Positions 1-53,884 of a stretch of DNA of 53,884 nucleotides are shown here, piece by piece (position 1 is the stretch's first letter; each line of letters starts with the position of its first letter). This stretch comes from Deltaproteobacteria bacterium (GTDB lineage: Bacteria; Myxococcota_A; Polyangia; JAAYKL01). The stretch lies in the NCBI GenBank assembly GCA_030595125.1, contig JAUVDV010000031.1, forward strand, positions 1 to 53,884, given 5' to 3'. A model generated the notes under the pieces. The model was given only the letters and a program-made list of their open reading frames with translations. It was not told the DNA's origin and ran no database searches. The position numbers and the translations under genes were made by a program.

Positions 1-211
1 GCGAGATGTGTATAAATTCTGGGCGGTTGGGGACACGAACAGCCGATTTTCGTTCATTTTCGCGCTTCGGAGACCAGTGATTCAATGTACAAATAAATAC
101 AAAACGATCAACATGGCTTGTTTTGAACGATTGAAACAGCCTGGAACGGCTTGCATGGTTTTCGCTGTTATGAAAAAAATGCACAGTAGATTCCACGGGA
201 GCGAGATTGCC

Positions 212-1192
212 ATGAAAACGATTTGCCTTTGTTTTACGCTTGTCACAATTGGGTTCTTTTCCGGGTGTTCTTCTTCCGATCCGGACAGGTCAGTCACCGC
301 ATCCAACGATATGGAAGCCAGAAACGTGCCGCCTCCCATGACTTTCGAGGGTCCGGGGAAGAAACTGCCCACAAAAATCGATAACTGGGAGATCTCCTCC
401 GCCCCAAGGTATTTCGGGGCGGACAATCTGTACGACCTGATAAACGGTGGCGCGGAGATTTACGTCCAGTTCGGCCTGAAGAAGATGGTAACCTCCGAAT
501 ACCGCTCTCCTTCCATCAAAAACACGGCTGTCACAGTGGAGATCTACGACATGGGATCCCCCAAAGGCGCCTTCGGCAGGACCGCGCGTTTTCTCGACGG
601 TCTTCTGGATCCCTCCGGCGTGGGCGAGGGCCTCCCCTCCCCGCTCTCGAGTAAAAGCATTCTCGGCGACGGGGACATGGTCACCTGGAAAGATCGTTTC
701 ATGATCCACCTTACCCTGATGGACGAGAGCCCCACCGCATCGGGCGAATCAATTGCGTTGGCTGGAAAAAAGATTCTTCCGCTATTTGCCGCCACCGTGT
801 GCGCCAAGATCGAGAACGATCCTCCCCCGCCGGCGATCTTCGGTCTCTTTCCCGTGGAGAAAAAACTCTCGCGCTCGGAGGCGTGGCACCCGGAGCATTT
901 GATCGGAGTAGACGGTTTGGGGGCCGGCTATACCGTCCGGTACGTCGACGGGGATCTGGCCTGGATAGCGTTCGCAACCGAAGAATTAACGGACGAGGCT
1001 ACCTCGAAGTCGGCGTGGGAGTCGGCAAAGGGAGCCGACGTGGAGGGTCGGGCCCTCGTGTTGAAGGTAGCGGGCAAGCACGTGGTAGGAATTATCCAGG
1101 ACGGCAACGAGCCCCTCGGCGACAAGCTCATCGATGACCTCGCCGCAACCCTCCTCGCAAGCTTCACGTTGGGGTCGCAACCCTCCACTTGA
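212..1192 (+). CDS. DUF6599-like lipoprotein, unknown function
   Basis: A 326-residue protein. The open frame continues upstream, but I chose the ATG at 212 because it opens a lipoprotein signal (MKTICLCFTLVTIGFFSGCS, Cys about residue 19). The mature part carries the pattern I associate with the DUF6599 family: NLYDLINGGAEIYVQFG (about residues 71-87) and a YDMGSPKGAFG stretch shortly after. Its function is not known. The protein is probably anchored in the outer or inner membrane facing the periplasm. The last residues (GSQPST) and the stop codon lie inside the left inverted repeat of the neighbouring RAYT element, so its C-terminus is probably element-derived. Confidence is high that it is a gene, moderate for the family name. 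Confidence 0.82.
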   Translation: MKTICLCFTLVTIGFFSGCSSSDPDRSVTASNDMEARNVPPPMTFEGPGKKLPTKIDNWEISSAPRYFGADNLYDLINGGAEIYVQFGLKKMVTSEYRSPSIKNTAVTVEIYDMGSPKGAFGRTARFLDGLLDPSGVGEGLPSPLSSKSILGDGDMVTWKDRFMIHLTLMDESPTASGESIALAGKKILPLFAATVCAKIENDPPPPAIFGLFPVEKKLSRSEAWHPEHLIGVDGLGAGYTVRYVDGDLAWIAFATEELTDEATSKSAWESAKGADVEGRALVLKVAGKHVVGIIQDGNEPLGDKLIDDLAATLLASFTLGSQPST

Positions 1193-1200
1193 CATATAGC
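1171..1200. repeat. Left inverted repeat flanking the RAYT gene
   Basis: Thirty bases beginning GGGGTCGCAACCC and ending TTGACATATAGC. The reverse complement of 2120-2149 matches it at 28 of 30 positions by eye. It contains the stop codon of the DUF6599-like gene (1190-1192). Confidence 0.85.
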
Positions 1201-1202
1201 CC

Positions 1203-2096
1203 CTACCACGCATCAATCCAGGCACCCAACTGCTCTTTACTTGCACTCATCCGCCGAAGCACATGACCTACCTGACTAGTCGACATCCCCAACAACTTCT
1301 CGATCTCTCCATGCGACATCTGTGTTCGATCATTCAGAGCCCATACCGCAAAACGACGTTCCGGATTCGCCCTTGGGCCGCGCTCCACTTTGCACAACCT
1401 CACCATATCCGCGCCGGTGATCTCACAAATCCTTTCCGTCGCTGCCTTCACCGTCAAGAACCTGGTCTCGACGTTGAGGCCCTGCTTCTTCATAGCTCGT
1501 TCCCCAGTCTCTTTTAACCACCCACTGTCCATGGCCATCTGCTCAGGCCATGTAAGCTTTCCCCGATGCATATCCAGAACATATCCATGAAGCGCATCCG
1601 AATCTTCGAAAACACTCTCGAAATAGCCCGTATTCAGCCATCCGGGCGCCGTATCCCTGCCGAGATAAACCCGGTGACTGGACCAGGCGTGGGATTGAAG
1701 CCTTGTGATCAGACCGGCCTTCAGAGGATTCAGGTGGATGTATGCCAACAGGTAAGGAAGGGTTGTCTCATCCTCTATCAACTGGCTTCGAAATCGGCCC
1801 TTGAACACAGGGCCATCCCACTTCTCCAACCAGTTGACGCGTTGGGTGTAGGTTGCATTGAGTCGCTTCATCGCCAAAGAAAGATTTCCGTGTCGGGAGC
1901 GGACAAGCAGGTGGTAGTGGTTGGGCATGAGAGAGTACGCATGGACTTCCAGTTCGAACGCTTGGACGACCTTCTCAACAATTTCCAGGAAAAAGTGGCA
2001 GTGGGCATCTTTCTTGAAAACAGGGGCCTTGCGCGCACCTCTATGCATGACGTGGTGCCATGCTCCAGGGAAATCTATTCTTGGTTTTCTGGACAT
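1203..2096 (-). CDS. REP-associated tyrosine transposase (RAYT, Y1 family)
   Basis: A 297-residue HUH single-strand transposase of the TnpA-REP type, a family thought to cut and move REP/BIME palindromes. The N-terminus (PRIDFPGAWHHVMHRG) is typical of the family. The HUH motif is NHYHLLV (about residues 58-64), and the catalytic Tyr candidate lies in NATYTQRVN about 30 residues later. It is followed by PVFKGRFRSQLIEDE and a YIHLNPLKAGL block. The C-terminal ~90 residues look like a DnaA-type helix-turn-helix (MSHGEIEKLLGMSTSQVGHV). The gene looks intact. It sits alone between 30-bp inverted repeats that also end the two flanking genes. The start has no convincing ribosome binding site. Confidence 0.92.
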   Translation of the reverse strand: MSRKPRIDFPGAWHHVMHRGARKAPVFKKDAHCHFFLEIVEKVVQAFELEVHAYSLMPNHYHLLVRSRHGNLSLAMKRLNATYTQRVNWLEKWDGPVFKGRFRSQLIEDETTLPYLLAYIHLNPLKAGLITRLQSHAWSSHRVYLGRDTAPGWLNTGYFESVFEDSDALHGYVLDMHRGKLTWPEQMAMDSGWLKETGERAMKKQGLNVETRFLTVKAATERICEITGADMVRLCKVERGPRANPERRFAVWALNDRTQMSHGEIEKLLGMSTSQVGHVLRRMSASKEQLGAWIDAW

Positions 2097-2119
2097 TTGG
2101 GGTTTCTATTCAAACCGAA

Positions 2120-2149
2120 GCTATATGTCAAGTGGAGGGTTTTGACCCC
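2120..2149. repeat. Right inverted repeat flanking the RAYT gene
   Basis: Imperfect inverted partner of 1171-1200 (two mismatches, AA for GC in the GGGGTC-NN-AACCC part). It contains the stop codon of the MFS gene (2128-2130). Confidence 0.85.
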
Positions 2150-3378
2150 ATTTTCGATGTCGCGAACATCACGATTGCTACCAGGAGACCGAGCGCGGCG
2201 ATCGGCCAGAACTCACCACCGGGGCCATGAGTCTCTACCGTGTCGACCGCGAAACCCAAAATCGGGGCGATCACCGCAGTTGCGAGGCTCTTTCCCTGGC
2301 TCTCGATCGATAGCACGGTTGCTCCGTGACTCTCGGAACTGTGGGCGTCGAAGCGGGATATGAGAACCGGGCGCCAGAAGTTCTGCATGACGTGCAGAGC
2401 AATGAATCCGAGGATGACAGCCCACTCGATCGACAAGTACATCACCGGAAGAAGCGCGGCGAAAACGAGCGCATTTATCGCCCACAGGTAACGGGCCGTG
2501 CGATCCTCTTTTCCGTACAGTGAAACGAGACGATGGGCGTTGCGACTTGCCGCCGCAGAGAGCGCGTAGAGAACAAAAAATACCGGGCTTATGAGCACGG
2601 CGGCCTGCTGCGGCTCGGTCCAATCATTGTCGGCGAAACAAGACCCGATGAAGAGGACGGCCGATGCCTTGAGGACCGGCTGGACGTAATCCTTCGCGGC
2701 CTTGAAGACCCCTTCGAATCCCATCGACTCGGCTATTAGCCTGCGGATGGCGGACTCCCGGATCGCTGCTGTGAAAGCCTCCCTGAGGTGACTCGCGGTT
2801 GCTCGAAGCGACGCGTCCCCTACCTTCGGGCCGTCGAGTTCCACGGGGTAGAAGAGGAAGTTAACAATCCCGAGTACGTACGGGACGATGCAGACATAGA
2901 AGATGTAAACGTAGCCTTCGCTTGCGAAAACGAAGACCCCCGCGAGGACCACGGACACGGCCGATCCGATCTTGCTCCATGAGCGGGTGATCCCGTAAAC
3001 CTTCGTGCGCTCCTTCTCCCGTCCCTGCAGGCGTAACCAGGTAAAGATCATGGCCTTGTGGGTCCCCGTGCGAAAGGCGTCACCTATCGCGAAGAAGAAC
3101 ATCGCCGCGAAGAGGAGCCACACGCTCTTTGAAAGGCCGAAGATGGCGAAACTAAAAATGTAGGCGGTGAAGGAGAGAATCATCGACTTGCGCCGTCCGT
3201 AAACGTCGGCCATCGCGCCGGAGGGGATCTCGAACAGGTTGGCCATGATCTCGCGGAAACCGTACAGAAGACCGATCACGGAATAAGAGAGCCCCTTATC
3301 TACGAGCGCGAGTAAAAGAAACGGCTCGTAGTACTGCTGATTCTTGAGAAAACCGTAAAGACAGAATCGCCTGAGCAT
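2128..3378 (-). CDS. MFS transporter
   Basis: A 416-residue polytopic inner-membrane protein of the major facilitator superfamily. After MLRRFCLYGFLKNQQYYEPF comes the conserved loop 2-3 signature as IPSGAMADVYGRRKSM (about residues 49-64). About twelve hydrophobic segments can be counted across the protein, with a longer charged central loop. The substrate cannot be predicted. The frame stays open upstream to 3465, but the start at 3378 avoids overlap with the preceding lipoprotein gene and begins at the usual distance from the first membrane helix. The final residues GSKPST are encoded by the RAYT right inverted repeat, so the original C-terminus has probably been replaced. Confidence 0.85.
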   Translation of the reverse strand: MLRRFCLYGFLKNQQYYEPFLLLALVDKGLSYSVIGLLYGFREIMANLFEIPSGAMADVYGRRKSMILSFTAYIFSFAIFGLSKSVWLLFAAMFFFAIGDAFRTGTHKAMIFTWLRLQGREKERTKVYGITRSWSKIGSAVSVVLAGVFVFASEGYVYIFYVCIVPYVLGIVNFLFYPVELDGPKVGDASLRATASHLREAFTAAIRESAIRRLIAESMGFEGVFKAAKDYVQPVLKASAVLFIGSCFADNDWTEPQQAAVLISPVFFVLYALSAAASRNAHRLVSLYGKEDRTARYLWAINALVFAALLPVMYLSIEWAVILGFIALHVMQNFWRPVLISRFDAHSSESHGATVLSIESQGKSLATAVIAPILGFAVDTVETHGPGGEFWPIAALGLLVAIVMFATSKMGSKPST

Positions 3379-3400
3379 GGGCAGGTAACGGGGATGGTTA

Positions 3401-4030
3401 TCAGGCCATTGGCATGCAAACGCCTTCGCCGCTGGTAGTGCTATTAATGGGGGCACACCACTCACCGGTGGGACACGTTATCTGGTAGTCGGAGCACGAG
3501 GCGAAGCAACCGTACTTCGTATTTCCCAGAGTATCTGTGTACGTGCAGCAAGTTCCCGTGACACACGCATCGATCTCGCAGTCCACCGGCCCGTGGTCGG
3601 GCATGCCGTTGCAAACTCCCCCCGCGGTTCCGGCGGGAACGCAGGCGCCGTCGAACCCCTCGATGGTGGTACAGACTTCGGGGACGCAGTTGTCCAGGCA
3701 GTGTGGATCGGTGGCGTCGGGCCAGGTCACGCACGTGAGATCGACAGTGTCGCAGGAGTCTCCCACATCGCAACATTCCTGGAGGTGCTCCCCACAGTTG
3801 GGGTCATCACCGGTATCGGTATCTGTGCCCGCATCGTCATCGGTGTCGGTGTCGGTATCCGAATCGGTATCAGTATCGGTATCAGTGTCCGTATCTGTAT
3901 CCGTGTCGGTATCGGTGTCGGTGTCAGTGTCTCCTCCCGTATGCGAGGTGCTGTTTGCACAGGCCGTCATCCACAGGAAAAAGGCCGACGCTGATACCAC
4001 TACAAGCCAAGAAATATTTCTAGCACTCAT
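3401..4030 (-). CDS. Thr-Asp-repeat, Cys-rich lipoprotein
   Basis: A 209-residue predicted lipoprotein. The start at 4030 has a good site (AAGGAG, 7 bases before ATG). The signal peptide ends in LWMTAC. A low-complexity Thr-Asp spacer of about 45 residues follows, then a cysteine-rich domain (GEHLQECCDVGDSC and VTGTCCTYTD) with about sixteen Cys. Such acidic-linker Cys-rich lipoproteins are common in Myxococcota-like genomes and are presumed to be surface proteins; the function is unknown. The repeat is encoded by a GAY-ACN hexanucleotide tract, so its length may vary between strains. It lies downstream of the four-gene membrane operon on the same strand, about 90 bases away. Confidence 0.85.
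   Translation of the reverse strand: MSARNISWLVVVSASAFFLWMTACANSTSHTGGDTDTDTDTDTDTDTDTDTDTDTDSDTDTDTDDDAGTDTDTGDDPNCGEHLQECCDVGDSCDTVDLTCVTWPDATDPHCLDNCVPEVCTTIEGFDGACVPAGTAGGVCNGMPDHGPVDCEIDACVTGTCCTYTDTLGNTKYGCFASCSDYQITCPTGEWCAPINSTTSGEGVCMPMA
3805..3935. repeat. Hexanucleotide tract encoding the Thr-Asp linker
   Basis: An approximate 6-bp repeat (GGTGTC/GGTATC on the plus strand) coding for alternating Asp and Thr on the minus strand, with a few Ser, Ala and Gly interruptions. Confidence 0.8.
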
Positions 4031-4123
4031 GTTTGTTCTCCTTACTTTCCGTTCTTCTATATGTCCATTTTCCAACATTACGGGCCGATGCGCAATCAAT
4101 AGTGGAAAGGGGCGCGGATGGGG

Positions 4124-4753
4124 TCAGTCGATAACACCGAGCCAGTCACGAAGAAGGAACAGCAGCCGCCCTATGAGCAGAGCGATCCTGGACAGCAAGA
4201 TATAGCTGAAGGATGCGCCGAATCCGATCATGATCACCCACGTACCCACCTTCGCCGTCACGCCCACGACACCCCTGTGCGCCTTGGAGAAGAAAAAATA
4301 CGTCAGAGCGGCAAGAGTTCCGCCAACCAGCACAACGTTACCGAGGATCTCCTCGAGCGAACCATTGAAAGAGACGCCCATGGTTCCCACCACCTGGGCG
4401 ATCACACCGGCCTCCATTTCCGTGGGAATCGCCAGACCCAAATCTATTGAGAGCCAGAAAGCGAGGGCCAGTCTGGAGAGATCCTTGACACTCTCGACAT
4501 ACTTGCACGCCCACAAGAAGCAAATGCCGACCACCGCCCAGAGGTGTGCCTCACTACCCGCGCCGTGCTCCCACAGGGGCGTCACCAACTCCGGCACGAA
4601 CACATTGTGCCAGTACGTGCAGAACATGTAGCCGGTCGACAGCCCGACCAGAAGGTGCTCCACGGCGCAGAAGAAGGGATTGTCACGAAGAAGGAAGGAG
4701 AAGACCCCCAGGGTGAGGATCGCGGCGATCCAGACGTATGGATCCGTGCTCAT
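4124..4753 (-). CDS. Polytopic membrane protein, last gene of the DUF6754 operon
   Basis: A 209-residue integral membrane protein with about five or six hydrophobic segments, for example YVWIAAILTLGVFSFLL at the N-terminus, AHLWAVVGICFLWACKYV, and VVLVGGTLAALTYFFF. The short loops are Glu/Trp-rich (PELVTPLWEHGAGSE). I do not recognise the family. Its start overlaps the stop of the upstream 289-residue gene by four bases (ATGA), so translation is coupled. It is the fourth gene of an operon made only of membrane or exported proteins. No catalytic motif is visible; a structural subunit or channel is possible but unproven. Confidence 0.85.
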   Translation of the reverse strand: MSTDPYVWIAAILTLGVFSFLLRDNPFFCAVEHLLVGLSTGYMFCTYWHNVFVPELVTPLWEHGAGSEAHLWAVVGICFLWACKYVESVKDLSRLALAFWLSIDLGLAIPTEMEAGVIAQVVGTMGVSFNGSLEEILGNVVLVGGTLAALTYFFFSKAHRGVVGVTAKVGTWVIMIGFGASFSYILLSRIALLIGRLLFLLRDWLGVID

Positions 4754-5619
4754 CGTGCGCCCTTTCCCTTGCCGAGTCGTTTTCTCGCAAAGTATCCCGC
4801 GTTGCCCACGGCGATGAGCGCGAGAATAGAGAGGAGCGCCAGAGATTGCGGGGCCAATCCTCTTGTCGCGTCGCCGGTCTTCTCGATGACTCCCTTATCG
4901 ACGAGCAGCGTCTCGTACTCGGCGCCCGCCCTGCCCCCTGCCAGCAGGCCTTTCAGCTGCCCGGTCTGCAGGTAGGGGTAGAGGTCGGTGGCGTTGACCG
5001 CAGTGCACCCCACGAGCAAGTCGAAGCCGAAGGCGGCCACTCCGTACTGGATCCAGAACTTTGGAAATGCGTTGGAGGCGATATTCACCACGGCGGACAC
5101 GTCCTTGATGCTCTCGACATTCGCCATGATCGGGATCCCGCGGATCGGAGTTCCACGGTCGTCCGAGTGGAAGTAGGTCTCGATGGACGTGCCCATGCCG
5201 TACATCGTGTAGGCAAACGAAGACGCGTATCCCAGAAAGACGTAGTCCTCGCCGTAAGTGAGATTGTATTGCTTTTCCATCCGAGCCAGGTAGCGACGGG
5301 TCGGAGCGGCGGCGTCAGGCGAGAGCGTGAAAAAGATCGCCTTTGTTTTGGAGGTGAAGATCCGGTGCATCACAGCCAGTAGCACCGGCTCCAGCTCCGC
5401 CATGGTCTGTGGTCCAAAGTCCACGTCCACCATGATTGGCTTGTCCAAATCGATGGCTTTCAACAGTGCGGCATCGAAGCGGAGAGTCTCCTCGCTGGGT
5501 GACGCCCGAAACTCGATCGGCGTCAGGAGCGGGAGCGCCACGGCCAGCAGGATGACCAGAAAGATCCATCTACGGTCCAGGTTGGAGAGCATCGTGAGCA
5601 CTTTGACGATTGCGCTCAT
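4750..5619 (-). CDS. Membrane-anchored protein of the DUF6754 operon
   Basis: A 289-residue protein with one N-terminal membrane anchor (WIFLVILLAVALPLL), a soluble domain of about 200 residues and a C-terminal membrane helix (SLALLSILALIAVGNAGYF) with a basic tail. The topology suggests that the middle domain faces the periplasm. This domain has an alternating strand-helix pattern (KPIMVDVDFGPQTMAELEPV, KAIFFTLSPDAAAPT, EDYVFLGYASSFAYTMYGMG), reminiscent of a Rossmann-like fold, but I cannot name a family. It starts one base after the stop of the gene before it and overlaps the next by four bases. The pairing with three other membrane genes suggests a complex. Confidence 0.83.
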   Translation of the reverse strand: MSAIVKVLTMLSNLDRRWIFLVILLAVALPLLTPIEFRASPSEETLRFDAALLKAIDLDKPIMVDVDFGPQTMAELEPVLLAVMHRIFTSKTKAIFFTLSPDAAAPTRRYLARMEKQYNLTYGEDYVFLGYASSFAYTMYGMGTSIETYFHSDDRGTPIRGIPIMANVESIKDVSAVVNIASNAFPKFWIQYGVAAFGFDLLVGCTAVNATDLYPYLQTGQLKGLLAGGRAGAEYETLLVDKGVIEKTGDATRGLAPQSLALLSILALIAVGNAGYFARKRLGKGKGAR

Positions 5620-5620
5620 T

Positions 5621-6256
5621 CTATCGGTCCCTCCCGAGGATAGTCTTGTCTATGCCCAGAATGGTCTTCATTGCCACCGAGATGGCGCCCAGTGCGACCC
5701 CGATCATGATCGCGCGCTTGGCCGCCGTGTTGGGGTACTTGAGCAGGAAATCCGCCACCCTTGCGATGGGCGGACACAGTTCCTCGACAGCCGGGATCAG
5801 CCCCAGGATAACCACCACCGCAGACACCAGAAGCACCGTGGCGCCAACCGTACGCGCCCGAAAGGCCCGAAAAGCGGCCGAAGCGACGAAGAATGCCAGC
5901 AGCGAAAACATGGTCGCCTCGATGGGGGTGATCACATTCCTGAAAAGATCGGAGAAGATAGTGCCGTTGCGGGTTCCCCATACCATCCCCGCGAAGATCA
6001 TCAGAGCCATGGAGGTCAAAGTGATTACCGAATAACCCCACCTGCGCTGTTTGCGGATCACCTTGCGCACGTGCATGGCCGCAAGTCCGAAAAGGGCGAG
6101 AAAGATGATGAACGCGTTTAGCGGCTGCTTCCACTGGATCATCATCTGCGCCGGTTTCTGCACCATGGGGTGCGGGATGTAATACTGGGCCGCCATGAAG
6201 ACTCCGAGGACCAGGAGCAGCACGAACGGGATGCGGTATCCGAGCCTTTCCTTCAT
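5621..6256 (-). CDS. Polytopic membrane protein of the DUF6754 operon
   Basis: A 211-residue protein with about six hydrophobic segments (FVLLLVLGVFMAAQYYI, LNAFIIFLALFGLAAMHV, VITLTSMALMIFAGMVWG, MFSLLAFFVASAAFRAF, TVLLVSAVVVILGLIPAV, AIMIGVALGAISVAM). The ATG at 6256 overlaps the TGA of the previous gene (TGATG) and has a purine-rich site (GAGGGGAGGG) about 6 bases upstream; a GTG one codon earlier is also possible. The family is not recognised. Size and topology fit a small membrane subunit that assembles with the neighbouring DUF6754-type protein. Confidence 0.83.
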   Translation of the reverse strand: MKERLGYRIPFVLLLVLGVFMAAQYYIPHPMVQKPAQMMIQWKQPLNAFIIFLALFGLAAMHVRKVIRKQRRWGYSVITLTSMALMIFAGMVWGTRNGTIFSDLFRNVITPIEATMFSLLAFFVASAAFRAFRARTVGATVLLVSAVVVILGLIPAVEELCPPIARVADFLLKYPNTAAKRAIMIGVALGAISVAMKTILGIDKTILGRDR

Positions 6257-7449
6257 CACCGCCCTCCCCTCAGGGCTTCGGCTATCCCGGACGCGACGGC
6301 GGCCGGATCACCTGCGCCCAATCCGCGCAGCAGTTCTTCCAGTATCCCCGCGTCAAACAACATCCCGATGGCGACCCCAGCAGGGATCAGGACCATTAGC
6401 GCCACCTTGAACCAGTCGTGGGCTTTCACGGTGGATCGACTGATGGGGTCGTTGTCCACTATGGCGGCGGCGGCAAAGAGCTCCTCGCCGATCATTGTCT
6501 TGTCGCAGGTGGTGATAAAGAACGGCAGCTGGGCGGTGGAGTCGGTTCCTCCGATCTGCAGTGCTCCCGTGGCGGCTCCCGTCTCCGCGAGGATGAGGAA
6601 CTCGGAATAGAAATGCCCGAACAGGAAGTTGGAGGCGGGCTTTTCCCTCGTCATCATCCCGGCCACCGCAGCTGCGTAGGTAAACGAACGCGACGTCAGG
6701 TAAGAGATGTCGTCCGGATCATATTCCTCCTGTCGACCAGCCCTGATGAAGCCCCGACGCACCACATCTTGAGCTACGGGCCAGGTCAACGGGTCGTAGT
6801 TGGGCACCATGATTCTGGTGTGTAGGCGCGCAGATTTCTCGGCCACGCGACTCAACAGACCGATAGAGGCCACCGTCGCCGGCTGGGTCACAGAGTGCAA
6901 TCCGGGCGCGTAGAACACCGGCCTGCCCATCTCGGCGGCCCTTCCGACTGCGTCGTCCATGGAGTCCAGAGCGTCGATTGGTCGAATGTAAAGGGGCTTC
7001 CCACTTCGCCCCCGCATCACCAATACGAAAAACATTGCCGCAAAAACAATCACGGCGATCAGGTTGGCCAGAAGGGTGGTGTCAAGCCAGGACGCAGAGG
7101 CCCTCACCGGCGCGCTCGGCTCGGATTTGGCAATTTCCCCGTCCATGCCCACCGCGCGTATCAAATACCGGTAGTCCACGCCATCCTCGATCGCGTGCTT
7201 GTCTCCCTCGTCCAAAAATGAATCCTGCGCGCCGTTCCTCGTTCCAACGACGATTCCTTCCGTTGCGCCCGCGCCCTTCATTCTGACGACATCGTAGCGA
7301 GCGATTCCATTGGACTCGCTCGGGTCCCAGCTCACCTGGATGACGCCACCTCCGTCATCGGGTTCATCCCGAGCCGTTACGTTGCGCGCCGGGGCGAGGC
7401 CATGGGCCGACAATCCCGGCGAGATCGCCAGGAGCACGAGAAAGACCAT
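6256..7449 (-). CDS. DUF6754-type membrane protein with fibronectin III-like domain
   Basis: A 397-residue protein that I match from memory to DUF6754. The ATG at 7449 begins a signal peptide (MVFLVLLAISPGLSAHG); the frame remains open further upstream through GTG and TTG codons. Residues about 25-110 form a fibronectin III-like domain (GVIQVSWDPSESNGIARYDV). A membrane helix follows (LLANLIAVIVFAAMFFVLVM), then a conserved cytoplasmic region including GRPVFYAPGLHSVTQPATVA, RIMVPNYDPLTWPVAQD and a highly regular TGALQIGGTDSTAQLPFF block. A final membrane helix comes near the C-terminus. It is the first gene of a four-gene operon. The function is unknown; a membrane platform that binds a ligand is a guess. 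Confidence 0.8.
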   Translation of the reverse strand: MVFLVLLAISPGLSAHGLAPARNVTARDEPDDGGGVIQVSWDPSESNGIARYDVVRMKGAGATEGIVVGTRNGAQDSFLDEGDKHAIEDGVDYRYLIRAVGMDGEIAKSEPSAPVRASASWLDTTLLANLIAVIVFAAMFFVLVMRGRSGKPLYIRPIDALDSMDDAVGRAAEMGRPVFYAPGLHSVTQPATVASIGLLSRVAEKSARLHTRIMVPNYDPLTWPVAQDVVRRGFIRAGRQEEYDPDDISYLTSRSFTYAAAVAGMMTREKPASNFLFGHFYSEFLILAETGAATGALQIGGTDSTAQLPFFITTCDKTMIGEELFAAAAIVDNDPISRSTVKAHDWFKVALMVLIPAGVAIGMLFDAGILEELLRGLGAGDPAAVASGIAEALRGGR

Positions 7450-7560
7450 CGTCGGGTAATGAACGTGCACATAGATCTTGTACAAAGTAGAAGCGGCCAA
7501 ACGCAAAAAAGCGGCTGTTCAATCGATTTTGCAAAACCGGGTCGCTGTGCGCTATTGTTC

Positions 7561-8553
7561 ATGTCCATGAGATCATTTGTGTCCAGATTCGTCCCGGGGC
7601 TTGCCATTGCCTCCGTGATCGTCCTCGCCTCCTTCGCCGTCCACGCGGGAAAGCTTCAGAAGGCAAAGGACCAGGTTCGCGGCAGCAGCAGCGGATCGGG
7701 AAAATCATCGAATTCGGGCAGTGGCGGGTCTTCTTCTTCCGAGGACGGCCAGCCTCCATACGACACCAACCAGGGTTGCCCGCCTGATAATCCCTTCTGT
7801 GAGGAACCCGCAGGCAACGAAGACTTCGAGTGGATGTACATGGCCCTGTTCTGGCACGGTCCCCATGTATTGATCGAAGAAAACGATGACTACGATTGCA
7901 ACGGCTACTTCCTGCGCGCCCCATACTGGGACGGCGGTAATGGATACATGTCCATGTCATCACAAGAGGCGGGGCCGCAAATCGAAGTGGAGACCACGCA
8001 AGACGGGGATTACCTGATCGGCCCCTCCACGGTCACACGAACCGTTCCTGCTCGCTCCAGGTCCGCAGCCCTCAGATTGACCGCCGAGTACGGGCACGAT
8101 TTCGAGAATGTCCACAAGCCATCCGGCTACGCACTCCTGTCAACCAGATGGCGTTTCGGCCTGGAGAGCGGCTGGACCTACTTCCGGGAGCAATCCGAGA
8201 ACCAGGCGATCGCGGACCAACTCTACATCGGCGATATCAACCTGATTTACCGGTTCGTTCAGATCGAGAACATCCAGATGCGTTCGGGCGCAGGGTTGCG
8301 GCTTATGCCCGGGGAAGACCGGGTAGACCTGGGATTCAACTTCACCTATGGCATTGACATCTATCCCACGAAACCGCTGGTCTTTTCCGCAAGCGTGGAT
8401 ATCGGCAACCTCGGGATGGCGTTCCTTCTGCACTGGCGCGCTCACGTGGGGTTGATCTTCTGGGGACTGGAGATCTTCGCCGGAGGGGACGGATGGTTGA
8501 TAGGGGATGTTTCCATAACCGGATTGTCCGGAGGATTACGGATATGGTTGTAG
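7561..8553 (+). CDS. Exported protein, probable outer-membrane beta-barrel
   Basis: A 330-residue protein. The ATG at 7561 (or 7567) starts a signal peptide ending near ASFAVHA. A Ser/Gly-rich linker (about residues 35-60) and a short Cys pair (QGCPPDNPFC) follow. The C-terminal ~200 residues alternate hydrophobic and polar residues in the manner of beta-strands (LRLTAEYGHDF, STRWRFGLESGWTYF, RSGAGLRLMPGEDRVDLGFN, GLSGGLRIWL). It ends in a hydrophobic strand plus Leu, like many outer-membrane barrels. It is divergent from the DUF6754 operon, with about 110 bases between the starts. It stops 3 bases before the convergent lipoprotein gene. The exact family is unknown. Confidence 0.8.
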   Translation: MSMRSFVSRFVPGLAIASVIVLASFAVHAGKLQKAKDQVRGSSSGSGKSSNSGSGGSSSSEDGQPPYDTNQGCPPDNPFCEEPAGNEDFEWMYMALFWHGPHVLIEENDDYDCNGYFLRAPYWDGGNGYMSMSSQEAGPQIEVETTQDGDYLIGPSTVTRTVPARSRSAALRLTAEYGHDFENVHKPSGYALLSTRWRFGLESGWTYFREQSENQAIADQLYIGDINLIYRFVQIENIQMRSGAGLRLMPGEDRVDLGFNFTYGIDIYPTKPLVFSASVDIGNLGMAFLLHWRAHVGLIFWGLEIFAGGDGWLIGDVSITGLSGGLRIWL

Positions 8554-8556
8554 GAT

Positions 8557-9603
8557 TTATTTATTCGGAGAAACAGATGCGTCCGGCCCGATCGTTTCCA
8601 CGTCAGAGATCTGGGCATTCAGCTCCAATTCGCTTCGGTAAGCCTCCATCAGCGCGAGCTTTCCGTCCCTGAACTCGAGAACGTCAGCACCGTGAATGGC
8701 AATGGGGACAATCTTCTTGTCCTCGCCCGAGCCCACCGCGTATTTCGCCTCCATGGTGTAGCGGACGAGCGCGTACGATCCCGCAGCTATCACCTGCTCT
8801 ACCTTGAAGATACGCTCAGACATCACGCTCTTCTTCTCCACGTCGTCAGCCTTTAGTCGAGCGAAATCCCAGCTGGTCCCGTACCTCATATCCCTGTACC
8901 GGAAACCGCTCGTCGTCATTTTCTCGAACTCGTCGTAATCGGATTTCCCCCACAGCTCAAAGACCTTCCCTGCGAGATCCTCAATCCCCGCCTCGGCGGG
9001 ACCGGTTACCTTTTCCGGCTCTCCTTTCGGCTTGGCGGGAACGGGCGGGGCCTCGCCGTAGACGAGCCCGAGTTGCTTCTGGGTGGTGGACGGATCCACG
9101 TACAGGAGGGTCGCCTTGAGTTTGCCTTTCACGTCCGCCTCGACGACGTAAAGCATCTCGCACCCCATCTCGACGGGCTTCTGTTTCTGTATCCCCTGCG
9201 CGTCCCAGCGCTGAACGGCGTTCATCACCACCTGGGCCACCACCATGTCCCCCTTCCCGAGGATCCTGCGGACCGTAATACTCGACTCCGGGAGCTTGAC
9301 CTTGAACGCCACGATCTGTCTGACCACGATCTTGTTGCCGCGAACAGGCGGTCGCGGTGCGGACGGGGCTTGCCAGAAGGTGTCTATCGAGTAGGCGTCG
9401 AGCAGGTCCTCCAGATTACTGTCGTTGTAGGCGCGAATCATGTTGAGGAAATTCTGTATGGGATCCACCTTCGAATTCAACCCGCCGGTTCTCGATTGAT
9501 GTTGCGCTTCCATTTCCGGGTTCGGCTTTCCATCCCCGCACGAGATGCAGAAGAACAGTGCCAGGCAGGGCAGCGTCAGGGCGATCAGTCGGTCGCTCCT
9601 CAT
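8557..9603 (-). CDS. Lipoprotein with probable NTF2/SnoaL-like domains
   Basis: A 348-residue predicted lipoprotein; the signal ends in LFFCISC. The ATG at 9603 has AGGGAG upstream. Two regions resemble NTF2/SnoaL-like cone folds: MIRAYNDSNLEDLLDAYSID (about residue 55 on) and VFELWGKSDYDEFEKMTTSG (about residue 217 on), each followed by repeated beta-strands such as VRYTMEAKYAV. In this fold a hydrophobic cavity binds small molecules or serves in assembly; no catalytic residue is assured. A Pro/Lys-rich linker separates the two halves. It converges on the beta-barrel gene with almost no spacer. The domain call is by pattern and only moderately sure. Confidence 0.8.
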   Translation of the reverse strand: MRSDRLIALTLPCLALFFCISCGDGKPNPEMEAQHQSRTGGLNSKVDPIQNFLNMIRAYNDSNLEDLLDAYSIDTFWQAPSAPRPPVRGNKIVVRQIVAFKVKLPESSITVRRILGKGDMVVAQVVMNAVQRWDAQGIQKQKPVEMGCEMLYVVEADVKGKLKATLLYVDPSTTQKQLGLVYGEAPPVPAKPKGEPEKVTGPAEAGIEDLAGKVFELWGKSDYDEFEKMTTSGFRYRDMRYGTSWDFARLKADDVEKKSVMSERIFKVEQVIAAGSYALVRYTMEAKYAVGSGEDKKIVPIAIHGADVLEFRDGKLALMEAYRSELELNAQISDVETIGPDASVSPNK

Positions 9604-9700
9604 GGGTTTTCTCCCTTGTTGTGCTCAAGCTTGCGAGCACAGATCGTCTATCACTTAATCGGACGAATTTCCATGTCATACGGGGAAGGCCGGGATGGGG

Positions 9701-10087
9701 TTACCAGATGCACCGCACCGGGTAGCGCGATATCTGCTCATCCGGGGTAAGGATGACAAGCCCGGCGGCGATCGCCTGGCAGATCAACATGCGGTCGAAG
9801 GGATCCCTGTGGAGAGTCGGAAGCTTGGGCAACTGGAGAGCGGCGATCTCATCGAGCGGCAAGGCGGTGATACCGTGTCGCTCTCTTTGACGAGGCACAA
9901 ACATGTCGGGCGAGACGGGCAGCGGTAGCTTTCCGAGGGCGTGCTTCACCGAGATCTCCCAGGCCGAAACAGCACTCAGATAAACTTCGTTTTCCGTGTC
10001 GAGAAACAGTTCGCGCGCGTTCTTCGAGAGATCGCTTGCGTCGACCGCTATCCATAAAAACGTGCATGTGTCTAGGAGCAGATTCAT
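9701..10087 (-). CDS. vapC: PIN-domain toxin, VapC type
   Basis: A 128-residue PIN-domain ribonuclease, probably the toxin of a type II toxin-antitoxin pair. The acidic metal-binding residues are in place: LLDTCTFLW (Asp6), SAVSAWEIS (Glu about 43), and HRDPFDRMLICQA (Asp about 94 and 98), followed by VILTPDEQI. The variant with LWI and SAWEI is typical of the PIN proteins paired with Phd/YefM antitoxins rather than VapB. Its ATG directly abuts the antitoxin stop (TGAATG). VapC toxins cleave tRNA or rRNA; the target here cannot be read. The gene looks intact. Confidence 0.93.
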   Translation of the reverse strand: MNLLLDTCTFLWIAVDASDLSKNARELFLDTENEVYLSAVSAWEISVKHALGKLPLPVSPDMFVPRQRERHGITALPLDEIAALQLPKLPTLHRDPFDRMLICQAIAAGLVILTPDEQISRYPVRCIW

Positions 10088-10327
10088 TCAACCGCCTTCG
10101 AATCCGGCGACGATATCATCAGGAAGCGGCTCGAAGAACTCCCCGGGTACGGAGAAATCTCCCCTGGCGAGTCCGATGACCCTTTTATTGGGGGGGGGAG
10201 TGGCAATGGGCCGGATCTCGGCGATCGGAACATTTCGCCTGCAAATCACTATTGTTTCGCCCTCGTCCAGGAGACGAAGGTATTTGGAAAGGTGAGTTTT
10301 TGCTTCATGTATGTTGATTCGGTTCAT
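10088..10327 (-). CDS. Phd/YefM-type antitoxin
   Basis: A 79-residue antitoxin that should bind DNA through its N-terminus and neutralise the PIN toxin through its C-terminus. The N-terminal pattern NRINIHEAKTHLSKYLRLLD followed by GETIVICRRNVPIAEIRP is the classic Phd_YefM fold. The C-terminus (PGEFFEPLPDDIVAGFEG) is the usual toxin-binding tail. A run of nine C residues on the coding strand (10190-10198) encodes Pro-Pro-Pro in the hinge. A well-formed promoter lies so close that the transcript would start at or near the ATG. Phd-family antitoxins normally repress their own promoter. Confidence 0.93.
   Translation of the reverse strand: MNRINIHEAKTHLSKYLRLLDEGETIVICRRNVPIAEIRPIATPPPNKRVIGLARGDFSVPGEFFEPLPDDIVAGFEGG
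10190..10198. repeat. Nine-base G/C homopolymer inside the antitoxin gene
   Basis: An uninterrupted run of nine G on the plus strand (nine C in the coding strand). A one-base slip would frameshift the antitoxin before its toxin-binding tail. Confidence 0.9.
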
Positions 10328-10333
10328 GACTAT

Positions 10334-10362
10334 AATCTAAGTCTTGTAGTGAACCATGTCAA
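10334..10362 (-). promoter_or_regulatory. Predicted promoter of the antitoxin-toxin pair
   Basis: On the minus strand TTGACA (10362-10357), a 17-base spacer and TAGATT (10339-10334). Transcription would begin about at the A of the antitoxin ATG, so the message may be leaderless. GACT/AGTC half-sites overlap the -10 and could be an operator. Confidence 0.45.
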
Positions 10363-10394
10363 TGGTAAAACGCTGAAATCTATTCACTTAAAGT

Positions 10395-10411
10395 GGGGTC
10401 AGACACATTTG
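10395..10411 (+). repeat. REP-like motif, GGGGTCAGACAC variant
   Basis: GGGGTCAGACACATTTG, sharing AGACACATTTG with the copy at 10428 and GGGGTCA with the RAYT inverted repeats. Intergenic, between the antitoxin promoter and the receiver gene's 3' end. Confidence 0.6.
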
Positions 10412-10427
10412 TTTTCACAAGAGTTCA

Positions 10428-10447
10428 CAAGGGTGCCAGACACATTT
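10428..10447 (+). repeat. REP-like 20-mer, copy A
   Basis: CAAGGGTGCCAGACACATTT. Its perfect reverse complement lies at 15908-15927, so the two copies bracket the signalling operon. An identical direct copy is at 31864-31883. All three copies are outside genes. Confidence 0.9.
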
Positions 10448-10462
10448 GACAACATTTGACGG

Positions 10463-10924
10463 CTATCCCTGCCCGATGAGCCTCACCATGAGTTCGCTTA
10501 TCTCGGCGGGGGTGACGGCGTCGGGGACCCAGCGGAGAGCCGGATGGATTTTGGACAGATGATCGAATCTCTTGGCTTGTCTGGAGAAATCGTAGGCGAG
10601 AATCACCGGGATATTATGCTGCCCAACGGCGCGTAATGCTTGAAGTATGTACAATCCTTGATTGAGTTGAAGATGGCGCCATGCGCGCTCCGGATCTCCG
10701 TTATTCTCCCGAGTAACCTGTACGTGGTCACCCAGGAGATCTCCGTTGGGAATCCGATCGAATCGCATATCCAGGTAGATCAGATCGACCTTCTGAGTGC
10801 TCAGTATCTCCAGCGCCTTCTCACCGTTGTGGGCCTGCAGGTACTTCGGACCGGGCACGAACCGGCTCAGACTGTCCAGGTATTCGTCGCCATCCTCGAT
10901 TATCAGGACGATAGGCTCAGTCAT
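10463..10924 (-). CDS. Stand-alone atypical response-regulator receiver
   Basis: A 153-residue single receiver domain. The frame is open upstream, but MTEPIVLIIEDGDEYLD at 10924 is the natural start. There is an acidic pair in IIEDGDE and a phospho-acceptor Asp in YLDMRFD (about residue 52). The loop after that Asp is about 25 residues longer than usual (from DRIPNGDLLGDHV to LQLNQGLYIL). The conserved Thr/Ser is replaced (VILAYDF) and the conserved Lys is not evident (RWVPDAV), so switching may be unusual. The start overlaps the stop of the TPR kinase gene by one base (TAATG). As the last gene of the operon, it is probably a phosphate sink or an output for the kinase. Confidence 0.85.
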   Translation of the reverse strand: MTEPIVLIIEDGDEYLDSLSRFVPGPKYLQAHNGEKALEILSTQKVDLIYLDMRFDRIPNGDLLGDHVQVTRENNGDPERAWRHLQLNQGLYILQALRAVGQHNIPVILAYDFSRQAKRFDHLSKIHPALRWVPDAVTPAEISELMVRLIGQG

Positions 10925-13767
10925 TATTTCGTTCTCCTCGTATCCTCCCTGCCCGACTCGGACACCTCCGTGAGGGGAAGTTTGACCACCACGGACTTGG
11001 ACCATCCGCCCTCGCCGGCAGCAACGTCAAGGGTGCCGTCGTAACGGGAGACCAGATCCGCAGTGAGACCCAGTCCTTCCTCGATGTAGCGCCCCCGCAA
11101 CATCTCGGCAGTCAGAACCTCACCGGACCGATCCCGCACCAGAAAGACCACCCGCTCCAGGCCGGTGATCGTGTCGACCTCCGAGTTCACTCCAAGCCCT
11201 ATGAGAACCTCCGCACCCTTCCCTCCGTGCTGAATCGACGACTGGATGGCGTTTCGCATCAGGTTGGCCAGAATGTCCTCGAGGGCAGTCCTCGGAACAG
11301 GAGTCCCGAACGGAAAGTCCACGTTCATCTCCAGATCTAACGGAGCGAAAGCGACGTCCGAGAATGAGGGCTCTCCGACGCACCTGTCGAACACCGCGCG
11401 CAGAAGATCCTCGTTGACTTCCAGAATACGCAATCTGTCCAGCAACTCTCGCACGGCCTCGTATCCCTCCGTATTGAGCAGTCGGGACGCGGTCTGGAGG
11501 GTACGCAGCACCCGGAGCCTCCTTCCCGAACCGATAGAATCGAACCGGGAAAGATCCGCAGAAGTCTTCTCGAGCAGCTTTGTTCCCCTAAGGAGTGGCG
11601 CGATGGCCGCGTCCTTGCGCAGAAGATTCAATCGACGGCGGTTCGCGTCGCCGATCTTCTTGAGGTCGTCCACGTACCCCTGCAGACGCCCGGCCACACC
11701 GTCCCCCTCTTCCCTGCCCACGATGCTCGTCGCGAAATGCCTCGCCTTGTCCGTCGCATCCTGATCGCGCTCCATAGCGTCGACGAGCCCGCCCAGCATC
11801 ATTGCGTTGTGTTTGAGCACCTCGTGCCTGACCGCAGACAGAATACGCTGAACCTCCGGGCCCGTCTCCGGGTGTTCCTCGATCAGAGTTCGAAGATCCA
11901 CCCCACCCCACAATCGAATTGCGGCCAACGTCCCGCCGAGCACGAGCAGGAACAGGAGGCTCCCCGCCGCAACGATGAGCGCAGTCAGGCGGTCGTCTAT
12001 GTTTTTACGAAGAACTCCGGCGTCCTTCCGGTAGATGGACACGGCGCCCTTTCCCAGGAATCGGTCCAGCCGGTCCCTGGACTCCAGCAACCGGGGAATC
12101 CTGGCGATGTCGCGGGTCCAGGAGGTGATCCCTGCCTCCTCGTCTCCCACGTCGAGTCTGGCGATGTGGTAGGTTGCCTCAAGCTCCTTGAGCTCTTCTG
12201 CTCGCAGGAGGTGTATTCGCCCCAGATCCTCGTCCCCAAGCCCGATGAGTATAGTTCCGAGCTGAGAGTGAATGAATCCCTGGGATTCGTCTATTTCCAG
12301 GGAGCGCTCGAGGGTTCCGACCGACTCGTCCATCTTGCCTGCCCCGATGAGTATCCGTGCCTCCAGGTTCAGAATATCAAGACCTCTATCCTCGTCGCCG
12401 AGACTGCGGAGCACAGCCATTGCGGAGTCGGTTTCTCCCCGCGCCAGATGCGCCCGGGCGGTTCCCATGGCCAGAATGAGTTCTTCGCTCATGTCGTCCC
12501 GCAGGGCCAACGCCTCGTTCAACACCCCCGCCTCGGCCATCGCCTCCGGCGGTACGAGCGCCTCCATGGATCGTTTGAGGGAAAGGGCCGTCTGTCGATT
12601 CTCGATATTTTTCCCGCTGTTCAGATAGCGAGTCACGTGCTGAAGGGCGCCCACCAGATCGCCGGCTCCCCGCAACGCCATCGCCAGGCGAAAGTGGAGT
12701 TCGGTCCAGTCGGGCCTCAGATCGAGCGCCCTAGCCAGGAACATGGCGGCCTGAGCGGACCTCGGTTCCTCAACCGTCGCGGAGAGATACAGATCTCCAA
12801 GGCGGGCGTATATTTCGGCGTTTCGTTGATCCACTGCCAGGGCTCGCAGATACGCCAGCTCCGCCTCCTGGTACCGCCCCTCCCGGTAATATAGATCCCC
12901 CATATCGGCGCGAGCCATCGAAAACCCCGGAGCGATCTCGAGGGCCTCTCCCAGAAGCCGCTCGGCCTCTTCGTGCAAACCTTTCTGGAGAAACATTCTG
13001 CCCCGGGAGGCAAGCGCCCGCGCGCCTGCGGGTATCACCCCGGTGGGGTTTGTCCATCCAAACTCACGGGTCTGTTTTTCGACCTCGATCTCCCACATCC
13101 TGCCTGCCGCTTTTTGAGCGAGATCCTCGTCATCTATCTCTCTGTACCAGCGCAGGGACTCATCGGTCCTCCCCAGATCCCGGTAGAAGTCTCCCAACTC
13201 CAGGCGCAACTTGTCCGTCGGTTTGCGCTGGCGAAGATACTCCTGGTAGAAACGCTCGGCCTCGGGGAAATTGCCGACCATGGCGGCTATCCGTGCCTGC
13301 CTTATGATCACCTTGGGTTTGTTTCCCTTCAGCTCCCGCGCACTCACCAGTAGCCCCCCCGCCTCCTTCAGGCGTTCTGGCTCCGGATAGTACTCCGACA
13401 GCAAATCGGCCAGATTGATGTACGCAACAAATCTTTCCGGATCGAGGGCCATCGCCCACCTGTACAATCGCTCGGCCTCCTCCGGGTTCCCCAGCAAGTA
13501 GTAGATGTACCCGAGGCTGTTGGCGATCTCCGGGTTCTGCGGATCGAGTTCGTGGGCCTCGCGATACCTGGAGAGGGCTCCAGGGTAGTCCCGCTTCTTG
13601 AACATCCGGTGCGCTTCCTTGCTCCGGGTCAGGGCGATCTTTTTCATTGCTTCGTCGAGGAGGGCCTCTATTCCGGTCCCTCCATCCGTCCCGGCGTCCA
13701 GCCCCACTGAATCCCCGGCGTGCATCAATAGCGCCGCGACGATCGCAATGCCGCATAACACTCTCAT
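10924..13767 (-). CDS. Histidine kinase with large periplasmic TPR sensor
   Basis: A 947-residue membrane sensor kinase. A signal peptide (MRVLCGIAIVAALLMHAGDS) is followed by about 550 residues of TPR repeats, for example YREAHELDPQNPEIANSLGY and LGEALEIAPGFSMARADMGD. One membrane helix (LTALIVAAGSLLFLLVLGG, about residue 600) puts the TPR part in the periplasm and the kinase in the cytoplasm. The putative H-box is VRHEVLKHNAMML (about residue 650). The ATP-binding domain has an N-box (LANLMRNAIQSSIQHGGKG) but a reduced G-box (EGLGLTADLVSRYDG). The TPRs probably bind a peptide or partner protein. ATGA overlap joins it to the sigma-54 regulator before it. Confidence 0.87.
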   Translation of the reverse strand: MRVLCGIAIVAALLMHAGDSVGLDAGTDGGTGIEALLDEAMKKIALTRSKEAHRMFKKRDYPGALSRYREAHELDPQNPEIANSLGYIYYLLGNPEEAERLYRWAMALDPERFVAYINLADLLSEYYPEPERLKEAGGLLVSARELKGNKPKVIIRQARIAAMVGNFPEAERFYQEYLRQRKPTDKLRLELGDFYRDLGRTDESLRWYREIDDEDLAQKAAGRMWEIEVEKQTREFGWTNPTGVIPAGARALASRGRMFLQKGLHEEAERLLGEALEIAPGFSMARADMGDLYYREGRYQEAELAYLRALAVDQRNAEIYARLGDLYLSATVEEPRSAQAAMFLARALDLRPDWTELHFRLAMALRGAGDLVGALQHVTRYLNSGKNIENRQTALSLKRSMEALVPPEAMAEAGVLNEALALRDDMSEELILAMGTARAHLARGETDSAMAVLRSLGDEDRGLDILNLEARILIGAGKMDESVGTLERSLEIDESQGFIHSQLGTILIGLGDEDLGRIHLLRAEELKELEATYHIARLDVGDEEAGITSWTRDIARIPRLLESRDRLDRFLGKGAVSIYRKDAGVLRKNIDDRLTALIVAAGSLLFLLVLGGTLAAIRLWGGVDLRTLIEEHPETGPEVQRILSAVRHEVLKHNAMMLGGLVDAMERDQDATDKARHFATSIVGREEGDGVAGRLQGYVDDLKKIGDANRRRLNLLRKDAAIAPLLRGTKLLEKTSADLSRFDSIGSGRRLRVLRTLQTASRLLNTEGYEAVRELLDRLRILEVNEDLLRAVFDRCVGEPSFSDVAFAPLDLEMNVDFPFGTPVPRTALEDILANLMRNAIQSSIQHGGKGAEVLIGLGVNSEVDTITGLERVVFLVRDRSGEVLTAEMLRGRYIEEGLGLTADLVSRYDGTLDVAAGEGGWSKSVVVKLPLTEVSESGREDTRRTK

Positions 13768-15416
13768 CTCCGACCGATCTCCCTCACCTTCAGGCCCAGT
13801 TGATTGAACCTGAGCCTGACGGCCCGTCCCTTCCTCTTGTCCCCGAGCAACGCCTCCGACATTCTATTGAAATCGCCCGCGTTCCTTGAGAACAACTCCA
13901 GAAAATACTGGCGCTCCACCGAGTTTGCCACTGCGTTTAGCGAACTTCCCGATTCGATCTTCACGGTGACTTCGTCCGGATCCAGCTCAAGAGCGGTGAT
14001 GGGGGTTTCATCGCCCGTCGGCAGCGCCGCCGAGCCCGAAAGGAGCAACCCCACAAGACCGGGATCCACCTGCATTCGAGGTGATGAAATGGAGAGCCCA
14101 GCCTGTATGGCATCGACCGTCGCCACGAGCGTGAACGTGACGATATTGTGCATGAGCATCTCGAGTTCCCGTATATTCCCGGGCCAACTATGGGATTTCA
14201 ACATCTCCCAGGCGGGCCCCGGGACCACCAGCTCAATCGAAGGTTGCCCCGCGCGTTTCTTGCCGCCGCGACCAATGACCACTTCCAGGGGAGTCCCCGC
14301 AGGCAACCCGACCGCGTCAGCTATTCGATCTCTCAGATCTCCAACGTCCTTGTCCGTTACCGATTTGGCGGCGAACTTTCCCGCCAGGAACATCAGATCT
14401 CCGGGGCGTTCACTCAGCGAAGGAATCCGGACACGCGTGGCCGGTGACAATCTCATGTAAAGGTCGGATCTGAATCGACCCCTGGAGACCGCCTCGTCGA
14501 GGGGCCGATTGCTCGCCACTACCACCTTGACGTCCACCGCTATCTCCCTGGAGGATCCCAGGGGTCTCACCCTGCCGTCCTGAAGCACCATGAGCAGTTG
14601 TTTCTGAACCTCCAACGGAGTGTTCTGAATCTCGTCGATGAACAGGGTTCCCTCGTGCGCAATCTCGAAGACACCCTTTCTGTCGGTCACCGCGCCCGTA
14701 TACGCCCCCCTCAAAGCGCCGAAGAGATGAGCGGGGATGAGGTCCGGCGGCAGAGCGGAAAGATCGAGAACGACGAAAGGACCAGTCCGACCGCTGTTCA
14801 GGTGGACGAAACGCTCCGCGAGGAAGGACTTGCCCGTTCCCGTGGCGCCCTCGAGTATCACCGGCATCTTTCCTCTCGAAAGAACGGCGAGGCGGCGACG
14901 AAGGGCTTTCATGGCGGGATCGGCGCCCCAGAGAATTCTCGACTCCTCCATTTCCTGGACAGATTCCTTGAGTGCCGCGTTGATCCTCACCCGAAGGGCG
15001 TCCAGATCCTCCCCATCGAGAATGTAGGTCATCGACTGGGATATGAGTTCTTCCGCCGCATCCACCAGGGACAGGTCCTGCAGGGCCGTGAGGAGGACCA
15101 CGGGCAATTCCGGGAGCTGCGTCCTGATTTCCCGCAGAATAGCCACGCCCTGGAAACGCTTTTTCCTTCTCAAACTCGCGCCCTCGATATCAAAGAGGCG
15201 ATCTTCGGGAATATCGAAGTGCATATCCAGCAGGACCACGTCCACCTGATCGTGATGCTTCGAAAGAAACTCTATCGCCTTGCGGCCGTCTTCCAGGCAT
15301 GGCGGCCCCGAAATTCCCTCCGGCCGCACAAGCTCGAACTCCTTCATGCGCTCCGACACTGCGTTTGCATATGTGGTCCCGTCGTCGATGACCAGAATCC
15401 TCGGCTTGTCACTCAT
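13764..15416 (-). CDS. Sigma-54-dependent response regulator, NtrC type
   Basis: A 550-residue activator of sigma-54 RNA polymerase. The receiver domain (ILVIDDGTTYA, phospho-acceptor in LLDMHFDIPEDR, then VVLLTA) again has a long loop after the acceptor Asp. The AAA+ domain has Walker A GATGTGKSFL (about residue 190), the sigma-54 contact loop as GAYTGA rather than GAFTGA, Walker B GTLFIDEIQNT and the R-finger region GRFRSDLYMRLS. The C-terminus is a Fis-type DNA-binding helix pair (NRMSEALLGDKRKGRAVRLR). The ATG at 15416 and a GTG one codon earlier share a strong GAGGAGG site. Its target promoters are not evident in this window. Confidence 0.93.
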   Translation of the reverse strand: MSDKPRILVIDDGTTYANAVSERMKEFELVRPEGISGPPCLEDGRKAIEFLSKHHDQVDVVLLDMHFDIPEDRLFDIEGASLRRKKRFQGVAILREIRTQLPELPVVLLTALQDLSLVDAAEELISQSMTYILDGEDLDALRVRINAALKESVQEMEESRILWGADPAMKALRRRLAVLSRGKMPVILEGATGTGKSFLAERFVHLNSGRTGPFVVLDLSALPPDLIPAHLFGALRGAYTGAVTDRKGVFEIAHEGTLFIDEIQNTPLEVQKQLLMVLQDGRVRPLGSSREIAVDVKVVVASNRPLDEAVSRGRFRSDLYMRLSPATRVRIPSLSERPGDLMFLAGKFAAKSVTDKDVGDLRDRIADAVGLPAGTPLEVVIGRGGKKRAGQPSIELVVPGPAWEMLKSHSWPGNIRELEMLMHNIVTFTLVATVDAIQAGLSISSPRMQVDPGLVGLLLSGSAALPTGDETPITALELDPDEVTVKIESGSSLNAVANSVERQYFLELFSRNAGDFNRMSEALLGDKRKGRAVRLRFNQLGLKVREIGRR

Positions 15417-15828
15417 CACGAGCCACCTCCTCTACCAGTTCCTGTATACATTTTCCCACGTCGGCCATATCCGCCTCCAGGGTTTCCCGATCAGGCATCG
15501 GCACGCTTCCGCAAAGAGCCGCCTCATGGCTCAAAGCCTTTGCGACCGCTCGCGCGAGCGTTCCGTATTCCTTCTTGATCTGGAGGGAATCGCCCACTTC
15601 TCCTGCAAAGGCATCCCAGATATCTTTCGCCGTACGGACACCCGAAGGCCCCGACCGCGTCCTGCGAAGGGCCGTCTCGAGCGCCGACTCCACTTCTTCC
15701 GAGGATGCGGTCCGCGGAAGCATGGAAAAGGGAATGCGAATATACTTCCCCAGATCGTGCTTCAAATCCATCAACGCATCGATCAGATCATCAAAGGCCA
15801 GATTCGTTGTATCTATCATTTGCATCAT
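15409..15828 (-). CDS. Small helical protein heading the signalling operon
   Basis: A 139-residue, mostly helical cytoplasmic protein with no recognised family. Near the N-terminus it has LMDLKHDLGKYIRIPF, in which the His-Asp-Leu resembles a histidine-kinase H-box or a histidine-phosphotransfer helix. The rest is charged helices, ending in VGKCIQELVEEVARDE. It overlaps the start of the sigma-54 regulator by a few bases and is the first gene of the four-gene operon. A role as a phosphotransfer or scaffold protein between the kinase and two receivers would fit, but this is inference from position and one motif. Two adjacent ATG codons (15828, 15825) could both serve. Confidence 0.75.
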   Translation of the reverse strand: MMQMIDTTNLAFDDLIDALMDLKHDLGKYIRIPFSMLPRTASSEEVESALETALRRTRSGPSGVRTAKDIWDAFAGEVGDSLQIKKEYGTLARAVAKALSHEAALCGSVPMPDRETLEADMADVGKCIQELVEEVARDE

Positions 15829-15907
15829 CGTATCTCACTTTTAAAAAAATCCTTAGTCCTATCTCCCCAACGACCCGCCCCGTGTTATGATTCCTCCCGG
15901 ACCGACA

Positions 15908-15927
15908 AAATGTGTCTGGCACCCTTG
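15908..15927 (-). repeat. REP-like 20-mer, copy B (inverted)
   Basis: AAATGTGTCTGGCACCCTTG, the exact reverse complement of 10428-10447, placed in the divergent region between the signalling operon and the methyltransferase gene. Confidence 0.9.
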
Positions 15928-15950
15928 GTAATATTAGTCTGAGTATCAAC

Positions 15951-16850
15951 ATGAGCGATTACGAGCACAAGATTAGCAATCATTGGATAAATCGCGACAA
16001 CTATAAGAATCTAATGACAACACTGGAGCGCGGGGGGGCCTCCGTGGACGATCTGGACATCGACAAGCTTTCCTCCAGGGATCAGATGCACGCGGGACTC
16101 CTGGATGCTACAAAAACGTTCGTCGAGTGGATTGATCTGAAACCCGGATCTTCAGTCCTGGATCTGGGATCCGGACTCGGGGGTTCGGCTCGTTTCCTGG
16201 CGTCCGCATGCAAAGCGACAGTGACAGCAGTCGACTTGTGTCCTGAACTGAATGAAGCGGCAGCCAGGATCACGCGACACCTGGGTCTGGATGACATGAT
16301 CGACCATCATTGCATGGATGTGACGGCGCATTGCGACCTGAAAACCGGCGGGTTCGATCTGGTCTGGATACAGCACGTGGACATGCAGGTTGCAAACAAG
16401 TCGGAGCTGTACACCTGTGCCGCCGAGCACCTGGCAAAAGGGGGAAGAATCGTCTGGCACGATTGGCTTGCGGGGCCCGGAGGTCCCGTGATCTGGCCGC
16501 TGTTCTGGAGCGCTGACGGGGAGATCTCGTTTCTCGCCGACAGGGAGGAGTTCACGAACCTGCTGAAATCGGCCGGGCTCGAGATCTCTCGGCTAGAACC
16601 GATACCCGACCTGACCACCTCCTGGTTTGAAAAATCACGCATTGGGCTTTCGAGGGTGATCTCGAAAATGCGATCCTCCGGATCCACTTCTTCAAAGCCG
16701 GCCGGGATGGGGTCGAAGCTGCAGTCTTTCGAGTCCCTCGCCACCGAAGTGGATAACGCCCTGATCAACATCAGGGAAGAAAGACTAATCCCGTTCTTCG
16801 GAGAGGCCTGCCCCTACGAAAATATCTCCGCAAGAAGAACAGTCGCATAG
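15951..16850 (+). CDS. Class I SAM-dependent methyltransferase
   Basis: A 299-residue methyltransferase. The SAM-binding motif I is VLDLGSGLGGSARFLA (about residues 64-79), followed by the acidic residue in VTAVDLCPELN and motif IV-like FDLVWIQHVDMQV. The layout resembles sarcosine/dimethylglycine and ubiE-like small-molecule methyltransferases (HDWLAGPGGPVIWPLFW is near the expected substrate region), but the substrate cannot be assigned. The start at 15951 was chosen because the region before it contains the REP-like 20-mer and no coding signal. The 3' end overlaps the convergent truD gene by 37 bases, so both C-termini share DNA on opposite strands. Confidence 0.88.
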   Translation: MSDYEHKISNHWINRDNYKNLMTTLERGGASVDDLDIDKLSSRDQMHAGLLDATKTFVEWIDLKPGSSVLDLGSGLGGSARFLASACKATVTAVDLCPELNEAAARITRHLGLDDMIDHHCMDVTAHCDLKTGGFDLVWIQHVDMQVANKSELYTCAAEHLAKGGRIVWHDWLAGPGGPVIWPLFWSADGEISFLADREEFTNLLKSAGLEISRLEPIPDLTTSWFEKSRIGLSRVISKMRSSGSTSSKPAGMGSKLQSFESLATEVDNALINIREERLIPFFGEACPYENISARRTVA

Positions 16851-18028
16851 CAGCCGGCCGGGAGGGTGAAGCTCATTTCGATGTACCCCCCGTGCTCGTC
16901 TTCGCCGGCCTGCGCTTGGGGATCGGTGAAGATAAAACGAAGAGGTCGCCTGCCCCCCGTGCATTTGAGAGGGCCGGAACCGGGAAAGTCCTCCATGGAC
17001 AGACCCTCCCGGTCAAGCAGGGCCTTCTCGCGAGCACCCGGCTCCCCTGACGGCCAGGACATCTTCTTGCCGTACATCGGACCGGAGGGAGAGATTTCGA
17101 GTCTGGAGGCGCGCAGATTCTCGGCATTCTCGTCATCGACCGTGAAAACCACTCCCTTGTCGTGCTTCCACGCGAGATCGCCGACCTCCATCACGTTCAG
17201 CCGGTCTATCCGTTCCGCCACAATGTGATTGAACAGATAGGACTGGTAGGCTGAAGCGTAAAGACGCAGCATTCGCTTGTCCGACGCCATGATCGCGCGC
17301 CTGGGCTCATCCGGGCGACGCGACAGAGTCATACATAATCGGGCATTGTCCGAGAGTCCTCTGGGCCACGCCGCCGCCGATTCTTCCAGTTTTCCATCCT
17401 CGAATAGCTTCCTGGCACTCAGTTCCTCTCCACTATCCGAGCTGCGAGGCGAACCGCACACCAGTTTCACGGCTTTCTCGAAATCTCCCTGCATCAACGC
17501 GCGGCCCACTTCCCACGTGTCTCCCCTCAAACCGAATCGCTGTGGTCCGAAGTAATTGGGAACACCGCGCTCGTGAAGCTCCGCCAGCATGTCCCTCACC
17601 TGATCGATCCGCTCCGGTTCAGTATTGCGCACCCTTATAACGAAGCGGTTTCCCCTGAGGTGACCTATCTTGAGCTTGTTTCGATGGCGTTTGACCCACA
17701 GAACCCGAATTCCGGGAATATCGATGGCGAGCACCCGGTCGGGGTCGACATGCTCCAGGCTCATCATCTGACGGGTGACTCCTCGGGCATCCTTCATCCC
17801 CGCGATGCCGATGCCGGACGACTTGACACCGAGGGCCCCGCCGATCTTCCGAACCGCGCGCATGGTGGAAATACCGCGTTTCTCGACGCCGAAGTAAACG
17901 TGGTCTCCTTCTCCCCCCGGCTCGTACGCCGGGATCTCTTCCACCACGAAATCCTCGTGCCGCTCCTTGATTACACCGGGAATCAGTGAATATTTTTTCG
18001 AAAGACCAGACCGTTTGCTAACATCCAT
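16814..18028 (-). CDS. truD: tRNA pseudouridine(13) synthase TruD
   Basis: A 404-residue enzyme that converts U13 of certain tRNAs to pseudouridine. The family motifs are present: HEDFVVEEIP near the N-terminus (about residue 24), the catalytic Asp in GMKDARGVTRQ (about residue 79), then HRNKLKIGHLRGNRFVIRVR and NYFGPQRFG (about residue 159). The length is a little above the E. coli protein. It is divergent from plsB with an 80-base gap and converges with an overlap on the methyltransferase gene. A weak site (TGGAGA) lies directly before the ATG and a GGGAGG lies further upstream. Confidence 0.95.
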   Translation of the reverse strand: MDVSKRSGLSKKYSLIPGVIKERHEDFVVEEIPAYEPGGEGDHVYFGVEKRGISTMRAVRKIGGALGVKSSGIGIAGMKDARGVTRQMMSLEHVDPDRVLAIDIPGIRVLWVKRHRNKLKIGHLRGNRFVIRVRNTEPERIDQVRDMLAELHERGVPNYFGPQRFGLRGDTWEVGRALMQGDFEKAVKLVCGSPRSSDSGEELSARKLFEDGKLEESAAAWPRGLSDNARLCMTLSRRPDEPRRAIMASDKRMLRLYASAYQSYLFNHIVAERIDRLNVMEVGDLAWKHDKGVVFTVDDENAENLRASRLEISPSGPMYGKKMSWPSGEPGAREKALLDREGLSMEDFPGSGPLKCTGGRRPLRFIFTDPQAQAGEDEHGGYIEMSFTLPAGCYATVLLAEIFS

Positions 18029-18110
18029 TCTCCAGGAACCTCCCTTTCACTTTTCGATTTTATCAAATAAGTAGTACCATTCGTTCGGCCGATTATTACC
18101 AGGATTGCGG

Positions 18111-20669
18111 ATGAAGAATATCAGAAAACCGACAGTCATAGTCAGCTGGTGGCTTTCGATAATCGAGGTCATCCTCGTTCGTTATGTCAAGATCAACGAG
18201 GAGTGGATTCGGCGGGTACGTGATGCGGCCTCCAGAGGCCCCGTGGTCTTCGTCATGCGCAACAGGAGCATGATAGATCTCCTTTGCCTCCGGGGCCTTT
18301 GCAAACGACACAATCTTCCTACCCTGGGGTTCGTCTCCGGAATATCGCCGTTCCTCTTCCTTCCCTGGTGGAGATGGCTCCTCGCCCTGTTCAGACGAAG
18401 ACTGCCTGATCGACAGCGGCGGCGCCTTGTCGACACCTTTCAGACCGGCGGGAGCGCGCTCGTGTTCCTCAGAAGACCGGCCTATCGCGGCGCCCTCGGC
18501 AGCCGCCCGGTGAAGATAGACGGGATCAGGCTGGCCGTGGAGGCACAGGATGAAGTTGGCGGACCCGTGCTGGCGCTGCCGACGGTCTTTCTGTGGGGCG
18601 AAGGCGCCATGCATCGACTCCCCCGAACCTTCGACTTCATGCTCGGCACCAACGAGTACCCGCGCCTCCTCCGGTCCCTGTGGCTCCTGGTGCGCCGCCG
18701 TTCGGTTCACGGCGCATGGGTGGAGGACCCGCTCGATCTCGCCGCCATCCGCGAGGAGCGAAAAGTGGATAACGAGGCCCTGCCCGGCGTGATCAGAGCC
18801 GGGGTCGGGCGCGGAGTGGAAAAGATACGCCGGCTTCGCCTCGGTGGGCTGACCAAACCGTCCTCCCGGGTGAAGGAGGAGGTAGTGAGGAGCGGTCGGC
18901 TCATGGAGGAGCTTCGAACGATCGCGCAGGACGAGGGGATCCCCGAGCAGGAAATCGTTCCTCGCACCAGGGACATCATCAACAAGCTGGCCACTGACTT
19001 CAAACCCAGAGTTATCACGTTCTTCGCGGCGCTCATGGCCTTTGTCTGGCGCAAGATATTCAACGGCCTCGACGTGCGTCCGCAGGACTTCGAAAACCTG
19101 CGCGCGGCGGTCGCGAAAGGGCCCTTGCTCATCCTTCCGGACCATAAAAGCCATATCGACTACCTGGCCATCTCCCAGGTCATGCAGGACGCCAATATCA
19201 TGCTCCCGCACATCGCCGCCGGGGACAACCTGTCCTTCTGGCCCCTCGGCCCCCTCTTCCGTTCCTCCGGAGCGTTCTTCATCCGGCGCAAGTTTATCAA
19301 CAACCGCTTCTACACGGCGGTGGTCAACGCCTATGTCCGGCGCCTGATTTACGAAGGCTACGCCATCGAGGTGTTTATCGAGGGCGGGAGGTCCAGGACC
19401 GGCAAGCTCCTGAGACCCAAGCTCGGCATACTGGAAATGACACTGCGCGCAATGGTCTCCACTCCAAGCCGCAATCCCGGCATCATGCCAACCTTCATCG
19501 GATACGACCACGTTATCGAGGAACGATCATACGTGAGGGAATCCGAGGGAAGAAAGAAGAAGAGCGAGAGCGTCGGCGGGCTCATGACGACACCGCGAGT
19601 CCTGTTCAATCGTTACGGTCGCCTGTACGTCAGAACCGGGGAGTTCTTCACCATCCAGCAGATCATCGACGAGATGGGCTACTCCCGTGAGGATCTTCAC
19701 CAGGGCCAGGTGAGGCGCGCCGTCTCTCTGAAAGCGGCGATGCGCACTCTTGAGGAAATCAACCGTATTGCAGTGGCCACTCCCGCAGCCATTCTTGCCA
19801 CGGCCCTTCTCGCCCAACCGGACTCGAGCATCACCCGTTCCAGATTGCGCAAACTCTCCGTGCAGCTCGTCGAGTTCCTCAGAAAGCAAGGGGTCGGTCT
19901 GAGCGATAAGGTCGAGGAATGGAACGGAGAGATGGAGGGACGCCGCGACTCCCTGAACAAGGCCATCAGTATTTTCGTGAAGGATGGTCGCCTGAAGATT
20001 GTCGAAAAGGGAGACGACCCTGTATACGAGATCAAGCAGGATCAACGCCTGCCAATGGACTACTACAAAAACAACATCATCCACTTCTTCGTGCCGTCTG
20101 CTCTCATAGCGGCAAGCTGCCTCGGGGCCGGCGACCAGGGCATTTCTGTGGACGAAGCGCGCGAAAACTTCGCCCTCGCCTGTCGGATCTACCGATGGGA
20201 GTTTTTTATGCCCGAGTTCAGCGCAAGCCGCGAGGATGCATTCAACGCCGAGGTAGACGTACTCGTCGACAATGGAATCCGTGCTCTTGAAACGAGCGAC
20301 CTTATCTCACGCAAAGAAGACAGGTTGCACGTCCGGGACAGGGAAGAAACACAACTGCTGGCGAACATCCTGCTCAACTTCCACGAGATCTATCTCTCTG
20401 CCCTGCGAACCCTGAGGTCGAGAGTTATCGGAGACGTGACAGGCGACCTGTCGCGCCTCGCGCGTACCGACTTCGAGAGAACCATCGGCGACGGCGAGTT
20501 CACCAAACCCGAGGGGAAGACACGGATAAACCTCCAGAACGCCTTCCAGTCTTTCAAGGATTTAAAGATCAATCGACCCACGGCCGACCAGCACCCCTTC
20601 GACAAGGGAGAACTCGGAGACCGTCTGATCAAGCTTCTCGAAAACGCAATAGGAGAAAAGACCCCTTGA
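18111..20669 (+). CDS. plsB: Glycerol-3-phosphate acyltransferase, PlsB type
   Basis: An 852-residue membrane-associated acyltransferase for the first step of phospholipid synthesis (acyl-CoA or acyl-ACP to glycerol-3-phosphate sn-1). All four acyltransferase blocks are visible: DHKSHIDYLAISQVM (His-X4-Asp, about residue 344), GAFFIRRKF, FIEGGRSRTGKLLRPKLG, and MPTFIGYDHVIEERSY. The length is close to PlsB of E. coli (about 800). An AGGA lies six bases before the ATG at 18111; an upstream TTG is less likely. The last codons and the stop lie in the first unit of a 43-bp tandem repeat, which may act as its 3' end signal. Confidence 0.93.
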   Translation: MKNIRKPTVIVSWWLSIIEVILVRYVKINEEWIRRVRDAASRGPVVFVMRNRSMIDLLCLRGLCKRHNLPTLGFVSGISPFLFLPWWRWLLALFRRRLPDRQRRRLVDTFQTGGSALVFLRRPAYRGALGSRPVKIDGIRLAVEAQDEVGGPVLALPTVFLWGEGAMHRLPRTFDFMLGTNEYPRLLRSLWLLVRRRSVHGAWVEDPLDLAAIREERKVDNEALPGVIRAGVGRGVEKIRRLRLGGLTKPSSRVKEEVVRSGRLMEELRTIAQDEGIPEQEIVPRTRDIINKLATDFKPRVITFFAALMAFVWRKIFNGLDVRPQDFENLRAAVAKGPLLILPDHKSHIDYLAISQVMQDANIMLPHIAAGDNLSFWPLGPLFRSSGAFFIRRKFINNRFYTAVVNAYVRRLIYEGYAIEVFIEGGRSRTGKLLRPKLGILEMTLRAMVSTPSRNPGIMPTFIGYDHVIEERSYVRESEGRKKKSESVGGLMTTPRVLFNRYGRLYVRTGEFFTIQQIIDEMGYSREDLHQGQVRRAVSLKAAMRTLEEINRIAVATPAAILATALLAQPDSSITRSRLRKLSVQLVEFLRKQGVGLSDKVEEWNGEMEGRRDSLNKAISIFVKDGRLKIVEKGDDPVYEIKQDQRLPMDYYKNNIIHFFVPSALIAASCLGAGDQGISVDEARENFALACRIYRWEFFMPEFSASREDAFNAEVDVLVDNGIRALETSDLISRKEDRLHVRDREETQLLANILLNFHEIYLSALRTLRSRVIGDVTGDLSRLARTDFERTIGDGEFTKPEGKTRINLQNAFQSFKDLKINRPTADQHPFDKGELGDRLIKLLENAIGEKTP

Positions 20670-20897
20670 AGGTCGATGAACCTCTTTGCAATGAGCCGGA
20701 CGGACCCCCTGGGAGGCGATGAACCTCTTGGCAATGAGACGGGTTGACCTCCTGGGGGTCGATGTGCCTCTTGGTGAAGAGCCCGTCGGACCCCCTGGGG
20801 CGGATGAGCCTCTTTGCAATGAGCCTGGTTGACCCCTTCAGGGTCGATGTGCCTCTTGGTGAAGACCAATATCGACCCCTTGGGGGTCGATTTGCCC
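20660..20897 (+). repeat. 43-bp tandem repeat with palindromic core
   Basis: Five full units (starts 20660, 20703, 20746, 20789, 20831) and a partial sixth at 20874, spaced 43, 43, 43, 42 and 43 bases. Each begins with a near-palindrome of the form GACCCCYTGGGGGTCGATG, able to form a hairpin, and continues with CCTCTTKG. Two unit subtypes (TTGCAATGAGCC-like and TTGGTGAAGA-like) occur in the order A A B A B. The first unit contains the plsB stop. The period is not a multiple of three, so it is not coding. From 20898 to 21040 I see nothing recognisable. Confidence 0.9.
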
Positions 20898-21040
20898 AAT
20901 GTATTCAATGTTTTTTGTCGATTGCCCGACTGAATTACATTAAAGCTGTAACTTATTGGCCCTTTACCGTGTTTCGACCCCTCAGCCCCTGATCGAAAGA
21001 GCTGATCGAAAGAGTAGGAGTCATTTTGAGGGGGTTCATC

Positions 21041-21508
21041 CTAAGGGTCCGGAGGTTGGTCGATAGTCAGAAATAGCTCTTCAGCCTTGAAATTCTTCTC
21101 CGAATCGCAATGGGATCCGTTGCACCAATAGACCTCAAACTCTGGTTCCATGGTTTTGGATGCGAGAAGGACACCTCCGGAGCGAACCTCCACATCAATG
21201 GTCGCCGGCAGATTTTTCACGTCGATATGGCGCGCCAGATTCACCTGCGCCATGAATCCGTCAACTATCGTGCACGATGTGTCGCACTTGGCCTGACCAT
21301 CGCTCGTATGCTCGATATCAAATTCAAATTCGCCAGAAACACCGTTCGAAGTGGTAAACGTCACATTGTATAAAGCTTCCGAAATGGGCTCTTCCCACTC
21401 TTGATATATTTGTAAGTATAGAGTGTTGTGGCAAGCCCTCAGCGTGCACTCATAGGAGCATTGTATGGATAGCACGGCGACAAAAAGTGCTGCGATCATC
21501 TGTTTCAT
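21041..21508 (-). CDS. Small Cys-containing lipoprotein
   Basis: A 155-residue predicted lipoprotein. The signal MKQMIAALFVAVLSIQCSYE gives Cys17 as the lipid site. The mature protein is beta-rich with Cys pairs (CTLRACHN, AKCDTSCTIV and CNGSHC). The family is unknown. The strands ALYNVTFTTSNGVSGEFEF and PATIDVEVRSGGVLL suggest an Ig-like or carboxypeptidase-regulatory-like sandwich, which is a guess. It lies between the plsB repeat and the thi operon and is transcribed toward the repeat. Confidence 0.75.
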   Translation of the reverse strand: MKQMIAALFVAVLSIQCSYECTLRACHNTLYLQIYQEWEEPISEALYNVTFTTSNGVSGEFEFDIEHTSDGQAKCDTSCTIVDGFMAQVNLARHIDVKNLPATIDVEVRSGGVLLASKTMEPEFEVYWCNGSHCDSEKNFKAEELFLTIDQPPDP

Positions 21509-21562
21509 GACCCTATTTTACAGGATCTTCTCCCGCAGCGCGGCCATTTTCAGCAGAATCTC

Positions 21563-21763
21563 TCAGCCGCCGCCCATCAGCTTGATCAGCTCGAAGCGAT
21601 CGCCTTCCGTGACGGTTTCGCTCGCATGCCGATCCCGCGTGAGGATCGCTCCGTTCTTTTCGACGATGATGATCGACGCGACTATCCCCAGTTCGGACAG
21701 AAGGCCCGACACGTTAGAGGCTTCGGTTTGCCTTTCCTCGCCGTTGACCTTGATTCCCGTCAT
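21563..21763 (-). CDS. thiS: Sulfur carrier protein ThiS
   Basis: A 66-residue ubiquitin-fold protein that carries sulfur as a C-terminal thiocarboxylate for thiazole synthesis. It has the expected start (IKVNGEERQTE), central IVEKNGAILTRDRHA and the end FELIKLMGGG, whose final Gly is the modified residue. The ATG overlaps the thiH stop by four bases. The activating enzyme ThiF is not in this window, so it must be encoded elsewhere. Last gene of the nadA-thiG-thiH-thiS operon. Confidence 0.93.
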   Translation of the reverse strand: MTGIKVNGEERQTEASNVSGLLSELGIVASIIIVEKNGAILTRDRHASETVTEGDRFELIKLMGGG

Positions 21764-22863
21764 CCGGTCCCTCCGTGCCCGAAGCCTTCATCCCAGTCTT
21801 TCCACACCGGATCGTACCCACGATCCTTCAGTACCCGCGCCACCTGAGCGGGTGATCGCAGATCGACCACCTCGAACTGATCGCCCAGGGAATCGCCACC
21901 GGAGTAGCCTCCCGGCCGCGTGCTCGATCCCGCCGACATCTGGGTAACTCCCAGCGAGATCAAGGCGTCCCGCAGTTCCGGAGGCTCCCGGGTGGACAGC
22001 GCCAGCCCCATTTCCTCGATAAATAGCCGCATGGCGACGAGGATGTGAGTCAGTGTCCTGTCATCGATGGGGTTATTAATGACAAAGTCGTCCGGCACGT
22101 GCTTGAGTCTCGGCATTCCCAATTGAATTCGGCTGCGCCACCATTTCTTCTGGAGTTCGAAAGCGTGGAGGCCGAGCATGAGAGCCTCCTGCCTCCAGGG
22201 AGCCAGTCCCCAGAGGGCTCCCAGCGTGAGCGTGTGGATCCCGGCGGCGCCGGCTCGATCCAGGGTGCTCAGCCTGTGTTCGAAATCCTCCTTGGGTCCG
22301 CCGTCGTGCAGTTGTTTATAGATTTCGTGGTCGTAGGTCTCCTGGTACAGCGTCACACCGTCCAGACCGGCCGAGGCGAGTCTGAGGTAGTCGTCTGTGG
22401 AGAGCGCCGCGACTTCGATGGAGACGTGGGACATGAATGTCTTGAGGCGGGTTATTGCCTGCGCGAGGTAGTCCACATCCACATCCCTCGGAGCGTCTCC
22501 GGAAACAAGAAGGACGTGCTTCATTCCACTGGACGCAATCACACGACATTCCTCAACGATCTCTTCCAGAGACAGAGAGGCCCGAGGGATCTTCGCATCT
22601 CGCCTGAACCCGCAATACGGACAGCGCCCCGAGCAGTGGTTCGAAAGATAGAGCGGCATGTAGAGCCCGATGGTCCTGCCGAAGTTCCGCAGTGACGCAG
22701 CGCGCGCGGCAACGGCCATCTCTTCCAGGCAGGAATCGGCTCCGGGAGATAGAAGGAGCGCCAGGTCCGCGCTGCTCTTTCGCCCTCTGCCTATCGCGCC
22801 CCTGACCGGTTCGGGATGTTCGTTCGCGAGCAGATCTTTCAATTTGTCGGAAATGACCGGCAT
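21760..22863 (-). CDS. thiH: Dehydroglycine synthase ThiH (radical SAM)
   Basis: A 367-residue radical-SAM tyrosine lyase giving dehydroglycine for thiazole formation. The iron-sulfur motif is NHCSGRCPYCGFRRD (about residues 74-88; CxxxCxxC). The family sequence HVLLVSGDAPRDVDVDYL follows, then GVTLYQETYDHEIY and the C-terminal SAGSSTRPGGYSGG. The anaerobic-type ThiH rather than the oxidase ThiO suggests growth at low oxygen, an inference. It is directly adjacent to thiG and overlaps thiS, so the three are coupled. Confidence 0.95.
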   Translation of the reverse strand: MPVISDKLKDLLANEHPEPVRGAIGRGRKSSADLALLLSPGADSCLEEMAVAARAASLRNFGRTIGLYMPLYLSNHCSGRCPYCGFRRDAKIPRASLSLEEIVEECRVIASSGMKHVLLVSGDAPRDVDVDYLAQAITRLKTFMSHVSIEVAALSTDDYLRLASAGLDGVTLYQETYDHEIYKQLHDGGPKEDFEHRLSTLDRAGAAGIHTLTLGALWGLAPWRQEALMLGLHAFELQKKWWRSRIQLGMPRLKHVPDDFVINNPIDDRTLTHILVAMRLFIEEMGLALSTREPPELRDALISLGVTQMSAGSSTRPGGYSGGDSLGDQFEVVDLRSPAQVARVLKDRGYDPVWKDWDEGFGHGGTG

Positions 22864-23634
22864 TTACTCCAAGAACCCTGTCAACGGCGACGATGCGCGC
22901 GCTTGTGTGCTGGTGGCCCCGGGACCCGCCAACCTGGCAACCCTGCCCGCCTCCGTGCCCAGCCGAAACGCCCGCGCCATTGCTACCGGATCTTCTGCGA
23001 TCGCCAGAGCTGTATTTACCAGAACCGCGTCCGCGCCGAGTTCCATTGCCTCCGAGGCATGACTGGGCAGACCGAGCCCGGCGTCCACCACAACAGGGAC
23101 CGAGGCCTGGTCCACTATTATCTCCACGGCGTCCCTTGTTCGCACTCCGAGCCCGGTGCCGATGAGGCTCCCGAGGGGCATCAACGCAGCGGTGCCCGCA
23201 TCCTCGAGCCTCCTGGCGAGTATGGGATCGGCGGGCATGTACGGGAGAACAGTGAAGCCTTCCTTTACCAGGATCTCCGCCGCCTTCAGAGTCTCCACCG
23301 GATCCGGCAGGAGGGTTCTATGATCCGGAGTGACCTCGAGCTTGATCCACGGCTCCAGCCCCCCCGCTACCGCGATGCGAGCAAGTCTGACCGCTTCCGT
23401 TGCATCCCGCGCGCCGGAAGTATTCGGCAGCAACAGGTATTTCCCGGGATCGATCATGCTGAGCATGTCGTCATCGGGTTTTGAAAGGTCCACTCTGCGA
23501 AGAGCGACCGTCACTATCTCGGCTCCGGATTCCTCGATGGCATCTCGCATCAGATCGGAACTCGCAAACTTGCCCGTTCCGACCATCAGACGTGAACGGA
23601 AGCTTCGGCCCGCAATTGTCAATCGATCATTCAT
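22864..23634 (-). CDS. thiG: Thiazole synthase ThiG
   Basis: A 256-residue TIM-barrel enzyme that joins 1-deoxyxylulose-5-phosphate, dehydroglycine and ThiS sulfur into the thiazole. It has the typical start ([20 protein letters not shown]), the Schiff-base Lys in [10 protein letters not shown] (about residue 96) and the phosphate site [13 protein letters not shown], then [20 protein letters not shown]. Full length. Its ATG overlaps the nadA stop by one base (TGATG). Confidence 0.96.
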
Positions 23635-24569
23635 CAGAGCTCCTCCACGGGCGTGATCGGCCCGTCCTCGAACATCCTCATGACCGATACGGCCGCCCTT
23701 TTCGCCGTGGATTCGTCAACCACAATCCTGGGCGAGAGCCGATCGAGCGCGTCGCGAATCTTCTCTAGGGTGCAAAGCTTCATGTCGGAGCATACCGCCT
23801 CCTCGAGCATCGGGATGAATTTTCTGGACGGGTTCTCCTTGCGAAGCCTGTGTAACAAGCCCGGCTCCGTGCCGACGATGAACTCTGTCGCGTTACTACC
23901 GGCCGCAAAAGAACACATTCCTCCGGTGCTCAGCACCTGATCGGCGGCATCGCACACTTCCTCGACACACTCCGGATGAACCATGACCACAGCCTCGGGA
24001 TGGAGATCCTTTCCGCTGGAGATCAACTCCGCCGAGAACCTGTTGTGAACCGGACAGTACCCTGGCCACAGGTGCATCTCGCGCCGCGAAACCTTCATCA
24101 CCTGTGCACCGAGATAACGATCGGGCACAAAGATTATCTCCCGGTCCCTCGGAACCCTGCCAACGATATCCACGGCGTTGGAAGATGTGCAACAGGCGTC
24201 GCTGACCGCCTTGACCGCAGCCGTGCTGTTCACGTAGCAGATCACCACAGCCCCCGGATGCTCGTTCTTCATCTCGAGCACTGCGGACGCATCGGCCATA
24301 TCCGCCATGGGACATCCGGCGTTCTCGTCGGGAAGAAGAACTACCTTCTCCGGCGCCAGCAGCGAGGCGGTCTCGGCCATGAAGTGCACTCCGCAGAACA
24401 CCACAACCCCGGCATCGTTCTGCCGCGCCTCGCGGGCCAGCTCCAGGGAATCCCCGGCGAAGTCCGCAATATCCTGCACCTCCGTACGCTGGTAGTTGTG
24501 GGCCATGATGACGGCGCCGCGCTCCCTTTTCAACGAAGCGATGGATTCTCTCAAGGATTTCTCGTGCAT
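23634..24569 (-). CDS. nadA: Quinolinate synthase NadA
   Basis: A 311-residue enzyme that condenses iminoaspartate with dihydroxyacetone phosphate to quinolinate in NAD synthesis, using a 4Fe-4S cluster. The three cluster Cys are in [21 protein letters not shown] and [14 protein letters not shown]. Other signatures are [19 protein letters not shown] and [10 protein letters not shown]. The short form (about 300 residues) is usual outside enterobacteria. It is the first gene of an operon with thiG, thiH and thiS. nadB and nadC are not in the window. I see no TPP-riboswitch signature in the short upstream region. Confidence 0.96.
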
Positions 24570-24640
24570 TCTTCGCTCCGACTTAAAGCCCTATCCGAGC
24601 CGTCATTGAGCGATAGGCATACTCCCAAGAATGAAGCAGA

Positions 24641-27016
24641 TCAAGCGCCGCCGTCCACGACGCTAAGACGCCGCGCGAGCTCATACATGGCAATATGGCC
24701 GCTCTCCTCTGCAATAAAGACCGCACAAGCGGGATCGACCTGGAGCAAATCGGGCACGGGCGGATCCCCGCCCAGCGAATGGATCACATGTCCGTTGTCG
24801 GGCCTGACCACATATACGGTGTCTGCGGGAACGAAGAGCACTCCGCTCCTCAGGGTGATCCGCAGGTTGATGGGAACGTCGTCGGAACAGGCCGGACCGA
24901 GCACCGTGTGCCAGATCTCCTCGCCTGTACGAGCGTTGAACGAACGCATGACCCCACCGGCCGCGTTGACGATGAAACGATCGTCGAGGGCCATGAGCGC
25001 GCACGACTCCGCCCAGCCGTCGCAGGATATCCGCCAGAGTTCCTCACCGGTTTCGATATCTACCGCAGCCAGATCGTTCTTGCCGCCGGAGCGAACGGGT
25101 ACCAGCGCGGCCGAATCGGCGGTGATAGGAGACGTGAGAGCTCCGCCGTTCAGAGAATGCTCCCACCTGACCTCTCCGCTGTACGCGTTGAGACCGAAGA
25201 GCTTGCCCTCCTGCTTGCCGTACCGGCCTCCGGGCACAATGATGATATCGCCCTCGGCTGCGGGGGGCAGATTGAATTTTGTTCTCTCGGGGAATCTCCA
25301 TACCAGGGTTCCGTCCTCCAGATCCACGGCGCTGAGATGCGAGTCGTTGCTGGCCACGTAGAGGAGACGTCCGTATCGCCTGAACGCGAACCGGCCTCCC
25401 CTCGGCGAGGTGAACTTCCAGCGGGGCTCTCCCGTTCTGAGGTCCAGCGCCACCAGTTTGTTCTCCTCCTCGGCAACAATTACGATACCCGGCACCGGGC
25501 CGTGATCGACTACGAGGATGACCGGGGAACCTCCGGATCTGGCCGCGAGATGAGTGGTCCATCGGGCCACTCCGGTTGCAAGATCCAGCATCTCCACCTG
25601 CCCGGAAGGGAAGACTCTGACCAGACCGTCCCGTCCGGCCACCCGCATCATCGATTCGCTCCGCTCCGTCTCCCTCCGCCAGACCACGGCGCCGTTCTCT
25701 ACCTCCACGCCCAGCATGAAGCGGCGCGCAGAGATCAAACCCATTGTCCCGCAGAGCATCGTGCCGGCCAGATCCAGCCCTTCGGCCTCTATCCGCCAGC
25801 GCTCCGTGAACGCCAGGCGGCTGGCCTCTCCGATCCTGTCGGCTTCCGTGTCACTTGCGCGACGGTTAGCCTCCACCGTTCGATACTGATCCACATCTCG
25901 ATTGATGACGGCCCCGCGCCGTTGCTCCTTCGCCCACACGGCGAGTGTGCGGATCTCCCGCGAAAACGACTCCAATCTGATGTTCCTGCGCTGTTTGGGT
26001 GATTGGTCGACGATGAGTCGCCTCACCTCACGCGCCACCCCTAGCACCGCGTCCGCATACTCCCAGGGCGAAAGATCGTTGATGACCAGAATGGAATCGT
26101 CGTCTTCGGGGTTGAGCAGAGTGATCGCGAGGGAATCGTCCACACCCAGGCGAACACCTACCACGAGGCCCTCCGAGATCAGGCGCACCGTCGTCGGTCG
26201 CCCCTCTTCCCATGCTGCCAGGAGCTTTCGAACAGAAGCGAGGAGCTTCTCGGTCTGCAAGAACAGAAATCCTTTTCCCAGGATCCTTCGTCGCCCCCGC
26301 GCATGAACCGCATATTGTCCGTTAAATAAAAGCGCGTTGAGATCGTTTCCGATGGGCCGCCCCGGCGCCAGCAGATCCGTGGAAGTGGAGAGAAACTTGA
26401 AACCAAAGGAAAACCCGTTATCGTTGCGAGCCTTTTTCCATCGGGTGCTCTCCATGCCGACGCGGATCATCTCCGTCGCGTCATTTCCCCTTGCCACGCC
26501 CGTTTTTTCTTGTTGCGTCGCAAGCCTTTGCACGGTTTCTTTAATCCATGACACGAGCGGATCGTCGCCGGCGGAAGGGTCTGAATCCATGGCCTGGGCC
26601 GTGAGATCCGAGGCCGACGCGAGCACACCTTCCAGGAACCGGGAGAAAGGAATCACCTGGTCTTTGACAAAGACTTCCGGCTGGGCCCCGCCCCTGTAAA
26701 AGGTGATGTAGACATGATCGGAGATCCGCTGGAGAACGAGTTCGTGCGGGCTCTCGTAGAAACTGACACGCGCGGTCCCGTCACCCGTTGAGAGCCTCTC
26801 CACAGCCGTGAGAAAGTCCCTCATGAGGAAGAACACCGAGTCCTCGTCCGGGCGGCTCACCAGGCTCGTTCCGTCCACCACCATGTCCAGCACGCCGCGA
26901 GCCTGGGCGGCGTCGAATTTCTCATGCTTGCCGAATGAATCACCTGCGGAACCGGCGTACGCGGTCGCACGCCATCCGTCACCGATCACGATCTTGAACG
27001 AGTTGCTGCCCTTCAT
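24641..27016 (-). CDS. Cytoplasmic PQQ-type beta-propeller protein
   Basis: A 791-residue protein. The C-terminal half (about residues 400-790) is a PQQ-like propeller with repeated strand motifs: VENGAVVWRRE, LDLATGVARWTT, LDLRTGEPRWKF, VDLEDGTLVWRF, LNAYSGEVRWEH, VDIETGEELWRI and FNARTGEEIWHT. The N-terminal ~390 residues are unlike anything I recognise but contain regular strand patterns (FLMRDFLTAVERL, PHELVLQRISDHVYITFYRG). No signal peptide or membrane helix is visible, whereas BamB and the PQQ dehydrogenases are exported, so this is probably a scaffold in the cytoplasm. I chose the ATG at 27016 over an upstream TTG. The partner is unknown. Confidence 0.8.
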   Translation of the reverse strand: MKGSNSFKIVIGDGWRATAYAGSAGDSFGKHEKFDAAQARGVLDMVVDGTSLVSRPDEDSVFFLMRDFLTAVERLSTGDGTARVSFYESPHELVLQRISDHVYITFYRGGAQPEVFVKDQVIPFSRFLEGVLASASDLTAQAMDSDPSAGDDPLVSWIKETVQRLATQQEKTGVARGNDATEMIRVGMESTRWKKARNDNGFSFGFKFLSTSTDLLAPGRPIGNDLNALLFNGQYAVHARGRRRILGKGFLFLQTEKLLASVRKLLAAWEEGRPTTVRLISEGLVVGVRLGVDDSLAITLLNPEDDDSILVINDLSPWEYADAVLGVAREVRRLIVDQSPKQRRNIRLESFSREIRTLAVWAKEQRRGAVINRDVDQYRTVEANRRASDTEADRIGEASRLAFTERWRIEAEGLDLAGTMLCGTMGLISARRFMLGVEVENGAVVWRRETERSESMMRVAGRDGLVRVFPSGQVEMLDLATGVARWTTHLAARSGGSPVILVVDHGPVPGIVIVAEEENKLVALDLRTGEPRWKFTSPRGGRFAFRRYGRLLYVASNDSHLSAVDLEDGTLVWRFPERTKFNLPPAAEGDIIIVPGGRYGKQEGKLFGLNAYSGEVRWEHSLNGGALTSPITADSAALVPVRSGGKNDLAAVDIETGEELWRISCDGWAESCALMALDDRFIVNAAGGVMRSFNARTGEEIWHTVLGPACSDDVPINLRITLRSGVLFVPADTVYVVRPDNGHVIHSLGGDPPVPDLLQVDPACAVFIAEESGHIAMYELARRLSVVDGGA

Positions 27017-27169
27017 ACGCAGATATCTCCGACACCGGAAGGGTCGTACGATAACATCGCCCAACCTCCGACTGGTCTATTCGGGCTCATCCGTGGCAAT
27101 TCTAGCCCCTGCCGGGTGACCACCGCAATTTATCTGCTTTAGAAATATCCGCCCCAGAATCCGCAGATA

Positions 27170-28774
27170 TCAGTCTTCCAGGTCTTCCTCGCCAAAAACA
27201 ATAGCCCGGAAGCTCTTTATCTCCGTGGCCGAATCTTTCCAGCAGTCGAGCGGTAATCCGGCCTTCCTGCAGGTATGCGACAGGAATTCCTCCCGATTCC
27301 ATTCCCACTCGATGGGAACCTGGGGGAGCAACAATCCGGACCTTCCGCCCCGAGACATGATGAGGCCGTGAACCCCGACAACAACGTCCTCCGGCTTTAT
27401 GGGTTCCGGCGCGGTCAGCACGGAGATCTCGTATGTCAGGTCCGCGAGTTCCTCGGGAGATACCGGGGAAAACCGCGAGTCGTGTATCGCCGCGGAACGG
27501 GCCACATCGTTGACACAATCAACAAGCGGAACCCGCGCGATCACGTGGCCGATGCAACCCCGCAGCTTGCCGTTCTTCTTGAGGGTCACGAAAGCAGCGC
27601 CCTTGTCATCGAGCAGATTCGATTTCGTTTCGGGACTCGAAGCCCGCTTTCCACTTGCGGCCGCCGCCACCGATCGCTTCGCCAACCCCATAAGTTCTCG
27701 CCGCGCCGCCGCGTTGTACGGCCCGAAATCCACATCTCCGGATCGTTCGTCTCTCATGCCCTTCTCCAAACTGAACGCCAGCGCGCCGTAACCCACAACG
27801 CTTGACTTGTCACCGGCTGTGTCGCCGCTGTTCCTGTATCCGAGGCGCTTCACCTCACGTTTCCCCTCGTCGTAACGACCGAACATACTCACAAAGGCCA
27901 GCATCGGCGAGAAGCCGCACATCCCCTCCCGTGATCGCGAAGCGCTGTCGATCCACTCCTTGATGTTCCACGTCTCCAGCAGGCTCAGGTTTTTCTCGTC
28001 GAACCCGCGCGCTTCCTCGTATGGGAAGTGATGCGACAGATCGGAGCTGACGACGAATAGAACGTCTTTTCTCTTTCCCAAAACATCGTACAGCGCCACG
28101 CCTGCGCGTTCGAGAAAATCATTGTCGGGGACCGCCACTATCAGGGGCACGATCTTCGCCCCGGGCAACGCCGCCTGAATAAAGGGGAGTTGCACTTCCA
28201 GGGAATGCTCGCCGCGAAACATTCCCTCGTTGGCCTCGAACAGATCCCCGTGATCGACGAGTATCTTGCGAACCGTCGCGCTGGATATCTTGATAGATCC
28301 GAGCGGAGTGTCGTACGCGGGTTTGTCGAGGACGGCCACCTTCCCCGAACGCTTGCGATGATTGAGCGCCATCACCACCACTGTCCCGTAGTCCCTGCCC
28401 TTCACCGCCGCGAATGCTTCCCCCGCGATCGGTCCGGAGTACTGATATCCGGCATGAGGGCTGAGAATCCCCACGATATCCCTGTCCGCAACGGCTTTCT
28501 GTGTGCCCGCCATGTCGAGGAAACCCTTGACCTGGCGTCGAAGCTCGGCCGGATCTGCCGTGTAGAAACCACCCGCGACCTGCGCATTGAATGCATTGTC
28601 GATACGCATCGATTCAGGCCTGGCCTCTTTCTTCGTCGAGTCTAAGGATGCCTCCACGCCCTTGTCGGGCGCACCCTCCGAGGGACCCGACGGCGTCGGT
28701 CTCTTCTCACTACACGCGGCGAACGCCAACATGCAGAGAACCACCATCGATAAAACAGTGATGCCTATCCTCAA
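27170..28774 (-). CDS. Exported Memo-AMMECR1 fusion protein
   Basis: A 534-residue fusion. Residues about 65-345 are a Memo domain (AmmeMemoRadiSam B): FYTADPAEL, GILSPHAGYQYSGPIA, GEHSLEVQLPF, VSSDLSHHFPYEEA. Residues about 355-530 are an AMMECR1 domain (AmmeMemoRadiSam A) with GKLRGCIGHV, IHDSRFSPVSPEELADLTYE and a family-typical GLLLPQVPIEWEW. The start is a TTG at 28774 supported by a strong GGGAGGTGA site; it gives a signal ending in LAFAACS, so export is predicted, probably as a lipoprotein. Both domains are normally cytoplasmic. The third member of that set, a radical-SAM protein, is not in the window. The reaction is unknown. Confidence 0.9.
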   Translation of the reverse strand: MRIGITVLSMVVLCMLAFAACSEKRPTPSGPSEGAPDKGVEASLDSTKKEARPESMRIDNAFNAQVAGGFYTADPAELRRQVKGFLDMAGTQKAVADRDIVGILSPHAGYQYSGPIAGEAFAAVKGRDYGTVVVMALNHRKRSGKVAVLDKPAYDTPLGSIKISSATVRKILVDHGDLFEANEGMFRGEHSLEVQLPFIQAALPGAKIVPLIVAVPDNDFLERAGVALYDVLGKRKDVLFVVSSDLSHHFPYEEARGFDEKNLSLLETWNIKEWIDSASRSREGMCGFSPMLAFVSMFGRYDEGKREVKRLGYRNSGDTAGDKSSVVGYGALAFSLEKGMRDERSGDVDFGPYNAAARRELMGLAKRSVAAAASGKRASSPETKSNLLDDKGAAFVTLKKNGKLRGCIGHVIARVPLVDCVNDVARSAAIHDSRFSPVSPEELADLTYEISVLTAPEPIKPEDVVVGVHGLIMSRGGRSGLLLPQVPIEWEWNREEFLSHTCRKAGLPLDCWKDSATEIKSFRAIVFGEEDLED

Positions 28775-28828
28775 AGGTCACCTCCCTGGGGTTCTGGTTT
28801 CTTACCGACTATAATACCCCATAACCGA

Positions 28829-29284
28829 CTACTGGATAGAGATCTCCTCCACCTTCCCTCCCGCAGCTCGAACCACCCCTTCGATCTCCTCGAGGGCGTC
28901 GTCGAATTTGGTAAACCATGCCGGGTTCAGATAGAGCTTCTTCCCCTCTCCTGCGGGCTGGATATTGACGCCCGTGACCCCCACCGGTCGAATCTCCTTG
29001 CGCACGAGCGCTTCGTGAGTCGATACCGAGCGACGCCACAACCCCACCGCAAGAAGTATCCTTTCCTCTTCCACATGAAGCTTCATCCCCGCAACGAACA
29101 GGTTGAACATCACGAAGAACAGGCAAATTCCGGTCCCGCCGCACACGAGGCCCCACAAGGGCTCCGCCTCGATGTACCGAAAGAACACTACCGAACCCGC
29201 AAGGAGAAGAATGACAAAAAGAAGAAGGACATTGAGGAAATGAAGTGGCCAGCGGACCAGCGCGGACGGCCTGTACTCGCTCAC
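28829..29284 (-). CDS. Two-helix membrane protein, possible PH-like domain
   Basis: A 151-residue protein with two membrane helices (HFLNVLLLFVILLLAGSVVFF and GLVCGGTGICLFFVMFNLFV) and a C-terminal cytoplasmic domain of about 80 residues. The strands (KLHVEEERILLAVGLWRRSV, TGVNIQPAGEGKKLYLNPAW) and final helix (DDALEEIEGVVRAAG) recall a bacterial PH-like domain; this is a guess. The start is a GTG with GGGAG seven bases upstream. It lies 11 bases after the amidotransferase gene, in a probable three-gene operon. Confidence 0.75.
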   Translation of the reverse strand: MSEYRPSALVRWPLHFLNVLLLFVILLLAGSVVFFRYIEAEPLWGLVCGGTGICLFFVMFNLFVAGMKLHVEEERILLAVGLWRRSVSTHEALVRKEIRPVGVTGVNIQPAGEGKKLYLNPAWFTKFDDALEEIEGVVRAAGGKVEEISIQ

Positions 29285-29295
29285 TTCATCACTCC

Positions 29296-30129
29296 CTACC
29301 CGAACGAATCAAATTCTACATGATGATCGGATGTGACCGACAGGATGTGGTTGTCCTCGAGATCCTGAAACAGGCTCGATGAGACCATTGCGGGACCGGA
29401 CCTGATAAGGACGGCCCGCAGCTCTCTGTGATCGACGCTCGAAGGCTCGGTTTTGGGAACCCTGGAGGTCCTGCAAAACTCGCAGCCGGTTACTCCTTCG
29501 ATAAGGGAATAACTTACCGGGATGCCACGACCGAGCGTCACGACGCTGTACCCGTCGGAGATGACCACCGACGAATCGGAAAGCGGATGCCCGGCCTCCA
29601 TGGCGAAGTTGTCCACCATGGACATGGCCGGGACGAGCGCTTCGCGAATGGCCGCGGTTCCCGGATTGGTACGATTGACCGTTCCCGCGTCGAACATGAA
29701 CGACAAGAAGAGATGAAACAGAAGCTCGGAATCGGTGTCTCCCTGCACGCGCCGGTGTATGAACGGGGGCATGGCCTCGAGTATCTTTTCGCGGTAGTCA
29801 TCGAAACCTTCCATTGTTCCATTGTGAGCAAACGCCCAGTTCTGGAAACGGAAGGGGTGGGTGTTTTCCCGACGCACCGAGCCGATGGTCGCCACTCTGG
29901 TATGAAGGATGAACGCCTCCGCCTCGATATCGCCTATCCTCTCCATCACCTGAAAAGACTCGCCGCGATCCCTCGGCTCCACCCTCGAGAGCAGCTCGCC
30001 CCGATTGTAGTAACCCAGCCCCCATCCGCCTGAGCCAACAGCGGGAAACTCCAGGACGGATTCGAATGGCAGCAGGATACAACCGAGATTGGATCTCGAG
30101 TTTGTGGAGACAACGACAAATTGCGACAT
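29296..30129 (-). CDS. Class II glutamine amidotransferase homologue, Ser at position 2
   Basis: A 277-residue protein of the YafJ-like class II (Ntn) amidotransferase group. The glutamine-binding features are kept: GGWGLGYYN, the Arg in LHTRVATIGSVRRENTHPF, oxyanion Asn-Gly in WAFAHNGTM, and VQGDTDSELLFHLFLS. The catalytic Cys that should follow the initiator Met is absent: the protein begins MSQFVVVSTN, with an AGAAGG site fixing the start. Ser2 might act as nucleophile or the enzyme may be inactive. No synthetase domain is present. A C-terminal part contains GCEFCRTSRVPKTEPS. Second gene of a three-gene operon. Confidence 0.85.
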   Translation of the reverse strand: MSQFVVVSTNSRSNLGCILLPFESVLEFPAVGSGGWGLGYYNRGELLSRVEPRDRGESFQVMERIGDIEAEAFILHTRVATIGSVRRENTHPFRFQNWAFAHNGTMEGFDDYREKILEAMPPFIHRRVQGDTDSELLFHLFLSFMFDAGTVNRTNPGTAAIREALVPAMSMVDNFAMEAGHPLSDSSVVISDGYSVVTLGRGIPVSYSLIEGVTGCEFCRTSRVPKTEPSSVDHRELRAVLIRSGPAMVSSSLFQDLEDNHILSVTSDHHVEFDSFG

Positions 30130-30156
30130 TTCGAACCTTCTATTTTGAGATGGGAA

Positions 30157-30432
30157 CTACTGGTCGAGATCCTTGTTCATTTTTTCGAGGTCATCCAGGT
30201 TGCCGCCCTCAACGTCTGCGTCCTTGCCCACCACTTTGCGTATCATGTCATCTGTTCTCTTGTTGACGACAACCTCCGCGATTCGCTTGACGGCGTACAG
30301 AATAATGACCGCCCCCGCTCCGATGATGACCACCCACTTCCAGACATCGAGTTCGATCGGACTGCTCGTCGCCGGAACCGCCGGGGGATCCGCTTGTGCG
30401 AGCACCGACATGATCATGGATGCAATATTCAC
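30157..30432 (-). CDS. Small single-helix membrane protein
   Basis: A 91-residue protein. The start is GTG at 30432, decided by a near-perfect AGGAGG six bases before it; the longer open frame begins without a site. A periplasmic or N-terminal segment (SVLAQADPPAVPATSS) precedes one membrane helix (WKWVVIIGAGAVIILYAV), followed by a charged helical tail (NKRTDDMIRKVVGKDADVEG). The family is unknown. First gene of a likely operon with the amidotransferase homologue, 27 bases apart. Confidence 0.7.
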   Translation of the reverse strand: MNIASMIMSVLAQADPPAVPATSSPIELDVWKWVVIIGAGAVIILYAVKRIAEVVVNKRTDDMIRKVVGKDADVEGGNLDDLEKMNKDLDQ

Positions 30433-30543
30433 CGCTGGCCTCCTGTCCCAAGTGTATACTCCCAAGCTACCGGCAGTAGCAAGGGGCGTAGCCTACACCC
30501 GTCGAAACCTGATACGCTCAGGGCATCCAACAGGGAGGTCTTC

Positions 30544-31827
30544 ATGAGGACGATCACGATCTGCGTGTGTGCATGTTTGTGCGCCGCCTGCGGTTCCGCT
30601 CAACCAGTCGGCCCGACCGCTGAAGAAGCCGACAGCAAGCGCCTCCAGGCAGAAGCGCTGATCAAGGAGGGCGAAACAGCGCGAGAGAATGCCCGCTACG
30701 ACGAAGCGAGAGAGAAGTTTGAACAGGCGCTGGAGATCTCCGATGAGATCGGCGACGCACCGGGACAGGCCGAAGCCTTCTACCAGATTGGCGGGGTGCT
30801 TAATGCAAAGGCGAAGTACAACGACGCACTTGCAAACTACGAGAAAGCAAAGAAGCTTTTCCTGAGCACGGTCGGCGAGAAAGGTTCAAGGTATGCCGAT
30901 GTCCTCAACAACATCGGAGTTGTGTGGGTTTCGCTCGACAAGTCCGAGAAGGCCATCGGCTTCTTTGAGCAGGCGCTGACGATTGATCGCAAGGTTTACG
31001 GCGAGGAGCATCCTATGGTCGTCATCGACCTCAACAACATCGGTGCGGAGTGGTATCATCTCGGAAAGTACGAGAAGGCGCTCGTTTTCTACGAGCAGGC
31101 CTTGGAGATCGATCGCAAGGTCTACGGCGAGGAGCACCCCGACGTCGCCATCGACCTCGGCAACATCGGCAAAGCGTGGTATTTGCTCGGCAGGTACGAG
31201 AAGGGGCTCGGTTTCCACAAGCGGGCGCTGGCGATCAAACGCAAGGTGTACGGCGAGGAGCATCCGTCAGTCGCCACAAGCCTTAACAACATCGGCGAGG
31301 CGTGGAATTTTCTCGGCAAGTACGAGAAGGCGCTCGGTTTTTACCAGCAGGCCCTGGCGATTTACCGAAAGGTGTACGGCGAGGAACACCCCGATGTCGC
31401 CGTCGGCTTCGGCAACATCGGCAAAGCGTGGTACCAGCTCGGCAAGTACGAAAAGGCACTCGATTTTTACCAGCAGGCGCTGGCGATCGAACGCAAGGTG
31501 TACGGCGAGGAACACCCCGACGTCGCTACCAGCCTCCATGGCATCGGCTTGGCGTGGAATAAGCTCGGCAAATACGAGAAGGCGATCGGTTTTCACGAGA
31601 AGGCGCTGGAGATCAATCGCAAGGAGTACGGCAACGAGCACACGTTTGTCGCCACCAACCTCACCGGCCTCGGCGCGGCGTGGTACGCTTTCGGGAAGTA
31701 CGATAAAGCTCTGAAGTACCACAAGGAGGCACTCGGCATAATGCAGCGGATGCTTCCCAAGGACCATCCCAACGTAAAGACCTCGAAGGACTGGATCAGA
31801 GGCTGTAAAGAGAAGCTCGGCCGCTAG
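30544..31827 (+). CDS. Exported TPR protein with near-identical 42-residue repeats
   Basis: A 427-residue protein with a signal peptide containing clustered Cys (TICVCACLCAACGSAQ), perhaps a lipoprotein. The ATG at 30544 has GGGAGG upstream. The mature part is a run of kinesin-light-chain-type TPRs of 42 residues, each with the core IGxAWYxLGKYEKAL then QALAIxRKVYGEEHP. At least seven units are visible, and the DNA is also close between them. These repeats bind proteins or peptides. Divergent from the 91-residue gene. The stop lies in a small direct duplication next to a REP-like repeat. Confidence 0.88.
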   Translation: MRTITICVCACLCAACGSAQPVGPTAEEADSKRLQAEALIKEGETARENARYDEAREKFEQALEISDEIGDAPGQAEAFYQIGGVLNAKAKYNDALANYEKAKKLFLSTVGEKGSRYADVLNNIGVVWVSLDKSEKAIGFFEQALTIDRKVYGEEHPMVVIDLNNIGAEWYHLGKYEKALVFYEQALEIDRKVYGEEHPDVAIDLGNIGKAWYLLGRYEKGLGFHKRALAIKRKVYGEEHPSVATSLNNIGEAWNFLGKYEKALGFYQQALAIYRKVYGEEHPDVAVGFGNIGKAWYQLGKYEKALDFYQQALAIERKVYGEEHPDVATSLHGIGLAWNKLGKYEKAIGFHEKALEINRKEYGNEHTFVATNLTGLGAAWYAFGKYDKALKYHKEALGIMQRMLPKDHPNVKTSKDWIRGCKEKLGR

Positions 31828-31843
31828 CTCAGCCGCTAGCTCA
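31820..31843 (+). repeat. 12-bp direct duplication at the TPR gene's stop
   Basis: GCCGCTAGCTCA occurs twice in succession; the first copy carries the TAG stop. Confidence 0.85.
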
Positions 31844-31863
31844 CCCCTTCCAAGGGTGCCTCC

Positions 31864-31883
31864 CAAGGGTGCCAGACACATTT
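31864..31883 (+). repeat. REP-like 20-mer, copy C
   Basis: CAAGGGTGCCAGACACATTT, identical to 10428-10447. A partial copy (CCAAGGGTGCC) precedes it at 31850-31860. Confidence 0.9.
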
Positions 31884-31946
31884 TTTCATAGAACAAACTG
31901 GTAATCATTGTCGTGGTATCCAGCCACAGCGGACGAATTCAGCCGC

Positions 31947-32066
31947 ATGAAACGGCAAAAGGTACGTAATAACAATAAGTTGACAGCATTGATTGCCGTT
32001 GCTAATGAACCGGAATTCGGACGAATTATCGTCCGCATTTTCACCCAAAAGGGGGAGCAAAAATGA
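31947..32066 (+). CDS. Possible 39-residue small protein
   Basis: A short frame starting MKRQKVRNNNKL and ending FTQKGEQK, with no ribosome binding site. Its stop overlaps the next short frame as ATGA. It contains a perfect 7-4-7 palindrome (32018-32035), so the region may be regulatory instead. Weakly supported; included because it chains without gaps into the genes that follow. Confidence 0.22.
   Translation: MKRQKVRNNNKLTALIAVANEPEFGRIIVRIFTQKGEQK
32018..32035. promoter_or_regulatory. Perfect 7-4-7 inverted repeat
   Basis: CGGACGA-ATTA-TCGTCCG. A possible operator or hairpin upstream of the DUF4160 module. No protein is known to bind it. Confidence 0.4.
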
Positions 32067-32149
32067 CTCCGGTAATAATGTGGCACCCACGCAGAGGAAA
32101 GCCGCCCCACCTTGACAATGTTATCATGCGTGATAACTTTACAAAGTAA
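32063..32149 (+). CDS. Possible 28-residue small protein before the DUF4160 gene
   Basis: A short frame (MTPVIMWHPRRGKPPHLDN onward) with a strong GGGGGAG site five bases before the ATG. Its stop is one base before the DUF4160 start, so it could be a leader that couples translation. The -35-like TTGACA and a palindrome lie inside it. Either the small protein or the promoter reading could be right. Confidence 0.38.
   Translation: MTPVIMWHPRRGKPPHLDNVIMRDNFTK
32112..32139 (+). promoter_or_regulatory. Possible promoter with palindromic operator
   Basis: TTGACA at 32112-32117, then the perfect 6-4-6 palindrome TTATCATGCGTGATAA at 32121-32136, and a weak -10 (TAACTT, spacer 16). The placement between -35 and -10 is what a repressor site would look like. 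The HTH protein encoded three genes downstream is the natural candidate to bind it. Confidence 0.45.
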
Positions 32150-32150
32150 G

Positions 32151-32348
32151 ATGACTACGTGGAAAGCAGGGGGCTACGTGATTAGATTGTACAAAACAGA
32201 TCATCCCCCACTGCACGTTCACGTGTTTCATGATGCTCGCGAGGTTGCTCGTTACGACATCGAGCATGGCGAGTTCATGGCGGGTTCCGATCGCCGTCAC
32301 TTTGGGCGGATTCTGCACGCATTGAAAGACGCCGGTTTGATCGATTAA
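32151..32348 (+). CDS. DUF4160-like small protein
   Basis: A 65-residue protein that I match to DUF4160: KAGGYVIRLYKTDHPPLHVH and then FHDAREVARYDIEHGEF. The DHPPLHVHV part is the family core. Such genes often sit beside a DUF2442 or HTH gene and are suspected, not shown, to form toxin-antitoxin-like pairs. The ATG at 32151 lacks a strong site but follows the stop of a short frame by one base. It begins a compact module with a membrane/coiled-coil gene and an HTH gene. Confidence 0.75.
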   Translation: MTTWKAGGYVIRLYKTDHPPLHVHVFHDAREVARYDIEHGEFMAGSDRRHFGRILHALKDAGLID

Positions 32349-32358
32349 GGAGACTCCT

Positions 32359-32745
32359 ATGCCCGGAGGAAAAGGAAAGAAGGCTCCCAACGATTCTTGC
32401 AACGGTGACGCACTCGCACTGGCTGCGGTTGCTGCAACCGGGAGCATCCTGGGAAACATCGCACTTGCGCTCAAGAACCAGAAGAACCGAAATATTGCAA
32501 AAGAACTGAAGAAGCAACGGGATCACCTCGTCAACGTCCTCAGTCAATGGCAGGGTGCGTACAACCAGATCCGCATGGAGAATGAGCGACTCGTCGCAGA
32601 ATCCGCCATGCTTCGGTCCTCTCTTGCAGAATCCAAACACAAAAATGATGATCTCGGGAAAGTTGTGTTTTCACTCAGAGAAAAGAATCTTACGCTGGAA
32701 GCCGAATTGGCCGATAGAGCCTCAGTTGGTGTTACAGATGAATAG
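32359..32745 (+). CDS. Small protein with hydrophobic helix and coiled coil
   Basis: A 128-residue protein. A hydrophobic stretch (ALALAAVAATGSILGNIALAL, about residues 18-38) is followed by about 80 residues of predicted coiled coil (IAKELKKQRDHLVNVL, MENERLVAESAMLRSSLAES, VVFSLREKNLTLEAELAD). GGAG lies upstream of the ATG. It ends in an 8-base overlap with the HTH gene. No family is recognised. A membrane-anchored coiled coil between a DUF4160 gene and a regulator is not a standard toxin-antitoxin layout. Confidence 0.75.
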   Translation: MPGGKGKKAPNDSCNGDALALAAVAATGSILGNIALALKNQKNRNIAKELKKQRDHLVNVLSQWQGAYNQIRMENERLVAESAMLRSSLAESKHKNDDLGKVVFSLREKNLTLEAELADRASVGVTDE

Positions 32746-33259
32746 TCAAAGAGCACAGGGAACATATTTGGGACCCACTGGACCAAGCTGGCCGCTAAGG
32801 GTTATTGTTGCTCGTTTCGACCCCCTTACAAAATCTGTTCGTTGCGGCTTTCAAGGCGGCGCAACTGTGCAGGTACCGCTGGGTCGAATCGGTCTACCTC
32901 TGAGACCTCGTATTGTTCTTGCCAGGCCCGACGAGTTCGGATCCGGGATTGTTTTCGTTCGAGAGGATGGAACAACCGACGATTGCGGTGCCGACCTCGT
33001 TCTCCGTCTTTGTGGAATCGAGGAGCCCGGCCTGTCGACAGAAGCTTCATTTGAGGACCTCGGACTCCGCGTGGGAGCACACCTGCGACGGTTCCGGGAG
33101 GACAACAAGCTTACACAGCGCACGATGGCCGATCGTCTCAGTCTTGCGCCGTCAAACTACCATCGGCTCGAAAAGGGTCAACACACGCCACGTCCGGAAA
33201 CTTTACTAAAGATTGCCAACACCCTGGGAATCACCCTGGGGGCGCTGGTAAGCAGTTAG
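32738..33259 (+). CDS. HTH (Xre-type) regulator with DUF2442-like N-terminus
   Basis: A 173-residue protein. The C-terminal ~65 residues are a clear Xre/HTH_3 domain: LRRFREDNKLTQRTMADRLS, LAPSNYHRLEKGQHTPRPET, LLKIANTLGITLGAL. The N-terminal ~85 residues (SVRCGFQGGATVQVPLGRIG, GIVFVREDGTTDDCGADLVL) look like a divergent DUF2442 fold, a domain that often accompanies DUF4160. The ATG overlaps the previous stop by eight bases, so it is coupled. It probably represses the module through the palindrome at 32121-32136; this is inference. Confidence 0.82.
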   Translation: MNSQRAQGTYLGPTGPSWPLRVIVARFDPLTKSVRCGFQGGATVQVPLGRIGLPLRPRIVLARPDEFGSGIVFVREDGTTDDCGADLVLRLCGIEEPGLSTEASFEDLGLRVGAHLRRFREDNKLTQRTMADRLSLAPSNYHRLEKGQHTPRPETLLKIANTLGITLGALVSS

Positions 33260-33281
33260 TCACATTTCCCCATGCGCCCTC

Positions 33282-33893
33282 CTATCCCTCCCAGCAGTAG
33301 TCGGGGAGTTCGCTGGTGCACGGCTCGTCCCAATCCCCTGGACAGGCGGCGTGGATCTCATTTGAAATGGCCACCCCACTGCCGCCAGGTTCAAGGGTTT
33401 CAGCGCGTGTGAAGGAGGCGAAACACAGCGAACAGGCGTCGTCGACGTTGACCATATCGCGGGGATAGAGGTCCATGTTCGTGTTCTGGCACAGCCCGTT
33501 GACGCATTCGTAGTAGCTGTCCGGCTTCATGCGCGGACATTGCGCGGTCGTCTCGCAAACGAGCGGCCTGGCTTCCCAGGGCCCGAGCGACCCCCAGTAG
33601 ATGGGTCCTCCGTCGTAGGGTACGTCGCATACAACGTAAATTTCGAAGAACCTTCCGGCAACCCATGTCACGTACAGAACCTTGCCATCGGTACAATCGG
33701 GGATCCCGGCCGGATCGATCTCGTCCGTCATTCTGGGGGAACAGGCAACCTGTTCGCACTCCCAGTCCCAGCACACGCCGTCGGGCGCCTCGCACACCTT
33801 GGTGGGATTACCCCAGTTTTCGTTCTCCTCCTCGCACGCCGAGACGACAAGACAGGCCAGCATAACTATCAGAAGATATTTGATATCGATCAT
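33282..33893 (-). CDS. Cys-rich lipoprotein
   Basis: A 203-residue predicted lipoprotein; the signal MIDIKYLLIVMLACLVVSAC ends at Cys20. The mature protein has about fourteen Cys, in groups such as EAPDGVCWDWECEQVAC and TAQCPRMKPDSYYECVNGLC. The function is unknown; it is probably a surface protein. The first seven residues, the ribosome site and about 20 bases before it are nearly the same as those of the SD-repeat lipoprotein at 49593, although the mature parts differ. It converges on the HTH gene. Confidence 0.8.
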   Translation of the reverse strand: MIDIKYLLIVMLACLVVSACEEENENWGNPTKVCEAPDGVCWDWECEQVACSPRMTDEIDPAGIPDCTDGKVLYVTWVAGRFFEIYVVCDVPYDGGPIYWGSLGPWEARPLVCETTAQCPRMKPDSYYECVNGLCQNTNMDLYPRDMVNVDDACSLCFASFTRAETLEPGGSGVAISNEIHAACPGDWDEPCTSELPDYCWEG

Positions 33894-34017
33894 TGTCGCC
33901 CGCCTCCATCTACAATGATGAACATATCATCTTTGGTTGACAGGATCACCGCTCGAAAAGTAATACTTCCCCCCTGGCGATCTTGGGTCTAAAGGATACT
34001 GGTAGAACAACCGTAAC

Positions 34018-34593
34018 ATGGGATCAGGTGAGGACTTGCTGGCCAATTCGTTCATTCCGACCAAGGTATTCTTCACCCGAGGGGTCGGCATCCATCGTCA
34101 GAAGCTCCAGTCCTACGAAATGGCTCTACGAAAGGCCGGCATGGCGCACCTCAACCTGGTTCAGGTTTCGAGCATTCTGCCTCCCCGGGCCGTTATCGTT
34201 ACGAGATCACGCGGACTGAAGGCTTTGAGCCCGGGACAAATTACTTTCGTCGTGCAGGCCCGCGCGGATACCAACGAGCCCAACAGACTTTGCGCGGCTT
34301 CGGTGGGGCTGGCTCGCCCGTCGGATCCGGGCCAGTACGGATACCTCAGCGAGCACCACTCCTTCGGCGAAACGAAGGAACGGGTCAGCGACTACGCCGA
34401 GGATCTGGCCGCCTCCATGCTGGCGACAACTCTGGGTATTCAATTTGATCCCGATCAGGACTACGATGAAAGAAAAGAGATCTTCCGCATGAGCGGACGG
34501 ATAGTAAATACGAGAAGCATTACACAAACCGCGAGGGGCAATAAAAACGGGCTGTGGACCACTGTAGTGGCCATGGCCGTGCTCCTCCCGTAG
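34018..34593 (+). CDS. Pyruvoyl-dependent arginine decarboxylase
   Basis: A 191-residue proenzyme that cleaves itself to make a pyruvoyl cofactor and decarboxylates arginine to agmatine. Signatures are [20 protein letters not shown], the cleavage site in [10 protein letters not shown] (Ser about residue 52), and [20 protein letters not shown]. The length fits the family (about 165-195). Next are two ureohydrolase-family genes, one intact, so arginine to agmatine to putrescine and urea is encoded together. The ATG at 34018 lacks a clear site, so the true start could be a little different. Confidence 0.95.
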
Positions 34594-34600
34594 GGGATTC

Positions 34601-35392
34601 ATGACTCTTATCATCGATTTCGGATATGCGAACACCAGCGCTTCATGGAACGACGCTTACCTGGCGCTCCTGTTCGCCTCCCGCGGAGATCCTGCGGAGA
34701 TCGGTCGCGCTTCGGGCCCAATGGCCATCGCCGATGCGTCCCGATTTGTGGAACTCTTCGAGATGCAGGTGGGCCTCTCTCCGCTCGATATCGGCACGTA
34801 CGCCGAGGCCGTGGGGGGAGACGACCCTGTCACAATTGCGGTGGAAAAAGCCAGGGAAGCAAGCGCGCGGGGGATGTTCCCGATCATCATCGGCGAGGAT
34901 CGCCGGGTCACCGAGAAGCACTGTACGGATCGCCCTCTTGTCGCGCTGTGGGGAAAGGTCGGTCGCGTAGAAATCGACGAAACGGCGCTGCTCAGCCGAA
35001 ACACTTCCGTGCTGGCGGGCGTCAGGGCCGCCACGGCAAACGCGTTCAAGGGAATACCCGGCAACGTCACCATCCTCACGGCGACCGCGCTCGCCAGCCA
35101 AAAAGATCTGATCGCCCGCGCAATTGAGAGCATCACCGATCCGGTACATCTGAGCATCGATCTGGACGTGCTCTCCCCTGCGACGGCGCAGACCACTCGT
35201 TCGCTCGAGCCCGGAGGATTGGGCTGGTACGACCTCATGGATATCATCGAAATGATCTTCGAAGGTCCCGGCGTGGCTGCAGCGGATCTCGTGGGAACCG
35301 GGACAGTGCAACCGAGATCTCCGTCGGCTCTGCTCGGATCACAGGTTCTCTTGCGGGTTGCGGGCCTGCTGGCCCTGGGGCTCAGCGAGTAA
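34601..35392 (+). CDS. Degenerate ureohydrolase (arginase/agmatinase-like), probably inactive
   Basis: A 263-residue paralogue of the next gene. The fold is recognisable: HLSIDLDVLSPATAQTTRSL and LEPGGLGWYDLMDI match the family's third metal motif, and the ends align with agmatinase. The first metal motif GGDH is replaced by IIIGEDRRVTEK, and the DAHxD motif by ALWGKVGRVEIDE, so most manganese ligands are missing. It is unlikely to hydrolyse agmatine. It lies 7 bases after the decarboxylase (site AGGGGA) and overlaps the intact agmatinase by one base (TAATG). This suggests a fixed-ratio partner or regulatory subunit, an inference. Confidence 0.85.
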   Translation: MTLIIDFGYANTSASWNDAYLALLFASRGDPAEIGRASGPMAIADASRFVELFEMQVGLSPLDIGTYAEAVGGDDPVTIAVEKAREASARGMFPIIIGEDRRVTEKHCTDRPLVALWGKVGRVEIDETALLSRNTSVLAGVRAATANAFKGIPGNVTILTATALASQKDLIARAIESITDPVHLSIDLDVLSPATAQTTRSLEPGGLGWYDLMDIIEMIFEGPGVAAADLVGTGTVQPRSPSALLGSQVLLRVAGLLALGLSE

Positions 35393-36219
35393 TGTCAGTC
35401 CAGCCCACCAACATGGGCCTCGTGGCCCTTCCCTTCGAGGTGAGCACCACCCTGGGCAAGGGCACCATCCACGGACCCGACGCGGTCCTCAACGAACTGG
35501 ATCGCCTGGACTCGTTCAATTTCGACCTCGCCCGCGATCCCTTGCGAGGGGTCCCGCGATCGACAATCCGCCCCCACGGACCGGAACTCGTGGACGCCAG
35601 AATACAACAGGCAGTCGCCGGACGTGTGGCGGGCGAAATCCTGGACGGAGGCGGATTTCCCATCTGCATAGGCGGCGAGCACACCGTGTCCCTCGGGCCT
35701 GTTCGCGCGGCGCATTCCAGAAGCGATGTGGGCGTGGTGCAAATGGATGCACATGCGGATCTGCGGGACACCTACGACGGCAACCCCCTCAGCCACGCCT
35801 GCGTGATGAGACGCATCATCGACATGGGGTGTCGCACCATGGGCGTGGGAATTCGTTCCATGAGCGAAGATGAGGCCGTGTACATCAGGGACAACGCCCT
35901 GCCCATCGTCACGGCGCGAGATGTCATGATCGGCAAGAGTTGGTACAGCAAGCTGGACGACTTCCCCGAGAATATTTACCTCACCATCGACCTCGACTAC
36001 TTCGATCCGGCTGACGTCCCTTCCGTCGGCACTCCGGAACCCGGAGGACCGGGCTGGTACCAGACAGTGGCGTTCCTGCAACATCTATTCGCCACAAAAA
36101 ATGTGGTGGGCGCCGACATCGTCGAGTTGATGCCCGGCCGGTACGACGACTCCTCGGTGCGCCTCGCGGCCAGACTGATCGGTCTCCTCGTCGGACTGCG
36201 CTTCCCCGGCACAGTATAG
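35392..36219 (+). CDS. speB: Agmatinase-type ureohydrolase
   Basis: A 275-residue enzyme of the arginase superfamily that would hydrolyse agmatine to putrescine and urea. All manganese ligands are present: ICIGGEHTVSLG (His), VVQMDAHADLRD (Asp-His-Asp), NPLSHACVMRR and TIDLDYFDPADVP (two Asp). The substrate assignment to agmatine rather than arginine rests on the pyruvoyl arginine decarboxylase two genes upstream and the short agmatinase-like length. It is coupled to the degenerate paralogue before it. Confidence 0.92.
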   Translation: MSVQPTNMGLVALPFEVSTTLGKGTIHGPDAVLNELDRLDSFNFDLARDPLRGVPRSTIRPHGPELVDARIQQAVAGRVAGEILDGGGFPICIGGEHTVSLGPVRAAHSRSDVGVVQMDAHADLRDTYDGNPLSHACVMRRIIDMGCRTMGVGIRSMSEDEAVYIRDNALPIVTARDVMIGKSWYSKLDDFPENIYLTIDLDYFDPADVPSVGTPEPGGPGWYQTVAFLQHLFATKNVVGADIVELMPGRYDDSSVRLAARLIGLLVGLRFPGTV

Positions 36220-36225
36220 TTCAAC

Positions 36226-37152
36226 ATGAAAGCAATGATTCTCGCTGCGGGTTTCGGCACGAGGCTGCGGCCGCTGACCGAGACCATCCCCAAGCCCATG
36301 ATCCCCGTCGTCGGGGTTCCCAATATTGTCCGCGTGATCGATCACCTCAGGGCCCATGGAATACGGGACATGGTGATCAACCTGCACCACTTGCCCGAAC
36401 CCATCAGGAGCTACCTGGGCGACGGCTCGGACCTGCAGGTAAACATTCAGTACACCCTCGAAGAAAAGATTCTTGGCACCGGCGGGGGGATCAAGAACGC
36501 CTCCCATCTACTCGGAGACGAAACCGTGATCGTTGTTAACGGCGATGTGCTCTTCACGCCGGACCTCGACGCCGCGCTGGCCTCCCATCGGAGCAACGAC
36601 GCCCTCTCCACGCTCGTGGTGCGACGCGATCCCGACGCGGAAAAACACGGCCCCGTAGGCCTCGACGACCGCGATATGATCAGACGGCTGGTCTGGGAAG
36701 GATCGGCCGAACAAGGACCGCGAACCCACATGTTCACCGGCGTACACCTCATCGAGCCGAAGCTGTTCCCTCTCCTTCCGGACGAGGGTTGCATCGTTCG
36801 TGAAACCTACATCCCTCTGGTAAAAAAGGGCGGGTCGCTATACGGCGCGGTCGACGATCACTTCTTTTGCGATCTCGGGACACCGGAGCGATTCATCGAG
36901 GCCAACACCGCCCTGGTATGCGGTCGATCTTCAATCAGAGGCTACTCCCCTCCCCCGGATGACTTCCACGTGGATCCGAAAGCCTCCGTCGAACAGGGGT
37001 GCCGGCTGGTAAACGGCACGGTGATCGGTCAGGGCGCGCATATCAAAGCCGGCGTCACCGTGGACGGCTCGGTGGTCATGCCCCGCGCATGTGTTTCACA
37101 CGATGTTCACAACTGCATCGTTTGCGAAGACGGAACTCTGATCCATCCATGA
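36226..37152 (+). CDS. Sugar-phosphate nucleotidyltransferase
   Basis: A 308-residue enzyme that activates a sugar phosphate with an NTP. It has the signature MILAAGFGTRLRPLTETIPK with PMIPVVG, then GTGGGIKNAS, VVNGDVLF (metal Asp) and FTGVHLIEP. A left-handed beta-helix follows at the C-terminus (VEQGCRLVNGTVIGQGAHIK). It is closest to mannose-1-phosphate guanylyltransferase or MurU-like proteins; the exact sugar cannot be read. It begins 6 bases after the agmatinase stop, so it is in the same operon, though it has no obvious link to polyamines. Confidence 0.92.
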   Translation: MKAMILAAGFGTRLRPLTETIPKPMIPVVGVPNIVRVIDHLRAHGIRDMVINLHHLPEPIRSYLGDGSDLQVNIQYTLEEKILGTGGGIKNASHLLGDETVIVVNGDVLFTPDLDAALASHRSNDALSTLVVRRDPDAEKHGPVGLDDRDMIRRLVWEGSAEQGPRTHMFTGVHLIEPKLFPLLPDEGCIVRETYIPLVKKGGSLYGAVDDHFFCDLGTPERFIEANTALVCGRSSIRGYSPPPDDFHVDPKASVEQGCRLVNGTVIGQGAHIKAGVTVDGSVVMPRACVSHDVHNCIVCEDGTLIHP

Positions 37153-37218
37153 TTGCCCGACACCTGAAAACAGTTGTATAAGGACGCGCCGAAAATTCAG
37201 ATCAAAAGGAGAAACCAG

Positions 37219-38682
37219 ATGTCCTATTCCGTAGAATCAATCGAGCCGAAACTGGTCTGGAAATACTTCGACGAGATCCGCAAGATCCCCCATGGATCGC
37301 GAAACGAGGAGCAACTCGGAAAAGCGATCGTCTCATGGGCAAAGGCTCAGGGATGCGAGACAGCCACTGACGATGTCGGCAATATACTCATAAAGATCAA
37401 AGCATCTTCGGGCCTGGAAGACGCCCCGGCCGTGGTGCTTCAGGGTCACATCGACATGGTGTGCGAGAAGAACTCCGATACGGAATTCGATTTCGAGAAA
37501 GACTCCCTTGTGCTCGTGCGCGATGGCGACTGGATCACCGCGGACGGCACCACCCTCGGCGCTGACAACGGCATCGGGGTGGCAATGGGCCTGGCTCTCA
37601 TGGAAATGCCCGATGCTGTACACGGCCCCGTCGAGCTCCTGTTCACCACCGACGAGGAGACCGGCCTGAACGGCGCCAACAACCTCAAACCGGGTTTCGT
37701 CACGGGCAAGATGCTCATCAACCTCGACGCTGAAGTAGACGGCATCATTTACGTGGGGTGTTCCGGCGGGCGCGATTGCAATCTTTCCCTGCCGATCACG
37801 CGCACAGACTCCACCCCCGGCCACACCTGTCTCGATCTCGTGCTGAAGGGATTGCGCGGTGGACACTCCGGACTGGACGTCATTCAAAACAGAGGCAACG
37901 CCATTCGCCTGCTGGCACGGGCCATCAACGCCGGGATGGGCATCGCGAAGATCGATCTGATCTCCATCGACGGCGGCGACAAGCACAACGCTATCCCACG
38001 TGAGGCGACCGCCAGCATACAATTGCCCGCAGGCGATGTGGACAAGGTGAAGGCTGTCTTCAAAGAACAACTGAAGGGCTTCCTATCCGAGTTCGCGTCG
38101 GCCGAGCCCGACCTCGACCTGGTGGTGACATCCGCGGAACTACCGGCGAGTGTATTGACTTCGGACTCAACGGCAAAAGCGATCAGGATGGTCATCGCCG
38201 TGCCCCACGGCCTGCTGGCCATGTCGCGTGACCTGGAGGGGCTCCCGGATACTTCAACGAATATGGCTCGCGTTCGAACGGAAGACGACGCCCTGACCAT
38301 GCTCACCGCATCGAGATCGGCCAACAGATCGGCAATAAACGCCGTGATCGAGCGCCTGACGGCCATTGGAGAACTCGCGGGAGCAACGGTGAAGGCCAGC
38401 GAGGGATACCCCGGATGGCAGCCCAACATGAAGTCCGATCTACTGGCTTTTACCAGGAAAACCTGGGCCGAGAAATACGGAGAGGAACCAGAACTCACCG
38501 CCATTCACGCCGGCCTGGAATGCGGAATAATTGGCGAGAAGTACCCCGGAATGGAAATGATCTCGTTTGGGCCTACCATCGAGAACCCACACTCGCCGGA
38601 CGAGCGTGTCTCGATCCCAACCGTGGCAAGGATCTTCGAGTTCACCCTGACGCTCCTTTCGGCCATCGCCAGGAGCAAATAG
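37219..38682 (+). CDS. pepD: Aminoacyl-histidine dipeptidase PepD (M20C)
   Basis: A 487-residue cytosolic zinc dipeptidase of broad specificity (carnosinase-type). The ATG at 37219 has AAAGGAG upstream. Motifs are the metal site LQGHIDMVCEKN (about residue 76), the second metal Asp in GADNGIGVAMG, the catalytic Glu pair in FTTDEETGLNGA, and AIHAGLECGIIGEKYPGME near the C-terminus. The length is usual for PepD (about 485). It follows the polyamine operon by 66 bases and may be read through. Confidence 0.96.
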   Translation: MSYSVESIEPKLVWKYFDEIRKIPHGSRNEEQLGKAIVSWAKAQGCETATDDVGNILIKIKASSGLEDAPAVVLQGHIDMVCEKNSDTEFDFEKDSLVLVRDGDWITADGTTLGADNGIGVAMGLALMEMPDAVHGPVELLFTTDEETGLNGANNLKPGFVTGKMLINLDAEVDGIIYVGCSGGRDCNLSLPITRTDSTPGHTCLDLVLKGLRGGHSGLDVIQNRGNAIRLLARAINAGMGIAKIDLISIDGGDKHNAIPREATASIQLPAGDVDKVKAVFKEQLKGFLSEFASAEPDLDLVVTSAELPASVLTSDSTAKAIRMVIAVPHGLLAMSRDLEGLPDTSTNMARVRTEDDALTMLTASRSANRSAINAVIERLTAIGELAGATVKASEGYPGWQPNMKSDLLAFTRKTWAEKYGEEPELTAIHAGLECGIIGEKYPGMEMISFGPTIENPHSPDERVSIPTVARIFEFTLTLLSAIARSK

Positions 38683-38771
38683 GCACATTTTGCACGGATT
38701 TCAAGGTTATTTCGCAAGCGGATATTTACATTCCCACGATAAGTGTTACGTTTTTTAAAGAAAGCTTTTTA

Positions 38772-38798
38772 TTGACGGTTTTTTTGAACGATTATAGA
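38772..38798 (+). promoter_or_regulatory. Weak promoter candidate before the Ser/Thr kinase gene
   Basis: TTGACG at 38772 and TATAGA at 38793, but with a 15-base spacer, shorter than normal. It lies in a 219-base AT-rich gap where a promoter is expected. Confidence 0.28.
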
Positions 38799-38901
38799 TT
38801 CTCGCGTCCACATAAGGATGACGTACCTTTCTATATCTGATGATTCAGGGTTCCAGTTGTCTTGTGCGTACGGTTCTTTTGGGTCGTAAGGTTGTATTCA
38901 A

Positions 38902-41900
38902 GTGATTTTTGGAAAGTACCAGTTACTCGAACTACTCGGCCGCGGCGGAATGGCCGAGGTATTCAAGGCAAAATCCTACGGGGTCGAAGGGTTCGAGAAG
39001 CTCCTCGTCATCAAGCGCATCCTTCCAACGTTGACCGACAACGAGCGCTTCGTCGACATGTTCATAGACGAGGCCAAGATAGCCGTGTCCCTCAATCACG
39101 CCAACATCGTGCAGGTGTTCGATCTGGGCAAGGTCGGTTTTTCCTACTACATCGCCATGGAGTATGTGCAGGGCCTTGACATGGCCTCGTTTGTCAAACG
39201 CTGCAAATCCTCCGGTTACTCGGTACCTGCAGATCTGGCGACGTACATGGCCAGCGAGGTGGCAAAAGGATTGGACTACGCCCACCGACGTCGTGGCCAG
39301 AACCTGGAACCGCTCAACATTGTTCACCGTGACATCAGCCCGCACAACATCCTCATTTCACTGGAGGGCGAGGTAAAGATCACCGACTTCGGCATCGCGA
39401 GAGCCAAGACCACCCTGAGCCAGGAAGAGCCCGGGTCCGTCAAGGGCAAGTACGCGTACATGGCGCCGGAGCAAGCGCTCGCAAAACCCCACGACCGGCG
39501 GGTAGACATATTCTCACTCGGGGTGGTGCTGTACGAGACCATCACCGGGAACAATCCTTTCCGCGGCCTCAAGGCAGCGGATGCCATTCATAAAATACAG
39601 ACAAGAAACTACCCCAGGGCGCGGGACACCGAGCACGGCGCCGAAGCGAACGATGAGATCTGTCGGATATTGAACACCTCCATGGACCCGAACCCCGACA
39701 AGCGATTCGCCGACGCCGGAGAGATGTACGAGGCGCTCATTTCGTACCTTTACTCGGTCAAGGCTCGTGTCGGCGCTCACTCGTTATCCGAGTTCATGAC
39801 TAATCTGAAGGACGCGCCGGAGAGTGAAAGAAAAGATGATTCCGGCGAGGCGCAAAAACTCGTAGCTGCAGTCGGAGGGGGCACCGCCGCCACCGGAAGC
39901 GTCGCCTCCGCCGACGGATTCGATGCCTCCGAGATAACCTCGGTTCAGGTCCCGACGCAGGCGGTATCAGGGGACAGCACCACGACGACAACAGGTGCGG
40001 GAAGCCTGGCCTCGGAGATGCGCGACGTAACAGTGGTCGGCGTGGAGGTGATCGGACCTCCTCCGCCCAAGGGTCTGCTGAAACTCCTCGGAAGTGTGCT
40101 GACGCACGGCGGTGGCACGCTAGTGGAAGACCGCAACGATCTTCTTGTCGCCCTGTTCGGAATAGAGGCCGCAGATGGCCGCGACACACAGGACGCCATA
40201 GACACCGCCCTCAAGTTACAGCGCGCGCTCCTTATGGAGATGGGCACGAGTTCCAATTGCCAGATCGGCGTGGGGGTCCACCCGGACAAGATAGTGGTTT
40301 CATATTCGGGCACCCCCCGTGAAGACGACGTATATTTCAAGGCGCTTCAAGCGGCGAGGGATCTTGCGAAGCGCGGCATCGGATGGGTTTGCACCTCTGT
40401 TGCCGGCATGGAACTCGCGAAGGACAGTTTCACGTTCGAGGAAGTTACCACCACGAACGTGGCGGGAATGGAGCAGGTCGTCTCCAAAATTACCGGACGC
40501 CGCCCCGTGGCCGAAACATACGGCAAGCTCTTCGGGCGCAGGGATGACCTCAAGAAGATAGGTGAACTCCTGGCAGCGGTGAGCAATGGGTCCGGCCGCG
40601 TACTGACGATCACCGGAGACGCCGGGATCGGCAAGACCCGAATTCTCCACGAAGTCAAGCGACGCCTGGTGGCCGGAGGACACAAGGTCGGCTGGCACGA
40701 GACCAACTGTGTTCCCTGGCGGCACGGCACTCCGTTTGCGGCTGTCTCTTCCATGTTCAGGTCCATCCTGGCAGTGGGCGATATCGAGCCCGAGCAAGAA
40801 CTCCGATCGAAGATCGAGAGGCTCAAGGAGCTCGGCCTCATCCCCGAGGAGATCGACACCGTATCCAGGCTCCTCGGCGTGGCAGCAGAGCACGAAGCCA
40901 ACCCCGAGGAACGCGGTCGCCAGCTCAGATCCGCGTTGATTCGCGCTTTCTCCAGCCTGTCATCGGACAAGATGACCATCTTCTTCTGGGACGATCTTCA
41001 TCACATCGACGCCGAGTCCCTTGATATCATCCATCATCTTTCCCGTTCCACCACACATCTTCCCTTGTTGTTGGCGTTTTGCGCCCGCCCGGGTTTCACT
41101 CACGGATGGGAGAAAGAGCCCGATTTCCAGGAGATCCACCTGGGTCCCCTGTCCGAAAACGATTCCAAGCGGCTCGCCATGTCACGGCTCGAGGTGCGCA
41201 AGGCCCCGGACGACATGCTCATGGATGTGGCACTCAAGAGCGACGGAAATCCACTTTATATCGAGGAGTACATCAAGGCGCTCATCGCCAACGACATTGT
41301 GTCGTTCACCGGCGGGGTCGTCATCTACAAGCCCGAAGGCGATCTCGTCGACCTCCCAAAATCCCTTCGAGGATTGGTCGGTGCGAGGGTCAAGAGGCTG
41401 CCCACAGAACAGAAGGGGCTCATACAGCGAGCCGCCGTCATGGGGCAGCGCTTCAATGTCAGCCTACTGGGCAGAGTCACCGGCGTTCAAACACCCGACC
41501 TCAAGCCTGTCCTGCTGGGCCTCAAGGACGCCGGCCTCCTCAACCGAATATCATCGTCCGAGTTCTCGTTTGCTTCCGACCTCGTCAGAGACGTCGTCTA
41601 CAATGGAATCATTTTTTCTGATCGCAAGGAGATCCATTTGTCAATCGCGGCGGCCATCGAAGACATGTTCGATGACCGCATCGACGAGTTCGTTGAGCGC
41701 CTCGCCACGCACTACCGGGAGGGTGGCGACAGGGCAAATGCAGTGAACTACCTCATCCGAGCGGGCAAGAAGGTCTCCGAAGACTATTCCCATAGCGCGG
41801 CCCTTGAGTACTACCTCAAGGCGCTCGATCTTCTTGAGAATGTCTCCAAACCCGACCTCGAACGCATCCTCTCCGTCTACCTCCCCATCGGACATCTCGC

Positions 41901-42882
41901 GATCAAGTCCCTGTTGATCCCTATGGGTATCGAAAAGATGCGACTGGCACAGGAGCTTGCCGAAGAACTGAGCGACAAACGGGCGCTCGTGCGAATAATG
42001 CAGATCACGGCCGAGTTGCAAGCCCGAGCCGATCACTACACAGAATCCGAACAGTATTTCCATCGCGCAATAGAACTGGCCGACGAAATCGGCGACGTAG
42101 TCTTGCGCTGCGAGGTCCGGGCAACGGCAGGCGAGGTGTACAACATTGTGGGCGACATGAAGAAGGCCATTCCATATTACGTGGAGGCCATCGATCTCTG
42201 GCCCGATGACGGTGATATCAACATCAAGCTCACCTGCATGTCCCAGCTTGCCAAGTCACGTGCCAACAGCGGAGAGCAAGAGGCTGCGCTCGCCACCATC
42301 AAGGAGGCCGAGAACCTCATCAGGCCCACCATGTCCCCGGAGACCCGCTGTATCTTCGAACGAGCTCACGCTCAGGTCTACTACATGTTGCGAGAGTTCG
42401 AGCGGGCGGCCACCCTCAGTCTCCGCGCCCTCGACATCTCCAGGGAATACGACATCAAGGAGCAGATCGTCGCCAACGCCCACAACCTGGGGGACGACTA
42501 CGTGGCGCTCGGAGATTACCGGAAGGCCTTCTCATACCTCAAGATGTCACAAGAGCTGGCGGAGACTATCGGGTATGACATCGTGATCAACCTGAACAAG
42601 ATATTCCTGTCCTTCATCGACGCCCTCAAATTCGACAGCAGCGAAGGGCTCTCGGATCTCGAGCAGGCCCTCATCAGGGCGAACGAACGCAATACCGTCT
42701 GGGAACAGATCCAGGTTCACTATTTCCTCGGCCGCATTCATTTTGAGCGCAAAGACTATGACCAGGCAAAGAACCACCTGGAACAATCGGTCCGCATCGG
42801 AGCCGCAGCGGACAACAAGATCTACGATGCCCAGGCTGTCGATGTCCTCGAACAGATCGCGGAGATCCAGGACGCCGGCTAA
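38902..42882 (+). CDS. Ser/Thr kinase, degenerate cyclase, AAA ATPase and TPR protein
   Basis: A 1326-residue cytoplasmic signalling protein starting with GTG. Domains in order: an active Ser/Thr kinase (about 4-285) with LGRGGMAEVF, VIKR, HRDISPHN and DFGIA; a linker rich in Gly, Ser, Thr and Ala; a class III nucleotide-cyclase fold (about 374-530) that lacks the usual metal and transition-state residues (RDVTVVGVEV, GGGTLVEDRNDLLVALFG); an AAA_16 ATPase with Walker A GDAGIGKTR (about 571) and Walker B MTIFFWDDLHHID (about 691); and TPR repeats to the end. This order is typical of Myxococcota kinases. It overlaps the symporter gene by one base (TAATG). Confidence 0.93.
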   Translation: MIFGKYQLLELLGRGGMAEVFKAKSYGVEGFEKLLVIKRILPTLTDNERFVDMFIDEAKIAVSLNHANIVQVFDLGKVGFSYYIAMEYVQGLDMASFVKRCKSSGYSVPADLATYMASEVAKGLDYAHRRRGQNLEPLNIVHRDISPHNILISLEGEVKITDFGIARAKTTLSQEEPGSVKGKYAYMAPEQALAKPHDRRVDIFSLGVVLYETITGNNPFRGLKAADAIHKIQTRNYPRARDTEHGAEANDEICRILNTSMDPNPDKRFADAGEMYEALISYLYSVKARVGAHSLSEFMTNLKDAPESERKDDSGEAQKLVAAVGGGTAATGSVASADGFDASEITSVQVPTQAVSGDSTTTTTGAGSLASEMRDVTVVGVEVIGPPPPKGLLKLLGSVLTHGGGTLVEDRNDLLVALFGIEAADGRDTQDAIDTALKLQRALLMEMGTSSNCQIGVGVHPDKIVVSYSGTPREDDVYFKALQAARDLAKRGIGWVCTSVAGMELAKDSFTFEEVTTTNVAGMEQVVSKITGRRPVAETYGKLFGRRDDLKKIGELLAAVSNGSGRVLTITGDAGIGKTRILHEVKRRLVAGGHKVGWHETNCVPWRHGTPFAAVSSMFRSILAVGDIEPEQELRSKIERLKELGLIPEEIDTVSRLLGVAAEHEANPEERGRQLRSALIRAFSSLSSDKMTIFFWDDLHHIDAESLDIIHHLSRSTTHLPLLLAFCARPGFTHGWEKEPDFQEIHLGPLSENDSKRLAMSRLEVRKAPDDMLMDVALKSDGNPLYIEEYIKALIANDIVSFTGGVVIYKPEGDLVDLPKSLRGLVGARVKRLPTEQKGLIQRAAVMGQRFNVSLLGRVTGVQTPDLKPVLLGLKDAGLLNRISSSEFSFASDLVRDVVYNGIIFSDRKEIHLSIAAAIEDMFDDRIDEFVERLATHYREGGDRANAVNYLIRAGKKVSEDYSHSAALEYYLKALDLLENVSKPDLERILSVYLPIGHLAIKSLLIPMGIEKMRLAQELAEELSDKRALVRIMQITAELQARADHYTESEQYFHRAIELADEIGDVVLRCEVRATAGEVYNIVGDMKKAIPYYVEAIDLWPDDGDINIKLTCMSQLAKSRANSGEQEAALATIKEAENLIRPTMSPETRCIFERAHAQVYYMLREFERAATLSLRALDISREYDIKEQIVANAHNLGDDYVALGDYRKAFSYLKMSQELAETIGYDIVINLNKIFLSFIDALKFDSSEGLSDLEQALIRANERNTVWEQIQVHYFLGRIHFERKDYDQAKNHLEQSVRIGAAADNKIYDAQAVDVLEQIAEIQDAG

Positions 42883-44351
42883 TGGACCTCCTTAACTCGC
42901 CGCTGCTCGGCCTTGTCGCCTACCTGGTTCTCATCGCCGGCGTCGCCATCTGGACCTTCGGAAAAAACACTACCAAGGACGATTTCATTTTGGGCGGACG
43001 CAAGCTTGGCGCCTGGGTCATCGCACTCTCCGAGCGGACCGCCGCCGAATCCGCATGGCTCATTCTCGGCCTCTCCGGCGCGCTATATGCGGTTGGGATG
43101 CTCGAGATATGGACCGTTATCGGCTGTGTGCTGGGAATCATCTTCTACTGGATCGTGATTGCCCGAAAGTTGCGAGTGATCTCCGAAACCTACGGCGCCA
43201 TCACGCTGCCGGAATACTTCTACCGATTTTGCGGCAAATGGGGCCAGCACGTCAGGGTGATCAGCATGCTGATCATCTGCTTCTTTTTCTCTTTCTACGT
43301 CGCGGCACAGTTCATCGCGGCCGGAAAGGTACTCGATGCCACCTTCGGCATTGACGCACACTGGGGAATGCTCCTCGCCGCCCTGGTAGTCATCGTCTAC
43401 ACGATGATGGGCGGGTTCACCGCAGTCTGCATGACAGATGTGGTCCAGGCCGTCCTGATGATCATCACGCTGGTGCTGATGCCCATCGTGGGTCTGATCC
43501 TCATCAATAGCGAGGGACTCGATGTTGTAGCGGCCATGAAGGCAACGGGACAAACCGCGTCTCTCACCGCCGGAAAGACCGGCTGGGCAGGCGCGGCCGC
43601 TATCATCGGAGGTCTCTCCTGGGGGCTCGGCTACATGGGCCAACCTCACCTTGTGACCAAGTTCATGGCCATCAACAACCCGGACGCAATCAAGATCGGA
43701 CGCAAGGTGGCGATCACCTGGACCCTCCTTGCATACGTCGGTGCTACGCTTATCGGAGTTGTCGGAATCACCCTGGTTCACAACGGGGTCCTTTCCACAA
43801 ACGACGTCACCTCGGTCAGCAACGACCCCGAACGCATCCTGCCCGTACTTGCAAATTTCCTCTTCCCTTCCTGGATCGCGGGGATACTGATCGCCGGCGC
43901 CGTGGCGGCCATGATGTCCACCGCCGACAGCCAGTTACTCATCGCCACCTCTACCATTGTGGAGGATTTCTACTCCAAGGTGCTCGGGCGAAGTGTCACC
44001 CAGAAGCAACTCGTCCTCTTCAGCCGGGTGGCCACCGTCGCTGTGGGCCTGGCCGGCTTCAACCTCGCCTGCATGAGCGACGACCTGATCTACGATGTGG
44101 TCTCCCTCGCATGGGCCGGTCTGGGCGCATCCTTCGGACCGGCGCTCTTGCTCTCTTTGCACTGGAAGAAAATGACCGGAGCCGGGGTGCTCGCTTCAAT
44201 GATCACCGGCGCCGTCTCCACTGCGGCGTGGAAATGGATTCCGGGCCTCGACGACATCATCTCGGTCCGTTTTACATCGTTCGCGCTCGCAATTTTGGCG
44301 GCGGTAGTGTTTTCATTGATGACCAAACCCGAACAGGATAAATCGATATGA
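42882..44351 (+). CDS. Sodium/solute symporter (PutP-like, SSS family)
   Basis: A 489-residue inner-membrane symporter with about thirteen helices. Signatures of the sodium/proline branch are GGRKLGAWVIALSERTAAES (about residues 38-57), ITLPEYFYRFCG, YTMMGGFTAVCMTDVVQA and SWGLGYMGQPHLVTKFMA. The AAMMSTADSQLL block near residue 347 contains the residues that bind sodium in this family. Proline is the best guess for substrate. Its ATG is inside the stop of the kinase gene, so a Ser/Thr kinase and a transporter are made together. Confidence 0.93.
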   Translation: MDLLNSPLLGLVAYLVLIAGVAIWTFGKNTTKDDFILGGRKLGAWVIALSERTAAESAWLILGLSGALYAVGMLEIWTVIGCVLGIIFYWIVIARKLRVISETYGAITLPEYFYRFCGKWGQHVRVISMLIICFFFSFYVAAQFIAAGKVLDATFGIDAHWGMLLAALVVIVYTMMGGFTAVCMTDVVQAVLMIITLVLMPIVGLILINSEGLDVVAAMKATGQTASLTAGKTGWAGAAAIIGGLSWGLGYMGQPHLVTKFMAINNPDAIKIGRKVAITWTLLAYVGATLIGVVGITLVHNGVLSTNDVTSVSNDPERILPVLANFLFPSWIAGILIAGAVAAMMSTADSQLLIATSTIVEDFYSKVLGRSVTQKQLVLFSRVATVAVGLAGFNLACMSDDLIYDVVSLAWAGLGASFGPALLLSLHWKKMTGAGVLASMITGAVSTAAWKWIPGLDDIISVRFTSFALAILAAVVFSLMTKPEQDKSI

Positions 44352-44439
44352 GTCTCTCCTTGTGCTCACTATTGTTTGACCACTCGCAATCAGGTCTGTT
44401 ATTTTCAAATATTGCTCTCGGAGGTAGAAGGGTCTCGAC

Positions 44440-45366
44440 ATGCGACTAGTGACCAGATCCGATTTTGACGGCTTGGCTTGCGCGGTCCTGCTGGTAGAAG
44501 CAGGTATCATCGACAGGTTCGAGTTCATTCATCCCAAAGACGTGCAGGACGGCAAGATCGAGATCGACGCAAATGACGTGCTGGCAAACGTGCCGTACAT
44601 GCCTGGCTGCGGTCTGTGGTTCGACCATCACTCCAGCGAGGAAGAGCGGCTCCAGATAAAAGAGAATTTTGTCTACAAGGGCGAAAGCCGAGACGCACCG
44701 AGTTGCGCGCGGGTGATCTACGACTACTACGGGGGCGCGGACAAATTTGCGCATCTCGACGCGACAGGTCTGATGGCGGGCGTCGACAAGAGCGACGCAG
44801 CCCAGTTCAACGAGGAGGACATCCTCAACCCCACCGGATGGACGCTGCTCTCTTTTGTCATGGACGCGCGCACGGGTCTCGGCAGGTTCCGCGACTATCG
44901 CATCTCCAACTACAACCTCATGGAAGACATGATCAAGTACTGCCGCACCATGAGGCCAGAAGAGATCCTGGAAATCGAGGACGTTCAGGAACGGGTCAGG
45001 CGCTACTTCAAGCAGGAACGCGACTACGAGGACATGATCAAGGATCGAGGCCGGATGGACGGCAATCTGCTGGTCATAGATCTCCTGAGCCAGTTCGAAC
45101 TGCACAGCGGCAACCGGTTCAAGGAATACGTCATGTTCCCGGATGCCAGTATCTCCCTGAGAATTCTCTGGGGGAAAAACAGGGAAAACGTCGTCTTCAC
45201 CGTGGGCCACAGCATCTTCAACCGCACATCCAAAACAAATGTGGGGTCGCTCATGCTCAAGTACGGCGGCGGCGGGCACCGCAGGGTCGGCACGTGCCAG
45301 GTTCCTATCGATACCTGGCAGATCAAGCTCGAAGAGATCGTCTCGGCCATCAAGTCTGACGGGTAG
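44440..45366 (+). CDS. DHH-family phosphoesterase
   Basis: A 308-residue protein of the DHH/DHHA1 superfamily. It has TRSDFDGLACAVLL (first metal Asp), WFDHHSSEEE (the DHH motif, about residue 63), and the C-terminal DHHA1 loop KYGGGGHRRVGTCQVP. The family includes exopolyphosphatases, nanoRNases and cyclic dinucleotide phosphodiesterases; the activity here cannot be chosen from sequence. AGAAGGG lies before the ATG. It is separated from the symporter by 88 bases and converges on a histidine kinase gene. Confidence 0.9.
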   Translation: MRLVTRSDFDGLACAVLLVEAGIIDRFEFIHPKDVQDGKIEIDANDVLANVPYMPGCGLWFDHHSSEEERLQIKENFVYKGESRDAPSCARVIYDYYGGADKFAHLDATGLMAGVDKSDAAQFNEEDILNPTGWTLLSFVMDARTGLGRFRDYRISNYNLMEDMIKYCRTMRPEEILEIEDVQERVRRYFKQERDYEDMIKDRGRMDGNLLVIDLLSQFELHSGNRFKEYVMFPDASISLRILWGKNRENVVFTVGHSIFNRTSKTNVGSLMLKYGGGGHRRVGTCQVPIDTWQIKLEEIVSAIKSDG

Positions 45367-45384
45367 GCTTCAATCCTGCGGCGA

Positions 45385-46977
45385 TCAGCGATTTTCCCGA
45401 CTCTCGTCCAGTACCATGCGCACCTTTCGAGCCAGATCTTCGTTTGAAAAGGGTTTCGAAATGAAGTTGACCTCGGGGTCGAGCACACCGTGATGCGCAA
45501 TTGCGTTGCCCGTATACCCGGACATGAAGAGAAGGTTCATCTCGGGTCGCCCCACCAGAACGCTCCCTGCTGTCTCACGCCCGCTCATACCGGGCATCAC
45601 AACGTCGGTCAACAACAGGTGAATCGGCCCCGGGTGCTCGTCGGCGACTACCTTGGCCTGAGCACCACTCGTGGCCTGCAAGGTTTTGTAGCCATACTGT
45701 TTGAGCATCCGGACCACCGCCCGCAGAATCGTGTCGTCGTCATCCACGACCAGAATGGTCTCACCACCCTGCAACCTGGCTGCTTCGACGGGGACCCGCG
45801 ATCTGTACTCCTGTCCGGTTTTCTTGGTGCACTTCGGCAGGTAGATCTTGAAGGCGGTTCCCTTTTGGAGCTCGCTGTAGACCCATATGTTACCCTTGTG
45901 CTGCTTCACGATGCCGTATGCCACGGACAGGCCCAACCCCGTGCCCTTCCCCGCACCCTTTGTAGTGAAGAAGGGCTCGAACACGTTTTCCATCGTTTCC
46001 GCGTCCATGCCGCTGCCCGTGTCGGTGATCGCGATCATCACATACTCGCCGGGCGTCACCTTGTTGCGGTAGTGGACGTATTCCTCGTCCAACTCGACGT
46101 TCGCGGTCTCGATGATCAGCTTGCCGCCGTTCGGCATGGCGTCGCGGGCGTTGATCGCAAGGTTCACTATTATCTGCTCGATCTGCCCGGGGTCCGCCTC
46201 GACCCTCCAAAGATCCCTGGTCGGAGTGAAACGCATTTCGATGTCTTCACCAATCAATCGAAAGATCATCCTTTCCAGGTCGGCAATCAGTTCGTTGAGA
46301 TCCATGATCTGCGGTTGAATCATCTGCCTGCGGCTGAAGGCCAGGAGCTGGCGGGTCAGGGACGCACCGCGTTTCCCGGCCTTCCGGATATCCCGAATAT
46401 CTTCCATGATGGGATCATCCTCACGCATGCTCGCCTCCATGGCTTCGGCGCAGGACAGGATCACCGTCAACAGGTTGTTAAAATCATGGGCCACGCCACC
46501 GGCCAGCCGGCCCACCGACTCCATCTTCTGCGCCTCGATGAGCTGTTTCTCGAGCAGCTTGCGCCTGGAAATGTCGCGTGAGACCCCGGTTATTCCAATG
46601 GGGATGCCGGTTTCATCCCACAGGAAATCGGCGATTATCTCCACCGGCACCATATTGCCGTTCTTGTGCATGGAATCGATTGTGATGAGCACGGCTCCCT
46701 TGTAGTCGGCCATGGCGTCGGCAATTTTTTCTTTTACGAGCGCCACGGATTTGGGAGGGACCGTTTCTTCCAGAGACATCCCTAGCATTTCCTCGGGCGA
46801 GTATCCGTAAACTTTATCGCACGAGGGAGTGATAAAAGTGATGGTGCCCTCGAGATCCGTCGTCCAGATAACGTCGCTTATATTCTCTGAGAGCAGGCGG
46901 CATTTACTTTCGCACGCGTTCAGTTCCTCGATGAGCTGAACTCTGGTCTTTTCATCGTTTTCCATTTTCTCTTTCAT
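45385..46977 (-). CDS. Soluble PAS hybrid histidine kinase with C-terminal receiver
   Basis: A 530-residue cytoplasmic hybrid kinase. A short coiled start is followed by a PAS domain (LLSENISDVIWTTDLEGTIT), an H-box GGVAHDFNNLLTVIL (His about 163), an ATP domain (N-box QIIVNLAINARDAM, DTGSGMD, FFTTKGAGKGTGLGLSV) and a receiver with ILVVDDDDTI and phospho-acceptor in LLTDVVMPGMSG. No membrane helix is visible. No partner regulator is adjacent, so it may pass phosphate elsewhere or act through its own receiver. The start at 46977 (MKEKMENDEK) could be five codons later. Confidence 0.94.
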   Translation of the reverse strand: MKEKMENDEKTRVQLIEELNACESKCRLLSENISDVIWTTDLEGTITFITPSCDKVYGYSPEEMLGMSLEETVPPKSVALVKEKIADAMADYKGAVLITIDSMHKNGNMVPVEIIADFLWDETGIPIGITGVSRDISRRKLLEKQLIEAQKMESVGRLAGGVAHDFNNLLTVILSCAEAMEASMREDDPIMEDIRDIRKAGKRGASLTRQLLAFSRRQMIQPQIMDLNELIADLERMIFRLIGEDIEMRFTPTRDLWRVEADPGQIEQIIVNLAINARDAMPNGGKLIIETANVELDEEYVHYRNKVTPGEYVMIAITDTGSGMDAETMENVFEPFFTTKGAGKGTGLGLSVAYGIVKQHKGNIWVYSELQKGTAFKIYLPKCTKKTGQEYRSRVPVEAARLQGGETILVVDDDDTILRAVVRMLKQYGYKTLQATSGAQAKVVADEHPGPIHLLLTDVVMPGMSGRETAGSVLVGRPEMNLLFMSGYTGNAIAHHGVLDPEVNFISKPFSNEDLARKVRMVLDESRENR

Positions 46978-47123
46978 TCAAGCAAAACTAACGCATATGA
47001 ACAAAGCAACCTCTGTACCAACACGCGTACACCTATGCGTAATCAATTAGTTATGCATCATGATTGGCCAACCGAAGCGTATTTCGTGCGGGAGCCGCCC
47101 ACAAATCCGGGCGCAAATCGCCC

Positions 47124-49247
47124 TTATTTCTTGAGATAGGATTCGAAGGCGTCGAAGGTGGGTTCACGGCCCAGGAAGTTCGAGACCATTTTTTCTGCGT
47201 CGACCGCGCCTCCAGCTCCGACGACATACTTGCGATAGTCGGCCGCGACCTTCTTGTCCATGAGCCCTTCCTTCTCGAAGCGTGTGAACAGGTCCTTTGA
47301 GATATTCAGAGACCACATGTAGGTATAGTACATGGAGCTGTATCCCTCCAGATGCCCGAAGTTGGCGAACACGTGGGTGCCCTCCTCGTACGGGTACGGG
47401 TTGTACTTGTCCTGAATCTCCTTGAGCTTGACATTCAGGTCCAGCTCCGCGGGATCGACGACGTGATAGTTGAACGACAGCCCGGCGTAGAACATCTGTC
47501 TCATGACATGCACACCCTTGCCGAACTCGTCCGCCGCCCGCATCTTGTCAACCAGTTCCTTCGGGATGACCTTTCCGGTCTCGTGATGCACGGCAAAACG
47601 CGCGAGCACATCGTGATCCCATGACCACTCCTCAAGAAGCTGCGACGGCGCCTCCACGAAATCCCACTCGCAGGCTATGCCGGACAGGTTGGCCCACATG
47701 TAGCCACCGCCCAACAGGTGGTGCAACAGGTGACCGAACTCATGAAAGAACGTCGTCACATCGCCGTGCTCCATGAGCGCGGGTCCTTCGCTCGACGGCT
47801 TGGGAAAGTTGCATACGAGCGAGGCCACGGGCAGCTGTCGATCGGTAATACCCGAGAAGACATTGAACATGGCCGCATGTCCGTACTTTCCTTCACGCGG
47901 GTGCATATCCAGGTAAAAACGACCGGCGGGTTCACCGTTGGTCAACACGTCGTATAACACGACGTCCTCGTGCCACACTTTTCCGTCTTCTACCGGTTTG
48001 AACTCCACCCCGAAAAGATCTTGATAGACGTTCAGGATGCCGTCGCGCACCTTCTCGTAATCGAAGTACTTTCGCACCTCCTGGGAATCCACGCCGAACT
48101 TCTCGGCCTGGATCTTTTTCACATAGTAAAACCGATCCCACGTCTGCACTGATTGCGCATCCGGGGTTTCCTTCTTCTTGCGCTCCAGGATCTCATCAAG
48201 ATCATTTTTCATTCGTGGCCGCGTGATGGCGGCGACCTTGTCGATGAACTCGCCGATGGTCTTTTGGTTCTTGGCCATCTTGTCCTCGGCGTTGTACTGA
48301 GCCCAGTTCGGATAACCCAGCGTGACGGCATACTCGTGGCGCAACTCGAGAATTCTCTTGAGAGTGGCCTCGTTCTGTGGGTACGCCCTGGAGAGGAACT
48401 CCTTGTAGAGCGCTTTCCGCACCTCTGACTTTTTCAGGTAGTTCTGCACTGGAAAGAAGTCAGGGTAATCGGTGGTGAGCTTGACCTTGCCGTTCTTTCC
48501 CGGCGCGTGGGACTTGATGAAATCCTCCGGCAGGCCGTCGAGATCCTCGGGGGCTACCTCGATGGAACGCTTGTCCTCTCTGATTCTCCTGGAAAACTCC
48601 TGTCCCTTTTTGACCAACTCCTCGTTGATCTCGGCCAACCTTTTTCTCGTCTTCTCGTCCTTGTCCACACCGGAACGACGGTAATCGCGCAGGTGATGAT
48701 CGAGCGATCTCTTGGCCATGGGCCCCATCTTGTCGGTCTCGATACCGTTCAGCGCGTCATACACCTCCCGATCGAGGCCGAGATCCGTGACAAACTTCAT
48801 GGCGTCCTGCTGGCACTTCTCGGCCGCAGTCCTGATCTTCTTGTCGGGATGCACGTTGGCCATGAGCTCGGAGAAAGGCAGCACCGCGTCTATCGCGATG
48901 GCAATGTCGTTCATGGCGACCAGGGTATTGTCTATTGTCCGCTGCCCCTCGACTGCCACCAGTTTATCCCTCAATCCCTTGGCTTCTTTGAGTAGCGTGG
49001 CGCAGTTGTCTTTCACATCCTTGGCAGTATTGGGGATGCTCGGTTCCACGAGTTTCCCGGAGATCTCGGCCTTCGGCACGTCTATCGGCATGACCTGCTC
49101 CTTCTTTTCTTCAACTTCCGGCGCAACCTCTGCGGGCGCGGATATCTCACTCTTTTCGCTCTCGTCTGCGGGCGCGGATTCGCCGGAGCACGCCGTTGCA
49201 AGCCCCAATAGCAGCCACGCCGTTATCAATGTTCCATAGCGTAACAT
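47124..49247 (-). CDS. Exported M3-family metallopeptidase (oligopeptidase)
   Basis: A 707-residue zinc peptidase of the thimet/oligopeptidase F-A family (M3). The active site is TTFFHEFGHLLHHLL (HEXXH, about residue 499), with the third ligand Glu in DFVEAPSQLLEEW about 25 residues on and the substrate loop YAGLSFNYHVVD. It begins with a lipoprotein signal (MLRYGTLITAWLLLGLATAC), whereas most family members are cytoplasmic. A Glu/Lys/Ala-rich linker follows. AAGGAGGAG precedes the ATG. The 345-base upstream region contains hairpins and a terminator-like structure on the same strand. Confidence 0.94.
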   Translation of the reverse strand: MLRYGTLITAWLLLGLATACSGESAPADESEKSEISAPAEVAPEVEEKKEQVMPIDVPKAEISGKLVEPSIPNTAKDVKDNCATLLKEAKGLRDKLVAVEGQRTIDNTLVAMNDIAIAIDAVLPFSELMANVHPDKKIRTAAEKCQQDAMKFVTDLGLDREVYDALNGIETDKMGPMAKRSLDHHLRDYRRSGVDKDEKTRKRLAEINEELVKKGQEFSRRIREDKRSIEVAPEDLDGLPEDFIKSHAPGKNGKVKLTTDYPDFFPVQNYLKKSEVRKALYKEFLSRAYPQNEATLKRILELRHEYAVTLGYPNWAQYNAEDKMAKNQKTIGEFIDKVAAITRPRMKNDLDEILERKKKETPDAQSVQTWDRFYYVKKIQAEKFGVDSQEVRKYFDYEKVRDGILNVYQDLFGVEFKPVEDGKVWHEDVVLYDVLTNGEPAGRFYLDMHPREGKYGHAAMFNVFSGITDRQLPVASLVCNFPKPSSEGPALMEHGDVTTFFHEFGHLLHHLLGGGYMWANLSGIACEWDFVEAPSQLLEEWSWDHDVLARFAVHHETGKVIPKELVDKMRAADEFGKGVHVMRQMFYAGLSFNYHVVDPAELDLNVKLKEIQDKYNPYPYEEGTHVFANFGHLEGYSSMYYTYMWSLNISKDLFTRFEKEGLMDKKVAADYRKYVVGAGGAVDAEKMVSNFLGREPTFDAFESYLKK

Positions 49248-49404
49248 TTCACTCCTCCTTGGTGTTTGTCATTTTTGAATTGGGTCGAGCCTAGCATCTT
49301 TTTTTCAAGTCGCAAATCACCAAGGAATATGGCTACGGCACCTCTCGAAAGGGGCGCCTCAACGACCACCGCGGAAGTAAATCCCGCGGCCAGAAATGAA
49401 GAAT

Positions 49405-49422
49405 AAAAAAGGCCTTTGGCCT
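49405..49422 (-). terminator. Terminator-like hairpin in the peptidase leader
   Basis: On the minus strand AGGCC-AAA-GGCCT followed directly by a T-run (T6). It lies about 160 bases upstream of the M3 peptidase start and on the same strand, so it could attenuate that gene or end a small RNA. Confidence 0.5.
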
Positions 49423-49560
49423 CAAGAAAGGGCTCTTCAGGAACAGCCCTTAGGGCTTGCGTGTAACGCATCGTTGCCGTGGCGTTTACGCCGCGGGACA
49501 GGGCCCATAGGCCTTAACGGCCTTGCGCGATACCGCGACACGCGCGGCGGGTTATAAGGT
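49405..49560 (-). ncRNA. Candidate structured leader or small RNA
   Basis: The divergent gap 49248-49592 holds, on the minus strand, a chain of inverted repeats: AGGCC/GGCCT around 49509-49523, GGCG/CGCC at 49481-49492, AAGGGCT/AGCCCTT at 49428-49451, and the terminator-like hairpin at 49405-49422. This order (several stems, then stem plus T-run, before a gene) is what a regulatory leader looks like. A short frame also crosses it (start 49471). No known riboswitch is recognised. From 49248 to 49400 I see only the peptidase ribosome site. Confidence 0.35.
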
Positions 49561-49565
49561 ATAAT
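49560..49565 (+). promoter_or_regulatory. Probable -10 element of the SD-repeat lipoprotein gene
   Basis: A perfect TATAAT 28 bases before the ATG; no good -35 (GACACG at the right distance). The ribosome site GGAGG at 49579 follows. Confidence 0.5.
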
Positions 49566-49592
49566 TATTCCAGTAGATGGAGGTGGGCCAAA

Positions 49593-50144
49593 ATGATCGA
49601 CATTAAATATCTTTCACTGGGTCTGGTACTGATCGTGGCCGTTGCGGGTTGCTGGACCGAGCAGGAGGTTGTTACAGACGTCACGACCGATACCGACGCA
49701 GACTCGGACTCGGATTCTGACACGGATTCGGATTCCGACACCGGCTCGGACTCGGACAGCGCTTCAGACAGCGACTCCGAGACCGACACTGACTCCTTCG
49801 GGTGCATTGCGCCCGAAGGCATCACCGATTGGGGCGGTCCATGCCATACTACCGCCGACTGTCCAGCCAGCACTACATGCATAATTTTCGATACCATGGA
49901 TGACACACAGGGTTTCTGTGCTCCCGAGTGTTGCAACTTCAGCACGCCGGACACCGCCTACTGCACCGATGTGTCCACCGGCCAGGAAGGTTGCATTTAC
50001 GGCAACACTCCCGACGAGGGGATCACCTGGGAACCCCCGTTCTATTGCATCATTCTCTGCAACACACAGGCCGACTGTCCGACCGGGACCGCTTGCACAG
50101 ACACCGGCGGCGGCGGACTTATCTGCTACGGCTACGCCTCGTAG
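49593..50144 (+). CDS. Ser-Asp-repeat, Cys-rich lipoprotein
   Basis: A 183-residue predicted lipoprotein; the signal MIDIKYLSLGLVLIVAVAGC ends at Cys20. An acidic Ser/Thr-Asp linker (about residues 30-68) leads to a domain with about twelve Cys (GGPCHTTADCPASTTC, FCAPECCNF, CNTQADCPTGTACTD), which resembles Dickkopf/EGF-like Cys repeats seen in Myxococcota surface proteins. GGAGG lies nine bases before the ATG. The 5' end closely matches that of the lipoprotein at 33893. It lies upstream of two sensor kinases, but a functional link is not shown. Confidence 0.85.
   Translation: MIDIKYLSLGLVLIVAVAGCWTEQEVVTDVTTDTDADSDSDSDTDSDSDTGSDSDSASDSDSETDTDSFGCIAPEGITDWGGPCHTTADCPASTTCIIFDTMDDTQGFCAPECCNFSTPDTAYCTDVSTGQEGCIYGNTPDEGITWEPPFYCIILCNTQADCPTGTACTDTGGGGLICYGYAS
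49676..49800 (+). repeat. Hexanucleotide tract encoding the Ser/Thr-Asp linker
   Basis: An approximate 6-bp repeat (GACTCG/GATTCC type) giving alternating Asp with Ser or Thr, similar in kind to the tract at 3805-3935. Confidence 0.75.
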
Positions 50145-50196
50145 AAATTTCTTACGGCTGGACATGAATACCCAGGCTCGTAAACTATTGTAGTCA

Positions 50197-51933
50197 ATGG
50201 AACCGATCGCCTCCAGCAAGAAGACCATTCGCGGGCACCTGTACGAACCCATGTACATCGTGGGTGAGAGGCGAATCTGCTGGGCGCGCATCATCCTCTC
50301 ATTGATATTGATTATCTTCATCCACGCGTTGATGATGAAAAGCCCCAGCTACGCGGTCAGCACGTTCGCGCCATCGATCGCCGGCAGTTTGGCCTTCATC
50401 GCAATCAGCGTTTTCTTTTTACTCCTCATTCGCATCGACAAGTTCGCTCCCTGGATGGTCTTTCTCTCCGCCGGGACAGATCTGGTGCTCGTAACATTGC
50501 TCTTTGTAAACAGCACCCTCTCCGATCCCCTACGCTCCTTCACCACCGCCGCTCCATACATCTACTTCGTGATCATCGCGATCGCGGCCCTGCGCCACTC
50601 CCCTACCCTGGTCGCTGTCATCGGCGCCAGCTCAGCCGTCGCGTACCTCACCAGCATGGGTTTCATATATCTCCACTACCTCTCCGGGTGGCGCGCCTAC
50701 ATCAAATCCGGCGATGAGGTAATGATGGGGCTTCATTTCATCGACGAAATCGCCAAGGCTCTCGCCATGGTCGTTCTCGGCTGGCTCATCAGCCACGTGT
50801 CCAGAAATCTGATGAACTCGCAGCGGCACTACAAGGATCTTTTCGAACAGATACCGGACGGCATCCTCATCACCTCGCCGGATGATCGAATAGAGACCGT
50901 GAATCCCCGTCTCGCCGACATGATCGGAGTACCCCAAAAGGATCTCATCGGACGGGAGTTCGCCGGGCTGCTCTCCGTCAAGACACCCGAGCCGCGCCTC
51001 CCCGACTCCAATCCCCTCTCCGTCGTGGGAGACTCCCTGATGCTGCGACGCGTGGATGGGACGGAGATCTCCGTCATGACGGCGACAACCTCAATGAAGA
51101 GGGAAGGCAAATCCTATTCGGTAATGAGCATAAGGGACGTTACCGAGGAGGTGCGCCTCGAGAACCAGCTAGCCCGATCTCAGGGAATGGAGGCATTCGG
51201 ACAGTTCGCCGGAGGTATCGCGCACGATCTTAACAACATCCTCGGGGGGATCCTCGGCGCGTCCACGCTCTCCAAGCGGTTTGTGGGCCGTCTGAATGAG
51301 GGAGACCGAACGCGCATAGATCATCGACTCGACGTCATCCTCAAATGCAGTGAAGACGCACGCAACATGATCGCCACTCTCATGACATACTCGCGGGTAT
51401 CTTCACTGGAAACAGGTGTCGTCAATCTGATCGGCGTCATTTCCGATGTCTCCTCGATCTGCACCCGCACCTTCGGAGAAGAGTACCAAATATCCACGGG
51501 CACGCTCCCTCCCACAGCCGCAATCATGGGAGACTCCGGCGCCCTGTCACAGGCGCTGTTGAATATCTGTCTCAACGCCAAAGACGCAATGCCCGGCGGA
51601 GGTCGTATAAGTTTCTCTCTGCACGAGAGACTTTCTGACGAAGACCTGATCGAGAGACACGCAGAAGCCGTCCCCGAATGCGTTTACTGGTGCATCGAGG
51701 TATCCGACACGGGGCTCGGAATGAACCAGGACAAGCTGGACAAAATCCTCGAACCCTTCCTGACTAACGTACCCTTCGGCGAAGGAACCGGCCTGGGCCT
51801 TCCCATGGCCTATAGCATCCTCGTGAAACACAACGGCTTCTTCGATGTGTCATCGGCGCCCGGTGAAGGAACGACCTTCCGGGTCTACCTGCCCATGCAT
51901 ACAGACGTGGCTCCCATTGCGAGGACCTCATGA
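50197..51933 (+). CDS. Membrane PAS histidine kinase
   Basis: A 578-residue sensor kinase. The N-terminal ~215 residues have about six membrane helices (ARIILSLILIIFIHALMM, FIAISVFFLLLIRI, FVIIAIAALRHSPTLVAV and others) with almost no periplasmic loops. A PAS domain follows (YKDLFEQIPDGILITSPDDR), then the H-box FAGGIAHDLNNILGG (His about 338) and the ATP domain ([40 protein letters not shown]). There is no receiver. Its stop overlaps the next kinase's ATG by four bases. The two kinases share the same architecture and are probably a duplicated pair. Confidence 0.93.
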   Translation: MEPIASSKKTIRGHLYEPMYIVGERRICWARIILSLILIIFIHALMMKSPSYAVSTFAPSIAGSLAFIAISVFFLLLIRIDKFAPWMVFLSAGTDLVLVTLLFVNSTLSDPLRSFTTAAPYIYFVIIAIAALRHSPTLVAVIGASSAVAYLTSMGFIYLHYLSGWRAYIKSGDEVMMGLHFIDEIAKALAMVVLGWLISHVSRNLMNSQRHYKDLFEQIPDGILITSPDDRIETVNPRLADMIGVPQKDLIGREFAGLLSVKTPEPRLPDSNPLSVVGDSLMLRRVDGTEISVMTATTSMKREGKSYSVMSIRDVTEEVRLENQLARSQGMEAFGQFAGGIAHDLNNILGGILGASTLSKRFVGRLNEGDRTRIDHRLDVILKCSEDARNMIATLMTYSRVSSLETGVVNLIGVISDVSSICTRTFGEEYQISTGTLPPTAAIMGDSGALSQALLNICLNAKDAMPGGGRISFSLHERLSDEDLIERHAEAVPECVYWCIEVSDTGLGMNQDKLDKILEPFLTNVPFGEGTGLGLPMAYSILVKHNGFFDVSSAPGEGTTFRVYLPMHTDVAPIARTS

Positions 51934-53884
51934 CAGACCACGATCGCGACGATCCCCAGAGCGACGGGGAGAATCTGGCATCCTGGCTCAGAATTATCCT
52001 GAGCGTAATCTGCGTCGCTTTACTCATAGGGTATTTCGAGACCGCGCCCCTTACCGAAAAGCAGCCGATCATCATCTCCTTTGCGCTGGCGTTCGCATGG
52101 GCGCTGCTGGGAATCGGCTACATCCTCCTCATCAGGAAGGGTTACTACCGTCCTTTCATGTCCTATTTTTCGACTCTGTTCGACCTGGCCTTCGTCACCG
52201 TCATGCAACTGGCGATCATGACGGTGGTGCCCCTCAATTTTATAAACGGCCCCATCACCTCCATCTACTTCCTGGCCATCGGCCTCGCCGCGCTCAGAAA
52301 GAGCCGTCTCCTGGTCTCCCTGACGGGAATCTCCTCCGCATTGATTCACCTGATCGTAACCGCAAGATGCATGCTCATGTGCCTTCCGTCCGGACGCTTG
52401 GCGGCCGAGATCAACGGACATGCAATTGAGATCTTTCTTCTGGACGGGGTGGGAGTCGCCCTCTGCCTGTCAACGGTCGGTTGGGTCATCGGCCGCGTCA
52501 CAAAAGAGTTCCGCGAATCCGAGCGCCACTACCATGTTCTATTCGAGCACGTGCCCGACGGGATCGTTATCACATCATCTGAACGTCGCATCCTTGCCGT
52601 CAATCGAAGATTCTCCGACATGGTGGGAGTAGCAAAGGACGCTCTTATGTCCCGCGACATAAACGATTTCCTCGGCCACGGAATACACTCCGAGCCCGTC
52701 ACTCCTTTCCCGTTCGGTTTTGTGGGCAGCCCGACAATACTCATCAGGACCGACGGGACGAAGGTTCCCGTCCGAACACAGACTATGCCCATGGAATACG
52801 AGGGCGAGCCGTGCGTCGAGATGAGCGTCCGCAATGCTGCCGAGCAGGTTCACCTGGAGCGCCGGCTGGCCCAGTCGCAGAAGATGGAGACCATCGGGCG
52901 CCTCGCCGCCGGCCTGGCGCACAATTTCAACAACATCCTCGGCGGGATCCTGGGGGCGGCGGCCCTTGTGCGGCAGTCCCTTCGAAAGGTCGAGCCGAGC
53001 CCATCCAGGGAGAAGCTGGATCGGCAGGTGGATATCATCAAGGAGTGCGGCGATCGAGCGCGGGACGTGGTCCAGCGACTGTTGACTTTTTCCAGAACCA
53101 GCATCGTCGAAACCGAACCCGTCGACCTCGAATCCCTGGCGCGGGAAGTTGCCTCCATATGTCAAAACACCGTCGGCCCCGAGATCGATTTCAGGATCAC
53201 GAACAAGGACGACTCCCCCATTGTCATGGGCGACACCACCTCTCTGACGCAGGCCATTCTCAATCTCTGCGTCAACGCCTCGGATGCCATGGACTCGAAG
53301 GGGGTAATCGCAATCGAAATCGCGCAAGTCGACTACGATGATCCCATTCTTTCCAGCCATCCCGACGCAGACGGCGAAGATGATTATTGCTGCATCACGG
53401 TCACGGACACGGGGATGGGCATAGATGAGTCGATCATGGAAAAGATCTTCGACCCCTTCTTCACCACCAAGCCCCCGGGTGAGGGCACCGGTCTGGGCCT
53501 CTCCATGGTCTACAACATCGCGCGGCAGCATGGCGGATTCCTTGACGTCACCTCCCCCCCTGGAGAGGGAGCAAGCTTCCACATGTACCTTACCAGAGCC
53601 CGAAAGAGCCTCCTCCCTCCGGAGCCCGAGGAACGGCTTCCCAGGGGCACCGGCACTATCCTGGTCGTGGACGACGAAGAGATCGCGAGGACCACGATCC
53701 AGGGAATGCTCACCGAACTTGGCTACCGTGTCTCGAGCGCCGCGAGCGGCCCGGAGGCTATCGAGATGTTCACGACGACGGATGAAGCTTTCGATCTGTT
53801 GGTGCTGGACATGGTGATGCCGCAAATGGACGGCGCCGAAACCCTGCGTCGGATCCGAGAGACAAACAACGATGTAAAAGTGGT
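51930..53884 (+). CDS. Membrane PAS hybrid histidine kinase, cut by window end
   Basis: An open frame from the ATG at 51930 to the window end (at least 651 residues, no stop). Five or six membrane helices ([19 protein letters not shown] and [18 protein letters not shown] first) precede a PAS domain ([20 protein letters not shown]). The H-box region reads [16 protein letters not shown], with Asn instead of the usual Asp/Glu after the His. The ATP domain ([39 protein letters not shown]) and a receiver ([12 protein letters not shown], phospho-acceptor in [13 protein letters not shown]) follow; the receiver is interrupted by the end of the window. It is a paralogue of the upstream kinase, with the receiver added. 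Confidence 0.93.

Follow-up and report, generated by a model that had tools for sequence, protein, structure and literature searches.

The element and its flanking genes

The window (the whole stretch of 53,884 bp analysed here, from an uncultured deltaproteobacterium) carries at positions 1170-2150 a 981-bp element, in which one Y1/HUH transposase gene lies between 31-bp inverted ends (TIRs) of sequence TGGGGTCAAAACCCTCCACTTGACATATAGC. The left TIR (1170..1200, plus strand) reads TGGGGTCGCAACCCTCCACTTGACATATAGC, and the right TIR (2120..2150) is TGGGGTCAAAACCCTCCACTTGACATATAGC on the minus strand. These arms of 31 nt are 94% complementary, and inverted-arm matching across the window gave 2 real matches against 0 in 100 shuffles, with none expected by chance. 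The transposase gene (1203..2096, minus strand) codes for a RAYT or TnpAREP-like Y1 HUH protein of 297 aa, with NHYH and AYIHLNP motifs and a DnaA-like C-terminal domain, and its start codon is 53-54 bp from the edge of the right TIR. The neighbours are a DUF6599 family gene on the left (209..1192, plus strand) and a convergent MFS transporter gene on the right (2128..3378, minus strand); a Pfam search confirmed the families of all three genes. Just upstream of the MFS gene, the ORF at complement 3401-4099 contains a low-complexity Thr/Ser-Asp repeat (DTDTDT..., window 3811-3960).

Both flanking genes have their 3' end inside a TIR. The DUF6599 ORF has the C-terminus ...SFTLGSQPST, its last six codons (GSQPST) and its TGA stop (1190-1192, ending at 1192) being contained in the left TIR, and the MFS ORF has the C-terminus ...SKMGSKPST, with the last six codons (GSKPST) and the TGA (2128-2130, the stop thus reaching 2128) in the right TIR. 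The gene ends read ...TTG GGG TCG CAA CCC TCC ACT TGA on the plus strand for DUF6599 and ...ATG GGG TCA AAA CCC TCC ACT TGA on the minus strand for MFS. Both genes thus stop at the same position of the repeat, the TGA occupying bases 20-22 of the end (counting the first G of GGGG as 1). The 31-nt arms and the shared TGA position bear out the observation of the first-pass annotation that the two similar tails derive from one repeat, present once in inverted orientation. Read inward in its three phases, the end gives a TGA after six sense codons, a TAG slightly later, or no stop at all, and a stop is reached within 30 bp in two of the three phases.

The same annotation had suggested that the element perhaps also ends transcription, which finds no support here, as no terminator-like site is present at either end of the window element. 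With ends 919 bp apart, no short hairpin of the MITE kind is possible either. On the minus strand of window 2085-2139, a TTGACA in the end faces the RAYT gene and is followed 17 nt on by TAGAAA, just before the ATG; going by these motifs, a putative promoter with a very short leader is possible, and a sigma-70 consensus scan of the RAYT-upstream end gave no match despite the TTGACA.

Identity of the transposase

The RAYT matches the Pfam family Y1_Tnp (E=1.1e-9) and the NCBIfam family REP_Tyr_transpos (E=1.1e-19, at 70.7 below the family cut-off of 80). Residues H60, H62 and Y119 are invariant among 20 relatives, and the protein is similar to the TnpAREP structure 4er8 both by profile match (E=1.6e-5) and by Foldseek (1.6e-8). 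Positions 211-296 give a weak profile match to DnaA chains (E=0.003), the structural model has helices throughout 216-296, and no Pfam HTH family matches the protein. In most relatives, GGGGTC ends are located 45-55 bp before the RAYT start codon. A TnpAREP-like Y1 transposase with a DnaA-like domain and TIRs of the GGGGTC type place the element in the TIRtron/TIRYT group (BMC Genomics 2013, PMC3733652), which corresponds to RAYT group 1, or TnpAREP subclass 2.1 (BMC Genomics 2018, PMC6006769). Three features of TIRtrons were found: a TnpAREP-related Y1 enzyme with H-x-H and the catalytic Tyr, a DnaA-like C-terminal HTH, and GGGGWSAS TIRs at a similar distance from the gene, each window end (GGGGTCAA and GGGGTCGC) matching this motif at 7 of 8 positions.

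Two other identities were considered. GTAG REP or REPIN identity was rejected, the end having no GTAG and its weak single-end hairpin being no better than that of shuffles. An IS200/IS605 element would have multiple full copies and subterminal hairpins, and here there is 1 RAYT copy with TIR ends that form no significant hairpin.

Dispersed copies of the ends

The inner 20 bp of the end repeat, with up to 3 mismatches, occur in 27 copies in the 5.39-Mb genome, against 0 for a reversed control pattern, so that the repeat is found at many places other than the window. Most copies are inverted pairs about 40-145 bp apart (MITEs), facing inward like the ends of the window element, and there is only one full copy of the window RAYT. 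The two MITE pairs tested by folding each form a single long hairpin (z about -12), as in REPINs, in which dispersed inverted pairs of the RAYT end give one long hairpin per pair; a single end folds no better than shuffles (z -0.76). The MITE pairs at C130 and C46 are missing from the orthologous place in the sister genome CSMAG_2956 (hereafter G002), and the RAYT presumably moves both the element and its MITEs. All the genomes compared are draft metagenome assemblies, in which many contigs (L226, L228, L236, L245, L274 and others) break off no more than a few hundred bases from a TIR, and the copy numbers are therefore probably lower bounds.

A second RAYT, 42% identical to the first, is encoded in the same genome (G000:C64, L029 1415-2403) and has its own end type, GGGGTCAGGCCTAGACAATAGAYACTTT. 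This end type has MITE pairs of its own (G000:C136, C144, C173), and the inner portion of the ends differs from one RAYT to another across the family.

Gene ends in relatives with and without the element

An exact pattern scan of named genomes gave matches only in two congeneric MAGs, CSMAG_220 (G001) and CSMAG_2956 (G002). In G002, the DUF6599 and MFS genes are present and the element between them is absent. The DUF6599 orthologue ends there in ASFTEK (aligned ASFT-EK) and the MFS orthologue in MFATASGAHSR (aligned MFAT-ASGAHSR), neither of which is the same as the six residues contributed by the repeat; the C-termini of further MFS homologues differ again. The interval in G002 contains a mechanosensitive-channel-like (MscS-like) gene between the two, so either state at the window site may be ancestral.

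Two further genes show a similar replacement. The UDG gene has its native end, GIL, in G002, and ends with the element in GILRMGSKPST in the genome of the window (G000) and in GLGSKPST in G001. The DUF2520 gene ends without the element in EKLLSGK (G000) and ENLLSGKKTTI (G002), and with it in ENKLGSKPST (G001); being repeat-free in two of the three species, it is most simply read as an insertion in G001. For the genes at C65 and C203, no orthologue turned up in G001-G003. Between the two element-carrying species, dN/dS is 0.12 for MFS, 0.16 for DUF6599 and 0.18 for RAYT, which indicates that all three genes are maintained by purifying selection, and for MFS and DUF6599 the values between carriers are similar to those against G002. 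The four genes DUF6599, MFS, UDG and DUF2520 give before-and-after evidence that the ends of a mobile element can take over the C-terminus and the stop codon of host genes while selective maintenance continues.

Phase of the insertions at gene ends

For the analysis of phase, 173 distinct ends were collected from the window's own genome and its relatives, each flanked by 200 bp or more of host sequence. A gene frame running into an end was accepted on the basis of its codon score against the reverse strand, Pfam, or orthologues, and ORFs of low coding score were excluded. Among the 21 independent genes that read into ends, 16 do so in the phase giving the earliest stop for that end type, where about 7 would be expected (P=7.3e-5 against 1/3); without the two window genes the count is 14/19 (P=3.8e-4). 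The earliest-stop rule is post hoc, having been spotted after inspection of the data. All 10 independent gene ends of the window end type share the same phase, as the first-pass annotation had asked of the copies at gene ends. The favoured phase is f1 for the window type, f0 for GGGGTCTGACC and GGGGTCAAACCTTGA, and f2 for GGGGTCAGGCCTAG; where the first stop of an end type lies in a different phase, the genes use that one (GV, GVKP and RGQA tails). As the favoured phase shifts with the end type, the bias points to selection on the stop rather than to one fixed phase of insertion. The rule is broken by 5 of the 21 genes (M14 and a second G009 gene, Stig1, ThiC and NTP_transf_5). An independent clade for the phase test was also sought; the G022 family yielded 1 RAYT and a phylum-wide pattern gave 4 weak matches, none of which was usable.

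Origin of the shared gene ends

The most convincing explanation, and one that we consider likely, is that a TIRtron with dispersed MITEs re-ended two convergent genes, insertions with an early stop being tolerated and those with a long tail mostly lost. An end would insert among a gene's final codons in an early-stop phase, the gene would lose a few poorly conserved C-terminal residues and gain a short hydrophilic G-S-x-P-S-T tail, and its product would still work; insertions giving a long tail would mostly be removed by selection. An early-stop insertion on both sides in the window leads to two convergent genes ending inside one element. Both the earliest-stop bias and the dN/dS values support the earlier proposal that such an element is tolerated at gene 3' ends.

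The phase coincidence could instead be mechanistic, with a transposase target (purine-rich, AT just before GGGG) that favours one codon phase in GC-rich genes and no selection involved. The host flanks of the 173 ends are purine-rich from -10 to -4 (on the strand reading into the end), with T nearly absent at -5 and T at -1. A target preference thus exists, and on its basis a mild excess of f1 (0.39) is predicted in coding sequences. The excess of earliest stops nevertheless persists when the predicted phase probabilities are used (P=2.0e-4 for 16/21 and 8.1e-4 for 14/19), and end types with their first stop in f0 or f2 occur in f0 or f2, which makes this explanation unlikely. The phase test thus separates selective tolerance from insertion preference, and the phase bias most likely reflects a selective filter on insertions at gene 3' ends.

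Two other explanations concern the locus itself. One ancestral gene or gene pair might have been split by the element, leaving the DUF6599 and MFS proteins as remnants. The interval in G002 does differ, with the MscS-like gene between the two, so a deletion may have accompanied the insertion; however, both proteins align with their orthologues in G002 up to a few residues from the native ends, are encoded on opposite strands and have unrelated domains, and we regard such a split as very improbable. Slightly less credible still is that the element fell by chance into a convergent intergenic gap, into which two open frames ran by accident. REP-like repeats are often located near gene 3' ends, according to the part of PMC3733652 that deals with them, and two phases in three of the window end soon meet a stop, but the orthologues show two conserved frames, each of them re-ended, and the same phase recurs in 8/8 further independent genes of the window end type.

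Comparison with known systems

Like the TIRtrons described in the relevant sections of PMC3733652, the window element has a Y1 HUH transposase with a DnaA-like C-terminal domain and GGGG[AT][CG]A[CG]-like TIRs whose distance from the gene is nearly constant, and its TIRs also form a dispersed repeat family in dimers; GGGGTCAA and GGGGTCGC are each one base off the published form. It shares with the GTAG REP / REPIN-RAYT systems of Pseudomonas and E. coli a single RAYT and dispersed inverted pairs near 3' gene ends. It differs from them in that its end has no GTAG, its single end has no better-than-shuffle fold, and its copy number is in the tens. GTAG REP termini often supply TAG stop codons to flanking ORFs, as stated in a passage of PMC3733652. 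For the BOX repeats of Streptococcus pneumoniae, which are unrelated to the present repeat, the pertinent portion of PMC3049150 lists 36 genes with a stop codon inside BOX, without strong evidence of truncation, and reports no phase test. The enterobacterial RU-1 (PMC2759123) is likewise a MITE-like repeat that has joined the 3' end of a gene past the conserved domain and has taken the place of its native stop; instead of the short tail seen here, it contributes a long reading frame, which in the amidase example amounts to about 34 residues.

Stop donation having been published, in the portions of these sources concerned with it, for GTAG REPs, BOX and RU-1, the principle is known. What the present data add to it is comparative and statistical support, an in-place inversion and junction stutters; the sections on TIRtrons in PMC3733652 and PMC6006769 contain no before/after gene ends, phase analysis, in-place inversion or junction stutters.

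In-place inversion and junction stutters

In G001, the element is present between the same two genes with its RAYT unit reversed (window 1170-2150 compared with L063 2741-3726). The outer end variants have not moved: GCAA is still next to DUF6599 and AAAA next to MFS. This arrangement is explained if the two inverted ends exchanged with each other, whether through homologous recombination or through the transposase; a misassembly is unlikely, given that the contig titles name a k-mer of 127, much longer than the repeat.

An exact tandem repeat of at least 10 bp extends across the outer junction of 46 of the 173 ends (27%). Control positions gave far fewer, 0-4 of 173 in the host sequence and 5-6 within the element (Fisher P between 7e-10 and 2e-11). 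Examples of these stutters are found at G000:C32, C37, C46, C62 and C154, at L160, L162, L166, L205, L220 and L125, and on the MFS side of the window element in G001, where one stutter unit extends the MFS tail to SMGSQKMGSKPST. In the 38 clean cases, the host part of the unit has a mode of 9 bp and is mostly 5-10 bp, and the part taken from the element is variable (about 3-47 bp). Most joints have 0-2 bp of microhomology, which disfavours classical replication slippage. Tandem clusters of whole REPINs plus flanks have already been described (PMC3116915), and the section of that work on REPIN clusters gives no description of partial-end stutters.

A tentative explanation, which we hold to be possible though rather doubtful, is that the stutters are footprints of the transposase. 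A nick made by the RAYT in the host strand, about 9 nt beyond the end, would allow limited strand-displacement synthesis to copy the 9 host bases together with a piece of the end that varies in length, and a tandem copy would remain after religation. If true, this would locate the site at which a TIR-type RAYT nicks and account for both the target preference of about 10 bp and the near-constant host part, and the stutters and the earliest-stop bias would together be genome-readable evidence of how the element acts and which insertions survive. Together with the in-place inversion, the stutters offer testable clues to the action of TIR-type RAYTs on DNA.
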